A stretch of DNA of 64,000 nucleotides from the NCBI RefSeq assembly GCF_019443405.1, contig NZ_CP080376.1:1860001-1924000 (forward strand). The letters are read 5' to 3'. A program made the position numbers and the translations under genes. Every line of letters starts with the position of its first letter. The first letter of the stretch is position 1. The notes beneath the pieces were generated by a model, which was not told the DNA's origin, made no database searches, and was given only the letters and a program-made list of their open reading frames with translations. Positions 1 to 64,000 of this stretch are shown here, piece after piece. The stretch comes from Brevundimonas sp. PAMC22021. Its GTDB lineage: Bacteria > Pseudomonadota > Alphaproteobacteria > Caulobacterales > Caulobacteraceae.

Positions 1-798
1 GGCCTCTACGCCGTCGCCCTTCCGCCCATCGCGCCGGCCGATCCCCAGCCCGAGGCCATTCCGCTGGTCGTGCTGTTCGAGGACGCCGACCTGATCGTGG
101 TCGACAAACCCGCCGGGATGGCCGCCCACCCGGCGCCCGGTTGCGAGACGGGCACCCTGGTCAACGCCCTGCTGCACCACTGCGGCGCGTCCCTGTCGGG
201 CATTGGCGGCGTGGCGCGCCCCGGCATCGTCCACCGGTTGGACAAGGACACCTCAGGCGTCATGGTCGCCGCCAAATCGGACCGCGCGCACGCCGGCCTC
301 TCCGCCCTGTTCGCCGCCCACGACATTGAGCGCACCTACATCGCCCTGACCCGCGGCGCCCCATCGCCTCCGCGGGACCGCATCCTGACCCGCATCGGCC
401 GCTCCAGCGGCGATCGCAAGAAGATGGCCGTACTGCGCGTCGGCGGGCGAGAGGCGATCACCGACTATGTCGTCCAGCGCACCTTTGGTCAGCCCGCCAA
501 GGCATCGGGCGCGCCGCTCGCCGCCCGCGTGGCCTGCACGCTCCAGACCGGCCGCACCCATCAGATTCGCGTGCACCTGGCCTCCAGAGGCGCGCCGCTG
601 CTGGGCGACCCCGTCTATGGCTCCGGCAGCCCCGCCGCGCCCGTTCGCGCCGCTATCACCCAGGCCGGCCTTGCCCGCCAGGCTCTCCATGCCGCCGTGC
701 TGGGCTTCAGTCATCCGGTGACGGGTGAGGCCTTGCGCTTCGAGACCGATCCGCCTGCGGACATGCAGCGCCTCGAGCACCTGCTGACGGCGCTCTAA
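1..798 (+). CDS. RluA/RluD-family 23S rRNA pseudouridine synthase (5' end outside window)
   Basis: The reading frame is open from base 1, so the gene begins upstream; a GTG at 70 is internal, because in-frame residues before it (ending PLVVLFEDADLIVVDKPAG) already match the family. The enzyme isomerises uridine to pseudouridine in large-subunit rRNA. The catalytic motif HRLDKDTSG, with the Asp in HRLD, is visible, as is the later RTHQIRVHLA motif. An N-terminal S4-like domain would be expected just before the window. RluD is the most likely subtype, but RluC and others cannot be excluded without the missing start. It lies upstream of rpoH on the same strand with a 230-base gap. Confidence 0.85.
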   Translation, partial: GLYAVALPPIAPADPQPEAIPLVVLFEDADLIVVDKPAGMAAHPAPGCETGTLVNALLHHCGASLSGIGGVARPGIVHRLDKDTSGVMVAAKSDRAHAGLSALFAAHDIERTYIALTRGAPSPPRDRILTRIGRSSGDRKKMAVLRVGGREAITDYVVQRTFGQPAKASGAPLAARVACTLQTGRTHQIRVHLASRGAPLLGDPVYGSGSPAAPVRAAITQAGLARQALHAAVLGFSHPVTGEALRFETDPPADMQRLEHLLTAL

Positions 799-819
799 TA
801 CCTGACCTCTCCACTCGGT

Positions 820-848
820 CTTGAACGGCAACAGAGACTGTGCTAGAA
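820..848 (+). promoter_or_regulatory. Candidate rpoH promoter
   Basis: CTTGAA at 820-825 followed by GCTAGAA around 842-848 could be read as a housekeeping-type promoter (TTGAAC, about 15-16 bases, CTAGAA). The CTTGAA hexamer also matches the -35 element of sigma-32 promoters, which would fit autoregulation of rpoH. The -10 for sigma-32 is not convincing. This is pattern reading only. Confidence 0.3.
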
Positions 849-1027
849 GCACGGCTCATCCAAGGCGAGTGGCGCCGGGGATACAGTCACGCTTTCGTGT
901 GACCATCCGTCCCTAAAAAGGTCGGCAACCCATCGCTACTTGTCCGGTTGAGGGGAGAGGCGTCGGCGCACAATCGGTGGCCGGGGTCGAAGCGCCCGCT
1001 CGCACTATCTTGGTCGGAGGGACCGTA

Positions 1028-1915
1028 ATGGCCGCCAACAGCTCGCTCACCATCATGTCGCCCGAACAGGGCCTGTCGCGCTATCTCACGGAAATCCGCA
1101 AGTTTCCGATGCTGACCAAGGACGAGGAGTTCATGCTGGCCAAGCGTTGGTCCGAGCACCAGGACCCTGAGGCCGCGCACCGTCTCGTCACCTCCCACCT
1201 GCGCCTCGTGGCCAAGATCGCCATGGGCTATCGCGGCTATGGTCTGCCGATCGGCGAAGTCATCTCCGAAGGCAACGTCGGCCTGATGCAGGCGGTCAAG
1301 AAGTTCGATCCGGACAAGGGCTTCCGCCTGGCCACCTACGCCATGTGGTGGATCCGCGCCTCGATCCAGGAATACATCCTGCGCTCCTGGTCGCTGGTGA
1401 AGATGGGCACCACCGCCGCCCAGAAGAAGCTGTTCTTCAACCTGCGCAAGGCCAAGAGCCAGATCTCGGCCTTCGAGGAAGGCGACCTGCATCCCGAACA
1501 CCTCTCGGCCATCGCCACCAAGCTGGGCGTGTCGGAGGAAGAGGTCACCAACATGAACCGCCGGCTCGGCGGCGACGCTTCGCTGAACGCGCCCTTGCGC
1601 GCCGACGGTGAAAGCGAATGGCAGGACTGGTTGGCCGACGACACCGCCGTCTCGCAGGAGACCAAGCTAGCCGAGGACGAAGAGCGCGGTCTGCGCATGG
1701 GCCTGCTTCAGGAAGCGATGGAAGAGCTGACCGACCGCGAAAAGCACATCCTGACCGAGCGTCGCCTCAAGGACGATCCGGTGACGCTGGAGGAACTGGC
1801 CAGCCAGTACGGCGTCTCTCGCGAACGCGTGCGCCAGATCGAGGTCCGGGCGTTCGAGAAGCTGCAAAAGGCCATGCGCGCCGCTGCAGAAGAGCGCAAT
1901 CTGGTCGACGCCTGA
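1028..1915 (+). CDS. rpoH: RNA polymerase heat-shock sigma factor RpoH (sigma-32)
   Basis: This 295-residue sigma-70-family protein directs RNA polymerase to heat-shock promoters. The RpoH box QKKLFFNLR, which separates sigma-32 from other group 2/3 sigmas, is present. Region 2 (GNVGLMQAVKKFDPDKGFR) and region 4 with its helix-turn-helix (SQYGVSRERVRQIEV) are intact. The start at 1028 (MAANSSL) is preferred over an in-frame GTG at 977 because GGAGG lies 7-10 bases upstream of it. The gene appears monocistronic, with its own leader of about 230 bases. Confidence 0.96.
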   Translation: MAANSSLTIMSPEQGLSRYLTEIRKFPMLTKDEEFMLAKRWSEHQDPEAAHRLVTSHLRLVAKIAMGYRGYGLPIGEVISEGNVGLMQAVKKFDPDKGFRLATYAMWWIRASIQEYILRSWSLVKMGTTAAQKKLFFNLRKAKSQISAFEEGDLHPEHLSAIATKLGVSEEEVTNMNRRLGGDASLNAPLRADGESEWQDWLADDTAVSQETKLAEDEERGLRMGLLQEAMEELTDREKHILTERRLKDDPVTLEELASQYGVSRERVRQIEVRAFEKLQKAMRAAAEERNLVDA

Positions 1916-1933
1916 GTGTAGAAGCGCGCGGGA

Positions 1934-2734
1934 TCAGCCCGCGCGCGTCTGCGGCACCGGCGCGCTTAGCGCCAGGATCGCCCCGATCGGCTGGGCCAGA
2001 CCATCCTTGGTCACGCCGCCCCCGCTGAGATAGGCGTCCAGTCCGTTCGCCGCGATCGCCAGATTGATGTCGCCGGTGCTGGCCGCCAGCGCCTTCAGCG
2101 TATCGACCTGCTGCTTGACCGCACGGGCCGCCTGCATCGGGTCTTGATTGAACTGGGCGAGTGCGGCCGCGAGGATGCGCAACGCCTGGGTTTTTGGGTC
2201 GATGGTCGTTTCATTCGACGCCGCATCGGCCTTGCGCTTGCGCGCGCCGGCGTATTCCCCCGAATTGAAGCGGCGCCGGTCGGGTCCGACATAGCCGACG
2301 GCCTCGATCCACGGCCGAGCCTTCAGTGCGACGTTCTCGATGCGCTTGAACAGGTCGCCGGCGGTGAACGGCTTGCGCAGAAACTCATGCACCCCGGCGT
2401 CTCGCGCGCCCTTGATCGAGCTGGCGGTCGCATCGCTCGTCACCATGATCACCGGGGCCGTCCGGCAGATCATGGACGAGCGCCGCAGTCGCCGCGTCAG
2501 CGTCTCGCCGTTCAGCGTCTCGCCCCGCCGTTCGGTGAACACCATCCCCGGCTCGACGTCGCGCAGCAGTTCCAGCGCCCGTTCCTCATCGCTCTCGATG
2601 AAGACCTCGCGCGAACCGATCACCTTCATGATGTCCATCAGCAGCCGCGCCGACGCCGGATTCGGGTCGGCGATCACGATCCGCCGGATGGACGGAGCGA
2701 TCCGGTTCAGCGTCTTGGGATCGGCGGCGAACAA
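1934..2734 (-). CDS. Receiver-domain protein with Glu in place of the phosphoacceptor Asp
   Basis: This 266-residue protein has an N-terminal CheY-like fold (about residues 17-135) and a C-terminal region of unknown function. The conserved Thr (VTSD) and Lys (LRKPF) are present, and one Asp of the acidic pocket (IADPNP) remains. At the phosphorylation position the sequence reads PGMVFTERRG, which aligns a Glu (E68) with the usual Asp. The protein is therefore probably not phosphorylated normally, and Glu could mimic the active state. A short YVGPDRRRFNSGEYAG linker follows the receiver domain. It ends 76 bases before purA in the same orientation. Its output partner is unknown. Confidence 0.75.
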   Translation of the reverse strand: MFAADPKTLNRIAPSIRRIVIADPNPASARLLMDIMKVIGSREVFIESDEERALELLRDVEPGMVFTERRGETLNGETLTRRLRRSSMICRTAPVIMVTSDATASSIKGARDAGVHEFLRKPFTAGDLFKRIENVALKARPWIEAVGYVGPDRRRFNSGEYAGARKRKADAASNETTIDPKTQALRILAAALAQFNQDPMQAARAVKQQVDTLKALAASTGDINLAIAANGLDAYLSGGGVTKDGLAQPIGAILALSAPVPQTRAG

Positions 2735-2809
2735 GCGGGACTCCGTGGCGACAGATCGCTCACGCTAGTCCCGCCAGGGTTAAGATGGCCTTGAGCGCCG
2801 CCGCTCGTC

Positions 2810-4102
<1,293 letters not shown>

Positions 4103-4170
4103 GACCGTTCTCTCCGCACTTGATGCGGGCGCAGCCTATAACCGGGGAATCGGGCGGTGTCCTCCCAAGC

Positions 4171-4188
4171 GGTCGGATTTATCCGACC
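4171..4188. other. Perfect 8-bp-arm palindrome at the serC stop
   Basis: GGTCGGAT-TT-ATCCGACC (as a folded hairpin, 7-bp stem and TTTA loop) overlaps the serC TAA codon. No T-tract follows on either strand, so it is a weak candidate for an intrinsic terminator or an operator-like site between serC and purA. Confidence 0.4.
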
Positions 4189-5342
4189 TCTGACACCGCA
4201 GTCTGGAACGACCACTCCAGCCAGGGGGTGGCGGCGCGTACGTCGGCCGTCTCGACCGTGCAACCGCACCAAAGGCGCAGGCCCGGCGGCGCGTTCCTGT
4301 GCGGCTCCATGTCGAACACGGCGCCCTCGCCTTCCAGCAGCGCCTTGAACCGCGTCACGAACGCCTTCTGCGCCTTGGCGTCCAGGCTTTCCACGCGCGC
4401 ATCCGTGAACTTCAGGCAGACCGAAGTCGTGGATCGGATTTCCGGCCGCTCCGGCAGGAAGTCGATCCAGTCCGTCCGCTCCACCCACTCGGCCAGCGCG
4501 GCGTAGTTGGCGTTTGTGCGCCGGATCAGCTCGGACAGGCCGCCGACCGACTTCGCCCAATCCAGCGCGTCGATCCAGTCTTCGATGGTCAGGATCGAGA
4601 AGGTGTTGATCGCCACGCCGTCGGCCAGCGAACGATCAAAACCGTTCTTGTCGGCGATCCGCAGCACCTTAGGAATCGCCCGATCGGGACGATAAACGTC
4701 CAGCCGCTCCACCGCCCGCCGCGACAGCGCCATGACCCCGATGCCCGCCTCGCCGCCCAGCGCCTTCTGGAAGCTGAACGTCACCACATCCAGCTTGTCC
4801 CACGGCAACGGCATGGCGAAGGCGGCCGAGGTTGCGTCGCAGACCGCCAGCCCCTGTCGGTCCGCATCGATCCAGTCCGCATCCGGCACCCGCACGCCCG
4901 ACGTGGTGCCGTTCCACGGGAACACCACGTCTTTCGACCAGTCCACGCGCGACAGGTCGGGCAGCTCGCCCCAAGGCGCCTCCAGCACCTCCGGCTCCAG
5001 CTTCAGGTGATCGCGCACATCCGCCGCCCACGTCAGGCCGAAGTTCTCATAGGCGATCACCTGCACGCCGCGCGCGCCCAGCATGCCCCACAGAGCCGCC
5101 TCCACCGCTCCGGTGTCAGACCCGGGCGTATAGAGCATGACGTAATCGTCCGGCACCTCCAGCACCTCGCGCGTCAGCCTCAGGCCGTGCGCGAACCGCT
5201 CCACCACCTCCGGCGCCCGAATGCCGCGGCCCATCAACTTCGTCGGCAGGCCCTCGAGCGCATAGTCCGGCCGCTTGGCCGTCGGCCCGGCCGAAAACCA
5301 CGGTCGTTCGGGCTTGGTCTGGGGCTTGTCGATCACCCTCAT
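4179..5342 (-). CDS. serC: Phosphoserine aminotransferase
   Basis: SerC transaminates 3-phosphohydroxypyruvate to phosphoserine using PLP and glutamate, in serine biosynthesis. The 387-residue protein belongs to the longer proteobacterial SerC type, with an N-terminal RPWFSAGPTAKRP motif and the PLP-lysine motif FSFQKALGGEAG. The start codon overlaps the stop of the upstream J-domain gene by ATGA (5339-5342), implying translational coupling. serA, often a neighbour of serC, is not in this window. Confidence 0.93.
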   Translation of the reverse strand: MRVIDKPQTKPERPWFSAGPTAKRPDYALEGLPTKLMGRGIRAPEVVERFAHGLRLTREVLEVPDDYVMLYTPGSDTGAVEAALWGMLGARGVQVIAYENFGLTWAADVRDHLKLEPEVLEAPWGELPDLSRVDWSKDVVFPWNGTTSGVRVPDADWIDADRQGLAVCDATSAAFAMPLPWDKLDVVTFSFQKALGGEAGIGVMALSRRAVERLDVYRPDRAIPKVLRIADKNGFDRSLADGVAINTFSILTIEDWIDALDWAKSVGGLSELIRRTNANYAALAEWVERTDWIDFLPERPEIRSTTSVCLKFTDARVESLDAKAQKAFVTRFKALLEGEGAVFDMEPHRNAPPGLRLWCGCTVETADVRAATPWLEWSFQTAVSEVG

Positions 5343-6262
5343 TGCCCCGGCTGGTACGGCCGCTTGTCACGCCAATCCTCGGCAAAGCGCACCAGCGTCT
5401 CGTCCGGCGCGTCTGGCAGCGTCACCATCAGCCGCGCCAAGAGGTCGCCGCGTCGTCCGCCCTCGTGAGCCCCGCGCCCTTTCAGCCTCAGCACCCGGCC
5501 CGAGTTCGAGCCCTTGGGAATGGTCATCGACACCGCGCCCTCTGGCGTCGGCACGCGCACCTTGCCGCCCAGCACCGCATCGGGGACCGATACCGGCAGG
5601 TCCATCACCAGATCGGCGCCTTCGCGCCGGAACAGCGGATGCGGCGCCAGCCTCAGTTCGATCAGGGCGTCGCCGGCCTCGCCGCCGCGCCCCGGCCCGC
5701 CCTGACCTTTTAGGCGGATGGTCTGGCCGTCGGTCGCGCCTTTCGGGATGGTCACGTCCAGCGTGCGCCCGTCCGAGAACTGGATGCGCCGCGTGGCGCC
5801 GGCGATGGCGTCTTCCAGGCTGATCTCCAGCGTCGCCCGCACGTCCTGACCACGCTGCGGCCCGGCTGGTCGGCGTCCGCCGCCTCCGAACATGCCGAAG
5901 ATTTCGTCCAGATCGACGCCTTCGAAGTTGGCGCGACCGCCCGGCCCGCCTTCGCGGCCGAAGCCGAACCCGCTCGATCCGCCCTGTCCGAACGGACTGC
6001 CGCTGGCCCGCCCGCCGCCAAAGCCGCGGAACTGCTCGTTGCCGTCCGCATCGATGGCGCCCTGGTCGTATTTGGCCTTCTTGTCCTCGTCGCCCAGGAT
6101 GTCGAAGGCGGCGGTAATGCGCTTGAACCGGTCTTCGGCCGGCTTGTCGCCCGGGTTGCGGTCGGGATGCAGCTCCTTGGCCAGCTTCCTGAACGCCTTC
6201 TTGATCTCCTCGGGAGAGGCGGTTCGGGACACGCCCAATTCCTTGTAGGGATCGCTCGCCAC
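5339..6262 (-). CDS. DnaJ C-terminal-domain co-chaperone (CbpA-like)
   Basis: This 307-residue Hsp40 has an N-terminal J domain (PYKELGVSRTASPEEI, with the HPD motif in LHPDRNPGD), a Gly/Phe-rich linker (about residues 77-118), and two beta-rich C-terminal substrate-binding domains. The CxxCxGxG zinc-finger repeats of true DnaJ are absent, which makes it the CbpA/type II class. It would stimulate DnaK ATPase and deliver unfolded clients. It is coupled to serC by a 4-base overlap and sits 80 bases downstream of the last GTA gene on the same strand. Confidence 0.88.
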   Translation of the reverse strand: MASDPYKELGVSRTASPEEIKKAFRKLAKELHPDRNPGDKPAEDRFKRITAAFDILGDEDKKAKYDQGAIDADGNEQFRGFGGGRASGSPFGQGGSSGFGFGREGGPGGRANFEGVDLDEIFGMFGGGGRRPAGPQRGQDVRATLEISLEDAIAGATRRIQFSDGRTLDVTIPKGATDGQTIRLKGQGGPGRGGEAGDALIELRLAPHPLFRREGADLVMDLPVSVPDAVLGGKVRVPTPEGAVSMTIPKGSNSGRVLRLKGRGAHEGGRRGDLLARLMVTLPDAPDETLVRFAEDWRDKRPYQPGQ

Positions 6263-6342
6263 GCCGTCTGTCGCTCCGCAAAGATAGGAAAGCCAAGCCG
6301 TCAGTTAAGCCATGCCCGCCGCGCCCGAAAGACCCGCGCCGC

Positions 6343-9300
6343 CTATCCGCCGATAAAGATGCGCGCCTCCGCGCCCCATCCATAGCCTTCGCCCCACTGC
6401 GCCACAGCCATCAGGGCGCTGGCGCCGATCCCGCCGGGAAAGTCTTCCGCGATGGCCTCGACCGCATAGGCGAAAGCCTCCACCTCGACCTCGGCTGCCC
6501 GCAAGACGCGTTCCCCATCCAGCACGCGGATGCGATAGCGTCTTGCGTCAAGCTCGCCCTCGGCGTTCCATCCGGCGCCGGGCAGCCGCGCACGCGGCGT
6601 CCATCGCAACGCCAGGGCGCCGCTCTCGCTCTTCTCCGCCGCCAATCCCATCGGCGACCACGGCCGATAGTAGACGCCCTGCGGCGTAAAGATGGTCTGC
6701 GCAAACCGGTCGCCGCCCGGCGGCGCACCCCGCGGTCCGGCTCGGCAGAGCAGCGGCAGCCCCCGTTCGCTCCGTCCGATGTCCACCCGAGGCAACCCTG
6801 CGCCCATGAACACCGCCAGCGCCCCTTCAGTCGCACCCGTCGCCATGTCCACATCCGTCCCCTGCTGCGCGCGACGCAGGCCGCTCAGCCGCCAGTTGTC
6901 GGCGCCGGTCATCTCGGCTTGGCGGAACTGCAGCAACTCCCAGCCTCCGCCCGCACATTCCACTGCGATGACGTTGGCTCCGCCCAGCACCGCCGCCTCG
7001 GACGCGCTCGACGGCGCCTGGCCTTCGAGCTTCATCTCCAGCGCATTGACCTCGTCCCAGCCGTCGGTGAGACCGGGCTCCAACGGCGCGAGCAACACCC
7101 CCACGGTCGCGGGCGTCTCCACCGCCGCGCGCACCGTCAGGCTGTCGGGCGTCGCCCCCATATGCAGGCTCATCGGCCGCCACGGCTCGGCCGCCAGCGC
7201 CACCAGCGGCCGGTCGTCATCTTCCGCCCCCGACAGCGGCGGCAGATCCAGCAGCCGCAACAAAGGCGCGCCGGGCGCCTCCGCCTCGCCCCCGCTCCGC
7301 CAATCCTCTTCCGGGTCCAGCACCAGCGCCTCCCGCAGCGGTCGCAGGCGCAACCGCGGCGTCTCGTCCATCGCCGCCTGCTCGACCCGCCACAGGCCGC
7401 CGCGTCCTTCCACCCTCACCGCATCACCGGGCTCGACCCGCAAGGCCAACTCCGGCCCGGCCGCCAGCGTCAGCGCCTCCTCGCCTTCTCCCTCCAACAG
7501 TCGCCTCGCCGCCCGTGTCGCCAGTCCGCTGCCGCAGGCCACCGGCAGATCCACATCCAGCCCGCCGTCGTCCTCCACCTCGTCCGAGCGCACCGTCACC
7601 GCGCCTGTCTGATAGTCCGCCGTCTCGTCGATGAACCGCACCCGCGCCGTGCCGGGCCGCCGTTCCAGCGACCGCTCCGCCACATCCGGCGCGCCCTCTT
7701 CCTCCAGCGCCAGGTCGTCGCGAGCCACGTCCAGAACCTCGCCCGACCGTCCGATCACGGCGATTCTGCCGCCCCTCTCCGCCGCCACGGCATCGAAGGC
7801 AGTCAGCAGCGGTCCCAGAGCGTCTCGGGTCCGCATCGGCCGGTCGATCACATAGCCCGCCGCCGCACCCTCCACGCCCTCCACGACAAAGCCGTCCTCG
7901 CCCACGCCCCCGCGCCTCAGCACCGCCGCGATCAGGTCCCGCGCGTCGCCCGTCAGCCGTCCGTTCAACCAGTGCCCGCTGCGCCAGGCGCCCGCGTCCG
8001 CCCAGACATCCGCCCTCGCCGGAAAGGCCGGATAGGGTCGCGCATCCCAGCACCAGGCGTTCGCCCCCTCCAGCATCCGGCCGCCATAGACCGAAGAAAC
8101 CGGATTGTTCTCGAGCGCCGCATAGTGCGCCAGCACCGCCTCCAGCGCCGCCCGCTGCACCGCGTCGTCTCTCGCGCCGCTCGAGTGCGGCGGAAGCCGG
8201 CCTTCCGAACTCTTGGGGTCCTGAAACAGGTTGGGCGCATTGCCGCCCCTGTCCACCGCCGCGCAGCCGAACTCCGACAGCCGCACCGGCTTCATGCCCG
8301 GGATCCAGGCGGTCGGCGTCGCCTTTCGCGCGCCGCCCGGCCGATCATGGTGCGCATTCGACCACCAGCCCTTCAGGTCCTTGGGCCGGAACAGCCAGTC
8401 CTCGCCGTGCGCCGTGTCGCGGATCGGCGTCCGGATCTGAGCCGCACGCTCGGCCTCCCCGCCGTAGAACCAGTCGAAATTCTCGCCGCCCGCCACGTTC
8501 GCCGCCAGATAGGCCTGATCGCTTGCGCCGCCGTACAGCGCCCCGTCCACCCCGCCGTCGCCCTCGCGCCAGTCGCTCAGCGGCGGATACCAGTCGATCG
8601 ATACATGATCGATGTTCGGATTCGCCCACAGCGGATCGAGGTGAAAGATCACGTCCCCCGTCCCCGGCTGATGCCCGAAATACTCGGACCAATCCGCCGC
8701 ATAGGACAGCTTCACATCCGGCCCGACCACGGCCCGGCACTCGGCCGCCAGGGTGCGGTATTGCGCCACCGCCGGATAGCCGCCCGCCTGATCCCGCGTC
8801 CACGTCAGCCCGCGCATCTCCGAGCCGATCAGCAGCCCGTCCGCGCCTTCCTCCCGTGCGATCCGCGCGTAGTGCAGCGCCATCCAGCGCAAGCCCCAGC
8901 CGTCCTCGTCGCCGAACAGGGCCGCCACCTGCGCCGTCGCCTGCGGCCCGTCCTCGCCTCGCACCCGCCCGCGCCAGGGGTGCGGCGCCTGCCGTGCGCC
9001 GCCATACGGATCGGGCAGCGCATTATCCCCCGGCACGTCCATGAAGACGAACGGATACAGCGTCACCTCCAGCCCCCGCGCCTTGAGCTCGCGGATCGCC
9101 TGCCGCACGCTGTCGTCTGATGGCGTCCCGCCATAGGCCGGCCGGCCGTCCACCTCCGAGATTAGATAGGCGTCGCCCCGTTCCAGCCCCGCGACCGACC
9201 ACCTCAGCGGCTCCGTCGGCTTGTCCCGGCGCTCCACCCCCGGCCGCACTCGGCAGTGGCCGGCCCGCAGATCGTCGCCGAACCAGCCGACCACCAGGCT

Positions 9301-10080
9301 GACCCGCTTCAGGTTCGGAGCCTGCGCCTGCAACTGATCCAGGGACACCAACAGGTCCGCCCGTCCCTCGCCCGCGTGCACATTCTCCGGCTTGGTCCGC
9401 GTCAGCCCCTCGCGCCGCAGCACGACGTCTGTCGCCAGCGCGAACTCGCCCGCGCCGGGGATCAGGCACACGCCCTCCAGCCGATCCTCCAGCCTCGCCC
9501 CGCTCCCTACCGGCCGACGGAACACCTCGAAACTCAGCTGCGGCGGCCGGTCGCCATAGGCTGTCAGCGGCAGGTCCTCGAACACCACATAGGCCGTGCC
9601 TCGATACGCCGGCGCCCCGCCTTCCACCGCCTCGATCAGCGGGTCCGGCTGCTGGTCCTCCGTTCCGCGATGCAGACGCATGGCGATCCCCGCCGTCTCC
9701 ATCGGCTGGCCGTCCGCCCAGATGCGCCCGATCCCGTCGATCGGCCCCTCGCCCAGCGCCACCGCAAAGCTCAGCGAATAGTCGTAGTCGACCGTCTTCG
9801 GCCCGCCCTTGCCGCCACGCTGCTCGGTGCGGCGTTCCTGGAACCGCGCGGCCCAGATCACCTGCCCCGCGACCCGCGCCCGTCCGAACACGCAGGGTAT
9901 CGGCGCGCCCTCCGCCGCGCCCTGGATCTTCAGCCCGTCCAGCCGAGGCCCCACCTGCCGCGCCGGCGACAAGGCGCCCAGCAGCGCCCCGTCCGCCATC
10001 CGACCAAGCGTCGCCCCCAGGACCCGGCCGATCCCGCCCCCAACCGCCCCGCCGATCCCGCCCAGCACCACCTGCGCCAT
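6343..10080 (-). CDS. GTA gene 15: tail-tip / baseplate 'megatron' protein with TIM-barrel domain
   Basis: At 1245 residues this is the largest gene of the cluster and ends the GTA operon. The N-terminus is a Gly-rich phage tail-tip type (MAQVVLGGIGGAVGGGIGR) followed by FGRARVAGQVIWAARF. The middle part (about residues 420-740) resembles the glycoside-hydrolase-like TIM barrel of GTA tail proteins (ADWSEYFGH, DHVSIDWYPPLSDW, SEFGCAAVDRGGNAPN). The C-terminal third resembles phage tail protein domains. In the known GTA, gene 15 forms the tail tip that contacts the recipient. It starts six bases after the gene 14 stop. Confidence 0.93.
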   Translation of the reverse strand: MAQVVLGGIGGAVGGGIGRVLGATLGRMADGALLGALSPARQVGPRLDGLKIQGAAEGAPIPCVFGRARVAGQVIWAARFQERRTEQRGGKGGPKTVDYDYSLSFAVALGEGPIDGIGRIWADGQPMETAGIAMRLHRGTEDQQPDPLIEAVEGGAPAYRGTAYVVFEDLPLTAYGDRPPQLSFEVFRRPVGSGARLEDRLEGVCLIPGAGEFALATDVVLRREGLTRTKPENVHAGEGRADLLVSLDQLQAQAPNLKRVSLVVGWFGDDLRAGHCRVRPGVERRDKPTEPLRWSVAGLERGDAYLISEVDGRPAYGGTPSDDSVRQAIRELKARGLEVTLYPFVFMDVPGDNALPDPYGGARQAPHPWRGRVRGEDGPQATAQVAALFGDEDGWGLRWMALHYARIAREEGADGLLIGSEMRGLTWTRDQAGGYPAVAQYRTLAAECRAVVGPDVKLSYAADWSEYFGHQPGTGDVIFHLDPLWANPNIDHVSIDWYPPLSDWREGDGGVDGALYGGASDQAYLAANVAGGENFDWFYGGEAERAAQIRTPIRDTAHGEDWLFRPKDLKGWWSNAHHDRPGGARKATPTAWIPGMKPVRLSEFGCAAVDRGGNAPNLFQDPKSSEGRLPPHSSGARDDAVQRAALEAVLAHYAALENNPVSSVYGGRMLEGANAWCWDARPYPAFPARADVWADAGAWRSGHWLNGRLTGDARDLIAAVLRRGGVGEDGFVVEGVEGAAAGYVIDRPMRTRDALGPLLTAFDAVAAERGGRIAVIGRSGEVLDVARDDLALEEEGAPDVAERSLERRPGTARVRFIDETADYQTGAVTVRSDEVEDDGGLDVDLPVACGSGLATRAARRLLEGEGEEALTLAAGPELALRVEPGDAVRVEGRGGLWRVEQAAMDETPRLRLRPLREALVLDPEEDWRSGGEAEAPGAPLLRLLDLPPLSGAEDDDRPLVALAAEPWRPMSLHMGATPDSLTVRAAVETPATVGVLLAPLEPGLTDGWDEVNALEMKLEGQAPSSASEAAVLGGANVIAVECAGGGWELLQFRQAEMTGADNWRLSGLRRAQQGTDVDMATGATEGALAVFMGAGLPRVDIGRSERGLPLLCRAGPRGAPPGGDRFAQTIFTPQGVYYRPWSPMGLAAEKSESGALALRWTPRARLPGAGWNAEGELDARRYRIRVLDGERVLRAAEVEVEAFAYAVEAIAEDFPGGIGASALMAVAQWGEGYGWGAEARIFIGG

Positions 10081-10086
10081 GTCTTG

Positions 10087-10587
10087 TCAGCCCTCCCATC
10101 CAGGCCAGCGAAACACCGCCGCCAGCCGCCTGCGCCACCAGACGCCCATCCAGCTCTCCACCACCGCCCGCCCCCAGTAGGCGTGGATGATCCGAGGCTC
10201 CGGCCCCGCCGCGTCGCTCAGGATCGCGCAGTGCTTGACCATCGCCTCCGGGCTCATGCGGAACAGCAGCACATCGCCGGGCCGCATCGCCTCGACCGGA
10301 ACCTCGACCAGCCACCGCCGCGCCGCCTCCAGCAGCGTCTCTTCGCACCCGACCTCGGCCCAATCGGCGCGGTACGGCGGCAGGGCTTCAGGCTCCTCCC
10401 CCACCACCTCGCGCCACACCCCGCGCACCAGCCCCAGGCAATCCGCGCCTGCGCCCTTCACGCTGGCGCCATGTCGATAGGGCGTGCCCAGCCATCCTCG
10501 CGCCGCCTCCACCACCTGCATTCCTCCCCCCTTGGGGGAGGGGGACCGCGCATCGCGCGGAGGAGGGGGCAAGACCACGCCTCTCAT
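10087..10587 (-). CDS. GTA gene 14: NlpC/P60-family peptidoglycan peptidase
   Basis: This peptidase sits at the tail tip and is expected to cut recipient peptidoglycan. The catalytic Cys lies in GADCLGLVRG and the His in MVKHCAIL; a further RIIHAYWG motif follows. The 166-residue form starts at ATG 10587, which overlaps the gene 13 stop as ATGA. Residues 7-22 (LPPPPRDARSPSPKGG) are encoded by an interspersed repeat. The family-like sequence begins at MQVVEAARGWLGTPYRHG, so ATG 10521 is a possible start that leaves the repeat untranslated. Confidence 0.9.
   Translation of the reverse strand: MRGVVLPPPPRDARSPSPKGGGMQVVEAARGWLGTPYRHGASVKGAGADCLGLVRGVWREVVGEEPEALPPYRADWAEVGCEETLLEAARRWLVEVPVEAMRPGDVLLFRMSPEAMVKHCAILSDAAGPEPRIIHAYWGRAVVESWMGVWWRRRLAAVFRWPGWEG
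10521..10574. repeat. Interspersed palindromic repeat family A, single copy, at the 5' end of GTA gene 14
   Basis: A hairpin CTCCCCCTTGGGGGAG is followed by GGACCGCG and an inverted GCGGAGGAGGGGG. This is the family A layout: C-rich/G-rich hairpin, then GGACCGCG-type stem, then GTGGAGGGG. It lies in frame between the coupled ATG at 10587 and a second ATG at 10521. Confidence 0.8.
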
Positions 10588-11231
10588 CGCCGGCTCCCCC
10601 CGTCCCGCCGCCCGCTCGTCGCCGCATGCGCCACCAGGAAGTCGTCGCCCGGCACATCCGGGAATCCGCGAAAGTTCACTCCATTGCCGAACACGCCGAC
10701 GCAGGTCGCCCAGCGCCCGTCGCAGGTTGCGCCCGCCTCCGCCGCGATTCCGCACCGCCCATCTCCCAGCCGCGCATCGCACATCCGGCCATAGGTCCGC
10801 CCGACCACCCGCTCCAGCATGCCCAGCGGCCCTTCCAGGTCCGCCGTGAACCGCTCGCCCTCGCGTCGGATGCGGGTCAGGCTCGCCGTCCACAGCCGCA
10901 CCCGCAGGTCAGGCCGCTCCCAGTCCACGCGCCACAACTCGACCGCCGCCTCGTCAAAGGCGCCGGCCGCAATCGCCTCTTCCGTGATCGCCGCGTCGTC
11001 CAGCGCGCCCGCAGCCGAGGCCGCGCCCGCCGCCAGGCCGACGGCGCTTTCCGCCGCCCCCGCCGTCCAGCCGCTCTCCGCCCGACAGCGCACGCCGTCC
11101 ACCGTCAGATCGCAATCATGATCGGTGAACCCAAGCCGTACGCCGTCCCGCCGTCTCAGCAGCCAGACATGACACAGCGTCGCCGCCCCGCTCGCCATGC
11201 GGGCGGCCATTTCGTCCGGCACGTTCCGCAT
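10584..11231 (-). CDS. GTA gene 13: tail hub protein, DUF2163 / phage BR0599 family
   Basis: This 215-residue protein matches the GTA gene 13 family. The N-terminal part is DUF2163-like (CHVWLLRRRDGVRLGFTDHD). The C-terminal part is the BR0599-like segment with conserved Cys and Gly (GRMCDARLGDGRCGI, FRGFPDVPGDDF). In the GTA tail it forms the hub between the distal tail ring and gene 15. Its stop overlaps the gene 14 start (ATGA), and it begins three bases after the gene 12 stop. Confidence 0.9.
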   Translation of the reverse strand: MRNVPDEMAARMASGAATLCHVWLLRRRDGVRLGFTDHDCDLTVDGVRCRAESGWTAGAAESAVGLAAGAASAAGALDDAAITEEAIAAGAFDEAAVELWRVDWERPDLRVRLWTASLTRIRREGERFTADLEGPLGMLERVVGRTYGRMCDARLGDGRCGIAAEAGATCDGRWATCVGVFGNGVNFRGFPDVPGDDFLVAHAATSGRRDGGSRR

Positions 11232-11234
11232 GGT

Positions 11235-11843
11235 TCAGACCCGCACTTCGATCAGCGGCACGGCCGCCATTCGCCCGGCGTCGAAGCTTTCCAGCGACGC
11301 CTCGATCCGATCGGCATCGAACCGGACCGGCGTGTCGAACAGGAATCCCGCCGTCACGGCCGCACCGCCCGCCGCCGGCTCGGCCAGTGTCACCACGCCG
11401 GTGATCGCATCGAACGCCGCCTCCACCACGGCTCCATTCACCGCCACCGTCGCCGAACCCTCGACGGGTTTGCGGATCGGCCGGCGCACCTCGCCATAGG
11501 CCTTGGTCAGCTCCCATGTCCGCCGGACGCCGTCGCCGGTGCCGATCCGCTGGTCCGTCGCCGCTGGCGTTCCGCTCGGCGCACAGGACTTGAAGTCGGC
11601 GAAGTCGCGGAACCGGAATCCATACAGCCGCCCGCGCCGCGCCTCGAAGAACGCCGTCAGCGCCGCCATGTCGTCCAGCGTGCGCAGGTTGGCCCCGATC
11701 AGATAGCGTCTGCGCCCCTGCGCCCACGGGCTCGATCGGCGCTCGTACCCGGACGCCAGCGTCACCACCTCCGTCCGCCGCTCGATCCCGCCGCTCGATC
11801 CGAACGCTAGCCGCGCCGGCAGGCGCACCTCGTGAAAGCTCAT
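11235..11843 (-). CDS. GTA gene 12: distal tail protein, DUF2460
   Basis: DUF2460 proteins form the distal tail ring of GTA and related siphoviruses. The motifs SFHEVRLPARLAFGSSGG, RRTEVVTLASGYERR and GFRFRDFADFKS are characteristic. I place the start at ATG 11843 (202 residues) because AGGAAG lies 7 bases upstream; an in-frame start at 11867 would add eight residues. It is the first leftward GTA gene after the opposite-strand DUF805 gene, so it may need a local promoter in 11844-11923 or read-through from the right. Confidence 0.9.
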   Translation of the reverse strand: MSFHEVRLPARLAFGSSGGIERRTEVVTLASGYERRSSPWAQGRRRYLIGANLRTLDDMAALTAFFEARRGRLYGFRFRDFADFKSCAPSGTPAATDQRIGTGDGVRRTWELTKAYGEVRRPIRKPVEGSATVAVNGAVVEAAFDAITGVVTLAEPAAGGAAVTAGFLFDTPVRFDADRIEASLESFDAGRMAAVPLIEVRV

Positions 11844-11923
11844 GGTGCTTCCTGTCTTCAGTTTCACTTGTTCGCGTTGCGCCGTTCCGCCATGCTCAAG
11901 CTTCCACGAGGGGCGAACACGAC

Positions 11924-12631
11924 ATGCGCGGCGAGATTCTCAGCTATGACGCGGCCGCGGGCGGCGGTCTGATCAGCGGCGACGACGGCCAGCGCTACGG
12001 CTTCACCTCGTCCGCGCTCCAGACGCCCGCCGTGCCCGCCCCTGGCGTCCGCGTCGACTTCGTCGCCGACGGCGCCGACGCCCGCGACATCGTCATCCTG
12101 GCCAGCGCGCAGACCGCATCCGCCCAGCCGGCCTATGCGACCGCAGGCTCGGCCGGCCTGCCCGACGTGTCCGCCGTTGACTGGAAGACCCTGATGCTGT
12201 CCTTCGAAGGCCGCATTCGCCGCTCGCACTTCTGGATGGCCTGGCTGATCCTGCTGGGCGCCAACGTGGTCGCCGGCTGGCTGCCGCTGATCGGCGTCCT
12301 GATCAGCCTGGCGCTGATCTGGCCGAACGTGGCCATCACGGTGAAGCGCCTGCACGACATGGGCCGCACCGGCTGGCTGGCGCTGGTTCCCTTCGTCGTG
12401 GCCGTGGCCATGTTCATCGTCGGCATCATCTTCTTCGGCCTGGGCGCAATGATGGGCGGCGGCTCGGACGGCGATTTCGAGAACCCCGTCGCGGCCTTCG
12501 CCATGTTCGGCCCTGCGCTGGGCGCCTTCGCCGTCGCCGCCCTTATCGGCTTCGCCTTCCTGCTGTGGATCGGCCTGACGGACAGCCAGCCCGGCGAGAA
12601 CCGCTTCGGCCCGAACCCCAAGGCGCTCTGA
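11924..12631 (+). CDS. DUF805 membrane protein with N-terminal cold-shock-like domain, inserted in the GTA cluster
   Basis: The 235-residue protein starts with a small beta-barrel-like segment (MRGEILSYDAAAGGGLISGDDGQRYGF) like cold-shock-fold domains seen at the N-termini of some DUF805 proteins. A DUF805 membrane domain with about four hydrophobic segments follows (FEGRIRRSHFWMAW, VKRLHDMGRTGWLAL). Function is unknown. It is on the opposite strand to every GTA gene and separates gene 11 from gene 12, so it is probably a later insertion. A family B repeat lies immediately after its stop. Confidence 0.85.
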   Translation: MRGEILSYDAAAGGGLISGDDGQRYGFTSSALQTPAVPAPGVRVDFVADGADARDIVILASAQTASAQPAYATAGSAGLPDVSAVDWKTLMLSFEGRIRRSHFWMAWLILLGANVVAGWLPLIGVLISLALIWPNVAITVKRLHDMGRTGWLALVPFVVAVAMFIVGIIFFGLGAMMGGGSDGDFENPVAAFAMFGPALGAFAVAALIGFAFLLWIGLTDSQPGENRFGPNPKAL

Positions 12632-12634
12632 AAC

Positions 12635-12670
12635 GCTCAAGCAGCCTAGCGCCGTGCGCAAGGCGATAGC
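12635..12670. repeat. Interspersed repeat family B, intergenic copy
   Basis: CTCAAGCAGC at 12636-12645 and AGGCGATAGC near the right end flank a short hairpin. The same CTCAAGCAGCG...AGCGATAGG layout recurs at 25655, 60071, 60116 and 60934. Here it lies between the convergent DUF805 gene and GTA gene 11. Confidence 0.6.
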
Positions 12671-12673
12671 GCC

Positions 12674-13203
12674 TTAGAATGCCCGCCGCGCGCCCACGCT
12701 CACCGCGCGCGCCAGCATCTGCGCGATCTGCGCCTCGGACCTCAGCAGGGCCGGGGCGCCGCCGTCCACCCGCACATTGACGGTCACGCCCCCCCGCCGG
12801 ACGGCTCCACCATTCCGCCCTGCGCCGGCCGGAACACCTCCGGCCCGCGCTCGCCGACCAGATAGGCGCCGCCCGCCAGCACCGGCCCGCCGTCCGCCCG
12901 CGCGCCGCCAAACATGCCGCCAACGGCCTGCGCGATCGCATCGCCCAGCCCGCCGCGTCCCGACCCCCCCGCCATGTTCACCGCGCCCAGCACCGCGCGC
13001 GCCAGCTCCGCCAGCGTCACCTCCCCGTCCGCCGCCGCCCGGCTCAGCGATCGGACCAGGCTCTCGCCCGCGCGACCGAACGCCTGGTCGATGGCGTCCG
13101 CCGCCTCCTGCGCCGGTCCTTTCAGCGCCTCCAGCGCCGCCGCCGCTTCCGCCGCCTGCAGCGGCAGGACCTCCAGCCCGTCGGGCTTCCACGCATCACT
13201 CAT
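12674..13203 (-). pseudogene. GTA gene 11: tail tape-measure protein, interrupted by a one-base frameshift
   Basis: The upstream frame (12784-13203) encodes 139 residues beginning MSDAWKPDGLEVLPLQAAEAA, with DGGPVLAGGAYLVGERGPEV, and stops soon after PSGGG. The conserved C-terminus (VNVRVDGG, then QIAQMLARAVSVGARRAF) continues in another frame to 12674. The break falls in a run of seven G on the coding strand (12789-12795). Removing one G joins the halves as GGGVTVNVRVDGG, giving about 176 residues. It could be a sequencing error, a real inactivating indel, or a site of frameshifting. The start overlaps the stop region of the preceding 58-residue gene. Confidence 0.8.
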
Positions 13204-13372
13204 CCGGCCACCGCTCCATCATCAGGCTCATCTCGCCACGTCCCAACGGCGCGCCCGCCTCCGCCCGCGCCGTCAGCATCCGCCATTCCTTCAGCGACAG
13301 CCGCCAAAAGGCGTCCGGCCCCACCCCCATCATCGCCGCCGCCCGCATCATCCCAGCCCATGGGGTCTTCAT
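13196..13372 (-). CDS. GTA gene 10.1-like: small phage tail assembly chaperone
   Basis: This 58-residue ORF begins MKTPWAGMMRAAAMMGVGPD and contains the FWRLSLKEWRML motif of the small tail assembly chaperones found between the gene 10 product and the tape measure in GTA clusters. Its ATG overlaps the gene 10 stop (ATGA), and its TGA lies within the first codons of gene 11, so translation of all three is coupled. Confidence 0.85.
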   Translation of the reverse strand: MKTPWAGMMRAAAMMGVGPDAFWRLSLKEWRMLTARAEAGAPLGRGEMSLMMERWPDE

Positions 13373-13671
13373 CCGGCGCAGGCCGCGAACGCGCGCGCCA
13401 CCCCGTGCGCCGCCTCGCGCGGATCGACCTCGGCCCGGCTCAGGCCCACCGCCGCCTCATCCTCGCCCCCGCCGCGCAGCAAGGCCTCCAGCACCGCCAG
13501 CAGGTCTCGCGCCGACAACCGCCGCATCCGCTCGGCCACGGCCTCCAACCCGTCCACGCCCAGCGCCGTCTCGATCTCGGCCAGCGCACCCAGTGTCAGG
13601 CACAATCGCCGCTCGTGCCCCGCCAGCATGACCCGCACCTCCCCACGCGCCCCGTTCACGCCGCCGCTCAC
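13369..13671 (-). CDS. GTA gene 10: gene transfer agent family protein (tail assembly chaperone)
   Basis: This 100-residue protein has the core motif LTLGALAEIETALGVDGL and an alpha-helical pattern seen in the GTA gene 10 family, which resembles tail tube/tape-measure chaperones. The GTG start at 13671 overlaps the gene 9 stop (GTGA), and the stop overlaps the next ATG (ATGA). Confidence 0.85.
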   Translation of the reverse strand: MSGGVNGARGEVRVMLAGHERRLCLTLGALAEIETALGVDGLEAVAERMRRLSARDLLAVLEALLRGGGEDEAAVGLSRAEVDPREAAHGVARAFAACAG

Positions 13672-14078
13672 AGGCTTGAGAACCCGATCGCGCCCGCGCT
13701 GGCCAGGCTGATGGCGAACGTCGCCTCCCCCTCGTGCTCGCCCGCATATTCCAGCGCCGAGACCAGGAACGGTCCCTCCAGCACCCCGAAGTCCGGCACG
13801 ATCAGCCGCCAGATTCTGGCCGCCTGTTCGAAGAAGGCTTCGCGGATCAGCGCATCCGACGCCGCGTCGCGGAATATGCCCTGCCCCGACACCGCCGCCG
13901 ACTTGACCCCCGCGCCCGCCAGCAGCTCGCGCCAGCGCCCGGCGCTGTCCCCGTCCGTCGCATCCACCGTGCGCGCGTTCAGCGAGATCGTCCGCGCTCT
14001 CAGCCCCGCCACCGTGGTGAAAGCGCCGCCGGCGCCCTCGATCTTCAACAGAATGTCCTTGCCGCGTTGCGCCGCCAT
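13668..14078 (-). CDS. GTA gene 9: major tail tube protein (TP901-1 family)
   Basis: This 136-residue protein forms the stacked rings of the GTA tail tube. It starts MAAQRGKDILLKI and shows TTVAGLRARTISLN and WRELLAGAGVKSAAVSGQGIF, typical of the phage major tail protein TP901-1 family. It starts directly after the gene 8 stop and overlaps the gene 10 start by four bases. Confidence 0.93.
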   Translation of the reverse strand: MAAQRGKDILLKIEGAGGAFTTVAGLRARTISLNARTVDATDGDSAGRWRELLAGAGVKSAAVSGQGIFRDAASDALIREAFFEQAARIWRLIVPDFGVLEGPFLVSALEYAGEHEGEATFAISLASAGAIGFSSL

Positions 14079-14510
14079 CTACTCGTTCTCCCTGATATCT
14101 TCGGTCACCGCCCGCACCCGCAGCACCGCCTGCGTCCGCCTCCAGTCGCCGGTCCGGAACACGTCGCTGAACACCACGGCCACGCTGACGGTCCGCACCC
14201 CGTCCGCCTCCAGCACCGCATCCTCCAGCGCCGCCCGCACCGCCCCCGCGATCCGTCTCGCCTCTTCCAATCCGGGAAACCGCGACACCGCCGTCAGCGT
14301 CAGCCGATGCTCGATGCCGCACCCGTCCGCCGCCACCGGGCGGCTCTCGCCCCTTCCCACCAGCAGCCTCGGAAAGCCCCCATGATCGAGGTTGGCGCCG
14401 GGCGGCTGGTCCCAGACCCTTGCCGGATCTCCCAGCACCGCCCTGATCCCCGTGTCGCTCCGCAGCCGCTCGATCAGCGCCCGCTGCAGCGCGCCTTCAT
14501 GGTCGCTCAT
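14079..14510 (-). CDS. GTA gene 8: tail terminator, DUF3168
   Basis: DUF3168 proteins are tail terminators that cap the tube at the head-tail interface. This 143-residue protein has the family pattern LQRALIERLRSDTGIRAVLG, then RVWDQPPG, PRLLVGRGES and EHRLTLTAVSRFPG. The start at 14510 is set by the ATGA overlap with the gene 7 stop. Confidence 0.9.
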   Translation of the reverse strand: MSDHEGALQRALIERLRSDTGIRAVLGDPARVWDQPPGANLDHGGFPRLLVGRGESRPVAADGCGIEHRLTLTAVSRFPGLEEARRIAGAVRAALEDAVLEADGVRTVSVAVVFSDVFRTGDWRRTQAVLRVRAVTEDIRENE

Positions 14511-14821
14511 CGCATCCGCTCCAGATCCAGCGTCACGCGCCCCGGCCGCCGCTCGCCGTCCACCCCGACGATTCGCCAGTCCGCGCCGCCTAACCGCAGC
14601 ACCCGTGCTTCGATCAAACGGGGATCGGCCCGCGTCTCCGCGCTCAGCGTCTCCACCCCGCGTGGTCCCGCATCGCCGTCCGCCCGCTCGCGCCGCCTGC
14701 GCGCCCCGCATTTCAGCCAAGCCGAGCCCAGGGCCTCGAACGTCACGCTGCGCCCGCCATAGGGCGTCTCCGCCTCCACCGCCTCGAGCAGCCCCGCCAG
14801 CACCCGCATCCCCGCGCTCAC
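14507..14821 (-). CDS. GTA gene 7: head-tail joining (stopper/closure) protein
   Basis: This 104-residue protein occupies the head-closure position between the connector (gene 6) and tail terminator (gene 8). It shows the ending found in phage head closure proteins: ADWRIVGVDGERRPGRVTLDLER. It overlaps both neighbours by four bases. The sequence motif is short, so position in the cluster carries much of the call. Confidence 0.8.
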   Translation of the reverse strand: MSAGMRVLAGLLEAVEAETPYGGRSVTFEALGSAWLKCGARRRRERADGDAGPRGVETLSAETRADPRLIEARVLRLGGADWRIVGVDGERRPGRVTLDLERMR

Positions 14822-15084
14822 AGCCGCACCACGCGATAGGGCGCGACCCAGGCCTCCACCGGCCCGATCGGCATGTCGCTCTCGCCGCGCTCGTAGGCCC
14901 GTAAGGCCAGCATCAGGATCGCCAGCCTCAGCGGCGCGGGCGAGGTGGACGTCAGGCTCAGCCCCACATCCCCCTCCACCCTCGCCCGCGCGGCCTCGAT
15001 CAGGGTGGCGATCAGCCCGTCCTCCGCCGTGTGCTCCACGCGCAGAAACAGCTTCGCCTCCATCAGGGCGACGGGTGCGGTCAT
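14818..15084 (-). CDS. GTA gene 6: head-tail connector (adaptor)
   Basis: This 88-residue protein has the phage connector pattern EAKLFLRVEHTAEDGLIATLIEAA and a helical C-terminus (LRLAILMLALRAYERGE). The start at ATG 15084 (MTAPVALMEAK) is supported by GGAGG about 8 bases upstream. A longer in-frame ORF to 15225 would read through a family A repeat and is rejected. The repeat pair lies between this gene and the capsid gene. Confidence 0.87.
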   Translation of the reverse strand: MTAPVALMEAKLFLRVEHTAEDGLIATLIEAARARVEGDVGLSLTSTSPAPLRLAILMLALRAYERGESDMPIGPVEAWVAPYRVVRL

Positions 15085-15116
15085 TGAACGCCTCCAGTTG
15101 TCAGGAAGAAACACGG

Positions 15117-15256
15117 CCTTCTCCTCCCCATCGCTTTGCGATGGGGAGGAGGACCACGAAGTGGTGGAGGGGTTCTGTCCGCCACCCGGAACCCCTCCGT
15201 CTCGACGGCTCCGCCGCCGATCCACCTCCCCATCTCCGATGGGGAGGAGAGATGGT
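15117..15256. repeat. Family A repeat pair (two inverted half-elements) between capsid and connector genes
   Basis: The first half starts with hairpin CTCCTCCCCATCG...CGATGGGGAGGAG, then a short stem (CCACGAAGTGG), then GGAGGGG. After a spacer of about 20 bases comes the reverse complement of the same layout, ending in CCCCATCTCCGATGGGG. The pair can fold into a long cruciform. It lies inside the GTA operon and could act as a transcription pause or terminator between genes 5 and 6. Confidence 0.85.
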
Positions 15257-15272
15257 CGCCTGTCACCCGCCT

Positions 15273-16535
15273 CTACGAGGCGGCGAACTTCATCACCTTG
15301 ATGGCGTCAAAGTTCTGCACCCCGCCGCCGACCCGCTTGGTGGTGTAGAACAGCACATAGGGCTTGGCTGAATATGGGTCCCTCAGCACCCGCACCCCGG
15401 CCCGGTCGACGATCAGATAGCCGCGCTGGAAATCGCCGAAGGCGATGGACAGGCTGTTCGCCGCCACGTCCGGCACCGTCTCGATCTCCGTCACCGGATA
15501 GCCCAGCAAGGACGCCGTCTCCCCCAGCCGCGCCGCCGGCTGCCAGATATAGGCGCCGTCCGCGTCCTTGAACTTGCGGATGGCCGACACCGTCCGGCGG
15601 TTCATCACGAACCGGCCGTTCGGCCGGTACTGGGCCTTTGGCGCATAGACCAGGTCGATCAGCCGGTCCGCCGGGCTCCCGGACGAGAATCCCCCCGCTG
15701 CCCCCGACGCCACATAGCCGATCTGGCCCCAGCCCGCCGTCGCGTCCGCCACGGTCGAATAGCTCAGGAACCCGCGAGGCTTGTTCACGCCGTCGCCGCC
15801 CACGAAGGCCTGCGTCTCCTGCGCGGCGAAGGCGTCCTCCACCTCGGCCGCCAGCCATTCGTCCAGGTCCAGCATGGCGTCGTCCAGCAACGCCTGCGTC
15901 GCCGCCGGATTGGCGTAAAGGTCCGCCGCCGGGAACTCGAGCAGCGCCAGCGTCGCCGGGTCCGTCTCCGGCCGCGCCGCCGTCTCGGCCACCCAGCCCG
16001 ACGCCACGCCCGCCGTCGACACCGGCTTGCGGAACAGGCCGGACGCCACGGTCCGCACCGTCGCGATCTCGCGCATCGGACTGGCCGCCATCAGCCTGCG
16101 CTCGATTGCCCGCTCGGTCTCGGGCGGAACCACATAGCCGCCGGACGACGCGCCGCCCGACAGCCCCGCCTTGACCTCCAGCACCTGCGGCGCCGTTCCC
16201 GTCTTCAGATAGCCGTCCCACGCGGACTTCTCCTCCCCATGGAATGGGGAGGGGGACCGCGAAGCGGTGGAGGGGTTGCCAGACCCATCACCAACGCCGC
16301 CCAGCATCGGCCGTCGCGCCTCCGCCCCGATCCGCTCCAGCCGCGCCTGCGCCTGGCTCACCGCCTGGTCGATGCGAGCGACCTTTTCCTCCAGCAGCCC
16401 GTCCGCCGCCTTCCGTTCGATGGCCGCCAGCCTCTGGTCGTTGGCGTCCTTGAACGCCTCAAACGCCGCCAGCATCTCGCCCACCACAAGGCGCGCCTCC
16501 GGCGAACCCGCCGGGGCCTGTTTGGTCTCTTTCAT
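15273..16535 (-). CDS. GTA gene 5: HK97-type major capsid protein
   Basis: At 420 residues, this has an N-terminal coiled-coil delta domain (about residues 18-75) and the HK97 capsid fold after it (MREIATVRTVASGLFRKPV, AEVEDAFAAQETQAFVGGDG, GYPVTEIETVPDV, YLIVDRAGVRVLRD). The delta domain is normally removed by the gene 4 protease. Residues about 88-103, exactly at that boundary, are encoded by a family A repeat. That linker may tolerate insertion and could move or flank the cleavage site. Confidence 0.95.
   Translation of the reverse strand: MKETKQAPAGSPEARLVVGEMLAAFEAFKDANDQRLAAIERKAADGLLEEKVARIDQAVSQAQARLERIGAEARRPMLGGVGDGSGNPSTASRSPSPFHGEEKSAWDGYLKTGTAPQVLEVKAGLSGGASSGGYVVPPETERAIERRLMAASPMREIATVRTVASGLFRKPVSTAGVASGWVAETAARPETDPATLALLEFPAADLYANPAATQALLDDAMLDLDEWLAAEVEDAFAAQETQAFVGGDGVNKPRGFLSYSTVADATAGWGQIGYVASGAAGGFSSGSPADRLIDLVYAPKAQYRPNGRFVMNRRTVSAIRKFKDADGAYIWQPAARLGETASLLGYPVTEIETVPDVAANSLSIAFGDFQRGYLIVDRAGVRVLRDPYSAKPYVLFYTTKRVGGGVQNFDAIKVMKFAAS
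16227..16280. repeat. Family A repeat inside the capsid coding sequence
   Basis: CTCCTCCCCATGGAATGGGGAGG, then GGACCGCGAAGCGG, then TGGAGGGG: a single half-element translated in frame in the minus-strand capsid gene as NPSTASRSPSPFHGEEK. It lies between the delta domain and the mature capsid fold. Confidence 0.85.
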
Positions 16536-16588
16536 GATGTCTCCGGTTTAGAAAACTTCGTCCGCGCCCAAACGGCGCATGACCTTTG

Positions 16589-16999
16589 TCAGGCGAGGCG
16601 GAACCGCGCCCCCGGCAGCATGGGGAAGGTCACCAGCGACACCTCCCACAGCTCGACCCCGCTCAGCACCCGCAGCCGTCCGTCCCGCCGCGCCCTTGCG
16701 GTGCGGTATCCGATCGACAGCCCGTCCAGCGCGCCCGCTCTCGCCAGCGCCGCCGCCATCCGGGCTGCGGCGGACCAGGGCTCGATGCGGCCGCGCACGC
16801 GCAGGCCCCGCTCGTCCTCCTCCACCTCGTCCCAGACGCCGACCACCGCCGCCCCGTCATGACCGTGCAGCATCCGCACGCCGCCCGCGCCGCTCCTCGT
16901 CAGGCTGTCGCGAAAGGCGTCCCGCTGCACCACGTCGCCGTTCAAATCGGCCACGCCCCACAACGATGCATAGCCCTCGATCACCAGCGGCCCACTCAT
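16589..16999 (-). CDS. GTA gene 4: HK97 family prohead protease
   Basis: This 136-residue serine protease matures the capsid. The N-terminal motif VIEGYASLWGVADLNGDVV, the catalytic His in MLHGHDG and the catalytic Ser in LSIGYR are present. The start at 16999 overlaps the stop of the small upstream gene (ATGA), and 53 bases separate its stop from the capsid gene start. Confidence 0.93.
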   Translation of the reverse strand: MSGPLVIEGYASLWGVADLNGDVVQRDAFRDSLTRSGAGGVRMLHGHDGAAVVGVWDEVEEDERGLRVRGRIEPWSAAARMAAALARAGALDGLSIGYRTARARRDGRLRVLSGVELWEVSLVTFPMLPGARFRLA

Positions 17000-17220
17000 C
17001 GCCGCTCCAGCCGCTGTTCGATCCGCTCCACGGCCGCGCGGGTGGCGACGCCCTGCTCCTCCAGCCGCACCAGACGTTCGGCCACCAGCCGCTGCTCGCC
17101 CATGCGCGCCTCCAGCGCCCCGATCCGCGCCGCCGCCCCGCCGGCCCAGATCAGGCCCGCCGCCGTCTGCACGATCAGGGCCGCCACCACCGCCGGCGGA
17201 ACCCGTTTCCACTCATCCAT
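16996..17220 (-). CDS. GTA gene 3.5-like small membrane protein
   Basis: This 74-residue ORF has one hydrophobic segment (VVAALIVQTAAGLIWAGGAA) followed by a charged coiled-coil (LEARMGEQRLVAERLVRLEE). It occupies the position of the small gene 3.5 between portal and protease. It starts at ATG 17220, overlapping the portal stop as TGATG, and overlaps the protease start by ATGA. Its role is unknown. Confidence 0.8.
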   Translation of the reverse strand: MDEWKRVPPAVVAALIVQTAAGLIWAGGAAARIGALEARMGEQRLVAERLVRLEEQGVATRAAVERIEQRLERR

Positions 17221-18392
17221 CACGTCCCCACCCCCGCCATCCGCCGGCGCTCCTCCTCGGTCAGAAAGGTCGCCGCGTTCAGCCGCGCCCACAGCGCGTC
17301 TCGCTCGGGCTGCAGCGCCGGAACCGCCTCCAGGTCCGGCTCGACCACGCATCCGGGGAACCGCTGCCCCAGCCATCCGGACAGCGCGCCCGCCGCCTTG
17401 CGAACCAGCGGGATCACCGTCCCCCGCCAGAAGGCCGCATTGGCCTCGCGATAGTTGGCGTAGGTCGCGTCCCCCGGGATGCCCAGCAGCTGCGGCGGAA
17501 CCCCGAACGCCAGGGCGATCTCCCGCGCCGCCGCATGCTTGCCGGCGATGAAGTCCATCTCGGACGGGCTCAGGCTCATCGCCTTCCAGTCCATGCCGCC
17601 TTCCAGCAGCAGCGGCCGTCCCGCGTTGGCCGCCCCCGTGTGACCGTCCGCCAGCTGCGCCTTCAGCGCCTCGAACTGCTCGGCCGTCAGCCGCTCTCCG
17701 TCGCGCGCGCCATAGACCAGCGCCCCGCTGGGCCTCGCCGCATTGTCGAGCAGCGCCTTGTTCCAGGCGCCCGACGCATTGTGCACGTCGATGGCGAAGG
17801 CCGCCGCCTCCAGCGGCGAGAAGCCGTACCAGTCGTCCGTCGGGTGAAACAGCTTCAGCTGCATGACCGGCGCCCAGCCGTCGGCGCGGCGCGCGATCCT
17901 GACCTTGCGCCCGTCCACCGCATACTCCCACGCCTGGGGCCAGCCCTGCGGTCCCGGAACCACCGTCATCCGATCGGGCCGGAGGCTCCACAGCTCCTCC
18001 GGCGGGCCGTCGTCGCCCCCGGTCGCCTCCAGATAGGCGTTCCCCGCCACCTGCAGGGCGCCGTACAGCGCCTCCATCAGCTCCGCACCCGACTGTTCGG
18101 GATTGGGCTTGGCCAGCAGCCGCGCCAGCGGATGCGCATTGTCCCGCGCCCCGTCCACGAACACCTGGAACGGCGCCGAGGCCGCCGCCTCCGCGATCAT
18201 CCGCACGCAACGATAGGCCACGGCGTTCCGGGCGAACCCCTCCGTCGCCAGCGAGCGATAGTCGCGCGGCGTCCACCGCGCCCGCCCCACGTGCGAAAAG
18301 GCGATCAGCGGCCCGGCGGCGCTTGCCTTGCTTTCGGGCGCAGACGCCTGCGCCGCCTGACCGAACGGCCAGCGGATCCCCTTCATCCCCAC
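17220..18392 (-). CDS. GTA gene 3: HK97-family portal protein
   Basis: The portal is the dodecameric ring through which DNA enters the capsid. The 390-residue protein shows the family signatures AYRCVRMIAEAAASAPFQV, GNAYLEATG, HPTDDWYGFSPLEAAA and FGVPPQLLGIPGDATYANYRE. It follows the SGNH hydrolase gene by 12 bases. In simple GTA clusters the terminase gene lies directly upstream, so four inserted features (three ORFs and a repeat pair) intervene here. Confidence 0.95.
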   Translation of the reverse strand: MGMKGIRWPFGQAAQASAPESKASAAGPLIAFSHVGRARWTPRDYRSLATEGFARNAVAYRCVRMIAEAAASAPFQVFVDGARDNAHPLARLLAKPNPEQSGAELMEALYGALQVAGNAYLEATGGDDGPPEELWSLRPDRMTVVPGPQGWPQAWEYAVDGRKVRIARRADGWAPVMQLKLFHPTDDWYGFSPLEAAAFAIDVHNASGAWNKALLDNAARPSGALVYGARDGERLTAEQFEALKAQLADGHTGAANAGRPLLLEGGMDWKAMSLSPSEMDFIAGKHAAAREIALAFGVPPQLLGIPGDATYANYREANAAFWRGTVIPLVRKAAGALSGWLGQRFPGCVVEPDLEAVPALQPERDALWARLNAATFLTEEERRRMAGVGT

Positions 18393-18404
18393 CTCCCTGG
18401 TTTG

Positions 18405-19574
18405 TTAAAGCGAGACCGCCGCCGCCATCAGCGCATAGCCGGCGGGCCTCGGATGCAGCCCGTCGCCGGTCAGCGCCCCTTCCGCCGGCGCCTTCCAGCG
18501 CCCGCTGACGCCGTCTTCCAGCACCGCCGCCACGTCGAACACGCCCGTCAGATGCGGCGACGGCGCCGATCTCAGCCAGCTGTTGATCGCCTGCCGCTCG
18601 GCCTCGTTGGCGTAAGGCGTCTGCCCGCCCAGCGTCGCCCAGCCATCGCTCGACGTCGTGCGCGGCGTCAGCGTGGTGTGGAACACCTCCAGCCCCCGTC
18701 CGGCCAGCCCCTTCCACAGGGCCAGCAGACTCGCCTGCACCTGCGCCGCCGTGCGGCCGATCACCAGGTCGTTGATCCCGTGATTGCACACCGCCGTCGT
18801 CGCATGCTGTGCGGCCAGCGCCATGCGCCGTCCGCCGCCGCTCACGATCTGCCCCGCCTGCTCGGCCGGCATGGCCAGGCTCGACCAGCCATACCGGCCG
18901 CCCACCGCCCGCACCACAAAGCCCAAGTCGTTGGCCGGATTGTCCGCCTGGCCCGAGGCGATGCTGTCGCCCAGCACGACGATCGCCCTCTGCGCCGTGG
19001 CCGTCAGTCCGGTGATCGCCAGCGGCCCGTAGCCATAGGCGAACGCGGTCGGCACCGTCCCGCTGGTGGTCAGGTCCGCCCCGCCGCCCGACAGGTTGCT
19101 GCCCTCGCCGTCGCCCGGGACCGTGGTCACGCCCAGCGGCCACCGGCCGCCGCTCGCCGCCGACACATGGGTCCGCACCCAGGCCTGCGCTCCCGCCGGG
19201 ATCGAGACGCCCGCGCCCGCATCGCTCGCCGCCTGCGCCCCCGGCTCCAGCACGACCTCGCGCCGCCCGCCAAAGAAGACCGGCGTCATCGTCCCGGCCG
19301 GATGTTCGATCGCCGCCCGGATTGTGATCGCGTTCGGCCCCGCCGCCTCGTTCGCCCCGTTGGGCATGCGCCAGTTGGCGTAAACCAGCCCCACGTCCAG
19401 CGCGTCCTCGGCGCCCACGGTGATCCGCTGACGATAGGTCGCCTGGGTCGCTGCTCCGTCCGACAGGCCGTTCCTCAACAGCACGCCGCGCCCCGCCACC
19501 AGCCGCCGCCGCCTCGCCTCCACCTCGTCGCGAAAGGCCGCGCCCGCGTCCCTCAACGTCACGAACCCGCTCAT
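18405..19574 (-). CDS. SGNH/GDSL hydrolase with N-terminal beta-rich domain, in the GTA cluster
   Basis: The C-terminal half is an SGNH hydrolase: block I GDSIASG, block III HGIND, and block V DGLHPRPAGY with the Asp/His pair. The first 200 or so residues look beta-rich and lack a signal peptide, as expected for a virion component rather than a secreted enzyme. SGNH domains often deacetylate polysaccharides. It is coupled by ATGA to a small ORF that follows the head-spike base gene, so I infer it is the outer spike or fibre acting on surface polysaccharide. It is not part of the minimal gene 1-15 set. Confidence 0.8.
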   Translation of the reverse strand: MSGFVTLRDAGAAFRDEVEARRRRLVAGRGVLLRNGLSDGAATQATYRQRITVGAEDALDVGLVYANWRMPNGANEAAGPNAITIRAAIEHPAGTMTPVFFGGRREVVLEPGAQAASDAGAGVSIPAGAQAWVRTHVSAASGGRWPLGVTTVPGDGEGSNLSGGGADLTTSGTVPTAFAYGYGPLAITGLTATAQRAIVVLGDSIASGQADNPANDLGFVVRAVGGRYGWSSLAMPAEQAGQIVSGGGRRMALAAQHATTAVCNHGINDLVIGRTAAQVQASLLALWKGLAGRGLEVFHTTLTPRTTSSDGWATLGGQTPYANEAERQAINSWLRSAPSPHLTGVFDVAAVLEDGVSGRWKAPAEGALTGDGLHPRPAGYALMAAAVSL

Positions 19575-19726
19575 GCCCGCGCCTCCGTCACCACCATGCG
19601 CCCTTGATCATCGGTCACGATCCGCCCGTCGTGGGTCACCACCGCGAAGCCCTCCGGCGCCTCGACTACGCCGCTCGCGGCCAGCACCCCGCCTGGCGCC
19701 GCGCCCATCGCATCCAGCTCGATCAT
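19571..19726 (-). CDS. Small GTA-cluster protein between spike base and SGNH hydrolase
   Basis: This 51-residue ORF begins MIELDAMGAAPGGVLAASGV and ends in a beta-hairpin-like stretch (FAVVTHDGRIVTDDQGRM). No family is recognised. Its start overlaps the spike base stop (TGATG) and its stop overlaps the hydrolase start (ATGA). Its length and context suggest an adaptor between spike base and hydrolase. Confidence 0.65.
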   Translation of the reverse strand: MIELDAMGAAPGGVLAASGVVEAPEGFAVVTHDGRIVTDDQGRMVVTEARA

Positions 19727-20013
19727 CAGTCGAACAGCGCCACGATCTGCCCGGCGCTCGTCCCCGTCGCCAGCACCCGACGCACCTGCACCGGCAGATA
19801 CCCCGCCGGATGATTGGCGAAGACCACCGCCTCCCCGTCCGCCGCATCCACCGTCAGCACCCGCACCGATCCCGCGACGCCCAGGTACAGCGCCTTTGCA
19901 TACACAGGCAGATCCGCCCCATCGTCCGGCGTCACCGCCCGCGCCCTCCGCGCCGGCCCGCCCGCGCTCCGCCCATGATTCAGCAGCCCGTCTCGATCCG
20001 CGATCGCCGGCAT
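19726..20013 (-). CDS. Head-spike base protein (RCAP_rcc01079 / GhsA-like)
   Basis: This 95-residue protein matches the GTA spike base family pattern: a variable N-terminus, then DLPVYAKALYLGVAGSVRV, VVFANHPAG and VRRVLATGTSAGQIVALFD. In Rhodobacter capsulatus the related protein forms the base of spikes on the capsid surface and is encoded away from the main cluster. Here it is inside the structural operon. A strong AGGAG lies about 9 bases before the ATG at 20013, just after a repeat pair. Confidence 0.75.
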   Translation of the reverse strand: MPAIADRDGLLNHGRSAGGPARRARAVTPDDGADLPVYAKALYLGVAGSVRVLTVDAADGEAVVFANHPAGYLPVQVRRVLATGTSAGQIVALFD

Positions 20014-20035
20014 CGTTTTGTCTCCTTTTTTTACA

Positions 20036-20176
20036 ATCTCTCCTCCCCATTCCATGGGGAGGTGGCGCGGCGCGGAGCGCCGTGACGGAGGGGTTCTCCT
20101 CCGCCGCTCAGAGCCCCTCCGTCTCGCCGGCTCACGCCGACGATCCACCTCCCCATCGCTGCGCGACAGGGAGGAC
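20036..20176. repeat. Family A repeat pair between terminase and spike base genes
   Basis: CTCCTCCCCATTCCATGGGGAGG, a GGCGC stem and GACGGAGGGG form the first half. After about 20 bases, CCCCTCCGTC and CCACCTCCCCATCGCTGCGCGACAGGGAGGA give the inverted second half. It starts seven bases after the terminase stop on the coding strand and could terminate or attenuate transcription into the head genes. Confidence 0.85.
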
Positions 20177-20182
20177 AATCCG

Positions 20183-21442
20183 TCACAGCACCCGTATCCT
20201 CGGCCCGGGCCTACGCCCATTCAGCATCAGCGCCGTTACCGCCCAGACCAGCGCATCCGCCCGGTCCGGGCTCGCCCCGTTGTCTGCCGCCCCCAGCGCC
20301 ATCAGCTCTTCCTCCAGCTGTGGAAACGCCCCGCAGTGCACCACCCGACCCTGTTCATACAGCGCCGCCACCGGCTCGGCCCGCGCCGACTTGGACCGGC
20401 TGGCGTGCACCATCTTCACCTCGACCAGACAGCCCGCCTGGACCAGCACGTTGCGCACCATGTCCCCGCCCTGGTTGCCCTCGGCGATCACCGCATCGGC
20501 CTCGAACTCTCGAACCGCCCGCACGACCTCCCGCGCCCAGCCCAGCGGGCTCAGCCCCCTCGCCGTCCGGTCGGCCAGCACAAAGACCCGCTCGTCCCTG
20601 CGCCCCGCCACCACGATGCCGCAGGCGTCGCCGCCCGCCGTGGCCGGCGGATCGACCGCCACCACCGTCCGCTCCAGTTCCGCCGGCCGCGCGCCCCGCG
20701 CCCGCTTCAAGTCCTCGATCCTGAACAGGGCGCCGTCGCTTTCGACCAGCACCCCCTCCATCTCCTGCGCCTCCAGCCGCGTGCCGCCGTACAGCGTCTT
20801 CAGATGCTCCAGGAACCCGGGCGCCAGGTTCTTCGCGTTCAGCCCCGTCGCTCCGCGATCCAGCACCAGCCCCGCCTCGGCCATCAGCCGCCGCAAGGCC
20901 GCCGTGGGACGAGGCGTCGTCGTCACCGCCAGCCGGGGCTCGGTCCCCAGCCGCAGCCCGAACCGCAGGTTCGACAGCACCAGCTCCGGCTGGCGCCAGG
21001 CGCAGAACTCGTCGGCCCAGGCCGCATGGAACTGCGGCCCTCTCAGGCTGTCCGGGTCTTCTGCCGAAAAGGCGTAGGCTGCCGAGCCGTTCTTCCACAC
21101 CAGCCTGCGGCGACCCGCCTCCCACCGAGGCCGATCGCCCGCCACGCCAAAGCTCTTCAGCCCGGAGGCCCCCTCCACCATAACCTCGCGCACGTCGTGC
21201 AGCGCCGGCCCTACCAGGGCAAAGGTCCTCGGCGTCTTTCGCGCCAGATGGTCGATCCACCACGATCCCGCAAAGGTCTTGCCCGACCCTCGCCCGCCGA
21301 GCAGCAGCCAGGTCCGCCAATCGTCACCTTGCGGCGCTACCTGATGGTTCAGCAGACCCGCTCTCCTCAAGGCGAGCTCGAGCCGCGGCCCGCTCAGCTG
21401 CTGCGGCTCGCTTCTGTTCAAGTATCCCTTCGAGCTGATCAT
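20183..21442 (-). CDS. GTA gene 2: large terminase (DNA-packaging ATPase/nuclease)
   Basis: The packaging motor carries Walker A (LLLGGRGSGKTFAG), Walker B-like (FHAAWADEFCAWR) and a C-terminal RNase H-like nuclease domain (VVAVDPPATAGGDACG, DAVIAEGNQGGDMV, DRADALVWAVTALML). I chose ATG 21442 (419 residues); an ATG at 21499 is also in frame. Either choice overlaps the upstream gene 1-like ORF by more than 100 bases, which is unusual for this compact cluster. Confidence 0.93.
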   Translation of the reverse strand: MISSKGYLNRSEPQQLSGPRLELALRRAGLLNHQVAPQGDDWRTWLLLGGRGSGKTFAGSWWIDHLARKTPRTFALVGPALHDVREVMVEGASGLKSFGVAGDRPRWEAGRRRLVWKNGSAAYAFSAEDPDSLRGPQFHAAWADEFCAWRQPELVLSNLRFGLRLGTEPRLAVTTTPRPTAALRRLMAEAGLVLDRGATGLNAKNLAPGFLEHLKTLYGGTRLEAQEMEGVLVESDGALFRIEDLKRARGARPAELERTVVAVDPPATAGGDACGIVVAGRRDERVFVLADRTARGLSPLGWAREVVRAVREFEADAVIAEGNQGGDMVRNVLVQAGCLVEVKMVHASRSKSARAEPVAALYEQGRVVHCGAFPQLEEELMALGAADNGASPDRADALVWAVTALMLNGRRPGPRIRVL

Positions 21443-21848
21443 ATCGCTTGACGAGCTCGGCCCGCAGCCGCTCGTCTCGCTCGGGGTCGTCGTGTCCACC
21501 GTTCATCTCGTCCTCGTCTTCGCGTGGAGAGGCGGCGCAGGCGCGGCGGCGCAGGTCATCGACGAACTTGGCCGTGCGCGCGATCACGCCCACGGTCCGC
21601 ATCCGTTTTTCGACCTCGGCCGTGTTGGCGGGTTTGTCTTCGGCGACCAGCACCTCGACGCCCTCGTCCACCACCGCCTTCAGCAGGCCGAACAGCTCGC
21701 CCAGCCACCCGGCGCCGTCGTCCGCCGCCCCCGCCCTGTCCCCTTTTCCCGCCATGCCCAGAACATACCGGACCAGCGTCCCCAGGCGCGCAGATCGCCG
21801 CGAGAAAAGCTCAACCCCTTGACGATATTCAGCTTCCACCAGCGTCAT
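21324..21848 (-). CDS. GTA gene 1-like protein (possible small terminase)
   Basis: The 174-residue ORF is the first gene of the GTA operon. It contains LGELFGLLKAVVDEGVEVLV and KRMRTVGVIARTAKFVDDLRRR, and ends in a charged helix (KRYDQLEGILEQKRAAAAERA). The small-terminase call rests on position. An internal ATG at 21755 (MAGKGDRAG) is an alternative start; it would leave 21756-21870 as an untranslated leader with room for a promoter. The 3' part overlaps the terminase reading frame. Confidence 0.5.
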   Translation of the reverse strand: MTLVEAEYRQGVELFSRRSARLGTLVRYVLGMAGKGDRAGAADDGAGWLGELFGLLKAVVDEGVEVLVAEDKPANTAEVEKRMRTVGVIARTAKFVDDLRRRACAASPREDEDEMNGGHDDPERDERLRAELVKRYDQLEGILEQKRAAAAERAAARARLEESGSAEPSGSAAR

Positions 21849-21870
21849 TGCGCTGGCGGGCGCGGGATGG

Positions 21871-22326
21871 TCAGCAGCCGCGCTCGACCGCCCACTCCGG
21901 CGCCTCGAAATCCAGCGCGTCCTCGGGCTCTGCCAGCGCCAGTTCCGAGATCGTCTGGTCCTTCACCGACACGCCGGCCGTATGCACCGTGTTCGGGTCG
22001 CCCGAGACCAGAGGATGCCACGACGCCAGATCCCGCCCCTCGTGGATACGGCGATAGCCGCAGGACTTCGGCATCCACTCCAGCGCCTCGATGTTGCCGG
22101 GCGTCAGCTTGATGCAGTCCGGCACATGCGCCTTGCGGTTCGCATAGTCCGAGCAGGCGCAGACGGTGGGGTCGAACAGCTTGCAGTGCACCCGCGTCGG
22201 GATCACCTCGCCGGTGTCCTCGTCCTCGAACCGGATCACGCAGCACAGGCCGCACCCGTCGCACAGGCTCTCCCACTCGGCGGGCGACATCTCGTCCAGG
22301 GTCTTGGTTCGCCAGAAGGGCTGCAT
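21871..22326 (-). CDS. YcgN-family cysteine-cluster protein
   Basis: This 151-residue protein belongs to the YcgN (UPF0260) family with a cysteine cluster thought to bind zinc or iron. [23 protein letters not shown] and PDCIKLTP supply the conserved cysteines. No enzymatic role is established. It is on the same strand as the GTA operon, 22 bases upstream of the gene 1-like ORF, so either the GTA promoter is very close or the operon receives read-through from this gene. Confidence 0.9.
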
Positions 22327-22455
22327 GTTCCGTCCCTTAGCGTCCGATCCCGGCGAAGTCGCGGCGTTTGGCGCATTACCGCATCGTAATCTTCACACGC
22401 GCGGTCCGCCTGCTACGGTCACTCTCAGCTCAACCCGCCGCCGGAAGCCCGATCC

Positions 22456-25329
22456 ATGAAGCGCCTCGCCCTGCTGTCCGCCTCCGTCCTGTCACTGACC
22501 CTCGCCAGCCCGACGCTGGCCCAGGTCGCGTCTCAGACCCCTGCGCCGCCGTCGCTGGACGCCCTGACGCCGGCGCCGCTCCAGTTCACCCACCGCACCC
22601 TGTCCAACGGGCTGAACGTCTACGCCATGCCCGATCCGGCCGCCGGCACGGTGACGGTCCAGGTCTGGTACGACGTGGGCGCAAAGAACGACCCGGCCGG
22701 CCGCTCGGGCTTTGCGCACCTGTTCGAGCACATCCTGTCGCGCAAGACGATCAACATGCCGCTGGGCACCATGAACGCCCTGACCGAGGACGTCGGCGGG
22801 ACCCGCAACGCCTCCACCGGCGCCGACTTCACCAACTACTATGAGACCGTCCCGCCCCAGTACCTCGAGACCATGCTCTGGACCCACGCCGAGCGCATGG
22901 CCCGCCCGGTGGTGGACGAGGCCGTGTTCAAGGCCGAGCGCGACATCGTCAAGGAAGAGCTGCGCCAGCGCGTGCTGGCCCCTCCCTACGGCCGGCTCCA
23001 GCGTTTCGTGATCGGCGACAACTCTTACGACGCCCACATCTATCGCCGCCCGACCATCGGCTCGATCGAGGACCTGGACAGCGCCACGATCGAGGACGCC
23101 CGCGCCTTCCACGAAGCCTACTATCGTCCCTCCACCGCGACCCTGATCGTGTCCGGAAACTTCGATCCGGCCCAGCTGGATCGCTGGGTGGATCAGTATT
23201 TCGCGCCCATCACCGCCCCGACCGACCGGCCCGTGCCGCAGATGACGCGCCCGCCCGAGGTGCGTCGTACCGAGCCGCGTTCCATCGTCGCCTATGCGCC
23301 CAACGTGCCGCTGCCGGCCGTCGCCGCCGTCTGGCAGGGCGTGCCCGCCAACAGTCCCGACGCCGCGGCGATCGAGGTTCTGGCCGGCGTCCTGTCCAGC
23401 GGCGAATCCTCGCGCCTCTACCAGTCGCTGGTCTATCAGCAGCAGGTCGCCGCCAGCGCCGGCCTCTACAGCGGCGCCCAGGAAGAGGGCGGCTCGATCG
23501 TCGCCCAGGTCATCGTCGCCGACGGCAAGACCCCTGACCAGGCCGAGGCCGCGCTGAACGCCGAACTGGCCCGCATCCGCGACACGCCCGTGACCGAGGC
23601 CGAACTGGCCGAGGTCAAGACCGAAATCCTCGCCTCCGCCCTGCGCAGCCGCGAAACCGCCTCGGGACGCGCCTTTCTGCTCGGCCAGGCCTTGGTCGGC
23701 CAGAACGACCCCCGTGCGGCGGACACCGACCTCGCCGCCGTCCGCGCCGTCACCACAGCCGATGTCCAGCGCGTCGCCCGACAGTACCTGGGCGACCAGG
23801 GCCGCGTCTCCATCCGCTATCTGGACGAGAGCCAGCGCCCGGCGGGTCAGGCCGACGCCTGGGCCAATCCCGCACCGCTGCCCGAGTTCATCTCCGTGCC
23901 GCCCGCGCTGAACGCTCCCAACGAACTGGCGCCGGAAGGGCAGCGCCAGGCCGCGCCCGCGCCGTCCGCCCCGGTCCAGGCTCGTCCGCCCGTAATCGCA
24001 GAGCGCACCCTGCCCAACGGCCTGCGTGTGGTGGTCGCCAAGTCCACCGACCTGCCGATCATGAACGCCCAACTGGTGACGCGCGGCGGCTCGGCCGCCG
24101 ACCCGGCCGACCGCTCGGGCCTGTCGGCCATGACCGTGGCCCTGGCCGGTCAGGGCGCCGGCGGCCGTTCCTCGACCGAGATCGCCCGCACGCTGGAGGC
24201 GCTGGGCGCCAGCACCGGCTCGGGCGCCGGCCGCGACAGCACCTCGCTGGTGCTATCCGCCCCCGTCGCTTCGGCCGACGCCGCGGGCGCGGTGTTCCGC
24301 GACATCGTCACCGCCCCGACCTTCGCCCCCGAAGAGCTCGAGCGCCTGCGCAAACAGTCCATCGACGGCCTGCGGGTCGAGTTGCGCCAGCCCGGCCCCC
24401 TCGCCGCCGCGGCCCTGCGCCGCACGGCCTTTGGCGAGGGCGGCTATGGCGCGCCCGCGCGCGGCACCCCCGCCTCCTTGAACGCCGTCACCCGCGAAGA
24501 GATCGCCGCCCTGCACCAGGCGCGCTGGCGTCCGGACAACGCCGCCCTGATCATCACCGGCGGCATGAGCCCTGAGGAAGGCTTCGCCTACGCCGAGCGC
24601 CTGCTGGGCGGCTGGGCCAAGCCCTCGACGCCCTTGCCCGCGAACGCTCAGGCGGCGGCGCCCGCAGCCCTGCCGACCCCGCGCGTGGTGGTGGTCGATC
24701 TGCCCGGCTCGGGCCAGGCCGCCGTGGCCGCCGCCGTGCCTGCGCCGCTGCGCACCAGCGACGACTGGTATCGCCTGGCCGTCGCCAACGCGGTCATGGG
24801 CGGCGGCTCCAACGGTCGCCTGTTCCAGGAGGTGCGGGCCAAGCGCGGCCTGTCCTACGGCGCCTATTCCAGCCTCGGTTCGGGCGCCTCGGCCGACCTC
24901 GTCACCGCCTCCACCCAGACCAAGAACGAAAGCGCCGCCGAGGTCGTGGACCTGATCCTGGCCGAGTTCGACCGCCTGGGCTCGGAGGCCGTGGCGACGG
25001 ACGCTGCGACCCGCCGCTCGACCTATCTGAACGGCGGTTTCGCCCGCCAGATCGAGACCACGGCGGGCCTGGGCGGCTTCCTGTCGGACGCGGTCGAATA
25101 CGGCCTGCCGGTCGACGACGTCGCCACCTATCCGCAGAAGATCGCGGCCGTGACGCCCGAGACGCTGCAGGCCGCGGCCCGCCAGTATGTCTCGTCCGAC
25201 CGCGCCTATGTGGTGGTGGCCGGCGACTCCAAGGTCTTCATCGACGCCCTGCGCGCCCGGCATCCCGACCTGGTGGTGGTCCCCGCCGCCGATCTGGACC
25301 TGTCGCGCGCCGACCTCGGCCTGCAGTAG
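22456..25329 (+). CDS. Exported M16-family zinc metallopeptidase
   Basis: At 957 residues this is a fused two-half M16 (pitrilysin/insulinase-like) peptidase. A Sec signal peptide (MKRLALLSASVLSLTLASPTLAQ) targets it to the periplasm. The first half carries the inverted zinc motif HLFEH (about residues 88-92) with a downstream Glu in KEELRQR. The second half (from about residue 515) retains the fold but no HxxEH, as is usual. It probably degrades peptides in the periplasm. It is transcribed divergently from ycgN. Confidence 0.93.
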   Translation: MKRLALLSASVLSLTLASPTLAQVASQTPAPPSLDALTPAPLQFTHRTLSNGLNVYAMPDPAAGTVTVQVWYDVGAKNDPAGRSGFAHLFEHILSRKTINMPLGTMNALTEDVGGTRNASTGADFTNYYETVPPQYLETMLWTHAERMARPVVDEAVFKAERDIVKEELRQRVLAPPYGRLQRFVIGDNSYDAHIYRRPTIGSIEDLDSATIEDARAFHEAYYRPSTATLIVSGNFDPAQLDRWVDQYFAPITAPTDRPVPQMTRPPEVRRTEPRSIVAYAPNVPLPAVAAVWQGVPANSPDAAAIEVLAGVLSSGESSRLYQSLVYQQQVAASAGLYSGAQEEGGSIVAQVIVADGKTPDQAEAALNAELARIRDTPVTEAELAEVKTEILASALRSRETASGRAFLLGQALVGQNDPRAADTDLAAVRAVTTADVQRVARQYLGDQGRVSIRYLDESQRPAGQADAWANPAPLPEFISVPPALNAPNELAPEGQRQAAPAPSAPVQARPPVIAERTLPNGLRVVVAKSTDLPIMNAQLVTRGGSAADPADRSGLSAMTVALAGQGAGGRSSTEIARTLEALGASTGSGAGRDSTSLVLSAPVASADAAGAVFRDIVTAPTFAPEELERLRKQSIDGLRVELRQPGPLAAAALRRTAFGEGGYGAPARGTPASLNAVTREEIAALHQARWRPDNAALIITGGMSPEEGFAYAERLLGGWAKPSTPLPANAQAAAPAALPTPRVVVVDLPGSGQAAVAAAVPAPLRTSDDWYRLAVANAVMGGGSNGRLFQEVRAKRGLSYGAYSSLGSGASADLVTASTQTKNESAAEVVDLILAEFDRLGSEAVATDAATRRSTYLNGGFARQIETTAGLGGFLSDAVEYGLPVDDVATYPQKIAAVTPETLQAAARQYVSSDRAYVVVAGDSKVFIDALRARHPDLVVVPAADLDLSRADLGLQ

Positions 25330-25392
25330 GCGCCCGCCCTACAGGCTTGCGCCATGGCGTCATGCGGGGCGGCGGTCTATATGCCGCCCCGC

Positions 25393-27360
25393 ATGGCAGC
25401 CAAGACCTCGTCCAGACCTCCCCTCGTCGCCCTCAAGGACGTCCGTCTCCAGGACGGGCCCCGCCCGCTGTTCGACGGCGTCGACCTGGCGATCGAGCCG
25501 CGCAGTCGCGCCGCCCTGGTCGGCCGCAACGGCGCCGGCAAGTCCACCCTGATGAAGGTGGTCATGGGCCTGATCGAGCCGGACAGCGGCGATCGCTCGG
25601 TCCAGTCCGCCGTCCGCTTCGCCTATGTGCCGCAGGAGCCGGATCTCAGCCCGCCCTCAAGTAGCGCCAGCGATAGGGCGACAAAAGAGTGGACCCTGCT
25701 GGACTACGCCGCCTCGGGCGAGGCCGAATCCTGGACCGCCGAGGCCTGGCTGACCACCTTCGGCCTCGACCCGGCCAAGTCCACCCAAGGCCTGTCCGGC
25801 GGCGAGACCCGCCGCGCCGCGCTCGCCAAGGCCTTTGCCGAAGAGCCCGACCTGCTTCTGCTGGACGAACCCACCAACCACCTCGACATCCTGGCCATCG
25901 AGCTGCTGGAAAACGAGCTGATCCAGGCCCGCTTCGCCGTGCTGGTGGTCAGCCACGACCGCGCCTTCTTGAACCGCGTCACCGACACCGTTCACTGGCT
26001 GGAGGGCCGCCGTGTCCGCACCCTGAACAAGGGCTTCATCGAGTTCGACGACTGGTCCGCCAAGGTCATGGAGGAAGAGGCCGAGTCCCTGCGCCGCCTC
26101 ACCAAGAAGATCGAGGCCGAGACCTACACCTTTTACCGCTCCATCACCGCCCAGCGCACCCGCAACGAGGGCCGCGCCCGCGCCCTCATGGCCATGCGCG
26201 CCGACCGCGCCGAGCGGGTCAAGGACCTGCCGCGCGAGCTGAACCTGGGCGTCGATTCCGGCGCCCTCTCCGGCAAGCTGGTCGCCGACATCAAGGGGGT
26301 GTCGAAGGGGTTCGGGACAGTGGCGGGTGGCGAGTGGCGAGTGGCGAGTGAAACCGCCGCGCAGACCCAAGCCGACGATCAGGACGTGTCAACCTCGCCA
26401 CTCGCTACTCGCCACTCGCCACTCGCTTCGCATCGCACCCTCTTCAAGAACCTCACCACCCGCATCATCCGCGGCGACCGGCTGGGCATCGTCGGCCCCA
26501 ACGGCGCGGGCAAGACCACCCTGGTGCGCGTGCTGCTGGGCGAACTCGCCCCCGACGAGGGCTCCGTCCGCATGGGCGCCAACCTCGAGCCCGTCTATCT
26601 CGACCAGTCGCGCGAGGGGCTGAAGTCGGACATGACCCTGTGGGACGCGCTGACGCCCGGCGGCGGCGACAGCATCCTGGTGCGCGGCCGCTCGATGCAC
26701 GTCGCCGCTTACGCCAAGGACTTCCTGTTCTCCGAGGCCCAGCTGCGCCAGCCGATCTCGACCCTGTCGGGCGGAGAGCGCAACCGCCTCTTGCTGGCCC
26801 GCGCCCTGGCCAAGCCCGCCAACCTGCTGGTCCTCGACGAACCCACCAATGACCTGGACATGGACACGCTGGACAAGCTGGAGGAGCTGCTGGAGAGCTA
26901 CGACGGCACCCTGATCCTGGTGTCGCACGATCGCGACTTCATCGACCGTCTGGCCACCTCCACCCTCGCCCTCAACGGCCGCGGCGACATCGTCGAGACC
27001 CCCGGCGGCTGGACCGAGTTCGTGCGCCAGAATCCCGGCTTCCTGAGTGGCGAGGGGCGGGTGACGAGTGGCGACAGGAAACCCGCCGCACCGTCCGTCA
27101 GCGCGCCCCCGCCGACCGCTCCGAAGAAGCTCACCTACAAGGACGCCCGCCGTCTCGAAGAGCTCGAACGCCTGATCGAGACCCTCCCCGCCGACATCGC
27201 CCGCCACGACGCGACCCTGGCGGACCCCGACCTCTACAGCCGCGATCCCAAGGCCTTTGACCGCGCCATGACCGCCGCCGCCAAGGCCCGCGCCGACCTC
27301 GACGCCGCCGAGATGGAGTGGCTGGAACTGGAAGAGAAAAAGGCCGCCCTGTCCGTCTGA
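25393..27360 (+). CDS. ABC-F family ATPase (Uup-like), with three repeat-derived insertions
   Basis: Two ABC domains in tandem and no membrane segments define the ABC-F class, which acts on ribosomes (Uup/EttA group). Walker A motifs are GRNGAGKST and GPNGAGKTT; signatures are LSGGETRRAALAKA and LSGGERNRLLLARA; a C-terminal coiled coil (KKLTYKDARRLEELERLIE) is typical of Uup. The start at 25393 (MAAKTSSRP) is chosen; ATGs at 25354 and 25381 are in frame. Residues about 88-96, 309-345 and 551-561 are encoded by repeats and are low-complexity, unlike the conserved parts around them. Confidence 0.93.
   Translation: MAAKTSSRPPLVALKDVRLQDGPRPLFDGVDLAIEPRSRAALVGRNGAGKSTLMKVVMGLIEPDSGDRSVQSAVRFAYVPQEPDLSPPSSSASDRATKEWTLLDYAASGEAESWTAEAWLTTFGLDPAKSTQGLSGGETRRAALAKAFAEEPDLLLLDEPTNHLDILAIELLENELIQARFAVLVVSHDRAFLNRVTDTVHWLEGRRVRTLNKGFIEFDDWSAKVMEEEAESLRRLTKKIEAETYTFYRSITAQRTRNEGRARALMAMRADRAERVKDLPRELNLGVDSGALSGKLVADIKGVSKGFGTVAGGEWRVASETAAQTQADDQDVSTSPLATRHSPLASHRTLFKNLTTRIIRGDRLGIVGPNGAGKTTLVRVLLGELAPDEGSVRMGANLEPVYLDQSREGLKSDMTLWDALTPGGGDSILVRGRSMHVAAYAKDFLFSEAQLRQPISTLSGGERNRLLLARALAKPANLLVLDEPTNDLDMDTLDKLEELLESYDGTLILVSHDRDFIDRLATSTLALNGRGDIVETPGGWTEFVRQNPGFLSGEGRVTSGDRKPAAPSVSAPPPTAPKKLTYKDARRLEELERLIETLPADIARHDATLADPDLYSRDPKAFDRAMTAAAKARADLDAAEMEWLELEEKKAALSV
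25655..25679. repeat. Family B repeat inside the ABC-F gene
   Basis: CCTCAAGTAGCGCCAGCGATAGGG shares the CTCAAGnAGCG...AGCGATAGG layout with copies at 12635, 60071, 60116 and 60934. It is translated as PSSSASDRA within the first ABC domain, between the FAYVPQEPDLS motif and EWTLLDYA. Confidence 0.65.
26317..26430. repeat. GAGTGGC repeat with inverted ends inside the ABC-F gene (family C)
   Basis: Tandem GAGTGGC units (about 26318-26351) and their reverse complement GCCACTC (about 26395-26428) bracket roughly 45 unique bases. The whole block is in frame, coding for about 37 residues including GGEWRVASE and LATRHSPLAS. It sits between the linker and the second ABC domain. Confidence 0.8.
27043..27076. 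repeat. Third GAGTGGC-type repeat in the ABC-F gene (family C)
   Basis: TGAGTGGCGAGGGGCGGGTGACGAGTGGCGAC is related to the units at 26317-26351 and is translated in frame just before the C-terminal coiled coil. Confidence 0.6.
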
Positions 27361-27438
27361 CCGTCGCGCAACCGTGGTGGACAAGTCCGCCGGCTTCGCT
27401 CCAAGCTGCGGTTTCAGCACTGGAGACGGGAGCGGCGG

Positions 27439-28602
27439 GTGCGGACCATCGCGATCATCACGGCGATCACGGGGGCGGCGTCCCCGAGCCTTGCACAGGT
27501 CTTGCCGCCACCGCTTGTGTTGACGCATGGGCCAGCGCCATCGTCGCCCGCCTCGATTCTGCTGGACCCGGTCGCCGAGACCACCTGCGGCGACACGCCC
27601 GTTCAGCCCGCCTATCGCGAGGACCTGCCGCCCGCGTCCGCTTCGGAAACACTGGAAGGGCCTCAGACGAGCGTCTTTCGGTTCGCGGTGGCCGCGGACG
27701 GCCGCACGCGTGACATCCGCCCGGATGGGATGGCCGGTTCGTCCTACAACTATGCAACCGCTACGCGCGGCGTGACGGTCCAGGCCAATCTCGCCGCCTG
27801 GCGCTTCGACGGCGGGGCGCGAAGCGACTGCCGCCTGACCATCACCTATCGTCCCACACGGATCGAGGAGGCTTCGCCGTCGCTGCTGATGCGCTACTAT
27901 GCGGTCACTCGCGACCGCGGCCCCTTGCGCGACGCTGTGGCGCGTCGCCTGGCCGGACCCGGCGCCAACTGCATGGTCCCGGATCGGCCCCGCCGGCGCC
28001 CGCAAACCACCAGCCATCCCGACTTCGAGCTCGGCCAGCGCCCGCCGCCCGGCGGCTACGCCTGGACCGTGGTGCGCTGGAACGTCGACGCCGCCGGCCG
28101 ATACACCGATGTGGAGACGCTGGGCTCGTCGGGCGACGCGGTGTTCGACACGGAGGCCCGTCGCGCCATGGGCGACAGCCGCCTGCATCCGGGTCAGCCG
28201 GCCAACGGCTGCGTCTACAACTTCTACCGCACCGGCCCGAACCTCTCGGCGCCGCCCATCCCGCCGGAAGAGGAACGGGAGGATCCGCTGCAGCAGTGCC
28301 CCGAGGCGATCACCGCCCGGCTGTCTCCGGTGCGCGACCTGCCCTATCCGCCAGCCTTCCGCGCGCGCGGGATCGAAGGCTGGGCGCTGGTGCGTTTCGA
28401 CATCGCCTCCTGGGGCCAGATCGGCAATGTGGCGGTGCTGGAGGCCCAGCCGGCGGCCGCCTTTGGCGAGGCGCAGAGCCTTGTCAGCCAGCGACGCGCC
28501 ACGCCGGGCTTTGAAGCCGCCATTCGCTGCGTCCAGCCGGTGCACTACCGCATGGGCGCCGACCTCAGCGAGGACCCGTTCGACGAGACCCCGGAACGCT
28601 GA
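27439..28602 (+). CDS. Exported TonB C-terminal-domain protein
   Basis: The 387-residue product has a short signal peptide (MRTIAIITAITGAASPSLAQ) from a GTG start. A TonB-like C-terminal domain follows near residues 295-345 (YPPAFRARGIEGWALVRFDI). An earlier segment (YAWTVVRWNVDAAGRYTDVE) looks like a second, degenerate copy. The transmembrane anchor and Pro-rich stalk of true TonB are absent, so it is probably periplasmic and not an energy transducer. Function unknown. Confidence 0.7.
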   Translation: MRTIAIITAITGAASPSLAQVLPPPLVLTHGPAPSSPASILLDPVAETTCGDTPVQPAYREDLPPASASETLEGPQTSVFRFAVAADGRTRDIRPDGMAGSSYNYATATRGVTVQANLAAWRFDGGARSDCRLTITYRPTRIEEASPSLLMRYYAVTRDRGPLRDAVARRLAGPGANCMVPDRPRRRPQTTSHPDFELGQRPPPGGYAWTVVRWNVDAAGRYTDVETLGSSGDAVFDTEARRAMGDSRLHPGQPANGCVYNFYRTGPNLSAPPIPPEEEREDPLQQCPEAITARLSPVRDLPYPPAFRARGIEGWALVRFDIASWGQIGNVAVLEAQPAAAFGEAQSLVSQRRATPGFEAAIRCVQPVHYRMGADLSEDPFDETPER

Positions 28603-28642
28603 CCGCCTTTCCACCGCCGCCCCCGCCGCCTACACCAGCGGC

Positions 28643-29683
28643 ATGAGCCATTTCGGGAATCGTCGCCTCGCGGATCGCCGGCAGGCCCTGCTCGGCGGCG
28701 CGGCCCTGGCGCTGGGCGCCGCCGGCCTGATCGGGTGCCGGCGGGTCGAGGCGCCGGTGGACGAACAGGGGCGCGTGCGCCTGCGCGTGGCGAGCGACGG
28801 CCCGGCCGAGGCGCGGCACGGCGGCGTCTATGCGGCGCTTGCCTCGGGCGCCTACGAGCGGCGCGGCCTGAACGTCCAGATCGTGGCGGGCGAGTCCGCC
28901 GGCGACGTGGCCCAGCGGCTGGCGCGGGGCACGGCCGAGCTGGGCCTGGCGTCCGACGGCGCCTCCGCCTTTGCGCTGGCGGCCGAGGGCGCGCCGGTCC
29001 GCGCCGTGGCCGCCTTTTTCCAGCGCGATCCGGCCGCCCTGATGGTGCGCGACACGGCCGGCCTCGACGGCCTGTCCGATCTCGACGACCGGCCGGTGCT
29101 GCTGGCCGAGGCCGCGACTTCGCCCGCCTGGGCCTGGCTCAAGGCCAACGCGGGCTTTGCCGACACAGCGCTTCAGCCGTTCGCCGGCGATCTGCAGCCG
29201 TTCCTGGACGATCCCGACGCAGTTCTGGGCGGCCGGGTCACCAGCGATCCGTATCGCATCCAGCGCCTCGGCGGCTTCGAGCCGCGCACCCTTCTGCTGG
29301 CCGAGGAGGGCTATCCGGCCTACGGCGGCCTGGTGCTGGCGCCCAACGCCTTCGCGCGGGACAACGCCGAAGCCCTCCGCTCCTTTATCGCCGCCACGGC
29401 CGAGGGCTGGCGCGACTACATGCGCGGGGACGCATCCAGCGCCGACGCCCTGATCCGGCGCGGAAATCCGGACCTGACGGAGCCCGCCCTGACGGCCGCG
29501 CGCGAGGCCCTGCGCGACAACGGCCTGGTCGACGGCGGCGACGCCGCCCTTTACGGCCTGGGCGCCATGACGGCCGAGCGGTGGCAGGCGTTCTTTGACC
29601 TGGTCTCGCAGGCGGGCCTTGCGCCGTCCGGCCTCGACTGGCGCGACGCCTTTACCGACAACTATCTGCCCGGCCGCGGCTGA
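28643..29683 (+). CDS. ABC transporter substrate-binding lipoprotein (NMT1/THI5-like)
   Basis: The 346-residue protein has a Tat-like RR motif (DRRQALLGGAAL) and a lipobox (LIGC), so it should be a membrane-anchored periplasmic lipoprotein. The rest resembles NMT1/SsuA-type binding proteins (RHGGVYAALASGAYERRGLN, GTAELGLASDGASAFALA), which bind thiamine precursors, sulfonates or similar. No permease or ATPase gene is adjacent, so the ligand cannot be inferred. ATG 28643 is chosen because the longer upstream ORF overlaps the previous gene in another frame. Confidence 0.82.
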   Translation: MSHFGNRRLADRRQALLGGAALALGAAGLIGCRRVEAPVDEQGRVRLRVASDGPAEARHGGVYAALASGAYERRGLNVQIVAGESAGDVAQRLARGTAELGLASDGASAFALAAEGAPVRAVAAFFQRDPAALMVRDTAGLDGLSDLDDRPVLLAEAATSPAWAWLKANAGFADTALQPFAGDLQPFLDDPDAVLGGRVTSDPYRIQRLGGFEPRTLLLAEEGYPAYGGLVLAPNAFARDNAEALRSFIAATAEGWRDYMRGDASSADALIRRGNPDLTEPALTAAREALRDNGLVDGGDAALYGLGAMTAERWQAFFDLVSQAGLAPSGLDWRDAFTDNYLPGRG

Positions 29684-29762
29684 ATTTTCCTCCGTTAGCG
29701 CAGGATTAAGCGCGACGGTTTAGTTCGGCGTCTCGACCCGTCTGCGCGGAGAGAGAACCGTC

Positions 29763-30659
29763 GTGCGCCACGCCCCGTCCCGACCCTCGGCCCTTGCGGT
29801 CGCCGGCGTGCTTGCAAGCGCCCTGATCGCCGCGCCCGCCTCGGCCCAGACCGCGCCCGCATCGGGCGAGGCGACCGGACTTCGCTACCTCTCCTGGCCC
29901 GGAAAGGCGCTGCGGCCCGCGCCGGCGCGCGTCGCGGCCTCGTCCCCGCCCGCAGCCGCGTTCGTACCGCCCGCCCCGTCGCCGATCCTCGATCAGCCCA
30001 TGAGGCGCGCGGAGGCGTCGCCCCGCCAGGGCCTGACGCCCGCCAGCGCCTTTTACACGCCGGGCGCCTCGATCACCGGCCGTTTCGCCCCTGAGCCTAC
30101 GCCTGCGCCGCCGCCCGCGCCTGCGCCACAACCCACGCCAGAGCCTGAGGTCGAGCCCGAGGTCGAGGTTCCCCCCGCGCCCCAGCCCCGCATGCGCCGC
30201 GTGGCGGCCTCGCCCCGCGTCGTCGCCTCCGCGGCCGTCGCGGAACCCTCCGGCCCCAGCGGTCCGCCCCCCGAACCGACGCCGCAGCCGGTCGACGCCG
30301 CGCCCGCCGCCGCCGATCCCATGGCCCCGCGCCGCGATGCGCCCATCTTCCGCCTGCAACGCCAGGCCGCGCCTGGGCCGACGCCGGCCGGCGCGGTCGC
30401 GTCCGGGACGGCGCCGGTCCCCGCCGATCCTTCGGCGTCCGGTGCGCGCTACTATTCGGTTCATCGCCAGCACGGCCAGCGGCCCGACGCCATCGCCGCG
30501 CCCGAGCCGGCCTGGCTGGATACGATGCCGGTCCAGCTGGCCACCGCGCCGTCAGACTCTGCGACCGACCTCGCCGCGCCTCCGGCCCCTGCCCTGCGCC
30601 GCGACGCCTCCGGCAAGCTGCAACCGGCCGCGCCTCTCGTGAGCGGCGATCCTTCATGA
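29763..30659 (+). CDS. Exported Pro/Ala-rich protein of unknown function
   Basis: A signal peptide (ending ALIAAPASAQ) precedes about 270 residues rich in Pro and Ala, with runs such as PTPAPPPAPAPQPTPEPEVE. No domain is recognised. A flexible periplasmic spacer is plausible. Its stop overlaps the start of the following DUF2336 gene by ATGA, so the two are translationally coupled. Confidence 0.65.
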   Translation: MRHAPSRPSALAVAGVLASALIAAPASAQTAPASGEATGLRYLSWPGKALRPAPARVAASSPPAAAFVPPAPSPILDQPMRRAEASPRQGLTPASAFYTPGASITGRFAPEPTPAPPPAPAPQPTPEPEVEPEVEVPPAPQPRMRRVAASPRVVASAAVAEPSGPSGPPPEPTPQPVDAAPAAADPMAPRRDAPIFRLQRQAAPGPTPAGAVASGTAPVPADPSASGARYYSVHRQHGQRPDAIAAPEPAWLDTMPVQLATAPSDSATDLAAPPAPALRRDASGKLQPAAPLVSGDPS

Positions 30660-31765
30660 GCGAGACCCTGATCGCACCGGTTGTCGACGGCTCGCGCCTG
30701 CCAGACCTGATCGCCCTGGCCGGCGAGGCCTCCAGCGACAAGCGCCGGCTGCTGCTGCGCGAACTGACCGACCACTTCTTTGGCGCGCCCAGCCGGTCGG
30801 CCGCCGAGACGGCGCTGTACGACACCATCCTCTCCGACCTCGCCGCCGAGATGGAGACGGCCGTCCGCGCCGAGCTGGCGCAGCGTTTCTCCGAGACCTC
30901 CCAGGCCCCGCGCGGCCTGATCCGCCGCCTGGCCCGCGACGAGCTGGAGGTCGCAGGCCCGGTGCTGCGCGCCTCGCCGGTATTGACAGACCAGGACCTG
31001 ATCGACGTCGTCCAGTCCCAGGGACAAGGCCACCTGCGCGAGGTGTCCAGCCGCGCCCATGTGTCCGAGGCCGTGTCCGACGCCATTGTCGAGAACGGCG
31101 ACGACGAGACGCTGGGAACCCTGCTGCGCAACGACGGCGCCCAGCTGTCGCGCGCCGCCAGCGAGACGGCGGTCGAGCGCGCCAAGGCCAATCCCGCGCT
31201 GCACGCCTCGACGGTTGAGCGACGCGGACTGCCCGCCGACCTGTTGAACGAGATGTATTTCGTGGTCGAGGCCCGGCTGCGCCAGCAGATCCTGGAGCAG
31301 AACGCCCGCCTGGACCCGACCCTGCTGGAAAGCGCCCTGACCGCCGGCCGCGTCCGCGTCGCCGCCGAGGACGGCGCCCTGCCCGCCGACTACGCCGAGA
31401 GCCTGGCCTATGTGGAAGAGCTGAAGGCCGCCGGCCAGCTGACGCCGCCGACCCTGGCCCGCTTTCTGCGCTCCAACGGCCGCACCGCATTCGTGATCGC
31501 CTTGGCTCAGCTGGCCGACGTGGACTTCCACACCGCCGCCCAGATCATCGAGCGTCGCGAGCTGGACGCCCTGGCCGTGGTCTGCCGCGCCGCCGATCTC
31601 GACCGCGCCCTGTTCCTGACCTACGCGGTTGTGCTGCTGAACACCGAACGCGACGCCATGACCCGCGCCCGCGGCTACGCCTCCATGTACGGCGACCTGA
31701 CCCGCGAAGCCGCACTGCGCACCCTGCGCTTCTGGAAGCTGCGGCGGGGCGCCGGGGCCGCTTAG
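30656..31765 (+). CDS. DUF2336 protein (first of two)
   Basis: DUF2336 is an alphaproteobacterial all-helical repeat domain of unknown function. The 369-residue product shows the typical motifs LLLRELTDHFFG, RRLARDELEVAGPVLRASP and SNGRTAFVIALAQLADVDF. It is coupled to the preceding exported Pro-rich protein. A second DUF2336 gene lies 1.1 kb downstream on the other strand, on the far side of mucR. Confidence 0.85.
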   Translation: MSETLIAPVVDGSRLPDLIALAGEASSDKRRLLLRELTDHFFGAPSRSAAETALYDTILSDLAAEMETAVRAELAQRFSETSQAPRGLIRRLARDELEVAGPVLRASPVLTDQDLIDVVQSQGQGHLREVSSRAHVSEAVSDAIVENGDDETLGTLLRNDGAQLSRAASETAVERAKANPALHASTVERRGLPADLLNEMYFVVEARLRQQILEQNARLDPTLLESALTAGRVRVAAEDGALPADYAESLAYVEELKAAGQLTPPTLARFLRSNGRTAFVIALAQLADVDFHTAAQIIERRELDALAVVCRAADLDRALFLTYAVVLLNTERDAMTRARGYASMYGDLTREAALRTLRFWKLRRGAGAA

Positions 31766-31779
31766 GCCTCTTGCCCCAA

Positions 31780-31835
31780 CATTCCTCCCCCACAGGGGGA
31801 GGGGGACCGCGCGTCAGCGTGGTGGAGGGGGTCCC
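31780..31835. repeat. Family A half-element, left side of the DUF559 gene
   Basis: CATTCCTCCCCCACAGGGGGAGGGGGACCGCG...GTGGAGGGGG. It points toward the DUF559 gene, and the last codons and stop of that gene lie within it. The matching copy in reverse orientation is at 32222. Confidence 0.85.
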
Positions 31836-32179
31836 GCCGCACGCAACCGGATAAAATCCAGCACCCCAGGCAGGTCCGACAACACCTCCCGCGCCGGGAT
31901 GCGCACCACGGAGATACCCTGCGCCGCCAGCCAGGCATCTCTTCTCAGATCATGCCGCGCTTGGTTCGGGTTCTCGTGGGACGAGCCGTCGATCTCGAGC
32001 ACCAGTCGAGCGTCCGAACAGTAGAAGTCCACGATGAAAGGGCCGAACGGATGTTGTCGTCGGAATCGAACGCCATCCAAGCGGCGGCCTCGGATCGCTT
32101 GCCAAAGGAGAACTTCAGGCAGCGTCAGCGCGCGGCGCAGGTCCTTGGCGCGGGCGATTGTGCGGGCGGGCGCTTCCAT
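31814..32179 (-). CDS. DUF559 endonuclease-like protein flanked by inverted repeats
   Basis: DUF559 proteins share the PD-(D/E)XK/Vsr-like nuclease fold. The core is visible: TLPEVLLWQAIRGRRLDGV, FRRQHPFGPFIVDFYC, LVLEIDGSSH and VVRIPAREV. I start at ATG 32179 (121 residues, MEAPARTIAR); a longer ORF to 32266 reads into the right-hand repeat. The C-terminus (RAAGPPPPR) and stop are encoded by the left-hand repeat. The gene therefore sits exactly between two inverted family A half-elements. Confidence 0.85.
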   Translation of the reverse strand: MEAPARTIARAKDLRRALTLPEVLLWQAIRGRRLDGVRFRRQHPFGPFIVDFYCSDARLVLEIDGSSHENPNQARHDLRRDAWLAAQGISVVRIPAREVLSDLPGVLDFIRLRAAGPPPPR

Positions 32180-32221
32180 CAGGTTAGATGAAGTAAGCCT
32201 GCGGATCAGGCAAGTGCGCCT

Positions 32222-32281
32222 ATTCCCCCTCCACCACGCCCTCCGGGCGCGGTCCCCCTCCCCCAATGGGGGAGGAGTTTA
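32222..32281. repeat. Family A half-element, right side of the DUF559 gene (inverted)
   Basis: Read on the minus strand it is CTCCTCCCCCATTGGGGGAGGGGGACCGCG...GTGGTGGAGGGGG, nearly identical to the 31780 copy in opposite orientation. It lies between the DUF559 gene and mucR. Confidence 0.85.
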
Positions 32282-32293
32282 GATTGCCGCTTC

Positions 32294-32734
32294 TTACTTC
32301 TTCGCGCGACCGGCGCCGGCCGCGGCGCGGGCGGGTTTGCGGCCGCCTTGGCCCAGGCCCATCTGCTTGGCCAGGTCCGAGCGGGCCTTGGCGTAGTTCG
32401 GGGCGACCATGGGGTAATCCTTGGCCAGGCCCCACTTGGTCCGGTATTCCTCGGGGCTCATGTCGTATTTGGTGCGCAGGTGGCGCTTCAACGACTTGAA
32501 CTTGCGGCCGTCTTCCAGGCAGATCAGGTAATCGGGCGCGATCGACTTGCGGATCGGCACGGCCGGTTCCTTGGGCTCGGGCTCCGGCTCTACAGGGCCG
32601 GTGGTGACCTGCGACAGGGCGGCGTGGATGTTGGCGATCAGCGACGGCAGCGTCTCTGCCGATACCGTATTGTTGCCGACGTAGGCCGAGACGATGTCGG
32701 CGGTCATTTCGAGCAGTTCGGGCTTTTCGTCCAT
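32294..32734 (-). CDS. MucR/Ros-family transcriptional regulator
   Basis: This 146-residue protein has the MucR zinc-finger region: YLICLEDGRKFKSLKRHL followed by TKYDMSPEEYRTKWGL and YPMVAPNYAKARSDLAKQ. The C-terminus is basic (GGRKPARAAAG). MucR proteins are global alphaproteobacterial regulators; in Caulobacter they act with SciP on CtrA-controlled cell-cycle genes. The gene has its own 163-base upstream region shared with the end of the next DUF2336 gene. Confidence 0.92.
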   Translation of the reverse strand: MDEKPELLEMTADIVSAYVGNNTVSAETLPSLIANIHAALSQVTTGPVEPEPEPKEPAVPIRKSIAPDYLICLEDGRKFKSLKRHLRTKYDMSPEEYRTKWGLAKDYPMVAPNYAKARSDLAKQMGLGQGGRKPARAAAGAGRAKK

Positions 32735-32897
32735 CCGGATCGTCTCATCTGTTAGGTTGCAAGGTGCGACTGGTGAAGATCAGCCGCCAATATTCACAGC
32801 CTGTAGGGATGTTTGCGGTCGAAAGCAACGCGACCCGCACTTCTCAGTTTTCTTTCGCGCCTGCGTTGAGCCCGCGCCTATCTGAGTTAGAGACTGC

Positions 32898-34118
32898 TCA
32901 GCGCCCGAAGTCTTGCGCCAGCGCCATCATCGCCGCCCGCTGGGGCGCGGAATATTCGTCCACGGCCTCGTCCTCGCCCTGGCGTATCGCGCGAAGAAGC
33001 GTGGGCGTCAGCGCCGAAGACAGCGACCAGTTCCAGTATCGCAAAACGGTCTGGGCGCGATCCACCGCCAGCATCTCATAGGTAACCTGCACCCGCTCCC
33101 AGTCGGGGTGCACTGCGCCGTCCGCCGTTGCTTCGGGCCGCCGCATCGACCGCCACAGGTTCAGCAGATCGGCCCGCGACAGGCCCGTCGCCTTGCACAG
33201 AATGGCTAGCGGCTCTCCGCCGGGATCGCCCAGAATCTTGGCCCCGGTCAGGGGCTTGACCCCCGCCAGATACGCGATCTCCGAAGCGGTTTCGCGCGTC
33301 AGACCGTTCTGGGCGGCGTGGGCGACGGCGCCCTCCAGGTCGTCGAACGGGCTCTTGGCGATGGCGGCGCGGTTTCTCTGGCGGCGCTCGATGAACTGCA
33401 ACGCCTTGCGCGACACCGGATCGGACCAGCCCTCGCGCGCGGCCATGGCGAAGACGTCCTCCGACACCTCCTGCATCACCTCGCGCGAGACGGCGAACCG
33501 CTGCAGGATGGTGCGCCGATCCTCGGGTCCGCACCACCAGAACATGACATAGGCGCCGGACGGGCGCAGTTCCGGCCGCTTCAGCAAGGGCGTGCACAAG
33601 GACGGCGTCTGGCGGCTGACGCCCACCACCCCTTCCAGCCCGACCTGCGACAGGCGGGCGGTCGTGTTGCGCAGCACGCATTCGATCACCGCCGTCTCGC
33701 CGAACGAGAACAGGGTCTCGGTCACCACCTCCGACAGGCCGCGCCGCCCGGCCATCATGAAGCGGTGGTCCGGTCCCGCGTCGCGGGCGCAGGACACCAG
33801 GTCCGCGTCGGTCAGGGAGGCGCACTGTTCGATCAGCAGGCCGGCGATCTCGGGTTCGTCGCGCAGCAGCATGCGCGCCACGCTGTTGGGCAGCTCGGCC
33901 AGGGGCGCCAGGCGCGCGGCGACGCGCCGACGCTCCTCCGGCGCCGCCAGCCGCAGCATCTCGACCAGCAGGTCGCCGGTGACCGATCGCTCAAAGGCGT
34001 TGATGCGGCTGGCCGGCAGGGACACGACGTCGGCCAGGCGCTTCAGCAGGGCGTGACGCGCCTTCAGCGGCGCCGCCGCACCGCCCTCCTCCCCCATCGC
34101 CGCCACAGCATCGTTCAT
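32898..34118 (-). CDS. DUF2336 protein (second of two)
   Basis: The 406-residue protein has the DUF2336 pattern: KRLADVVSLPASRINAFERS, LPNSVARMLLRDEPEIAGLL, ETLFSFGETAVIECVLRNTT and LSRADLLNLWRSM. It is longer than the copy at 30656, with an N-terminal extension. It precedes mucR on the same strand. Confidence 0.85.
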   Translation of the reverse strand: MNDAVAAMGEEGGAAAPLKARHALLKRLADVVSLPASRINAFERSVTGDLLVEMLRLAAPEERRRVAARLAPLAELPNSVARMLLRDEPEIAGLLIEQCASLTDADLVSCARDAGPDHRFMMAGRRGLSEVVTETLFSFGETAVIECVLRNTTARLSQVGLEGVVGVSRQTPSLCTPLLKRPELRPSGAYVMFWWCGPEDRRTILQRFAVSREVMQEVSEDVFAMAAREGWSDPVSRKALQFIERRQRNRAAIAKSPFDDLEGAVAHAAQNGLTRETASEIAYLAGVKPLTGAKILGDPGGEPLAILCKATGLSRADLLNLWRSMRRPEATADGAVHPDWERVQVTYEMLAVDRAQTVLRYWNWSLSSALTPTLLRAIRQGEDEAVDEYSAPQRAAMMALAQDFGR

Positions 34119-34165
34119 GGCTGCGGAGGTTAAGCAGCGTCGGTTAACCCCGGGTATGCGGCTGG

Positions 34166-34203
34166 ATTCCCTCTCCCTCCCCGTTCGGGGAGGGAGAGGG
34201 AAT
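34166..34203 (-). terminator. Strong hairpin after cysK
   Basis: ATTCCCTCTCCCTCCCC and its exact reverse complement (17-bp arms) flank a GTTC loop, three bases past the cysK stop on the coding strand. No T-tract follows. The C-rich/G-rich arms resemble the hairpin of family A repeats, so it may be a repeat recruited as a 3' stabiliser or terminator. Confidence 0.65.
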
Positions 34204-34205
34204 TC

Positions 34206-35219
34206 CTACAACCCCTCGAACAGCGCCGTGGACAGGTAGCGTTCGGCGAAGCTGGGGATGATCACCACGATCGTCTTGCCCGCATTCTCGTCCAGCGCCG
34301 CCAGGCGGTAGGCGGCGACGAGCGCGGCGCCCGACGAGATGCCGACCGGCACGCCCTCGGCGCGGGCGACCTTGCGCGCCATGTCGAAGCTGTCCTCGTT
34401 GGAGACCTGCTCCACCCCGTCGATGACCGCGCGATCGACGATGGAGGGGACAAAGCCCGCGCCGATGCCCTGGATCTTGTGCGGCCCCGGCTCCCCGCCG
34501 GAAAGCACGGGCGAGGCCGTGGGCTCCACCGCGATCATGCGGATCGAGGCCTTTTTCGCCTTCAGCGCCTGGCCGACGCCGGTGATGGTGCCGCCTGTGC
34601 CGACGCCCGAGACGACGATGTCCACGGCGCCGTCGGTGTCGTTCCAGATCTCCTCGGCGGTGGTGACCTTGTGGATCGCGGGATTGGCCTGATTGTCGAA
34701 CTGCGACGGGCTGACGGCGTTCGGGGTCGAGGCCAGCAGCTCCTGCGCGCGGGCGATGGCGCCCTTCATGCCCTTCTCGGCCGGCGTCAGCTCCAGCCGG
34801 GCGCCCAGCAGCGCCAGCATCTTGCGCCGCTCGATGGACATGCTTTCGGGCATGCACAGGATCAGTTTCAGCCCCTTGGCGGCGGCGACAAAGGCCAGGG
34901 CGATGCCGGTGTTGCCGCTGGTCGGCTCGATCAGCACCGTGTCGGCGTTGATCCGCCCCTGCGCTTCCAACGCCTCGACCATGGCCACGCCGATGCGGTC
35001 TTTGACCGAGGCCACCGGGTTGAAGAACTCCAGCTTGGCCAGCACCGTCGCCTTGGCGCCGTACTCCGCCGACAGGCGCGGCAGCTTCACCAGTGGCGTG
35101 TCGCCGATGGTGTCGATGATGGAGTCATACACCTTGCCGCGCCCCGACTTGCGGTGGCGCGAGGCGTCGTATTCGGCCCCAGGCTGGGCCAAATCCTTGT
35201 TGGCGGCGGCGTCGGTCAT
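34206..35219 (-). CDS. cysK: Cysteine synthase A (O-acetylserine sulfhydrylase)
   Basis: CysK makes cysteine from O-acetylserine and sulfide with PLP. The PLP lysine lies in [11 protein letters not shown], the phosphate/asparagine loop is [10 protein letters not shown], and [12 protein letters not shown] binds the cofactor phosphate. The 337-residue protein has an N-terminal extension of about 25 residues beyond the usual start near [15 protein letters not shown]. The start at 35219 (MTDAAANKD) is chosen over 35279. Confidence 0.93.
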
Positions 35220-35325
35220 GGCGTGGGTCTCCGCAGGCGTTCTTATCGCCAACAGATAAGGCCTCGACGCCGGGCGCAAGGGCCGGGCGTCGATGATTTC
35301 TACCGCCGCCGTTCAGATTTCCGCG

Positions 35326-37435
<2,110 letters not shown>

Positions 37436-37440
<5 letters not shown>

Positions 37441-37463
37441 CCACGTCGACGCAAAAGGTTAAC
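37436..37463 (+). promoter_or_regulatory. Two GTTAAC half-sites upstream of fliI
   Basis: GTTAACC at 37436 and GTTAAC at 37458 lie 30-60 bases before the fliI start. TTAAC is half of the CtrA box, and fliI is a CtrA-class gene in Caulobacter. The spacing (18 bases between TTAA cores) does not fit the TTAA-N7-TTAA consensus, so this is suggestive only. Confidence 0.4.
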
Positions 37464-37492
37464 GGCCCCGTCGGCCGGAGACCTTTGTTCCT

Positions 37493-38836
37493 GTGCGCAA
37501 CCTGATCTCCGCCGTTGAAGCGATCGATCCGCTGGTGGTGACCGGCAAGGTTGCCGGCGTGAACGGGCTGTTGATCGAGTCGCGCGGAGGCCTTTCCCGC
37601 CTGGCCGTCGGCGCGCGGGCCGAGATCGGCCGGCGCGGGGCCGAGCCCCTGCCCGCCGAGGTGGTGGGCTTTCGCGACGCCAAGGCCCTGTTGATGCCGT
37701 TCGGGCCGGTCGAGGGCGTGGCGCCGGGCGCCGACATCCGCATCATCGACGCGGCGGCGGCGGTGCGGCCGACCACCGCCTGGCTGGGCCGGATCATCGA
37801 CGCCTTCGGCAATCCCATCGACGGCAAGGGACCGCTGCCGCAGGGTCCGGCGCCCTATCCGCTGCGCGCCGCGCCGCCCGCCGCCCATTCGCGCGGCCGC
37901 GTAGGCGAGCGGCTGGACCTCGGCGTGCGGGCCATGGACGTCTTCACCACCACCTGCCGGGGCCAGCGGCTGGGCATCTTCGCGGGCTCGGGCGTCGGCA
38001 AGTCGGTCCTGCTGTCCATGCTGGCGCGGCAGGCCACCTGCGACGCCGTGGTCGTCGGCCTGATCGGCGAACGGGGTCGCGAGGTGCGCGAATTCATCGA
38101 GGAGACCCTGGGCGAAGAGGGGCTGAAGCGCGCCATCGTGGTCGTCGCCACCTCCGACGAGCCGGCGCTGAAGCGACGCCAGTCGGCCTACATGACCCTG
38201 GCGCTGGCCGAGTTCCTGCGCGACCAGGACCTCGAGGTCCTCTGCCTGATGGACAGTGTGACCCGCTTCGCCATGGCCCAGCGCGAGATCGGCCTGGCGG
38301 CGGGCGAGCCGCCGACCACCAAGGGCTACACCCCCACCGTCTTCACCGAATTGCCCAAGCTGCTGGAGCGGGCCGGGCCGGGCCCGATGCGGCCGGACGG
38401 CACGACGGCGGGGCCGATCACCGCCCTGTTCACCGTGCTGGTGGACGGCGGCGACCATGACGAGCCCATCGCCGACGCGGTGCGAGGCATCCTGGACGGC
38501 CACATCGTCATGGACCGCAAGATCGCCGAGCGCGGGCGCTTCCCGGCCATCGACGTCCTGAAGTCGGTCAGCCGCACCCTGCCCGGCTGCCAGACCCCGC
38601 CCGAGCGCGAGCTGAACAAGCGCGCCCGCCAGTGCCTCAGCGCCTACGCCAACATGGAAGAGCTGATCAAGATCGGCGCCTATCGCCAGGGCGCCGACCC
38701 GATCGTCGATCGCGCCATCGCTCTAAACCCTGCTCTGGAAGGTTTCCTGGGACAGGACAAGGACGACGCCACACGTCTTTCCGATTCCTTTACCCGGCTG
38801 GAGGCAATCCTGAACCAAGGCATGATCAGGGAGTGA
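37493..38836 (+). CDS. fliI: Flagellum-specific ATPase FliI
   Basis: FliI is the F1-beta-like ATPase of the flagellar type III export gate. The 447-residue protein carries Walker A ([16 protein letters not shown], about residues 162-177), [16 protein letters not shown] and Walker B-like [20 protein letters not shown]. The start is GTG 37493 ([12 protein letters not shown]). fliJ follows after seven bases, so they form an operon. Confidence 0.96.
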
Positions 38837-38843
38837 TGACGAA

Positions 38844-39254
38844 ATGACCGCTTGGGCCCAATCCCTGATCCGCATCTCCAACTATGAGGTCGAGACGCTG
38901 CAAAAGCGCCTGGCCGACATCAACGAGCGCCGCGCCGCCGCCGAGATGAAGCTGGCCGTGCTGGACGCCGAGGCCGAGGGCGAGCGCGAGCGCGCCCGCA
39001 TCGACGCCGACGCCGGCCTGATGCTGACCGCCTATCTGAACGGCTGGAAGAACCGCAAGGCCGTGGCCGAGGGCGCCCTGACCACCCTGGCCGCCGAAGA
39101 GGAAGGCGCCCGCGAGGCCCTGACCGGCGCGTTCGAGGAGCTGAAGAAGTTCGAGCACGTCGCCGAGACCACCCGGCTGGACCGACTGGTGGCGCTCGCC
39201 AAGCGCGAAACCGCCGCCTTTGACGAACAAGCCCTGCGCCGGCGTGCGGTGTAG
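38844..39254 (+). CDS. fliJ: FliJ-like flagellar export chaperone
   Basis: The 136-residue product is almost entirely coiled coil (TLQKRLADINERRAAAEMKL, EGAREALTGAFEELKKFEH), as FliJ is; FliJ links FliI to the export gate. Sequence conservation of FliJ is low, so the position seven bases after fliI carries much of the call. Confidence 0.85.
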   Translation: MTAWAQSLIRISNYEVETLQKRLADINERRAAAEMKLAVLDAEAEGERERARIDADAGLMLTAYLNGWKNRKAVAEGALTTLAAEEEGAREALTGAFEELKKFEHVAETTRLDRLVALAKRETAAFDEQALRRRAV

Positions 39255-39260
39255 CGGCGA

Positions 39261-39410
39261 CATATCTTCCCCCTCAGGGGGAAGTGTCAGCTCGTGGCGC
39301 GAAGCGACACGGCTGACGATGGGGGAAGTTTCCCCTTCAATAAAACCCCCCTCATCGACCCTGGATCGCTGCGCGATCGACGGGCCACTTCTCCCGCAAG
39401 CGGGAGAAGG
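39261..39410. repeat. Family A-type inverted repeat pair between fliJ and the xylanase gene
   Basis: CTTCCCCCTCAGGGGGAAG opens the left half and CTTCTCCCGCAAGCGGGAGAAGG closes the right half, with matched internal stems (GTCAGC...GCTGAC and GATCG...CGATC). The last bases, GGGAGAAGG, lie at ribosome-binding distance from the next ATG. This copy is more diverged than the others. Confidence 0.75.
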
Positions 39411-39413
39411 TAG

Positions 39414-40475
39414 ATGATCGATCGCCGCGCCCTCCTCGCCGCCGTGCCGGCGCTGGCCGCATGCGACCGGTTCGCCTCGGCGCAGGACGCGCCGATCAGT
39501 GCCCCGCCGCTGAAGTCCGTTTCCCCGGCCCCGTTCGGGACCTGCATCCAGGCCGGGCACATCGACGATCCCGCCTGGGTCGCTCTCGCCCGCGCCAACG
39601 TCTCCCAGCTGACGCCGGAGTGGGAGATGAAGATGGAGTACATCGCCGCAGACGGACTGAATGCGCCCTACCGTTTCGACCGCACGGACCGCATCGTCGA
39701 CTTCGCCCAGGCCAACGGCATGGCGGTCCACGGCCACACCCTGATCTGGTATTCGCAAGGCGGCGATCTGGTCGCGGGCCTGTCGGGGGCCGAGTTCGAC
39801 CGTGTCTTCGACGACTATGTCGCCACGGTCGCCGGCCATTATCGCGGCAAGGTCCGATCCTGGGACGTCGTCAACGAGCCGATCACCGACGACGGCGAGG
39901 GCATGCGCGACTGTCACTGGAGCCGCGAATACGGCGCGGACGGCTACGTCCTGCGCGCCTTTGAAAAGGCCAAGGCGGCCGATCCCGAGGCCGTGCTGTT
40001 CCTGAACGACTACAACCTGGAGAACACGCCCAGGAAGGGCGCAGAGTTCCTGCGGCTGGTCGAACGGTTGCTGAAGGCCGGTTGTCCGCTGGAAGGCATC
40101 GGCACCCAGGCGCACCTCGACATCGAGATCCCGCCCGGACAGATCACCAGCTTCATCCGCGAGGCCGCCCGTTTCGGCCTGCCGATCCATGTGTCGGAGC
40201 TGGACGCGTCGTTGCGTAGCGAAGGCCGCATCGACCTGCGCTCGGACCGCGAGCGGCTGGCCCAGCAGACGGGGCGGGTGCGCGAACTGGCGGTCGCCTT
40301 CGCCGACCTGCCGGAGAGGCAGCGGTTCGCCTTCAGCATCTGGGGCCTGCGCGACACCGACAGCTGGCTGCGTCAGGGCGACAAGGACGACGGCAAGGAC
40401 AGCCCCCTGCCCTTTACCGCATCAGGCGCGGCCAATCCGATGGCGGCGGCGATCGCGTCCGGATTTCAGGCCTGA
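39414..40475 (+). CDS. Exported GH10 endo-1,4-beta-xylanase
   Basis: GH10 enzymes cleave internal xylan bonds with retention. The acid/base Glu lies in DVVNEPITDDG and the nucleophile Glu in HVSELDASLR. The 353-residue protein has an N-terminus with twin Arg and a possible lipobox (RRALLAAVPALAAC), so export as a lipoprotein is likely. The ribosome-binding GAGAAGG is provided by the end of the upstream repeat. No other xylan-degradation genes are near. Confidence 0.9.
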   Translation: MIDRRALLAAVPALAACDRFASAQDAPISAPPLKSVSPAPFGTCIQAGHIDDPAWVALARANVSQLTPEWEMKMEYIAADGLNAPYRFDRTDRIVDFAQANGMAVHGHTLIWYSQGGDLVAGLSGAEFDRVFDDYVATVAGHYRGKVRSWDVVNEPITDDGEGMRDCHWSREYGADGYVLRAFEKAKAADPEAVLFLNDYNLENTPRKGAEFLRLVERLLKAGCPLEGIGTQAHLDIEIPPGQITSFIREAARFGLPIHVSELDASLRSEGRIDLRSDRERLAQQTGRVRELAVAFADLPERQRFAFSIWGLRDTDSWLRQGDKDDGKDSPLPFTASGAANPMAAAIASGFQA

Positions 40476-40801
40476 TCCACGACCTTGCCGTCGATGAAAT
40501 GCCGGCCCTGCCGATCCTCGATCTCGACCACCCACAGGTCGGGATCATAGCCGACCTGGCGTGACACATAGGCGTCCAGTTCGCCCTCCATTTCGCTTGA
40601 GACCGGCTGGATCCACTGGCGCTCGCCGTCCATGCCGAAGGCTTCGGTGAACAGCCGCGCCCGGCGGGTCGAGGTGTCGAACGCCTTGACGATCACCGCC
40701 CCGCCGCGCGGATCGCCGCGCCGAACGACCGTGGCGTAGGCGCCCTCGATCTCGGCCCGGCGGATCAGGGCCGAGACCCAGATGTCGGTGGACAGCAGCA
40801 A
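40466..40801 (-). CDS. DUF1491 family protein
   Basis: The 111-residue protein matches DUF1491 of alphaproteobacteria (TDIWVSALIRRAEIEGAYAT, VVRRGDPRGGAVIVKAF, EGELDAYVSRQVGYDPDLWV). Function is unknown. It starts with TTG at 40801 and overlaps the 3' end of the xylanase gene on the opposite strand by 10 bases, so the two converge without a spacer. Confidence 0.8.
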   Translation of the reverse strand: MLLSTDIWVSALIRRAEIEGAYATVVRRGDPRGGAVIVKAFDTSTRRARLFTEAFGMDGERQWIQPVSSEMEGELDAYVSRQVGYDPDLWVVEIEDRQGRHFIDGKVVDQA

Positions 40802-40857
40802 ATCAGTAACCCTGCTCGGAAACCGGACCGAAGGCGGCCTGCGGCATAAGGAGGCTT

Positions 40858-41733
40858 ATGGGACCGCGCCTCTTCGTCATCAACGCCAAAGCCGCAGCCG
40901 CAGCCACCGCCCTGGCGCTGGCGCTCGCCGCCCCGCCGGCGGGCGCGTCGCCGAACGGGGCGGCCGAGCGGTTCTACGAGCGCAGCTTCGTCCTGGCCGC
41001 CGACGGCCGGTGCCGCCTGTTCGAGCCCCGGCTGACCAAGGCGCTGGAGGCCGCGACCTGGCAGGCGCGCGGCGCCGCGCTCCGGGCGGGCGTCGACGCG
41101 CCTCAACTGGCGGAAAGCGCCGGCCGCGCACGCGCGCTGGCCGCCCGCACGCCCTGCGACGCCGCCGACCTGAAGACCGTGGCGGGGCGGGCCGAAAACG
41201 CCTTCTCCGGCTGGAAGCGGCTGGCGCGCCTGACCCTGCCGGGCGCCCGTCGGGACTGGAGCGCCGACCGCTTCGCCTACAAGAGCCCGACCTATCGGCT
41301 GGTGCAGGATTCGGTCACCGGCGCCTCGCCCGTGCGCTTCGGCCTGGCCGGGACGATGGATGTGGCCGATGCGCCGGTGGCGGTGGTGTCCTGGTTCGGC
41401 CAGCCGCGCCCGGTCGGCGCGCGCCTGGTGCTGAGAGACGCCGCCGTCGCGCCCCAGCCGTGGCTGACCGGCGACCTGCCGCCGTCCGCCCAGGCCCGCA
41501 CGATCTGGTCCTCGGGCGCCGAAGACGCCTCGACGACGCTGCTGCCGCGCGAGCAGAAGGCGGGCCAGGCCTGGCGCTTTCCCGCTGAAGCCGCAGAGGC
41601 GCTGGCTGGTCTGGACCCACGCGAACCCTTCGCCCTGGAGTTCGTCTTCCGCGACGGCTCGGTCGCCCGCGCCCGCTTCGAAGCCGGCGACTTCGCCGCC
41701 GGGCAGGCCTTCCTGGCAATGGGCGCGGTCTAG
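40858..41733 (+). CDS. Exported protein of unknown function
   Basis: The 291-residue product has an Ala-rich hydrophobic N-terminus (AAAAATALALALAAPPAGAS) that looks like a signal peptide. Two Cys (CRLFEPRL, TPCDAADLK) may form a disulfide. No domain is recognised. A weak GGAGG precedes the ATG. It is divergent from DUF1491 and is followed by a repeat pair. Confidence 0.7.
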   Translation: MGPRLFVINAKAAAAATALALALAAPPAGASPNGAAERFYERSFVLAADGRCRLFEPRLTKALEAATWQARGAALRAGVDAPQLAESAGRARALAARTPCDAADLKTVAGRAENAFSGWKRLARLTLPGARRDWSADRFAYKSPTYRLVQDSVTGASPVRFGLAGTMDVADAPVAVVSWFGQPRPVGARLVLRDAAVAPQPWLTGDLPPSAQARTIWSSGAEDASTTLLPREQKAGQAWRFPAEAAEALAGLDPREPFALEFVFRDGSVARARFEAGDFAAGQAFLAMGAV

Positions 41734-41741
41734 ACATTCTC

Positions 41742-41908
41742 CCTCCCCGTCCGGGGAGGGTGGCTGAGCCCCCCAAGGGGCGAAGCCGGGTGGGGCGGCC
41801 GTGCGCCGTCATCTACGATCTGTTTCGCTTCAGCAGGCGCGACCCTGCCGGGCCGCACCCACCCGGTCGCTGACGCGACCACCCTCCCCAAACGGGGAGG
41901 GAGAGGCG
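41742..41908. repeat. Inverted repeat pair between an exported protein and the histidine kinase
   Basis: CTCCCTCCCCGTCCGGGGAGGG at the left and CCCTCCCCAAACGGGGAGGGAG at the right flank an inner inverted pair (CCGGGTGGGGCGGCC / GGGCCGCACCCACCCGG) and about 50 bases of unique spacer. The genes on either side converge here, so it probably also ends transcription. Confidence 0.8.
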
Positions 41909-41910
41909 CG

Positions 41911-43470
<1,560 letters not shown>

Positions 43471-43682
43471 GTCTCGTTCTGAAGGGGCGGCGAAAGGCGA
43501 CAAGGGCGTCCAAGCTGTTGAAAGTGTTCGGTCCAAGCTTACGGACCGGTTTGAGTCGGTGCGAGGGCGCACACCCCGCAGGAGAGTCCTGCAAGCCCTG
43601 CGCCACGCATTTTCTGGGGACGATCCGGCCGTTCATCATGAACGCGTTTGCCGACCGGCCCGCTCGATCCTATCTCGCGGCC

Positions 43683-44135
43683 ATGACGACCCTGGTCCAG
43701 ATCCCCGAAGACACGCCTGAACAGGCGCTTGAATCCCTCGCCGAAGACTTCGACCTGCTGGAAGACTGGGAGGGGCGGATCGAATACGTGATCGACCTGG
43801 GCAAGGGTCTGGCGCCGCTGCCCGACGCCGAACGCACCGAGGCGTACAAGGTGCCCGGATGCGCCGCCCAGGTGTGGCTGGTTCCCCGCCGCGCGGGCGA
43901 GCGCCTGCTGTTTGCCGCCGATTCCGACAGCGCCCTGTCCAAGGGCAACATCGCCCTGCTGCTGCGGCTGTTCTCGGGACGCACGCCGCGGGAGATCCTG
44001 GATTTCGACGCGCGCGCGGCGCTGGACCGGCTGGGCCTGCCCTCGGCCCTGACGCGCCAGCGGGCCAACGGGCTGAACAGCATGGTGGGCCGCATCCGCG
44101 AGGCGGCGATGGAGGCGGAGGGCGCCGCCGCCTGA
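43683..44135 (+). CDS. sufE: Cysteine desulfuration protein SufE
   Basis: SufE accepts sulfane sulfur from SufS for Fe-S cluster assembly. The catalytic Cys lies in YKVPGCAAQVWL, and the helical core (DFDLLEDWEGRIEYVIDLGK) and C-terminus (LPSALTRQRANGLNSMV) are typical. ATG 43683 (150 residues) is chosen; an upstream in-frame extension to 43518 has no family similarity. No suf operon is in the window. Confidence 0.93.
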   Translation: MTTLVQIPEDTPEQALESLAEDFDLLEDWEGRIEYVIDLGKGLAPLPDAERTEAYKVPGCAAQVWLVPRRAGERLLFAADSDSALSKGNIALLLRLFSGRTPREILDFDARAALDRLGLPSALTRQRANGLNSMVGRIREAAMEAEGAAA

Positions 44136-44184
44136 ACCTTTCCAGCGGCGGAACATTAAGGGAACCCGCACAGGAGATTCCCCA

Positions 44185-44412
44185 ATGACCGACGCCAACG
44201 AGAACCCCAAGCTGCAGGACGATCCGGGCTCCAACACCGTCAAGGATCCGGCGGACTGGGTGTCCGGCGACGACCCGATGACCGGCGCACAGGCATCCTA
44301 TCTGAAGACCCTGTCCGAAGAGGCGGGCCAGCCCGACATGTTCTCAGCCGACCTGTCCAAGGCCGAAGCCTCCAAGCGCATCGACGCGCTGAAGGGCGAT
44401 GCGGGCCTTTAG
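44185..44412 (+). CDS. DUF3072 protein
   Basis: The 75-residue acidic protein contains the DUF3072 core DPMTGAQASYLKTLSEEAGQ followed by KAEASKRIDALKG, a pattern also seen at the ends of some DNA-binding proteins. Function is unknown. AGGAG lies 8-12 bases before the ATG. Confidence 0.8.
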   Translation: MTDANENPKLQDDPGSNTVKDPADWVSGDDPMTGAQASYLKTLSEEAGQPDMFSADLSKAEASKRIDALKGDAGL

Positions 44413-44416
44413 AAGG

Positions 44417-44869
44417 TCATGCCGCCAGCGGTTGCCAGTTGTCCTGATCGCGAGCATCGATCCGGATAGGAGCCTCCGCCGAGGATGCTACCGCCCAGCG
44501 CGCCAGTTCGTGGATGGGCGGTATCTCCTCAGCGGAGTGCTGCAGCGCCAATATGCGGATCACCGTGTCCGCGGTTGGATCGATTGGGCCTTTCCCCTTC
44601 TCCCAACGAGCAACGGTTTGCGCATCCTTGTTGATACTCAACGCCAGTTCGGCCTGAGTGAGTCCGAGTTCAGTTCGGAGGAACCTGAGTTCACGTCCAG
44701 TCAGTGCCGACGGCTTAGCGCCTATAGCTTCCACAATTGCGCGATGCAGGACATTGATGTGGCGGATAGTGATGATGTCGTGCCCGTCATCATCTTGGCA
44801 AGCTTCCAGGCCCACCAGAATGACATTGTCGAGGCCGCATTCGTCGTAGCGGTAATCCAGCCTCGTCAT
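44417..44869 (-). CDS. Helix-turn-helix antitoxin (MqsA-like, XRE)
   Basis: This 150-residue protein has an N-terminal region with DECGLDNVILVG and a Cro/C1 helix-turn-helix (RELRFLRTELGLTQAELALS, then KDAQTVARWEKGKGPIDPTA). It is coupled by a four-base overlap to the DUF4258 gene upstream of it. Together they look like a toxin-antitoxin module with toxin first, in which this protein neutralises the toxin and represses the operon. The DNA here is less GC-rich than its neighbours. Confidence 0.75.
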   Translation of the reverse strand: MTRLDYRYDECGLDNVILVGLEACQDDDGHDIITIRHINVLHRAIVEAIGAKPSALTGRELRFLRTELGLTQAELALSINKDAQTVARWEKGKGPIDPTADTVIRILALQHSAEEIPPIHELARWAVASSAEAPIRIDARDQDNWQPLAA

Positions 44870-45189
44870 AGCTCATCTCTCCACATAACTGTAATCAACT
44901 TCATTTCACACCCACCGTCCGGGATCACGACGACACCGACCTTACGACCTTCGCTATTGGGCGTTGTCGCTTCGATCAGATACTTGTAGAGACCGTCACG
45001 GCTGGAGGGTCGAGGTGGGTCCAAGACAAAACCACGCTTGATAACGTGGAGAACATCGGACATCAGAAGGTCGCGGACGACCATCTGCGACTTAGCATGT
45101 GCCGTCCAACTCAGCGTCAGATCATCGCTTAGCGCACAGGCATTGATGCGCCTTGTCGCCTCACCGGTCGACCATAAGCCTGGCCCCAT
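44866..45189 (-). CDS. DUF4258 putative toxin
   Basis: The 107-residue protein has the DUF4258 pattern: LSWTAHAKSQMVVRDL with a conserved His, then a beta-rich end (KVGVVVIPDGGCEMKLITVM). DUF4258 proteins often occur beside HTH antitoxins and are thought to act like RelE-type toxins. The first 25 residues are not family-like, so the real start may be inside. Inference rests on pairing with the HTH gene. Confidence 0.7.
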   Translation of the reverse strand: MGPGLWSTGEATRRINACALSDDLTLSWTAHAKSQMVVRDLLMSDVLHVIKRGFVLDPPRPSSRDGLYKYLIEATTPNSEGRKVGVVVIPDGGCEMKLITVMWRDEL

Positions 45190-45239
45190 TTATCGCCCCT
45201 CCGGGCGCGACACCTATCATGGTGATAGATCATGGCAAG

Positions 45240-46007
45240 TTAAATCCTCTTCAGCTGAGATGGTTGCCCTTCTGTGAATCCGTAATGCTCCGCCAGCGCC
45301 TGCAGGCCCTGCTTCAGCAGGGTCTTGCCCTGGCGGCGGCGCAGGCCGAGGCCGGTCTCGGCCAGTTGCAGGCTGTCGCCCACGATGCAGATTCGTCCCA
45401 CGATGGGACGCAGGCGCGGCCCGCAGGCGTCGAGCGCGGCCTCCACCCTGCGGCTGGCGCTGAGCGCCAGGTCGCCTGGCTCGACCCGCACGCCCGATCC
45501 GCCGCCGGAACGCGGCAGCGCGTCCCATCGCATGGTCAGCGACGGTCCGGCGGCGGCCAGTTCGCCGTCGCGGCGCAGGCGCTCGCCCGCCGCGACCTCC
45601 ACCGGCGTTAGCCAGGGTCGACCCGAGGCGTCCTTGCGGCGCGCCAGCCACAGGATCGGCGACTCGCCCAGATTGGCGCGGCGCGGGATTAGCCGCCCGT
45701 CCGCCTCCATCACCAGCCGTTCGCCCTCGATCATGCCCGGACGGCCGGGCGGCGGCGAGGACGGCGCGCCGACGTCTCCGATCCGCCGCGCGACCCAACC
45801 GCCGCCGTCGCGGGCCTTCAGGCCTGAATCGACCGCCAGCGCCCTGAACTCGGCCTCGTCCAGGGTGGTGGTGATCCGCGTCCGCCGGTCGCGCCCGACC
45901 CGCAGCCGATAGCGGCCGTCGGCGGCGTCCAGCCAGGCGCCGGGCCGCACGATCAGACCGCGCAGCCGCGCCAGGCGGTGATCCGCATCGCCCTCGCCCG
46001 CGCTCAC
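45240..46007 (-). CDS. DUF6456 protein, candidate GTA activator GafZ
   Basis: The 255-residue protein has a C-terminal DUF6456-like region (SLTMRWDALPRSGGGSGVR, RRVEAALDACGPRLRPIVGR, LGLRRRQGKTLLKQGLQALAEHYG). To my knowledge this domain corresponds to the C-terminal half of the Rhodobacter GTA activator GafA, and the separate Caulobacter protein GafZ, an antiterminator. It overlaps the stop of the upstream HTH gene by four bases, the same two-gene arrangement as gafY-gafZ. The assignment is from memory of the family and gene order. Confidence 0.65.
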   Translation of the reverse strand: MSAGEGDADHRLARLRGLIVRPGAWLDAADGRYRLRVGRDRRTRITTTLDEAEFRALAVDSGLKARDGGGWVARRIGDVGAPSSPPPGRPGMIEGERLVMEADGRLIPRRANLGESPILWLARRKDASGRPWLTPVEVAAGERLRRDGELAAAGPSLTMRWDALPRSGGGSGVRVEPGDLALSASRRVEAALDACGPRLRPIVGRICIVGDSLQLAETGLGLRRRQGKTLLKQGLQALAEHYGFTEGQPSQLKRI

Positions 46008-46393
46008 GCCGCGATCTCCACCCGCGCGCCGGTCACCACCGCCTGGATGCAGGCCTCCAGCTCGGTCAGCAGGGCGTCCATGGCCGGACGATCCCGTTCG
46101 TCCTCGGCCCAGCGGCAGGCCGTGCCCGCCGTGGCGCGGTTCAGGCCAAAGGCGTGGCCGACATGCTCCAGGCTCCAGCCGAACGACACATGCGTCAGAT
46201 ACATGGCCAACCAGCGGGCCCGGCAGCTGCGCGGATCCAGCCGGCTTCGGCCCTCCATTCGCCCCGGCGCGGCGCCCGTGCGCGCGCCTACCATATGCAG
46301 CGCCAGCCCCGCCATGGTGCGGTCGGCGTCCGACACCGGAACTCGATACTCTTCGATCACCCCTTCAACTCCCTGCGCGTGTGTTCGACGCAA
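46004..46393 (-). CDS. DnaA-like helix-turn-helix protein, candidate GTA activator GafY
   Basis: The 129-residue protein carries a DnaA domain IV-like helix-turn-helix: RARWLAMYLTHVSFGWSLEH followed by VGHAFGLNRATAGTACRW. This resembles the N-terminal DNA-binding part of GafA, and GafY of Caulobacter, which binds the GTA promoter. The translated start is a TTG at 46393; nearby alternatives cannot be excluded. It is divergent from ctrA, with which it shares a 315-base intergenic region. A plain replication-related role is the main alternative. Confidence 0.65.
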   Translation of the reverse strand: MRRTHAQGVEGVIEEYRVPVSDADRTMAGLALHMVGARTGAAPGRMEGRSRLDPRSCRARWLAMYLTHVSFGWSLEHVGHAFGLNRATAGTACRWAEDERDRPAMDALLTELEACIQAVVTGARVEIAA

Positions 46394-46537
46394 CCATCCT
46401 AGCCCGACGGCGAGGCATGGATAGGAATGTTGTCCTATCGCGCGTCAGAAGCGGTCGACTCGCCAAGGCCGCGCCGGGGTTGCACGTCGGCCGTCTCGAC
46501 AGTTGAGGGGCGGATGCCGGCCGGCCCAGCGGAAAAA

Positions 46538-46641
46538 GTTAACGCGCGACTCGCCCGCCCCTCGACGCCGATTCGCAAATCAGCCTACGATTCGCCTCAA
46601 TCGGATGGCGTTAACCCTTCTTAAGGTTTTCCGCCCTTAAC
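46538..46641 (+). promoter_or_regulatory. ctrA promoter region with GATTC sites and CtrA-like boxes
   Basis: Two GATTC sites (46570-46574, 46589-46593) match the CcrM methylation motif GANTC. GTTAAC at 46538, TTAACCCTTCTTAAG at 46611-46625 and TTAAC at 46637 resemble CtrA boxes, though the spacing is not exactly N7. In Caulobacter, ctrA promoters combine a methylation site and CtrA autoregulation. This region also lies upstream of the divergent GafY-like gene. The rest of 46394-46708 holds no ORF I can support. Confidence 0.65.
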
Positions 46642-46708
46642 TTACGAACAAGGTTACCCGGCCGTGGGCGCGGGTGGTTACCGTCAAGCTTTGCCTGGAG
46701 GGGCATGA

Positions 46709-47410
<702 letters not shown>

Positions 47411-47434
47411 GCGGCTTCATCGCTGAGACTACGA

Positions 47435-47472
47435 AACGCCCGCTGGATTCGTCCGGCGGGCGTTTGTCATTC
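47435..47472 (+). terminator. ctrA intrinsic terminator
   Basis: AACGCCCGC and GCGGGCGTT form a stem around a 12-base loop, followed by TTGTCATT. It lies 25 bases after the ctrA stop. Confidence 0.85.
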
Positions 47473-47477
47473 TAGAG

Positions 47478-47632
47478 CCAAAACCCCTCCGTCACGAGGC
47501 TTCGCCTCCGCGCCACCTCCCCATCGCTGCGCGACAGGGAGGAGAAGGCGGACATCTCTCCTCCCCATCTCTGATGGGGAGGTTGATCGACGGCGTGAGC
47601 CGGCGAGACGGAGGGGTCCCCTCCCGCCCGCT
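47478..47632. repeat. Family A repeat pair in opposite (hairpins inside) arrangement
   Basis: The order is CCCCTCCGTC...CCACCTCCCCATC...GGGAGGAG, a short spacer, then CTCCTCCCCATCTCTGATGGGGAGG...GACGGAGGGG. The C-rich hairpins face each other, unlike the other pairs, where they lie at the outer ends. It lies between the ctrA terminator and trmJ. Confidence 0.85.
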
Positions 47633-47652
47633 CCTGCTCTAAACACCCGCCC

Positions 47653-48441
47653 ATGACCGACCTCCCCGCCCCCGCCGTCATCCTCGACAAGCCGCAGCTG
47701 GCCGACAACATCGGGGCGGTGGCGCGGGTGATGGCGAACTTCGGCCTGTCCGACCTGCGGCTGGTCAGCCCGCGCGACGGCTGGCCCCAGGACCGAGCCT
47801 GGGCCACGGCATCGGGCGCCGACTGGGTGCTGGACGGCGTCACCGTCTTTCCCAGCGTGGCCGAGGCCATCGCCGACCTGCACACCGTCTTCGCCACCAC
47901 GGCCCGCCCGCGCGAGACGCGCCAGCCCGTGCGCACCCCGCGCGAGAGCGCGCGCATCCTGTATGACGACACGGCCTCGGGCCTGAAGACCGGCGTGCTG
48001 TTCGGCGGCGAGCGGGCGGGGCTGGAGACGAGCGACATCGCGCTCTGCGCCGGCATCACCACCATCCCCATCGATCCGCGCCACCATTCGCTGAACCTGG
48101 CGCAGGCGGTGGCGATCAACGCCTATGAATGGCGCACCCTGGTGCTGGACGCCCCGCCGCCGCGCTTCCGCGAAGGCGAGCCGCCCGCCTCCAACGACCT
48201 GCTGCTGGGCATGTACGAGCACCTCGAAACCGAGCTGGAGGCCGGCGGCTTCTTTCACCCGCCCGAGAAGAAGCGGTCGATGAGCCAGAACCTGCGGGTC
48301 ATGCTGGGCCGCGCCGCCTTCACCGAGCAGGAGGCAGCGACCTTTCGCGGCGTGATCCACGCCCTGTCCAAGGGCCGCGGCCGCGTGCTCGCAAAGCTGG
48401 CTGCCCAGAAGGAGGCCGAGCGCGGGGCCGAGGAAAGGTGA
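47653..48441 (+). CDS. TrmJ-type tRNA 2'-O-methyltransferase (SPOUT)
   Basis: The 262-residue protein starts with the SPOUT motif 1 region ([20 protein letters not shown]) and has motif 2 ([11 protein letters not shown]) and motif 3 ([16 protein letters not shown]). This arrangement fits TrmJ, which methylates tRNA position 32, with a C-terminal helical extension. Its stop overlaps the ynfA-like start by GTGA. Confidence 0.88.
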
Positions 48442-48758
48442 AGACCGCCCTGATCTACCCGCTGGCGGCGCTAGCCGAGATCGCCGGCTGCTTCGCCTTC
48501 TGGGCCTGGCTGAGACTCGACCGCTCGCCCCTGTGGATCGCGCCCGGCGTCCTCAGCCTCATCGCCTTCGCCTGGCTCCTGACGCTCACCCCCAGCGACG
48601 CAGCCGGCCGCGCCTTCGCCGCCTACGGCGGTGTCTACATTTGCGCATCCCTGATCTGGATGGCGGTGGTGGAAAAGGTTCGGCCCGACGCTTGGGACAT
48701 GGGCGGCGCGGCGCTATGCCTCGTCGGAGCCGGGGTCATCCTTTTCGCCCCTCGCTGA
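48438..48758 (+). CDS. YnfA-family (UPF0060) small membrane protein
   Basis: This 106-residue protein has four hydrophobic helices and the family's ends: [18 protein letters not shown] and [34 protein letters not shown]. YnfA proteins resemble small multidrug exporters. It starts with GTG 48438, coupled to trmJ by GTGA. Confidence 0.92.
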
Positions 48759-48777
48759 ACGCCCAAGGAGCCCCGCC

Positions 48778-49887
<1,110 letters not shown>

Positions 49888-49915
49888 GGCGGCTGCTGGC
49901 GTGATTGATAGCAGC

Positions 49916-49925
49916 ATGCTAGCAT
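49916..49925. promoter_or_regulatory. Palindromic operator-like site before vapB
   Basis: ATGCTAGCAT is a perfect 10-bp palindrome, seven bases before the vapB ATG, with an overlapping AGCATGCT. Antitoxin-toxin complexes normally bind such sites to repress their own operon. Confidence 0.5.
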
Positions 49926-49931
49926 AACATC

Positions 49932-50159
49932 ATGGCCCAGGTTCTAGTCCGCGATCTCGACGATCGGATCGTCTCTCGCCTGAAAGTGCTGGCGAAGGCG
50001 CAGAACATCTCTCTTGAACAGAAGTTCAGGGATATGGCCGCGCGAGAGGTGCAGGAGGTCGAGGATCGCTTCGAACGTGTCGCGGCCCGTATCCGTGAAC
50101 AGACCCGAGGGTCACAGCTCGACAGCACGGCCCTGATCCGCGAAGACCGCGATCGTTGA
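49932..50159 (+). CDS. vapB: VapB/FitA-type antitoxin
   Basis: The 75-residue protein begins MAQVLVRDLDDRIVSRLKVL, a FitA-like ribbon-helix-helix, and continues with NISLEQKFRDMAAREVQE. It should bind DNA upstream and neutralise VapC. The stop overlaps the vapC TTG start. Confidence 0.88.
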   Translation: MAQVLVRDLDDRIVSRLKVLAKAQNISLEQKFRDMAAREVQEVEDRFERVAARIREQTRGSQLDSTALIREDRDR

Positions 50160-50566
50160 GCGTCGCCGTTTTCGACGCCAGCGTCGTTCTCAAGTGGCTC
50201 GTTGCGGACGATCTCCTGGCGGCGCCCGCCTTGGCGGCGCGCGTCGGGTTCGAGCCCGCCGCTCCGAGCTTCATCCAGATCGAGGTCGCAAACGCTCTGT
50301 GGAAATATGTTCGGGCGGGGCGGGCGGATCTGGACGACGCCATAGAAGGCGTGGCTGTTCTCGCCAAGATCATGGTTCTCTATCCCGACGATGATATACT
50401 CGCGCCAGCCCAGCGGTTGGCCGCCAGGCTGACGCATTCTGTGTACGATTGCCTGTACTTGGCGCTCGCTCAAAGGTTGTCCTGTCCGCTGGTCACCGCG
50501 GACCGCCGTCTTGCTGAACGGGCCATTCACTTGGGCGTGTCCACCACGCTGATCGCACCGGAATGA
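50156..50566 (+). CDS. vapC: VapC-type PIN-domain ribonuclease toxin
   Basis: The 136-residue PIN domain has all acidic motifs: VFDASVVLKWL, IQIEVANALWK, SVYDCLYLALA and VTADRRL. It cleaves RNA when not held by VapB. It starts with TTG overlapping the vapB stop. Its own stop overlaps the fghA ATG by ATGA, so the module is fused into the formaldehyde operon. Confidence 0.9.
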   Translation: MSVAVFDASVVLKWLVADDLLAAPALAARVGFEPAAPSFIQIEVANALWKYVRAGRADLDDAIEGVAVLAKIMVLYPDDDILAPAQRLAARLTHSVYDCLYLALAQRLSCPLVTADRRLAERAIHLGVSTTLIAPE

Positions 50567-51402
50567 CCATGCAGACCACCAAGACCCACGTCGTTCATGG
50601 CGGAACCCTGCGCTACCTGAAGCACGACAGCGCCGTGACCGGCACCCCCATGACGCTGTCGGTGTGGACGCCGCCCGGCGAGGGGCCGTTCCCGGTGATG
50701 ATCTGGCTGTCGGGGCTGACGTGCACCGAGGACAACTTCACCACCAAGGCGGGGGCGTACCAGGCGGCGGCGGAGCATGGGGTGATCGTGGTCGCGCCCG
50801 ACACCTCGCCGCGCGGGGAAGGTGTCGCGGACGATGCGGCCTATGACCTGGGTCAGGGCGCGGGCTTCTATCTCGATGCGACGCAGGCGCCGTGGGCCGA
50901 GCATTTCCGCATGGAGAGCTATGTCACCGACGAATTGATCCCGCTGATCGACGCCGAGTTTCCGACCACCGGGGCCCGTTCGATCCTTGGTCATTCGATG
51001 GGCGGGCATGGCGCGCTGACGCTGGCGCTGCGCCGTCCGGAGCTGTTCCGCAGCGTGTCGGCCTTTGCGCCGATCAGCTCGCCCACGCGATGCCCGTGGG
51101 GCGAAAAGGCGTTTTCGGCTTATCTGGGCGAGGACCGTGCGGCGTGGGCGGCGCACGATGCGGCCCTGCTGATCGAGAGCGGCGCGGCGCGCGGCGTGTT
51201 TGACGACATTCTGATCGACCAGGGCGACGCCGACCCCTTTCTGCACGAACAGCTGAAGCCGGAGCTGCTGCAGGCCGCCGCCGACGCAGCAGGCCAAACG
51301 ATCACCCTGCGGATACAACCGGGCTACGACCACTCCTACTTCTTCATGGCCAGCTTCATCGCCGACCACATCGCCTTTCACGCCGGGCGGCTGAAACGGT
51401 GA
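50563..51402 (+). CDS. fghA: S-formylglutathione hydrolase
   Basis: FghA hydrolyses S-formylglutathione to formate and glutathione. The 279-residue esterase-D family protein has the nucleophile elbow GHSMGGHGAL, PVMIWLSGLTCTEDNF and the His near YDHSYFFMASF. The ATG at 50563 overlaps the vapC stop; ATG 50569 (MQTTKTHV) is equally likely biologically. Confidence 0.95.
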   Translation: MTMQTTKTHVVHGGTLRYLKHDSAVTGTPMTLSVWTPPGEGPFPVMIWLSGLTCTEDNFTTKAGAYQAAAEHGVIVVAPDTSPRGEGVADDAAYDLGQGAGFYLDATQAPWAEHFRMESYVTDELIPLIDAEFPTTGARSILGHSMGGHGALTLALRRPELFRSVSAFAPISSPTRCPWGEKAFSAYLGEDRAAWAAHDAALLIESGAARGVFDDILIDQGDADPFLHEQLKPELLQAAADAAGQTITLRIQPGYDHSYFFMASFIADHIAFHAGRLKR

Positions 51403-51433
51403 GTCACGGCGGCGTGCGGCTGAGCGTAGGAGG

Positions 51434-51823
51434 CTAGGCGGCCATCGCTTTTTTGGCCGCCTGAGCCAGGAAGCCGGACCGCGTGAAGCCGTGGGCCTCG
51501 GCATAGCGGTCGATTTCTCGCAAGGTGTCCTCCGGGACGGTGATGTTGACCCGAACGGTGCGGGCCTGCGTCTCGGCACGCACCATGATGGCGACGGCGC
51601 GGCGGTTCTCGGCCTCGTTCATCAGGGCGTCCAGGCTGGAGGGCTCCGGGATCGGTTCTCCGTCTTCGGCCAGCCCTTCCAGATGCAGCGCAAGGGCTTC
51701 CTCGGCGAAGGCCCGCGCTTCGTCCAGAGAAGCGCCGGCCGTCGCCAGTCCCGGCAGGTCCGGAAAGGAGACGCCGTAGTCGCTGCTCTCGTCTTTGTGG
51801 ATCAGGGCGATATAATGCGCCAA
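51434..51823 (-). CDS. hicB: HicB-family antitoxin
   Basis: The 129-residue protein has a HicB-like N-terminal domain (SDYGVSFPDLPGLATAGASL) and a C-terminal ribbon-helix-helix (VRVNITVPEDTLREIDRYAE, FTRSGFLAQAAKKAM). It neutralises HicA and binds the operator. It follows hicA by four bases. Confidence 0.9.
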   Translation of the reverse strand: MAHYIALIHKDESSDYGVSFPDLPGLATAGASLDEARAFAEEALALHLEGLAEDGEPIPEPSSLDALMNEAENRRAVAIMVRAETQARTVRVNITVPEDTLREIDRYAEAHGFTRSGFLAQAAKKAMAA

Positions 51824-51827
51824 CGAC

Positions 51828-52016
51828 TTACCTCAGCTTCAGGCCCGACTGCTGCTCTATGGAACGCAGCGTGCCGATCGGAAGATCGCGCCTTGGATGC
51901 ACCAGGGTGACGCGGCCCGGCCTGGTCGGATGTTTGAACTGCTTGTGCGAACCCTTGTGAGCCACCTCGAACCACCCGTCCGCTTCGAGCGCCCTGATGA
52001 TGTCTCGGCTGTTCAC
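51828..52016 (-). CDS. hicA: HicA-family mRNA interferase toxin
   Basis: The 62-residue dsRBD-fold toxin has the conserved start NSRDIIRALEADGWFEV and the catalytic region KGSHKQFKHPTRPGRVTLVH. The GTG start at 52016 gives the usual family length; in-frame ATG 52037 and 52076 are longer alternatives that would overlap the divergent gene's leader. It forms an operon with hicB. Confidence 0.88.
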   Translation of the reverse strand: MNSRDIIRALEADGWFEVAHKGSHKQFKHPTRPGRVTLVHPRRDLPIGTLRSIEQQSGLKLR

Positions 52017-52062
52017 GAACACACTTCTACACACCATGATTGACCCACTCAAGGCCGACGCC

Positions 52063-52290
52063 ATGACCACCACCACGCCTGACTATGAAGCCCTGTTCGC
52101 CGCCCTGTGCACCGAGGTGGGCTTCTGCCTGCATGAGAAGGGGCGGCAGCGGGTGATCGAGGCCCTGCCGAACGGGCTCGACGCGGCGGTGCGCGCCGTG
52201 TTCAAGGCCGAGGGCGTGGACGAGCCGAACGCGCCGGGCGACCTGAAGCGGGCCGTGCGCGACTGCATCAAGGCGCACGTTCGGCCCTGA
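52063..52290 (+). CDS. Conserved small protein of unknown function
   Basis: This 75-residue ORF (MTTTTPDYEALFAALCTEVG, GLDAAVRAVFKAEGVDEPNA) looks helical and soluble. I do not recognise the family. ATG 52063 is chosen; ATG 52036 is in frame but falls within the hicA start region. It lies 94 bases upstream of sodB on the same strand. Confidence 0.6.
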   Translation: MTTTTPDYEALFAALCTEVGFCLHEKGRQRVIEALPNGLDAAVRAVFKAEGVDEPNAPGDLKRAVRDCIKAHVRP

Positions 52291-52383
52291 GGGAACGAAA
52301 TCGCGGGCCCCGGCTTGGGTTCGGCGATGGGGTCTCCTAGATGAGGCGGACCTGCAAAGCTTTGACCTGAAGGAGCATCTCCC

Positions 52384-52998
52384 ATGGCCTTTTCCCTGCC
52401 GCCCCTGCCCTACGCCTATGACGCGCTGGAACCGGCCATCGACAAGGAGACGATGACCTTCCACCACGACAAGCACCACCAGACCTATGTCGACAACCTG
52501 AACAAGGCGGTGGAGGCGGACTCCAGCCTGCAGGGCAAGTCGATCGAGGACCTGCTGGCCAATCTGTCCTCCGCGCCCAAGGCCGTTCGCAACAACGGCG
52601 GCGGTCACTGGAACCACAGCCTGTTCTGGGAACTGCTGGCCCCCGAAGGTCAGACCGGCGAGCCGTCGGCCGAGCTGGCCGCCGCCATCGATAGCGATCT
52701 GGGCGGCATGGACAAGTTCAAGGAAGACTTCAACGCCGCCGGCGCCGGCCAGTTCGGCTCGGGCTGGGCCTGGCTGATCGTCCAGGACGGCAAGCTGAAG
52801 ATCACCTCCACGCCGAACCAGGACAATCCCCTGATGGACGTGGCCGAGCAGAAGGGCGACGTGGTCCTGGGCGCCGACGTGTGGGAGCACGCCTACTATC
52901 TGAAGTACCAGAACCGCCGCGCCGACTATCTGAAGGCCTTCTGGTCGGTGGTGAACTGGAACAAGGCCAACGAACTGTTCGCCGCCGCCAGGCGTTAA
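52384..52998 (+). CDS. sodB: Iron superoxide dismutase
   Basis: SodB dismutates superoxide. The metal ligands are seen in [26 protein letters not shown] and [19 protein letters not shown]. The GSGWAWLI region is of the Fe-type. The 204-residue length is typical. An AAGGAG lies 9 bases before the ATG, and a terminator follows. Confidence 0.95.
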
Positions 52999-53010
52999 GC
53001 CCTCGACCCG

Positions 53011-53045
53011 ACGCCCGCCGGAGCCTTCGGCGGGCGTTTTTCTTT
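53011..53045 (+). terminator. sodB intrinsic terminator
   Basis: ACGCCCGCCGGAGCCTTCGGCGGGCGT folds into a GC-rich stem, followed by TTTTCTTT. It lies 12 bases after the sodB stop. Confidence 0.9.
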
Positions 53046-53063
53046 GTTTCACCGGAGGCGGCC

Positions 53064-54083
53064 GTGCGCGCATTATCGATCCTGACCACCAGCGTGGCGG
53101 CCGCCGCCTTTCTGGCGCTCGGCGCCTGCTCGCCCTCCGAGCAGCGCGAAACCAACCAGGGCGGCAACATGGCCGACGACGGCCAGGCCAGCGCCAGCCA
53201 GGCCAAGCCCGCGCAGAAGCCCGCCTATTGGTTCAAGATCGGCGGCATCGACGCCATCGCCCTGGCGGACGGCGAGAACCCGGTTCCGAACGACAACAAG
53301 ATCTTCGGCGTGGGCCAGACGCCCGACGCCGTGTCCAATGTCCTGACCGCCAACGGCGAGCCGGGCGACACCCTGCGGCTGGAGGTGCATCCGCTGCTGG
53401 TGCGCGCCGACGGACGCACGGTGCTGTTAGACGCTGGCCTGGGCCAGGCGCAGGGCGGCACGCTGATGCAGTCGCTGCAGGCGGCCAACGTCGATCCCGC
53501 CAGCGTCACCGACGTGCTGATCTCGCACGGTCATGGAGATCACACGGGCGGGCTGGTGCTGAACAACGCCCTGGCCTTTCCCAATGCGGCCGTGCGCATG
53601 TCGGAAGCGGAATGGGCGGCCGTTCGCGCCAATCCGGAGATGGCGGACCTGGTGCGCGTGATCACGCCCAAGGTGCAGACCTTCCGGCCGGACGAGGAAA
53701 TCCTGCCGTTCGTCGAGGCGCAGGACACGGCGGGCCACACGCCTGGCCACACGGCGTATCTGATCACCTCGGGGCCGAACCAACTGCTCTACACCGGCGA
53801 TCTGATGCACCACTTCCTGGTGTCGGTCGAACATCCGGAATGGAACAATGGCTACGACGACGACCAGAACGCCGGGCGCGAGCGGCGCGAACAGGAAGTG
53901 TCGGCCCTCTTGGCGTCGGGCGCCCATATCTACGCCTATCATTTCCCGTTCCCGGGGGTCGGGCGTCTGCAGAAGCGCGGCGGTCGGGCGATCTTCGTGC
54001 CGGAAGCGCAGGCGGTTCCCCAGGGCGGAAACGGCATGGCCACGCCCACCCGCAGCATCGGCGGCGCGCCCCAGGGCGGGTGA
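53064..54083 (+). CDS. Exported metallo-beta-lactamase-fold hydrolase (lipoprotein)
   Basis: The 339-residue product has a lipobox (FLALGAC) after a short signal peptide from GTG 53064, preceded by GGAGG. The MBL zinc motif ISHGHGDHTGG and later ligands (TAGHTPGHTAYL, LLYTGDLMHH) are present. Members act on lactones, phosphates or other esters; the substrate cannot be read from sequence. The longer in-frame ORF to 52881 overlaps sodB and is not used. Confidence 0.88.
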   Translation: MRALSILTTSVAAAAFLALGACSPSEQRETNQGGNMADDGQASASQAKPAQKPAYWFKIGGIDAIALADGENPVPNDNKIFGVGQTPDAVSNVLTANGEPGDTLRLEVHPLLVRADGRTVLLDAGLGQAQGGTLMQSLQAANVDPASVTDVLISHGHGDHTGGLVLNNALAFPNAAVRMSEAEWAAVRANPEMADLVRVITPKVQTFRPDEEILPFVEAQDTAGHTPGHTAYLITSGPNQLLYTGDLMHHFLVSVEHPEWNNGYDDDQNAGRERREQEVSALLASGAHIYAYHFPFPGVGRLQKRGGRAIFVPEAQAVPQGGNGMATPTRSIGGAPQGG

Positions 54084-54112
54084 GCCGGCGGCGAACGCGC
54101 CTCTTTACCCTC

Positions 54113-54249
54113 GTCATCCTAGGCCTTGCGCCTAGGATCCAGAGACTCAGGTCTGGCCTGTTCGCAGTGGGACGACACAAGGGCGGGACGGGGTCGCCAC
54201 ACGTTTGGCGCCGGGAGTCTGGATCCTAGGCACAAGGCCTAGGATGACG
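54113..54249. repeat. Inverted-repeat element, family D
   Basis: GTCATCCTAGGCCTTGCGCC near the left end and its close reverse complement at the right end (CACAAGGCCTAGGATGAC) form arms of about 31 bases around a 75-base centre. Each arm is itself palindromic (CCTAGG). The layout is like paired REP sequences. It lies between the hydrolase gene and a small leftward ORF. Confidence 0.8.
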
Positions 54250-54294
54250 GAGAAAGGCGGGCCAAACAGCATGACCGGGACGCCGCCCGCGACG

Positions 54295-54516
54295 TCAGAC
54301 CGACAGGTCGAAGCGGCCGCCGGTTCGGTCGCACATGCGCTGGCGGTGATGGTTGCGGACCACGCGCCGCTGGCGCAGCATCTCATGAATCCCGTCCGCC
54401 AGGTCCAGCAGTTGCTCATCGGTCAGCGGCTCGACCAGATCCACCAGTTCGCGGCGCAGCGCATCAAAGGCTCGTTCGGTGACGCCGGCGGATGGATTGG
54501 ACGTGGCGCGCACCAT
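54295..54516 (-). CDS. Small protein of unknown function
   Basis: The 73-residue ORF (VTERAFDALRRELVDLVEPL, then DEQLLDLADGIHEMLRQRR) ends in a His/Arg-rich segment. AAGGAGG lies seven bases before the ATG at 54516, which is strong support for translation. No family is recognised. Confidence 0.6.
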   Translation of the reverse strand: MVRATSNPSAGVTERAFDALRRELVDLVEPLTDEQLLDLADGIHEMLRQRRVVRNHHRQRMCDRTGGRFDLSV

Positions 54517-54617
54517 GAAACCTCCTTGGCGGACAGCCGGCGATCGCCGGCTACGTCGAGGAAATGAGCGGAAACCGCACGTCGTTCCGCCAAATGATGC
54601 TTAACGCCCCCTCCGGC

Positions 54618-54646
54618 TTGACTCCAAGAGGCCTGGAGAGGATAAG
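54618..54646 (+). promoter_or_regulatory. Candidate rpsD promoter
   Basis: TTGACT at 54618-54623 and GATAAG at 54641-54646 are separated by 17 bases, a good fit to a housekeeping promoter. The rpsD leader would be about 120 bases, which is long enough for the autogenous control seen in other S4 genes, but I identify no specific structure. Confidence 0.5.
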
Positions 54647-54770
54647 CGCGCCCTTCCCGCACCTGCCCCAGGCGGAGGCGCGAAGCCACTACGGACGATG
54701 CGTGGACCGCCGTTGAGATTGTCTCTTCATTCGGGAAGAGACCGGGCCGCATCACTGAGAAGAGAACAGA

Positions 54771-55388
54771 ATGTCCAAGCGCCACAGCGCCAAGTACAAG
54801 ATCGACCGCGCCATGGGCGAAAGCCTGTGGGGCCGCGCCAAGTCGCCGGTCAACAAGCGTTCGTACGGCCCCGGTCAGCACGGCCAGCGCCGCAAGTCCA
54901 AGGTTTCCGACTTCGGCCTGCAGCTGAAAGCCAAGCAGAAGCTGAAGGGCTATTACGGCAACATCACCGAAAAGCAGTTCTCCAGGACCTACGCCGAGGC
55001 CGCGCGCCGCAAGGGCAACACCTCGGAAATCCTGATCGGCCTGCTGGAAGCCCGTCTGGACGCCGTCGTCTATCGCGCCAAGTTCGTGCCGACCGTCTGG
55101 GCCGCGCGCCAGTTCGTCAGCCACGGCCACATCCTGGTCAACGGCAAGAAGGTGGACATCGCCTCCTACCGCGTGAAGGCCGACGATGTGATCTCGGTCA
55201 AGGAAAAGTCGCGCAACATGGCCCTGGTGCTGGAAGCCCAGCAGTCCGGCGAGCGCGACGTGCCGGATTACCTGGAACTGTCGGACCGCAGCTTCTCGGT
55301 GCGCTTCGTGCGCGCCCCGGAACTGGCCGACGTGCCGTATCCGGTGAAGATGGAGCCGAACCTGGTCGTCGAATACTATTCTTCGTAA
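54771..55388 (+). CDS. rpsD: 30S ribosomal protein S4
   Basis: S4 is a primary 16S rRNA-binding protein. The 205-residue protein matches the alphaproteobacterial type: [39 protein letters not shown], and the S4 RNA-binding domain [20 protein letters not shown] with [15 protein letters not shown]. Its gene stands alone here, away from the ribosomal operons, as in many alphaproteobacteria. Confidence 0.97.
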
Positions 55389-55462
55389 GCTGCGCTCACG
55401 AAGATCTTCCTTGGCGGCTATCGGTCTTTGACCGGCTTGAGCCGCCTGGTGGAGACGAGTTC

Positions 55463-55496
55463 AGGGCCCCGGATGCGTCCGGGGCCCTTTGTCTTT
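55463..55496 (+). terminator. rpsD intrinsic terminator
   Basis: AGGGCCCCGGA and TCCGGGGCCCT form a perfect stem with a TGCG loop, followed by TTGTCTTT. Confidence 0.9.
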
Positions 55497-55564
55497 CAGG
55501 CCCTGTTCTTCGGAGACGAACAGGCGCATCCTCCATGGTGGAGGCGAGATCGGGAGGGCGTTCG

Positions 55565-55960
55565 GTGGAACGGCTGACGACTTTGACCAGGGGCGGACTG
55601 GCGGCCGTGGGGGCGGCGGGGTTACTGAGCGCCTGCGTCGCGACGCCGGAAGAGACGCCGACCGCGTCCACCGCGGGCATGCCGGGCGAACTGGAGCCCG
55701 TGCGCGCTGCCGCCTTCACCCAGGATCAGGCCGTGTTCTGGGTCACCTCCAACGGCTGCACCGAAAAGGAAGACCTGCTGCCGATCGTCAGCCTGCAGGG
55801 CGGCAAGGCGGTGATCACCCTGCGCCGCATCGACGAAGACACCTGCCGCAAGCCGCAGGACGAGGGTGTCGAGCTGAAATGGTCGTTCGACGAACTGGGC
55901 CTGCCCGCCGGCTCGCCGGTGGTGGTGAACAATCCCTATCAACTGCCTTCCGGCGGCTGA
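55565..55960 (+). CDS. Small lipoprotein of unknown function
   Basis: The 131-residue product has a hydrophobic N-terminus and lipobox (AAGLLSAC). The mature part contains DQAVFWVTSNGCTEKEDLLP and ITLRRIDEDTCRKPQDEG, with two conserved-looking Cys. GTG 55565 is chosen because GGGAGGG lies seven bases upstream; ATG 55535 is an in-frame alternative. Confidence 0.75.
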   Translation: MERLTTLTRGGLAAVGAAGLLSACVATPEETPTASTAGMPGELEPVRAAAFTQDQAVFWVTSNGCTEKEDLLPIVSLQGGKAVITLRRIDEDTCRKPQDEGVELKWSFDELGLPAGSPVVVNNPYQLPSGG

Positions 55961-55973
55961 AGGCGTCTGGCGT

Positions 55974-56122
55974 CTCCTCTCCTCCCCATCGGGGATGGGG
56001 AGGTGGCGCGAGGCGAAGCCTCGTGACGGAGGGGTTGCGGCCGACACAAAGACCCCCCTCCGTCTCGCCGGCTCTCGCCGTCGATCCACCTCCCCATTCG
56101 CTACGCGAACGGGGAGGAGAGC
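55974..56122. repeat. Family A repeat pair upstream of the RNA helicase gene
   Basis: CTCCTCCCCATCGGGGATGGGGAGG, a GAGGCGAAGCCTC stem and GACGGAGGGG are followed after about 20 bases by CCCCTCCGTC...CCACCTCCCCATTCGCTACGCGAACGGGGAGGAG. The hairpins face outward. Confidence 0.88.
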
Positions 56123-56124
56123 CT

Positions 56125-56295
56125 CTACCTTGACTTTTTAGGCCTGAGCGCCCATCTGCCGCGCTGTCGCACCTTCGCGACGTCCGGCGCCTCCAGCGCG
56201 TGTGGGTTCTCTTCTTTGAGGACCTGTCTGTAGAAGACGCCGGCCCATAGCTGTTTCATTCGCTGTCCGGACACGCGGGGCGGCGCCCGATCCAT
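56125..56295 (-). CDS. Possible small basic protein
   Basis: This 56-residue ORF, too short for routine calling, reads MDRAPPRVSGQRMKQLWAGV and continues FYRQVLKEENPHALE, ending in a basic tail (GRWALRPKKSR). An internal ATG at 56259 would give 44 residues. It lies in the 403-base gap before the helicase gene, pointing away from it. Amino-acid composition is protein-like, but there is no family match to offer. Confidence 0.4.
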   Translation of the reverse strand: MDRAPPRVSGQRMKQLWAGVFYRQVLKEENPHALEAPDVAKVRQRGRWALRPKKSR

Positions 56296-56362
56296 CTTCG
56301 GCCCCCCCCGGCCGGACTGGCGGCGCTGCTTATTTTCGGCTCATCAGCCGGCTGCGTCGCGC

Positions 56363-57880
56363 ATGCGAAAGACAACGCACTTGAGCACTACCTTCGAATC
56401 CATGGGCCTGAACAAGGCCCTGCTGACCGCCCTCGCCGCCGAGGGCTATGAAAAGCCGACTCCGATCCAGGAAAAGGCCATCCCCGACGTCATGCTGGGC
56501 AAGGACCTGTTGGGCATCGCCCAGACGGGCACCGGCAAGACGGCGGCCTTCGCCCTGCCGATCCTGCACCGACTGGCCGAGAACCGCACCCCGCCCGTGC
56601 CGCGCACCACGCGCGCCCTGATCCTGAGCCCGACGCGCGAACTGGCCACCCAGATCGGCGAAAGCTTCAAGGCCTATGGCAAGCACCTGGGCTTCCGGGT
56701 CGCCGTGATCTTCGGCGGCGTGAAGTACGGCGGCCAGGAGCGCGCGCTGCAACAGGGCCTGGACATCCTGGTGGCCGCGCCCGGCCGCCTGCTGGATCAC
56801 ATCCAGCAGAAGACGCTGGACCTCGCCTCCACCGAGATCTTCGTGCTGGACGAGGCCGACCAGATGCTGGACCTCGGCTTCATCAAGCCGATCCGCCAGA
56901 TCGTGTCGCGCATGCCGGCGCGCCGCCAGAACCTGTTCTTCTCGGCCACCATGCCGACCGAGATCGGCAAGCTGGCGGGCGAACTGCTGAAGGACCCGGT
57001 CAAGGTCCAGGTGACGCCCCAGGCCACCACCGTCCAGCGCATCAGCCAGTCGGTCGTCCATGTCGAACAGGGCAGAAAGCGCGCCCTGCTGACCGAACTG
57101 TTCAGCGACCCGGGCTTCACCCGCTGCCTGGTGTTCACCAAGACCAAGCACGGCGCCGACAAGGTCGCGGCCTATCTGGAGGCCGGCGGCGTCGAGGCCG
57201 GCGCCATCCACGGCAACAAGAGCCAGCCGCAGCGCGAGCGTGCGCTTGAGGCGTTCAAGAACGGCAAGCTGCGCGTGCTGGTCGCCACCGACATCGCCGC
57301 CCGCGGCATCGACGTGGACAAGGTCACCCACGTGGTGAACTTCGAACTGCCCTTCGTGCCGGAAGCCTATGTCCACCGCATCGGCCGCACCGCGCGGGCG
57401 GGCGCCGACGGCACGGCCATCAGCTTCGTCGCCGGCGACGAGATGAAGCTGCTGAAGGACATCGAAAAGGTCACGCGCCAGAAGATCCCGGCCATCGACC
57501 GCCGCAACGACAAGGCGCTGGCGGCGCTGGACGCCTCCATCATGGCTTCGGGCGTCGGCAAGAAGGCGACCCTGCCGGAGCGAGAAGGCGGCGAGCGTGG
57601 CGACGGTCGGGGCGGCCGCGGCCGTCGCAACCCGCACCGCGACGGCGTGCGCCCGGAAGGCGGCGGCCAGCCGCATCGCCAGCGCAAGGGCGGCCGCGCG
57701 GGCGCCGAACGCACAGCCCCGGTGCGGGAATACAATCCGATGAGCGGCGAGCGTCCGCGCCAGACGGCCTCAGCCTCGGCTCCGGCCGCTTCGGCCGAAC
57801 CGCGCGCTGAGGGCCAGATGAAGCGCCGTCCCCGTCGCCGCCCGTCGAACGGCGGCAAGGGCTACGCCCAACAGGGTTGA
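56363..57880 (+). CDS. DEAD-box RNA helicase (RhlE-like)
   Basis: The 505-residue helicase has Q motif EKPTPIQEKAIP, motif I AQTGTGKTAAF, motif II VLDEADQMLDLGF, motif III FSATMP and motif VI HRIGRTARAG. The C-terminal tail (after about residue 390) is rich in Arg and Gly, typical of RhlE-type helicases that act on ribosome assembly or mRNA decay. ATG 56363 is used; a TTG at 56381 is possible. Confidence 0.93.
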   Translation: MRKTTHLSTTFESMGLNKALLTALAAEGYEKPTPIQEKAIPDVMLGKDLLGIAQTGTGKTAAFALPILHRLAENRTPPVPRTTRALILSPTRELATQIGESFKAYGKHLGFRVAVIFGGVKYGGQERALQQGLDILVAAPGRLLDHIQQKTLDLASTEIFVLDEADQMLDLGFIKPIRQIVSRMPARRQNLFFSATMPTEIGKLAGELLKDPVKVQVTPQATTVQRISQSVVHVEQGRKRALLTELFSDPGFTRCLVFTKTKHGADKVAAYLEAGGVEAGAIHGNKSQPQRERALEAFKNGKLRVLVATDIAARGIDVDKVTHVVNFELPFVPEAYVHRIGRTARAGADGTAISFVAGDEMKLLKDIEKVTRQKIPAIDRRNDKALAALDASIMASGVGKKATLPEREGGERGDGRGGRGRRNPHRDGVRPEGGGQPHRQRKGGRAGAERTAPVREYNPMSGERPRQTASASAPAASAEPRAEGQMKRRPRRRPSNGGKGYAQQG

Positions 57881-57948
57881 CGCACGCCCTCTCCTTCCCC
57901 GGCGCAGGTGGAAGGAGAGGCGTCCCGCCGGCGGGCGTGCGTGTTTTC
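57880..57948 (+). terminator. Long hairpin terminator after the helicase gene
   Basis: ACGCACGCCC at 57880-57889 pairs with GGGCGTGCGT at 57933-57942, enclosing a second hairpin (CTCTCCTTCC / GGAAGGAGAG). TTTTCC follows. It starts on the last base of the helicase stop codon. Confidence 0.8.
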
Positions 57949-57987
57949 CGCGTGCAAACTCGCCGGCTCTGCCGCTAAAGCTTCGGC

Positions 57988-60048
57988 GTGACCTCGCCCG
58001 CCGCCTCACCTGTTCCGAAGCCCGCCTGGGTCTGCGCGCCCGGAGTGCTGAAGGTCCCGTTTCTCGACGCCTTTTTGCCCGAGTATGAGCTGCGCCGCAT
58101 GCCGGGCGCGGATGTTCAGGCTGTTCTCGGCTGGGGCATGAAGCCGTCCGCCGCCGCCGGTCGCCGTTGGGCGGCAAGGAACAACCGCCCCTATGTCGCG
58201 CTCGAAGACGGCTTCCTGCGCTCGATCGGACTGGGCGAGGCGGGCGCAGCCAGCGTCAGCCTGATCGTCGACGACCTGGGCGTCTATTACGACGCCACCC
58301 GGCCCAGCCGTCTGGAGCGGCTGATCGCCGAAGCGTCCGACCGGTGCGATGCGGCGACCGAACAGCGCGCGCGCGCCCTGATCGATCGTATCGTCGCCTC
58401 CGGCCTGTCCAAGACCAACATGGGCGGACCGCTGGACGCCTCGGTGCTCCAGCCGCGTCGTCGCATCCTGATCGTGGACCAGACGCTCGGCGACGCCTCC
58501 ATCGCCTGCGGCCTGGCCTCGACGCAGAGCTTCGCCGACATGATCGCCGCCGCCCGCCGGGACGAACCGGACGCCCAGCTGATCGTCAAGCGTCATCCGG
58601 CCGTCGCCGCCGGACGCAAGCAGGGCTGCATCGCCGACGCCGATCTGCACGGCGTCACCCTGATCGACGCCGACGTGCGCCCGTCCGAGCTGCTCGCCGC
58701 CGTCGATGCGGTGTGGTGCGTCACCTCGGCCTTGGGGTTCGAGGCGCTGCTGCGCGGCCTGCCCGTCCGTTGTTTCGGCGCCCCCTTCTATTCCGGCTGG
58801 GGCCTGACCGTCGATGCGGTGGACACGGGGCGGCGCGGCGTCTCGCGCTCGATCGAGCAGGTCGCGGCGGCGGCGCTGATCGCCTATACCCGCTATGTCG
58901 ATCCGGTCACGGGCCGACGCTGCGAGGCCGAGCAGGCGCTGGACCGGCTGATCGCTTTTCGCGACCGGGCCGAGCGTCTCGCGGGGTCGTGGTCCGCCGT
59001 CGGCTTCGCCCCCGCCAAGCGACCCCAGGTGCGCCGCCTGCTGAACGGCCCCAAGACCCGCCTGCGCTACTTCATGTCGCCACAGCGGGCGGCCCGGCAC
59101 GCGAACGAGACGGACGGCCGGCTGATCTGGTGGGCCGGGAAGGAGAGCGCGGCCACGCGCGCGGCGGCCGAAGGCTTCGACGGCCCGACGGTGAGGATGG
59201 AGGACGGCTTCATTCGCTCGCGCGGCCTCGGTTCGGATTTCGTGGGCGCCCTGTCCGTCGCCCTGGACGACCAGGGCGTCTACTACGATCCCCGCCGCCC
59301 CTCACGCCTCGAGACCCTGATCGAGACGACCGAGCCAAGCGCCGCCGACCTCGCCCGCGCCGCCGCCCTGCGCGCCCGCGTCGTCGATGCCGGCCTGTCC
59401 AAATACAACATCAAGGGACATGCGCCCGCCGACTGGCCCGCGGACCGGCCGGTGCTGCTGGTGGTGGGGCAGGTCGAGAACGACAAGTCGATCCTGCTGG
59501 GCTGCGAGCCGGATCTGCGCACCAACTCGGCCCTGGTCGAGACGGCGCAGCGCGACCATCCGGACGCCTTTCTGGTCTATCGCAACCACCCGGACGTCCT
59601 GGCGGGCAACCGGCCGGGGCGGCTGGATCCTGCGGCGCTGGAGGCGGTGGACGCGTCCGGCGACGGGCTGGACATCATCGACTGCCTCCATGCCTGCAGC
59701 CGCGTCGCCACCCTGACGTCGCTGACCGGGTTCGAGGCCCTGATGCGCGGCAAGGCCGTGTCCATCTATGGGCGGCCCTTCTACGCAGGCTGGGGCCTGA
59801 CCGACGACCGGCTGGCGTTCGATCGCCGCAGCCGCCGCGCCACGGTGGATCACCTCGTCCTGGCGGCCCTGATCCGCTATCCGCTCTACATCACGCCGGA
59901 CGGCTGGCCCTGCGAGGCGGAAGACCTGGTCGAGGCGCTGATCGCCGCCCGGGACCGCCCCGCCCCGCCCCCACCGCGCGGACAGGTGCGTCGCTGGGCG
60001 ACCGGCATGCTGGCCAGCCTCGACCGGCGCCCTCCGCCGTCCTATTGA
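57988..60048 (+). CDS. KpsC-like capsular polysaccharide (Kdo) transferase
   Basis: The 686-residue protein is an internal duplication. Each half has the same block: EDGFLRSIGLGEAG with GVYYDATRPSRLE, and EDGFIRSRGLGSDF with GVYYDPRRPSRLE. Each also ends with GFEALLRGLPVRCFGAPFYS or GFEALMRGKAVSIYGRPFYA. KpsC adds the beta-Kdo linker on which group 2 capsules are built, using two transferase domains. No kps transport genes are adjacent here. GTG 57988 is the start. Confidence 0.88.
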   Translation: MTSPAASPVPKPAWVCAPGVLKVPFLDAFLPEYELRRMPGADVQAVLGWGMKPSAAAGRRWAARNNRPYVALEDGFLRSIGLGEAGAASVSLIVDDLGVYYDATRPSRLERLIAEASDRCDAATEQRARALIDRIVASGLSKTNMGGPLDASVLQPRRRILIVDQTLGDASIACGLASTQSFADMIAAARRDEPDAQLIVKRHPAVAAGRKQGCIADADLHGVTLIDADVRPSELLAAVDAVWCVTSALGFEALLRGLPVRCFGAPFYSGWGLTVDAVDTGRRGVSRSIEQVAAAALIAYTRYVDPVTGRRCEAEQALDRLIAFRDRAERLAGSWSAVGFAPAKRPQVRRLLNGPKTRLRYFMSPQRAARHANETDGRLIWWAGKESAATRAAAEGFDGPTVRMEDGFIRSRGLGSDFVGALSVALDDQGVYYDPRRPSRLETLIETTEPSAADLARAAALRARVVDAGLSKYNIKGHAPADWPADRPVLLVVGQVENDKSILLGCEPDLRTNSALVETAQRDHPDAFLVYRNHPDVLAGNRPGRLDPAALEAVDASGDGLDIIDCLHACSRVATLTSLTGFEALMRGKAVSIYGRPFYAGWGLTDDRLAFDRRSRRATVDHLVLAALIRYPLYITPDGWPCEAEDLVEALIAARDRPAPPPPRGQVRRWATGMLASLDRRPPPSY

Positions 60049-60070
60049 CGCGATCGAAGACGAAACAAAC

Positions 60071-60154
60071 CTTCCTCAAGCAGCGAGGCTCCGCGAGCCG
60101 AGCGACAGCAACCTACTTCCTCAAGCAGCGAGACCGCGCGGGTCGAGCGATAGG
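60071..60154. repeat. Two tandem family B repeats
   Basis: CTTCCTCAAGCAGCGAGGCTC and CTTCCTCAAGCAGCGAGACCG start two copies about 45 bases apart, each with a short stem (GGCTC/GAGCC; GACC/GGTC) and ending in GAGCGACAG or GAGCGATAGG. They fill the gap between kpsC and the KAS III gene. Confidence 0.8.
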
Positions 60155-60165
60155 AAAACCACAAA

Positions 60166-61323
60166 GTGCCCCACGCCGTCATCGCCGCGACCGGCCTCTT
60201 CACTCCCGAACAGTCGGTGTCGAACGCCGAACTGGTCGAAAGCTACAACGCCTGGGCCGAACGCTGGAACGTCGCCCATTCGGACGGCATCGCGGCGGGC
60301 GAGCTGGAGGCGAAGACGCCCTCCTCGGCCGAGTTCATCGAAAAGGCGTCCGGCATCAAGAGCCGCTTCGTCATGGACAAGGCCGGCGTGATCGACCCGG
60401 AGCGGATGGCGCCCCGCATCGCCGAACGCGGCAACGACGAACTGTCGGTCATGGCCGAAATGGCCGTCGCCGCCGCCCGTCAGGCGATCGAGGCCTGGGG
60501 CAAGCCGGTCAGCGAGATCGGCGCGGTGCTGTGCGCCGCCTCCAACATGCCGCGCCCCTACCCCGCCCTGGCGGTCGAGGTGCAACAGGCGCTGGGGATC
60601 GAGGGCTTCGCCTTCGACATGAACGTGGCCTGCTCTTCGGCCACATTCGGGATCAAGACGGCGGCCGATTTTATTGGCGGCGGCTCGGTCAAGGCCGTGC
60701 TGATGGTCAACCCCGAGATCTGCTCGGCCCACCTGAACTTCACCGACCGCGACAGCCACTTCATCTTCGGCGACGTGGCCACCGCCGTGATCGTCGAGTC
60801 GTCCGACACCGCTGGTCCCGGCGGCTGGGACGTGTTGGGCACGCGGCTGAAGACGGTGTTCTCCAACAACATCCGCAACAATTTCGGCTTCCTGAACCGA
60901 ACCGAACGCAGCAACCAAGACGCGGGCGCGGCGGCCTCAAGCAGCGAAGCGATAGGCCCCTCAGACAAACTTTTCGTCCAGCAAGGACGAAAAGTGTTCA
61001 AGGACGTGGTGCCGATGGTGTCCGACATGATCGTCGATCACGCCGGCGAGCTGGGCCTCGACCCCCACGGATTGAAGCGCCTGTGGCTGCACCAGGCCAA
61101 CATCAACATGAACCAGCTGATCGGCAAGAAGGTGCTGGGTCGCGAGCCGACGGTTGATGAGAACGTCATCATCCTGGACGAATACGCCAACACCTCCTCG
61201 GCCGGCTCGATCATCGCCTTTCACCTGCACCACGATGGCTTCGAGCCCGGAGATACGGGGCTGATCTGCTCGTTCGGCGCCGGCTATTCCGCCGGCACGG
61301 TGTTTGTCAGGAAGCGCGCCTAG
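60166..61323 (+). CDS. 3-oxoacyl-ACP synthase III-type condensing enzyme
   Basis: The 385-residue protein has the KAS III catalytic triad: Cys in NVACSSATFG, His in WLHQANINMNQLIG and Asn in YANTSSAGSI. It is longer than FabH (about 320), and the N-terminal region (ESYNAWAERW, KASGIKSRFVMDKAGV) is typical of the beta-ketoacyl-ACP synthase III family found in secondary lipid pathways. Residues about 255-270 are encoded by a family B repeat. It starts with GTG 60166. Confidence 0.9.
   Translation: MPHAVIAATGLFTPEQSVSNAELVESYNAWAERWNVAHSDGIAAGELEAKTPSSAEFIEKASGIKSRFVMDKAGVIDPERMAPRIAERGNDELSVMAEMAVAAARQAIEAWGKPVSEIGAVLCAASNMPRPYPALAVEVQQALGIEGFAFDMNVACSSATFGIKTAADFIGGGSVKAVLMVNPEICSAHLNFTDRDSHFIFGDVATAVIVESSDTAGPGGWDVLGTRLKTVFSNNIRNNFGFLNRTERSNQDAGAAASSSEAIGPSDKLFVQQGRKVFKDVVPMVSDMIVDHAGELGLDPHGLKRLWLHQANINMNQLIGKKVLGREPTVDENVIILDEYANTSSAGSIIAFHLHHDGFEPGDTGLICSFGAGYSAGTVFVRKRA
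60934..60957. repeat. Family B repeat inside the KAS III gene
   Basis: GCCTCAAGCAGCGAAGCGATAGG matches the copies just upstream of the gene (60071, 60116) and is translated in frame as ASSSEAIG. It is followed by an 11-bp palindrome, ACTTTTCGTCC/GGACGAAAAGT, around 60968-60994. Confidence 0.75.
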
Positions 61324-61781
61324 AAGCGCGGCGTCAGCAGGGCCCAGTCGAGGCTCCACAGGCCGGGCCCCTGCACCATCAGCCAGAACAGGATGGTCAT
61401 CAGCAGGGTCTCGGGCAGGTCGAGATAGGACGACAACCGGTAGCCCAGGCTGGTTCCCTCCACGGACTTGCGCGTCACCGTCAGCAGGGCGACCAGGCTG
61501 ATGATGAAGAGCAGGGCGGCGGACAGGGTGGTCAGCAGACCGAGGATCAGCAGGGCGCCGCCCGCGAACTCGCACACCGAGACGAAGCGGGCCGTCTTGC
61601 GTGGCGCGGCGATTCCCGCCTCAACCATGGTCTTTTGCATCTTCTCGGCGCTTTGGGCCGAGAACAGCTTGTAGAACCCCGACAGGAAGAACATCCCGCC
61701 CACCACGATGCGCGCCACGAACGGCGCGGTGTCCACAAGGCCGGGCCAACCCAGCGCAATGCCCCGATAGAGCTCGACCAT
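61320..61781 (-). CDS. DoxX-family membrane protein
   Basis: The 153-residue protein has four hydrophobic segments and the DoxX pattern ARIVVGGMFFLSGFYKLFS, CEFAGGALLILGLLTTLSAA and a C-terminal LPETLLMTILFWLMVQGPG. Function is uncertain, possibly redox-related. It converges with the KAS III gene, and the two overlap by four bases. Confidence 0.88.
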   Translation of the reverse strand: MVELYRGIALGWPGLVDTAPFVARIVVGGMFFLSGFYKLFSAQSAEKMQKTMVEAGIAAPRKTARFVSVCEFAGGALLILGLLTTLSAALLFIISLVALLTVTRKSVEGTSLGYRLSSYLDLPETLLMTILFWLMVQGPGLWSLDWALLTPRF

Positions 61782-61961
61782 TCCTGTATCCTCCTAGAAG
61801 CTCTGCGGTAATGCGTCCGGGGCGATCCAGTTGCCGATTTCGCCAAATGACCGCCGCAATTCACCAAAATCGATTTGGTTCCATTCACATCTCTGTGGCT
61901 ACGCTTGAATCCGCCGCGAAGATTTGCGAGGCCTTGCGGGTCGAGAACAGGGAGTTCCTGG

Positions 61962-62222
61962 ATGGCTCAGACGAAAACACCGCGGAACGGCTTGGACAGC
62001 CTGGCGCGCGACATCGCCCTGGTGCTGGAGCGCATGGGCGGATCGGCGCACCAGACAGTGGTCATCGACTGCGTCGCCGCCTTGAAGCGCCAGCGCGGCG
62101 AACAGGTGACGCCGGATCTGAAGACCCGCATCATCGAGGTCTTCGAACATTATCGCGATCTCTTCTTCCGCCCGTTCGGGGAAGGCTCGAATCGCTGGGC
62201 GCTGGCCGGCGACTTCGCCTGA
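61962..62222 (+). CDS. Conserved small protein of unknown function
   Basis: The 86-residue product (NGLDSLARDIALVLERMGGS, LKTRIIEVFEHYRDLFFRPF) looks helical. ATG 61962 is chosen because AGGGAG lies about ten bases upstream; an upstream ORF extension has no such support. A bidirectional terminator follows. Confidence 0.65.
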   Translation: MAQTKTPRNGLDSLARDIALVLERMGGSAHQTVVIDCVAALKRQRGEQVTPDLKTRIIEVFEHYRDLFFRPFGEGSNRWALAGDFA

Positions 62223-62237
62223 GACATCGCTGACGTG

Positions 62238-62270
62238 AAAAGGGCGCGCCTCGCGGGAGGCGCGCCCTTT
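62238..62270. terminator. Bidirectional terminator
   Basis: AAAGGGCGCGCCTC and GAGGCGCGCCCTTT are perfect complements with a GCGG loop, with T-tracts on both strands. It ends both the small gene on the left and the outer-membrane protein gene on the right. Confidence 0.92.
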
Positions 62271-62292
62271 CGTCATGTCGGATCGAAGACGA

Positions 62293-62814
62293 TCAGAACT
62301 TGCGCACGAAGCTCAGCGCGTAGCTGTCGTTTTCGCCGTCCGAGCCGTTGAAGTCGCGGCGGGTCCAGTCGGCGCGCACGCCGTTCAGGCCGTCAACCAG
62401 ATAGGTCGCGCCCGCGCCGTAGTTCCAGCTGTCCTCGCCGATGTCCGAAGAGCCGCCGGCCAGTTCGCGCTTCAGTTCGGTGTGGCCATAGCCGGTGCGC
62501 ACGAACACTTCGAGGTTGTTGGACACCGGGTACTTGCCGACGACATAGCCGGCGGCGTCCCACTCGTGCTCGATCTTGCCGTCCACGCCGGCCACGTTGA
62601 TGTCGTGATCCTTGACGCCCACGGAGGCCTCGGTCTCCACCGCGATGAAGCGGTTCAGGTTCACGCCCAGGCGGCCGGTCACGGCGCCCGTGCTGGTGTC
62701 GTCAAGATGAGTGTAGCCGAGGTTGCCGTATCCGCGCGGCTCGGACGCCGATTGCGCTAGTGCAGGCGCAGCGATTGCAGAAATGGCGACAGCGGCGAGA
62801 ATGATGTTACGCAT
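62293..62814 (-). CDS. Outer-membrane beta-barrel protein
   Basis: The 173-residue protein has a signal peptide (MRNIILAAVAISAIAAPALAQ) and alternating beta-strand pattern, ending in the typical aromatic C-terminus SYALSFVRKF. It fits the OmpA-like transmembrane barrel type of small porin-family protein (RLGVNLNRFIAVETEASVG). Role unknown. Confidence 0.85.
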   Translation of the reverse strand: MRNIILAAVAISAIAAPALAQSASEPRGYGNLGYTHLDDTSTGAVTGRLGVNLNRFIAVETEASVGVKDHDINVAGVDGKIEHEWDAAGYVVGKYPVSNNLEVFVRTGYGHTELKRELAGGSSDIGEDSWNYGAGATYLVDGLNGVRADWTRRDFNGSDGENDSYALSFVRKF

Positions 62815-63005
62815 TGTTTCTATTCACTCCTAGATGCGGCGATCTGTGTTGATCGCCAACCCCATCCAGCGAGTGCATAAATGGGGGACGGACTATGCCG
62901 TTCCAGATGCCGCGACCACTTGCGCTGAGCTGTGCACGTCAGGACACATACAGCGTTCCTTCAACTGTGACGTTGTTGTGACATTGGAACGCCTCGCCCC
63001 AACGA

Positions 63006-63034
63006 CAAAGGGCGGCCCGCGCGGAGCCGCCCCT
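63006..63034 (-). terminator. ppdK intrinsic terminator
   Basis: On the minus strand GGGGCGGC pairs with GCCGCCC across a nine-base loop, followed by TTTGTCGTT. It lies 27 bases past the ppdK stop. The rest of 62815-63060 holds no supported gene. Confidence 0.8.
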
Positions 63035-63060
63035 TATCCGACCGTGGATCAGGCAGACGC

Positions 63061-64000
<940 letters not shown>

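Follow-up and report, generated by a model that had tools for sequence, protein, structure and literature searches.

A DUF559 gene of Brevundimonas sp. PAMC22021 and the two inverted hairpin-repeat halves that bracket it probably constitute a single REPtron-like element, with the Vsr-like nuclease DUF559 as its only protein. Sequence comparisons indicated an association of gene and repeats, specificity of the repeat families, purifying selection on the gene, joint absence of gene and cognate halves or tails in relatives at two loci, and copying as a unit, and from these we infer that DUF559 may cleave and mobilize the repeats. We also lean toward a broader proposal, namely, that REP-like mobile elements include a second superfamily, independent of RAYTs and present in Pseudomonadota and other phyla, whose dedicated enzymes are the DUF559/YcjD proteins; in it, a hydrolytic Vsr-fold nuclease would excise or copy hairpin-ended DNA together with host repair, and some palindromic repeats of Escherichia coli and Neisseria would be its relics. 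Palindromic repeats are widespread in bacterial genomes, and the finding offers a candidate partner gene for another large and diverse set of them, a testable role for a widespread domain of unknown function (E. coli YcjD included), and a small element whose spread may be driven by a hydrolytic nuclease rather than a transposase. Among the open-access papers that the literature searches listed, no title or abstract opening linked DUF559, YcjD, COG2852, or PF04480 to flanking repeats.

A DUF559 gene enclosed by inverted hairpin repeats

The window analyzed here is a stretch of 64,000 nucleotides, positions 1860001 to 1924000 of chromosome contig C1 in a genome of 2.9 Mb (labelled G000). The gene-bearing element consists of the following parts.

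31782 to 32276, no strand: complete gene-bearing element (DUF559 gene between one half and its inverted counterpart), with ends inferred from the L366/L368 duplicate
31782 to 31831, plus strand: left family-A half (93% complementarity over 30 nt and 85% BLAST identity with the right half; DNA fold), made up of hairpin 1 (31784 to 31802), hairpin 2 (31806 to 31823), and an 8-base tail end (31824 to 31831)
31814 to 32179, minus strand: DUF559 gene, 121 amino acids, predicted Vsr-like PD-(D/E)XK nuclease (PF04480, E value 7.8e-31; open reading frame; family fold)
32225 to 32276, minus strand: right family-A half, in the orientation opposite to that of the left half (same comparisons and DNA fold)

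Two near-identical inverted halves had been predicted to bracket a 366-base DUF559 gene, and this was borne out by the coordinates, by 93% complementarity between the left and right halves over 30 nt, and by a BLAST search with a 62-base stretch including the left half, which recovered the right half (E value of 1.1e-9, 85% identity). The open reading frame starts with an ATG at 32179 on the minus strand and stops at 31814 to 31816; the stop codon lies within the left half, as also predicted, where it falls in the loop region of hairpin 2. Each half folds into two hairpins (1 and 2) followed by a G-rich tail, with fold z scores against shuffles of -3.07 for the left half and -3.51 for the right half. 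A longer listed frame, beginning at 32266 upstream of this ATG, opens with translated repeat, and at five of the nine loci matched in viral contigs the match was confined to that opening part.

The solved folds closest to DUF559 include Vsr and the homing nuclease I-Bth0305I, the latter being second-nearest. Across an alignment of 20 diverse DUF559 proteins, E20, D49, E60, and D62 were invariant and H66 was conserved in at least 90%; we take these residues to be catalytic and EDxHD to be the family name. By fold and conserved residues, DUF559 is a Vsr-like (EDxHD) PD-(D/E)XK nuclease of predicted activity, and a dN/dS of ∼0.15 indicated that its gene is under purifying selection. The number of DUF559 genes per genome ranged from 0 to 9 among the 61 genomes of the genus.

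Gene-less halves occur elsewhere in the window, as listed below.

10534 to 10568, plus strand: single family-A half, gene-less (pair search and pattern scan)
15143 to 15231, no strand: gene-less inverted pair of an A-type and a B-type half (pattern scan)
16246 to 16275, plus strand: single A-type half, gene-less (pattern scan)
20056 to 20154, no strand: gene-less inverted pair of two B-type halves (pattern scan)
47484 to 47616, no strand: gene-less inverted pair of two B-type halves, tails outward (pattern scan)
55997 to 56095, no strand: gene-less inverted pair of two B-type halves (pattern scan)

The original prediction had the same halves recurring in the window as inverted pairs. Close inverted pairs were indeed revealed by the pattern scan (15143/15192, 20056/20114, 47484/47576, and 55997/56055), with an inner spacing of ∼19 to 53 nt, but they belong to a sister repeat family and combine A with B or B with B halves, not A with A. 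A/A pairs are present elsewhere in the genome, for instance, at C1:675307/675369 and 270714/270778, and the genome-wide BLAST with the 62-base left-half stretch gave 45 matches at an E value of ≤10, including the window's own two.

The genome has three DUF559 genes, each adjoined by hairpins of this kind. Two are bracketed, namely, the window gene and a gene of 116 amino acids between nusG and rplK, whose halves belong to another family. The third (L002, G000:C1:2251872-2252186) is the C terminus of a RecQ helicase, with hairpins on the 3' side only. As in L118 (G008:C3), DUF559 is fused to RecQ after the HRDC domain and the repeats are 3' only; such fusions give the impression of an element joined to recQ.

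Inverted flanks across DUF559 genes

To survey the flanks, the sequence on one side of each gene was locally aligned to the reverse complement of that on the opposite side (match 1, mismatch -2), and a score of 18 or more was the threshold for an inverted flank. The first test within the genus, covering 40 stretches of 7 to 15 kb plus the window, gave inverted flanks at 26 of 43 DUF559 genes versus 0 of 357 other open reading frames at a score of ≥20 (Fisher 9e-30) and at 27 of 43 versus 1 of 357 at ≥18. A scan of named genomes took the best 80 of 584 relatives, a choice biased to close relatives of the query, and spanned Sphingomonadales, Rhizobiales, Burkholderiales, Xanthomonadales, Enterobacterales, Desulfobacterales, SAR202 Chloroflexi, Nitrospirae, and others; among these best 80, with 4 loci dropped for short or clipped flanks, 54 of 76 DUF559 loci reached a score of ≥18 versus 3 of 325 other open reading frames, and all three of the latter adjoin the DUF559 gene of their own locus. 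Inverted flanks were also found at 13 of 24 loci in a class sample and 14 of 23 in a phylum sample, while true vsr genes from the class, which share the fold, had them in none of 24 cases with the same windows as those 13 of 24 (short or clipped flanks removed 4 of 28 class loci, 1 of 24 phylum loci, and 6 of 30 vsr loci). A cross-locus control for the class sample (32 of 552) was unusable as a null because repeats of different loci resemble each other.

In the pooled set, inverted flanks with a score of ≥18 were present at 102 of the 144 loci from the genus and at 83 of the 127 from elsewhere; 42 and 44 loci, respectively, had no match at this threshold. The genus set comprises the best-scoring 144 of 219 matches in 61 genomes, so that weaker members are under-sampled, and L317, a DUF559 gene with two stops that the profile did not match, lies outside the pooled set. 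At the 185 loci with inverted flanks, the median distance from domain to repeat was 15 nt upstream and 0 nt downstream. A second measure, a G-rich hairpin on both sides, was positive at 73 of 144 loci in the genus and 74 of 127 beyond it, compared with 2 of 350 other open reading frames and 0 of 290 located more than 700 bp from DUF559. DUF559 homologues are therefore generally flanked, with controls near zero, in line with the expectation that accompanied the original prediction, and the inverted flanks are a pattern and no curiosity.

Repeat families track the DUF559 gene

The repeats differ by locus and include CCTTCTCCC, CCCTCTCCC, CTCCTCCCC, CCCTTCCCCC, TCTCCCTCCCC, and CTCTCCGCCCC types; agreement between the repeats on either side of a gene is built into the flank test. 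Protein identity was correlated with repeat similarity among 100 genus elements (rho of 0.40, which 0 of 499 permutations reached, and 0.33 when restricted to pairs with less than 60% identity) and among 75 far elements (rho of 0.27, 0 of 499 permutations), and within single genomes the correlation was weak (68 pairs, rho of 0.29, P = 0.016). On a tree of 100 DUF559 domains, built from few columns and with many open forks, nine repeat families assigned to 87 elements (the other 13 have rare repeat families and were left unlabelled) required 12 label changes versus a shuffled mean of 44.5, and none of 200 shuffles was as low. Hairpin 2 also carries compensatory changes: across twelve units, 97.6% of cells were paired, 10 cells had double changes versus 4.0 in shuffles, and the covariation score was 0.35 versus 0.17, each unequaled in 500 shuffles, while two of the five covariation measures were not above shuffles (pairs changed on both sides, 364 of 500; further pair types, 500 of 500). 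The correlations and the tree indicated that repeat family and DUF559 gene co-diversify.

Sites with and without the element

At the nusG-rplK site, 29 of 30 genomic sites were readable (in the remaining one, L092, rplK was out of reach). Two of them, in G000 and G035, hold the gene together with its halves, and the other 27 have neither the gene, whose absence was confirmed by profile, nor A/B halves; two of these 27 hold a hairpin of another family. Repeat pairs of the CGTCATCC type were observed at this same site in L065, L066, L067, and L071.

At the L116 locus, where a run of N lies beside the left half, the gene-bearing genome is G031. Relative G045 has neither the gene nor any repeat part, with other sequence in their place, and relatives G043 and G050 lack the gene, hairpin 2, and the tails and keep a single hairpin 1. 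Since hairpin 1 is palindromic, the pair of copies can equally be read as direct repeats, and insertion into a hairpin and deletion between hairpins both fit these two genomes; deletion between the palindromic ends would explain their state as well as a pristine target would. What looks like a duplication of 21 to 22 bp at L116 is hairpin 1, a palindrome. At these two loci, the gene and its cognate halves or tails were absent together in most relatives examined, two L116 relatives nonetheless keeping one hairpin 1, and this outcome of the site comparison favors the original prediction.

The L102 locus, with the gene in G039, G048, and G009 and a diverged copy within a rearranged region in G002, is not a clean empty site, because the gene-less G055, G033, and G020 carry different repeat families there. 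One orthologous intergenic site (L304 to L306 versus L310) holds different repeat families by species and is perhaps a landing hot spot.

Copying as a unit was seen in one genome, G051 (L366/L368), which carries two copies 2.8 kb apart on opposite strands, with proteins 95% identical, one of them with a stop codon. The similarity of the copies begins and ends, within 1 to 2 bases, at the outer ends of their left and right hairpins 1, and their flanks are unrelated, which indicates that the stretch bounded by these two ends was copied. The termini are inverted, and no target duplication was evident at these copies, the one unit-wise duplication seen. DUF559 genes lie ∼2.8 to 2.9 kb apart in three genomes (L097 in G029, L098 in G016, and L366/L368 in G051). 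Among 167 pairs of relatives with at least 70% identity, 158 were compared (nine were left out for short flanks), of which 105 share their site and 53 do not, the pairs being non-independent.

Relation to known systems and alternative explanations

The likeness to REP sequences and their RAYT transposase that the original prediction had drawn held up, in that inverted bracketing, gene-less doublets, and co-diversification of repeat and protein were all found. As in REPtrons (REPIN-RAYT systems with the HUH tyrosine transposase TnpA-REP), a short gene is bracketed by palindromic repeats, though not at every DUF559 locus, gene-less inverted doublets are many, and the repeat family tracks the clade of the resident gene. 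For instance, 28 of 34 family-K hairpins in G044 lie in plus/minus pairs 118 to 142 bp apart, start to start (counted by eye), and one such pair adjoins a DUF559 gene. Unlike in REPtrons, the enzyme is a Vsr-fold PD-(D/E)XK nuclease (PF04480) and not an HUH Y1 transposase, and the half in this genus is mostly two hairpins and a G-rich tail, with no GTAG tag. MITEs and insertion sequences share with the DUF559 element terminal inverted repeats and forms with and without a gene, but the DUF559 element has no known transposase and no target duplication evident at the G051 copies.

CGTC-tagged REPs of Alphaproteobacteria are, according to their description (PMC3733652), palindromic repeats of the same bacterial class, often dimeric, with a CGTC tag followed by a stem starting with AT; the same source reports no dedicated partner enzyme for them, whereas GTAG REPs have RAYTs. 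DUF559 repeats differ from them in sequence and anatomy. CGTCAT/ATGACG occurred in 4 of 185 DUF559 repeats versus 3.9 in shuffles and CGTC/GACG in 49 versus 93, and CGTCATCC was near 12 of 271 loci, mostly in apparent coding sequence and not as flanking pairs. Neither these tag counts, which are not above shuffles, nor the position of CGTCATCC gave a link to CGTC REPs.

The main rival of the element model is a homing-endonuclease-like variant, in which the repeats spread otherwise and DUF559 genes lodge among them by cutting a repeat pair or palindrome that is then repaired from a gene-bearing copy. We regard it as unlikely, even though the homing nuclease I-Bth0305I ranks second among the nearest solved folds, the gene is placed between the halves of a repeat pair, gene-less pairs are common, and at the site of the gene-bearing element of G031 just one hairpin 1 stands in G043 and G050. 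The 27 of 29 readable nusG-rplK sites without gene and halves speak against it, as do the G051 copies, whose identity ends at the outer hairpin ends and not in flanking homology; moreover, the hairpins are not destroyed by insertion, and the family-by-family match of gene and repeat would require a separate nuclease for each foreign repeat family. Unlike I-Bth0305I, DUF559 genes were seen with no intron or intein, and they are flanked by hairpin repeats that also disperse gene-less. It is quite improbable that DUF559 is a Vsr-like housekeeping enzyme of host repair or hairpin processing, with the hairpins as terminators, autoregulatory sites, or passive insertions. Purifying selection and the RecQ fusions would suit such a role, as would VsrA, the DUF559 protein of Caulobacter crescentus, which one report places in the DNA damage response and proposes to be a mismatch endonuclease (PMC12907096). 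However, vsr genes proper lacked such flanks and other open reading frames had almost none; both ends share one repeat family, which differs between DUF559 clades; at nusG-rplK, sites have either both gene and halves or neither; and a patchy presence of 0 to 9 genes per genome is unlike housekeeping. The DNA-breaking activity of VsrA could instead be that of an element-borne nuclease. Lastly, a RAYT or other transposase might move gene and repeats in trans, as RAYTs are thought to do for GTAG REPs (PMC3116915 and PMC8266576). This we hold to be highly improbable: the Y1 transposase profile (PF01797) matched in 1 of 61 genus genomes and had no match in G000, which largely refutes a RAYT of this family as the mover in this genus, and GTAG/CTAC is rarer than in shuffles (21 of 185 DUF559 repeats versus ∼59).

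If gene and halves are indeed one element, DUF559 would recognize the hairpins of its own family when they are extruded, either in single-stranded DNA during replication or as cruciforms, and would nick or cut at the base of hairpin 1; the released DNA might then be reinserted or copied by host repair. Gene-less inverted pairs would be non-autonomous passengers that DUF559 serves in trans, the role proposed for RAYTs toward REPINs. To our knowledge, no strand-transfer chemistry is known for a hydrolytic nuclease alone, which counts against the element model. Further points against it are the 42 genus and 44 other loci below the flank threshold, the two hairpin 2 measures that stayed within shuffles, the lone hairpin 1 of G043 and G050, the foreign repeat families at L102, the nonsignificant copy-number tests, and the repeats of G041, a genome with no DUF559 match. 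Copy number did not clearly follow the cognate gene and gave trends only (P = 0.16 for family K and P = 0.057 for family A/B, in tests on the best-scoring 144 of 219 genus matches; P = 0.065 in an earlier test on 76 loci). Four genomes with no DUF559 match had the following copies of two families: 0/0 in G024, 1/9 in G013, 5/16 in G025, and 20/20 in G041. Such genomes suggest that the repeats can outlast or be independent of the gene, or that the gene was missed.

DUF559 genes of E. coli and Neisseria

The ycjD gene of E. coli K-12 encodes a DUF559 protein (167 bits) and, like VsrA, shares the domain of the window gene. Hairpins of the DUF559-repeat type lie directly downstream of ycjD, and the upstream hairpin is unrelated, so the gene is not bracketed (inverted score of 8). 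The downstream repeat may correspond to the E. coli "box C" repeats, beside envM/fabI, although a literature search on this point yielded no paper. A 71-base stretch with this repeat occurred at a median of 17 places per genome in 5,375 of 5,426 E. coli genomes, and the ycjD region was at least 80% present in 3,362 of 5,426. Flanking copies of ∼119 bases, with CCCTCTCCCTGTGGGA or a close variant, were found at a Neisseria DUF559 gene, in direct and not inverted orientation. The downstream-only repeats of E. coli and the direct copies of Neisseria count against the element model.

Three ycjD-less E. coli regions that were fetched had a TetR/RND operon next to fabI instead and were not simple empty sites, so that E. 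coli was rejected as an empty-site model; consistently, a published account describes ycjD as the gene in place of the eef operon (PMC12817139). DUF559 proteins also appear in print as the proposed mismatch endonuclease mentioned above and as a PD-(D/E)XK query (PMC1189080), and the available portions of these three sources (PMC12907096, PMC1189080, and PMC12817139) make no link to repeats.

In E. coli K-12 (L275, positions 2640 to 3420), the hairpins downstream of ycjD enclose a second copy of part of the gene's 3' end, which resembles a deletion remnant of a second element.

Other repeats in the window

Further inverted repeats were observed in the Brevundimonas window. Positions 54112 to 54249 hold an inverted pair of a CGTC-type repeat (beginning CGTCATCCTAGGC), unlike the DUF559 repeats, and positions 26319 to 26423 hold inverted arms of a AGTGGCGGGTGGCGAG-type repeat, 45 nt apart.
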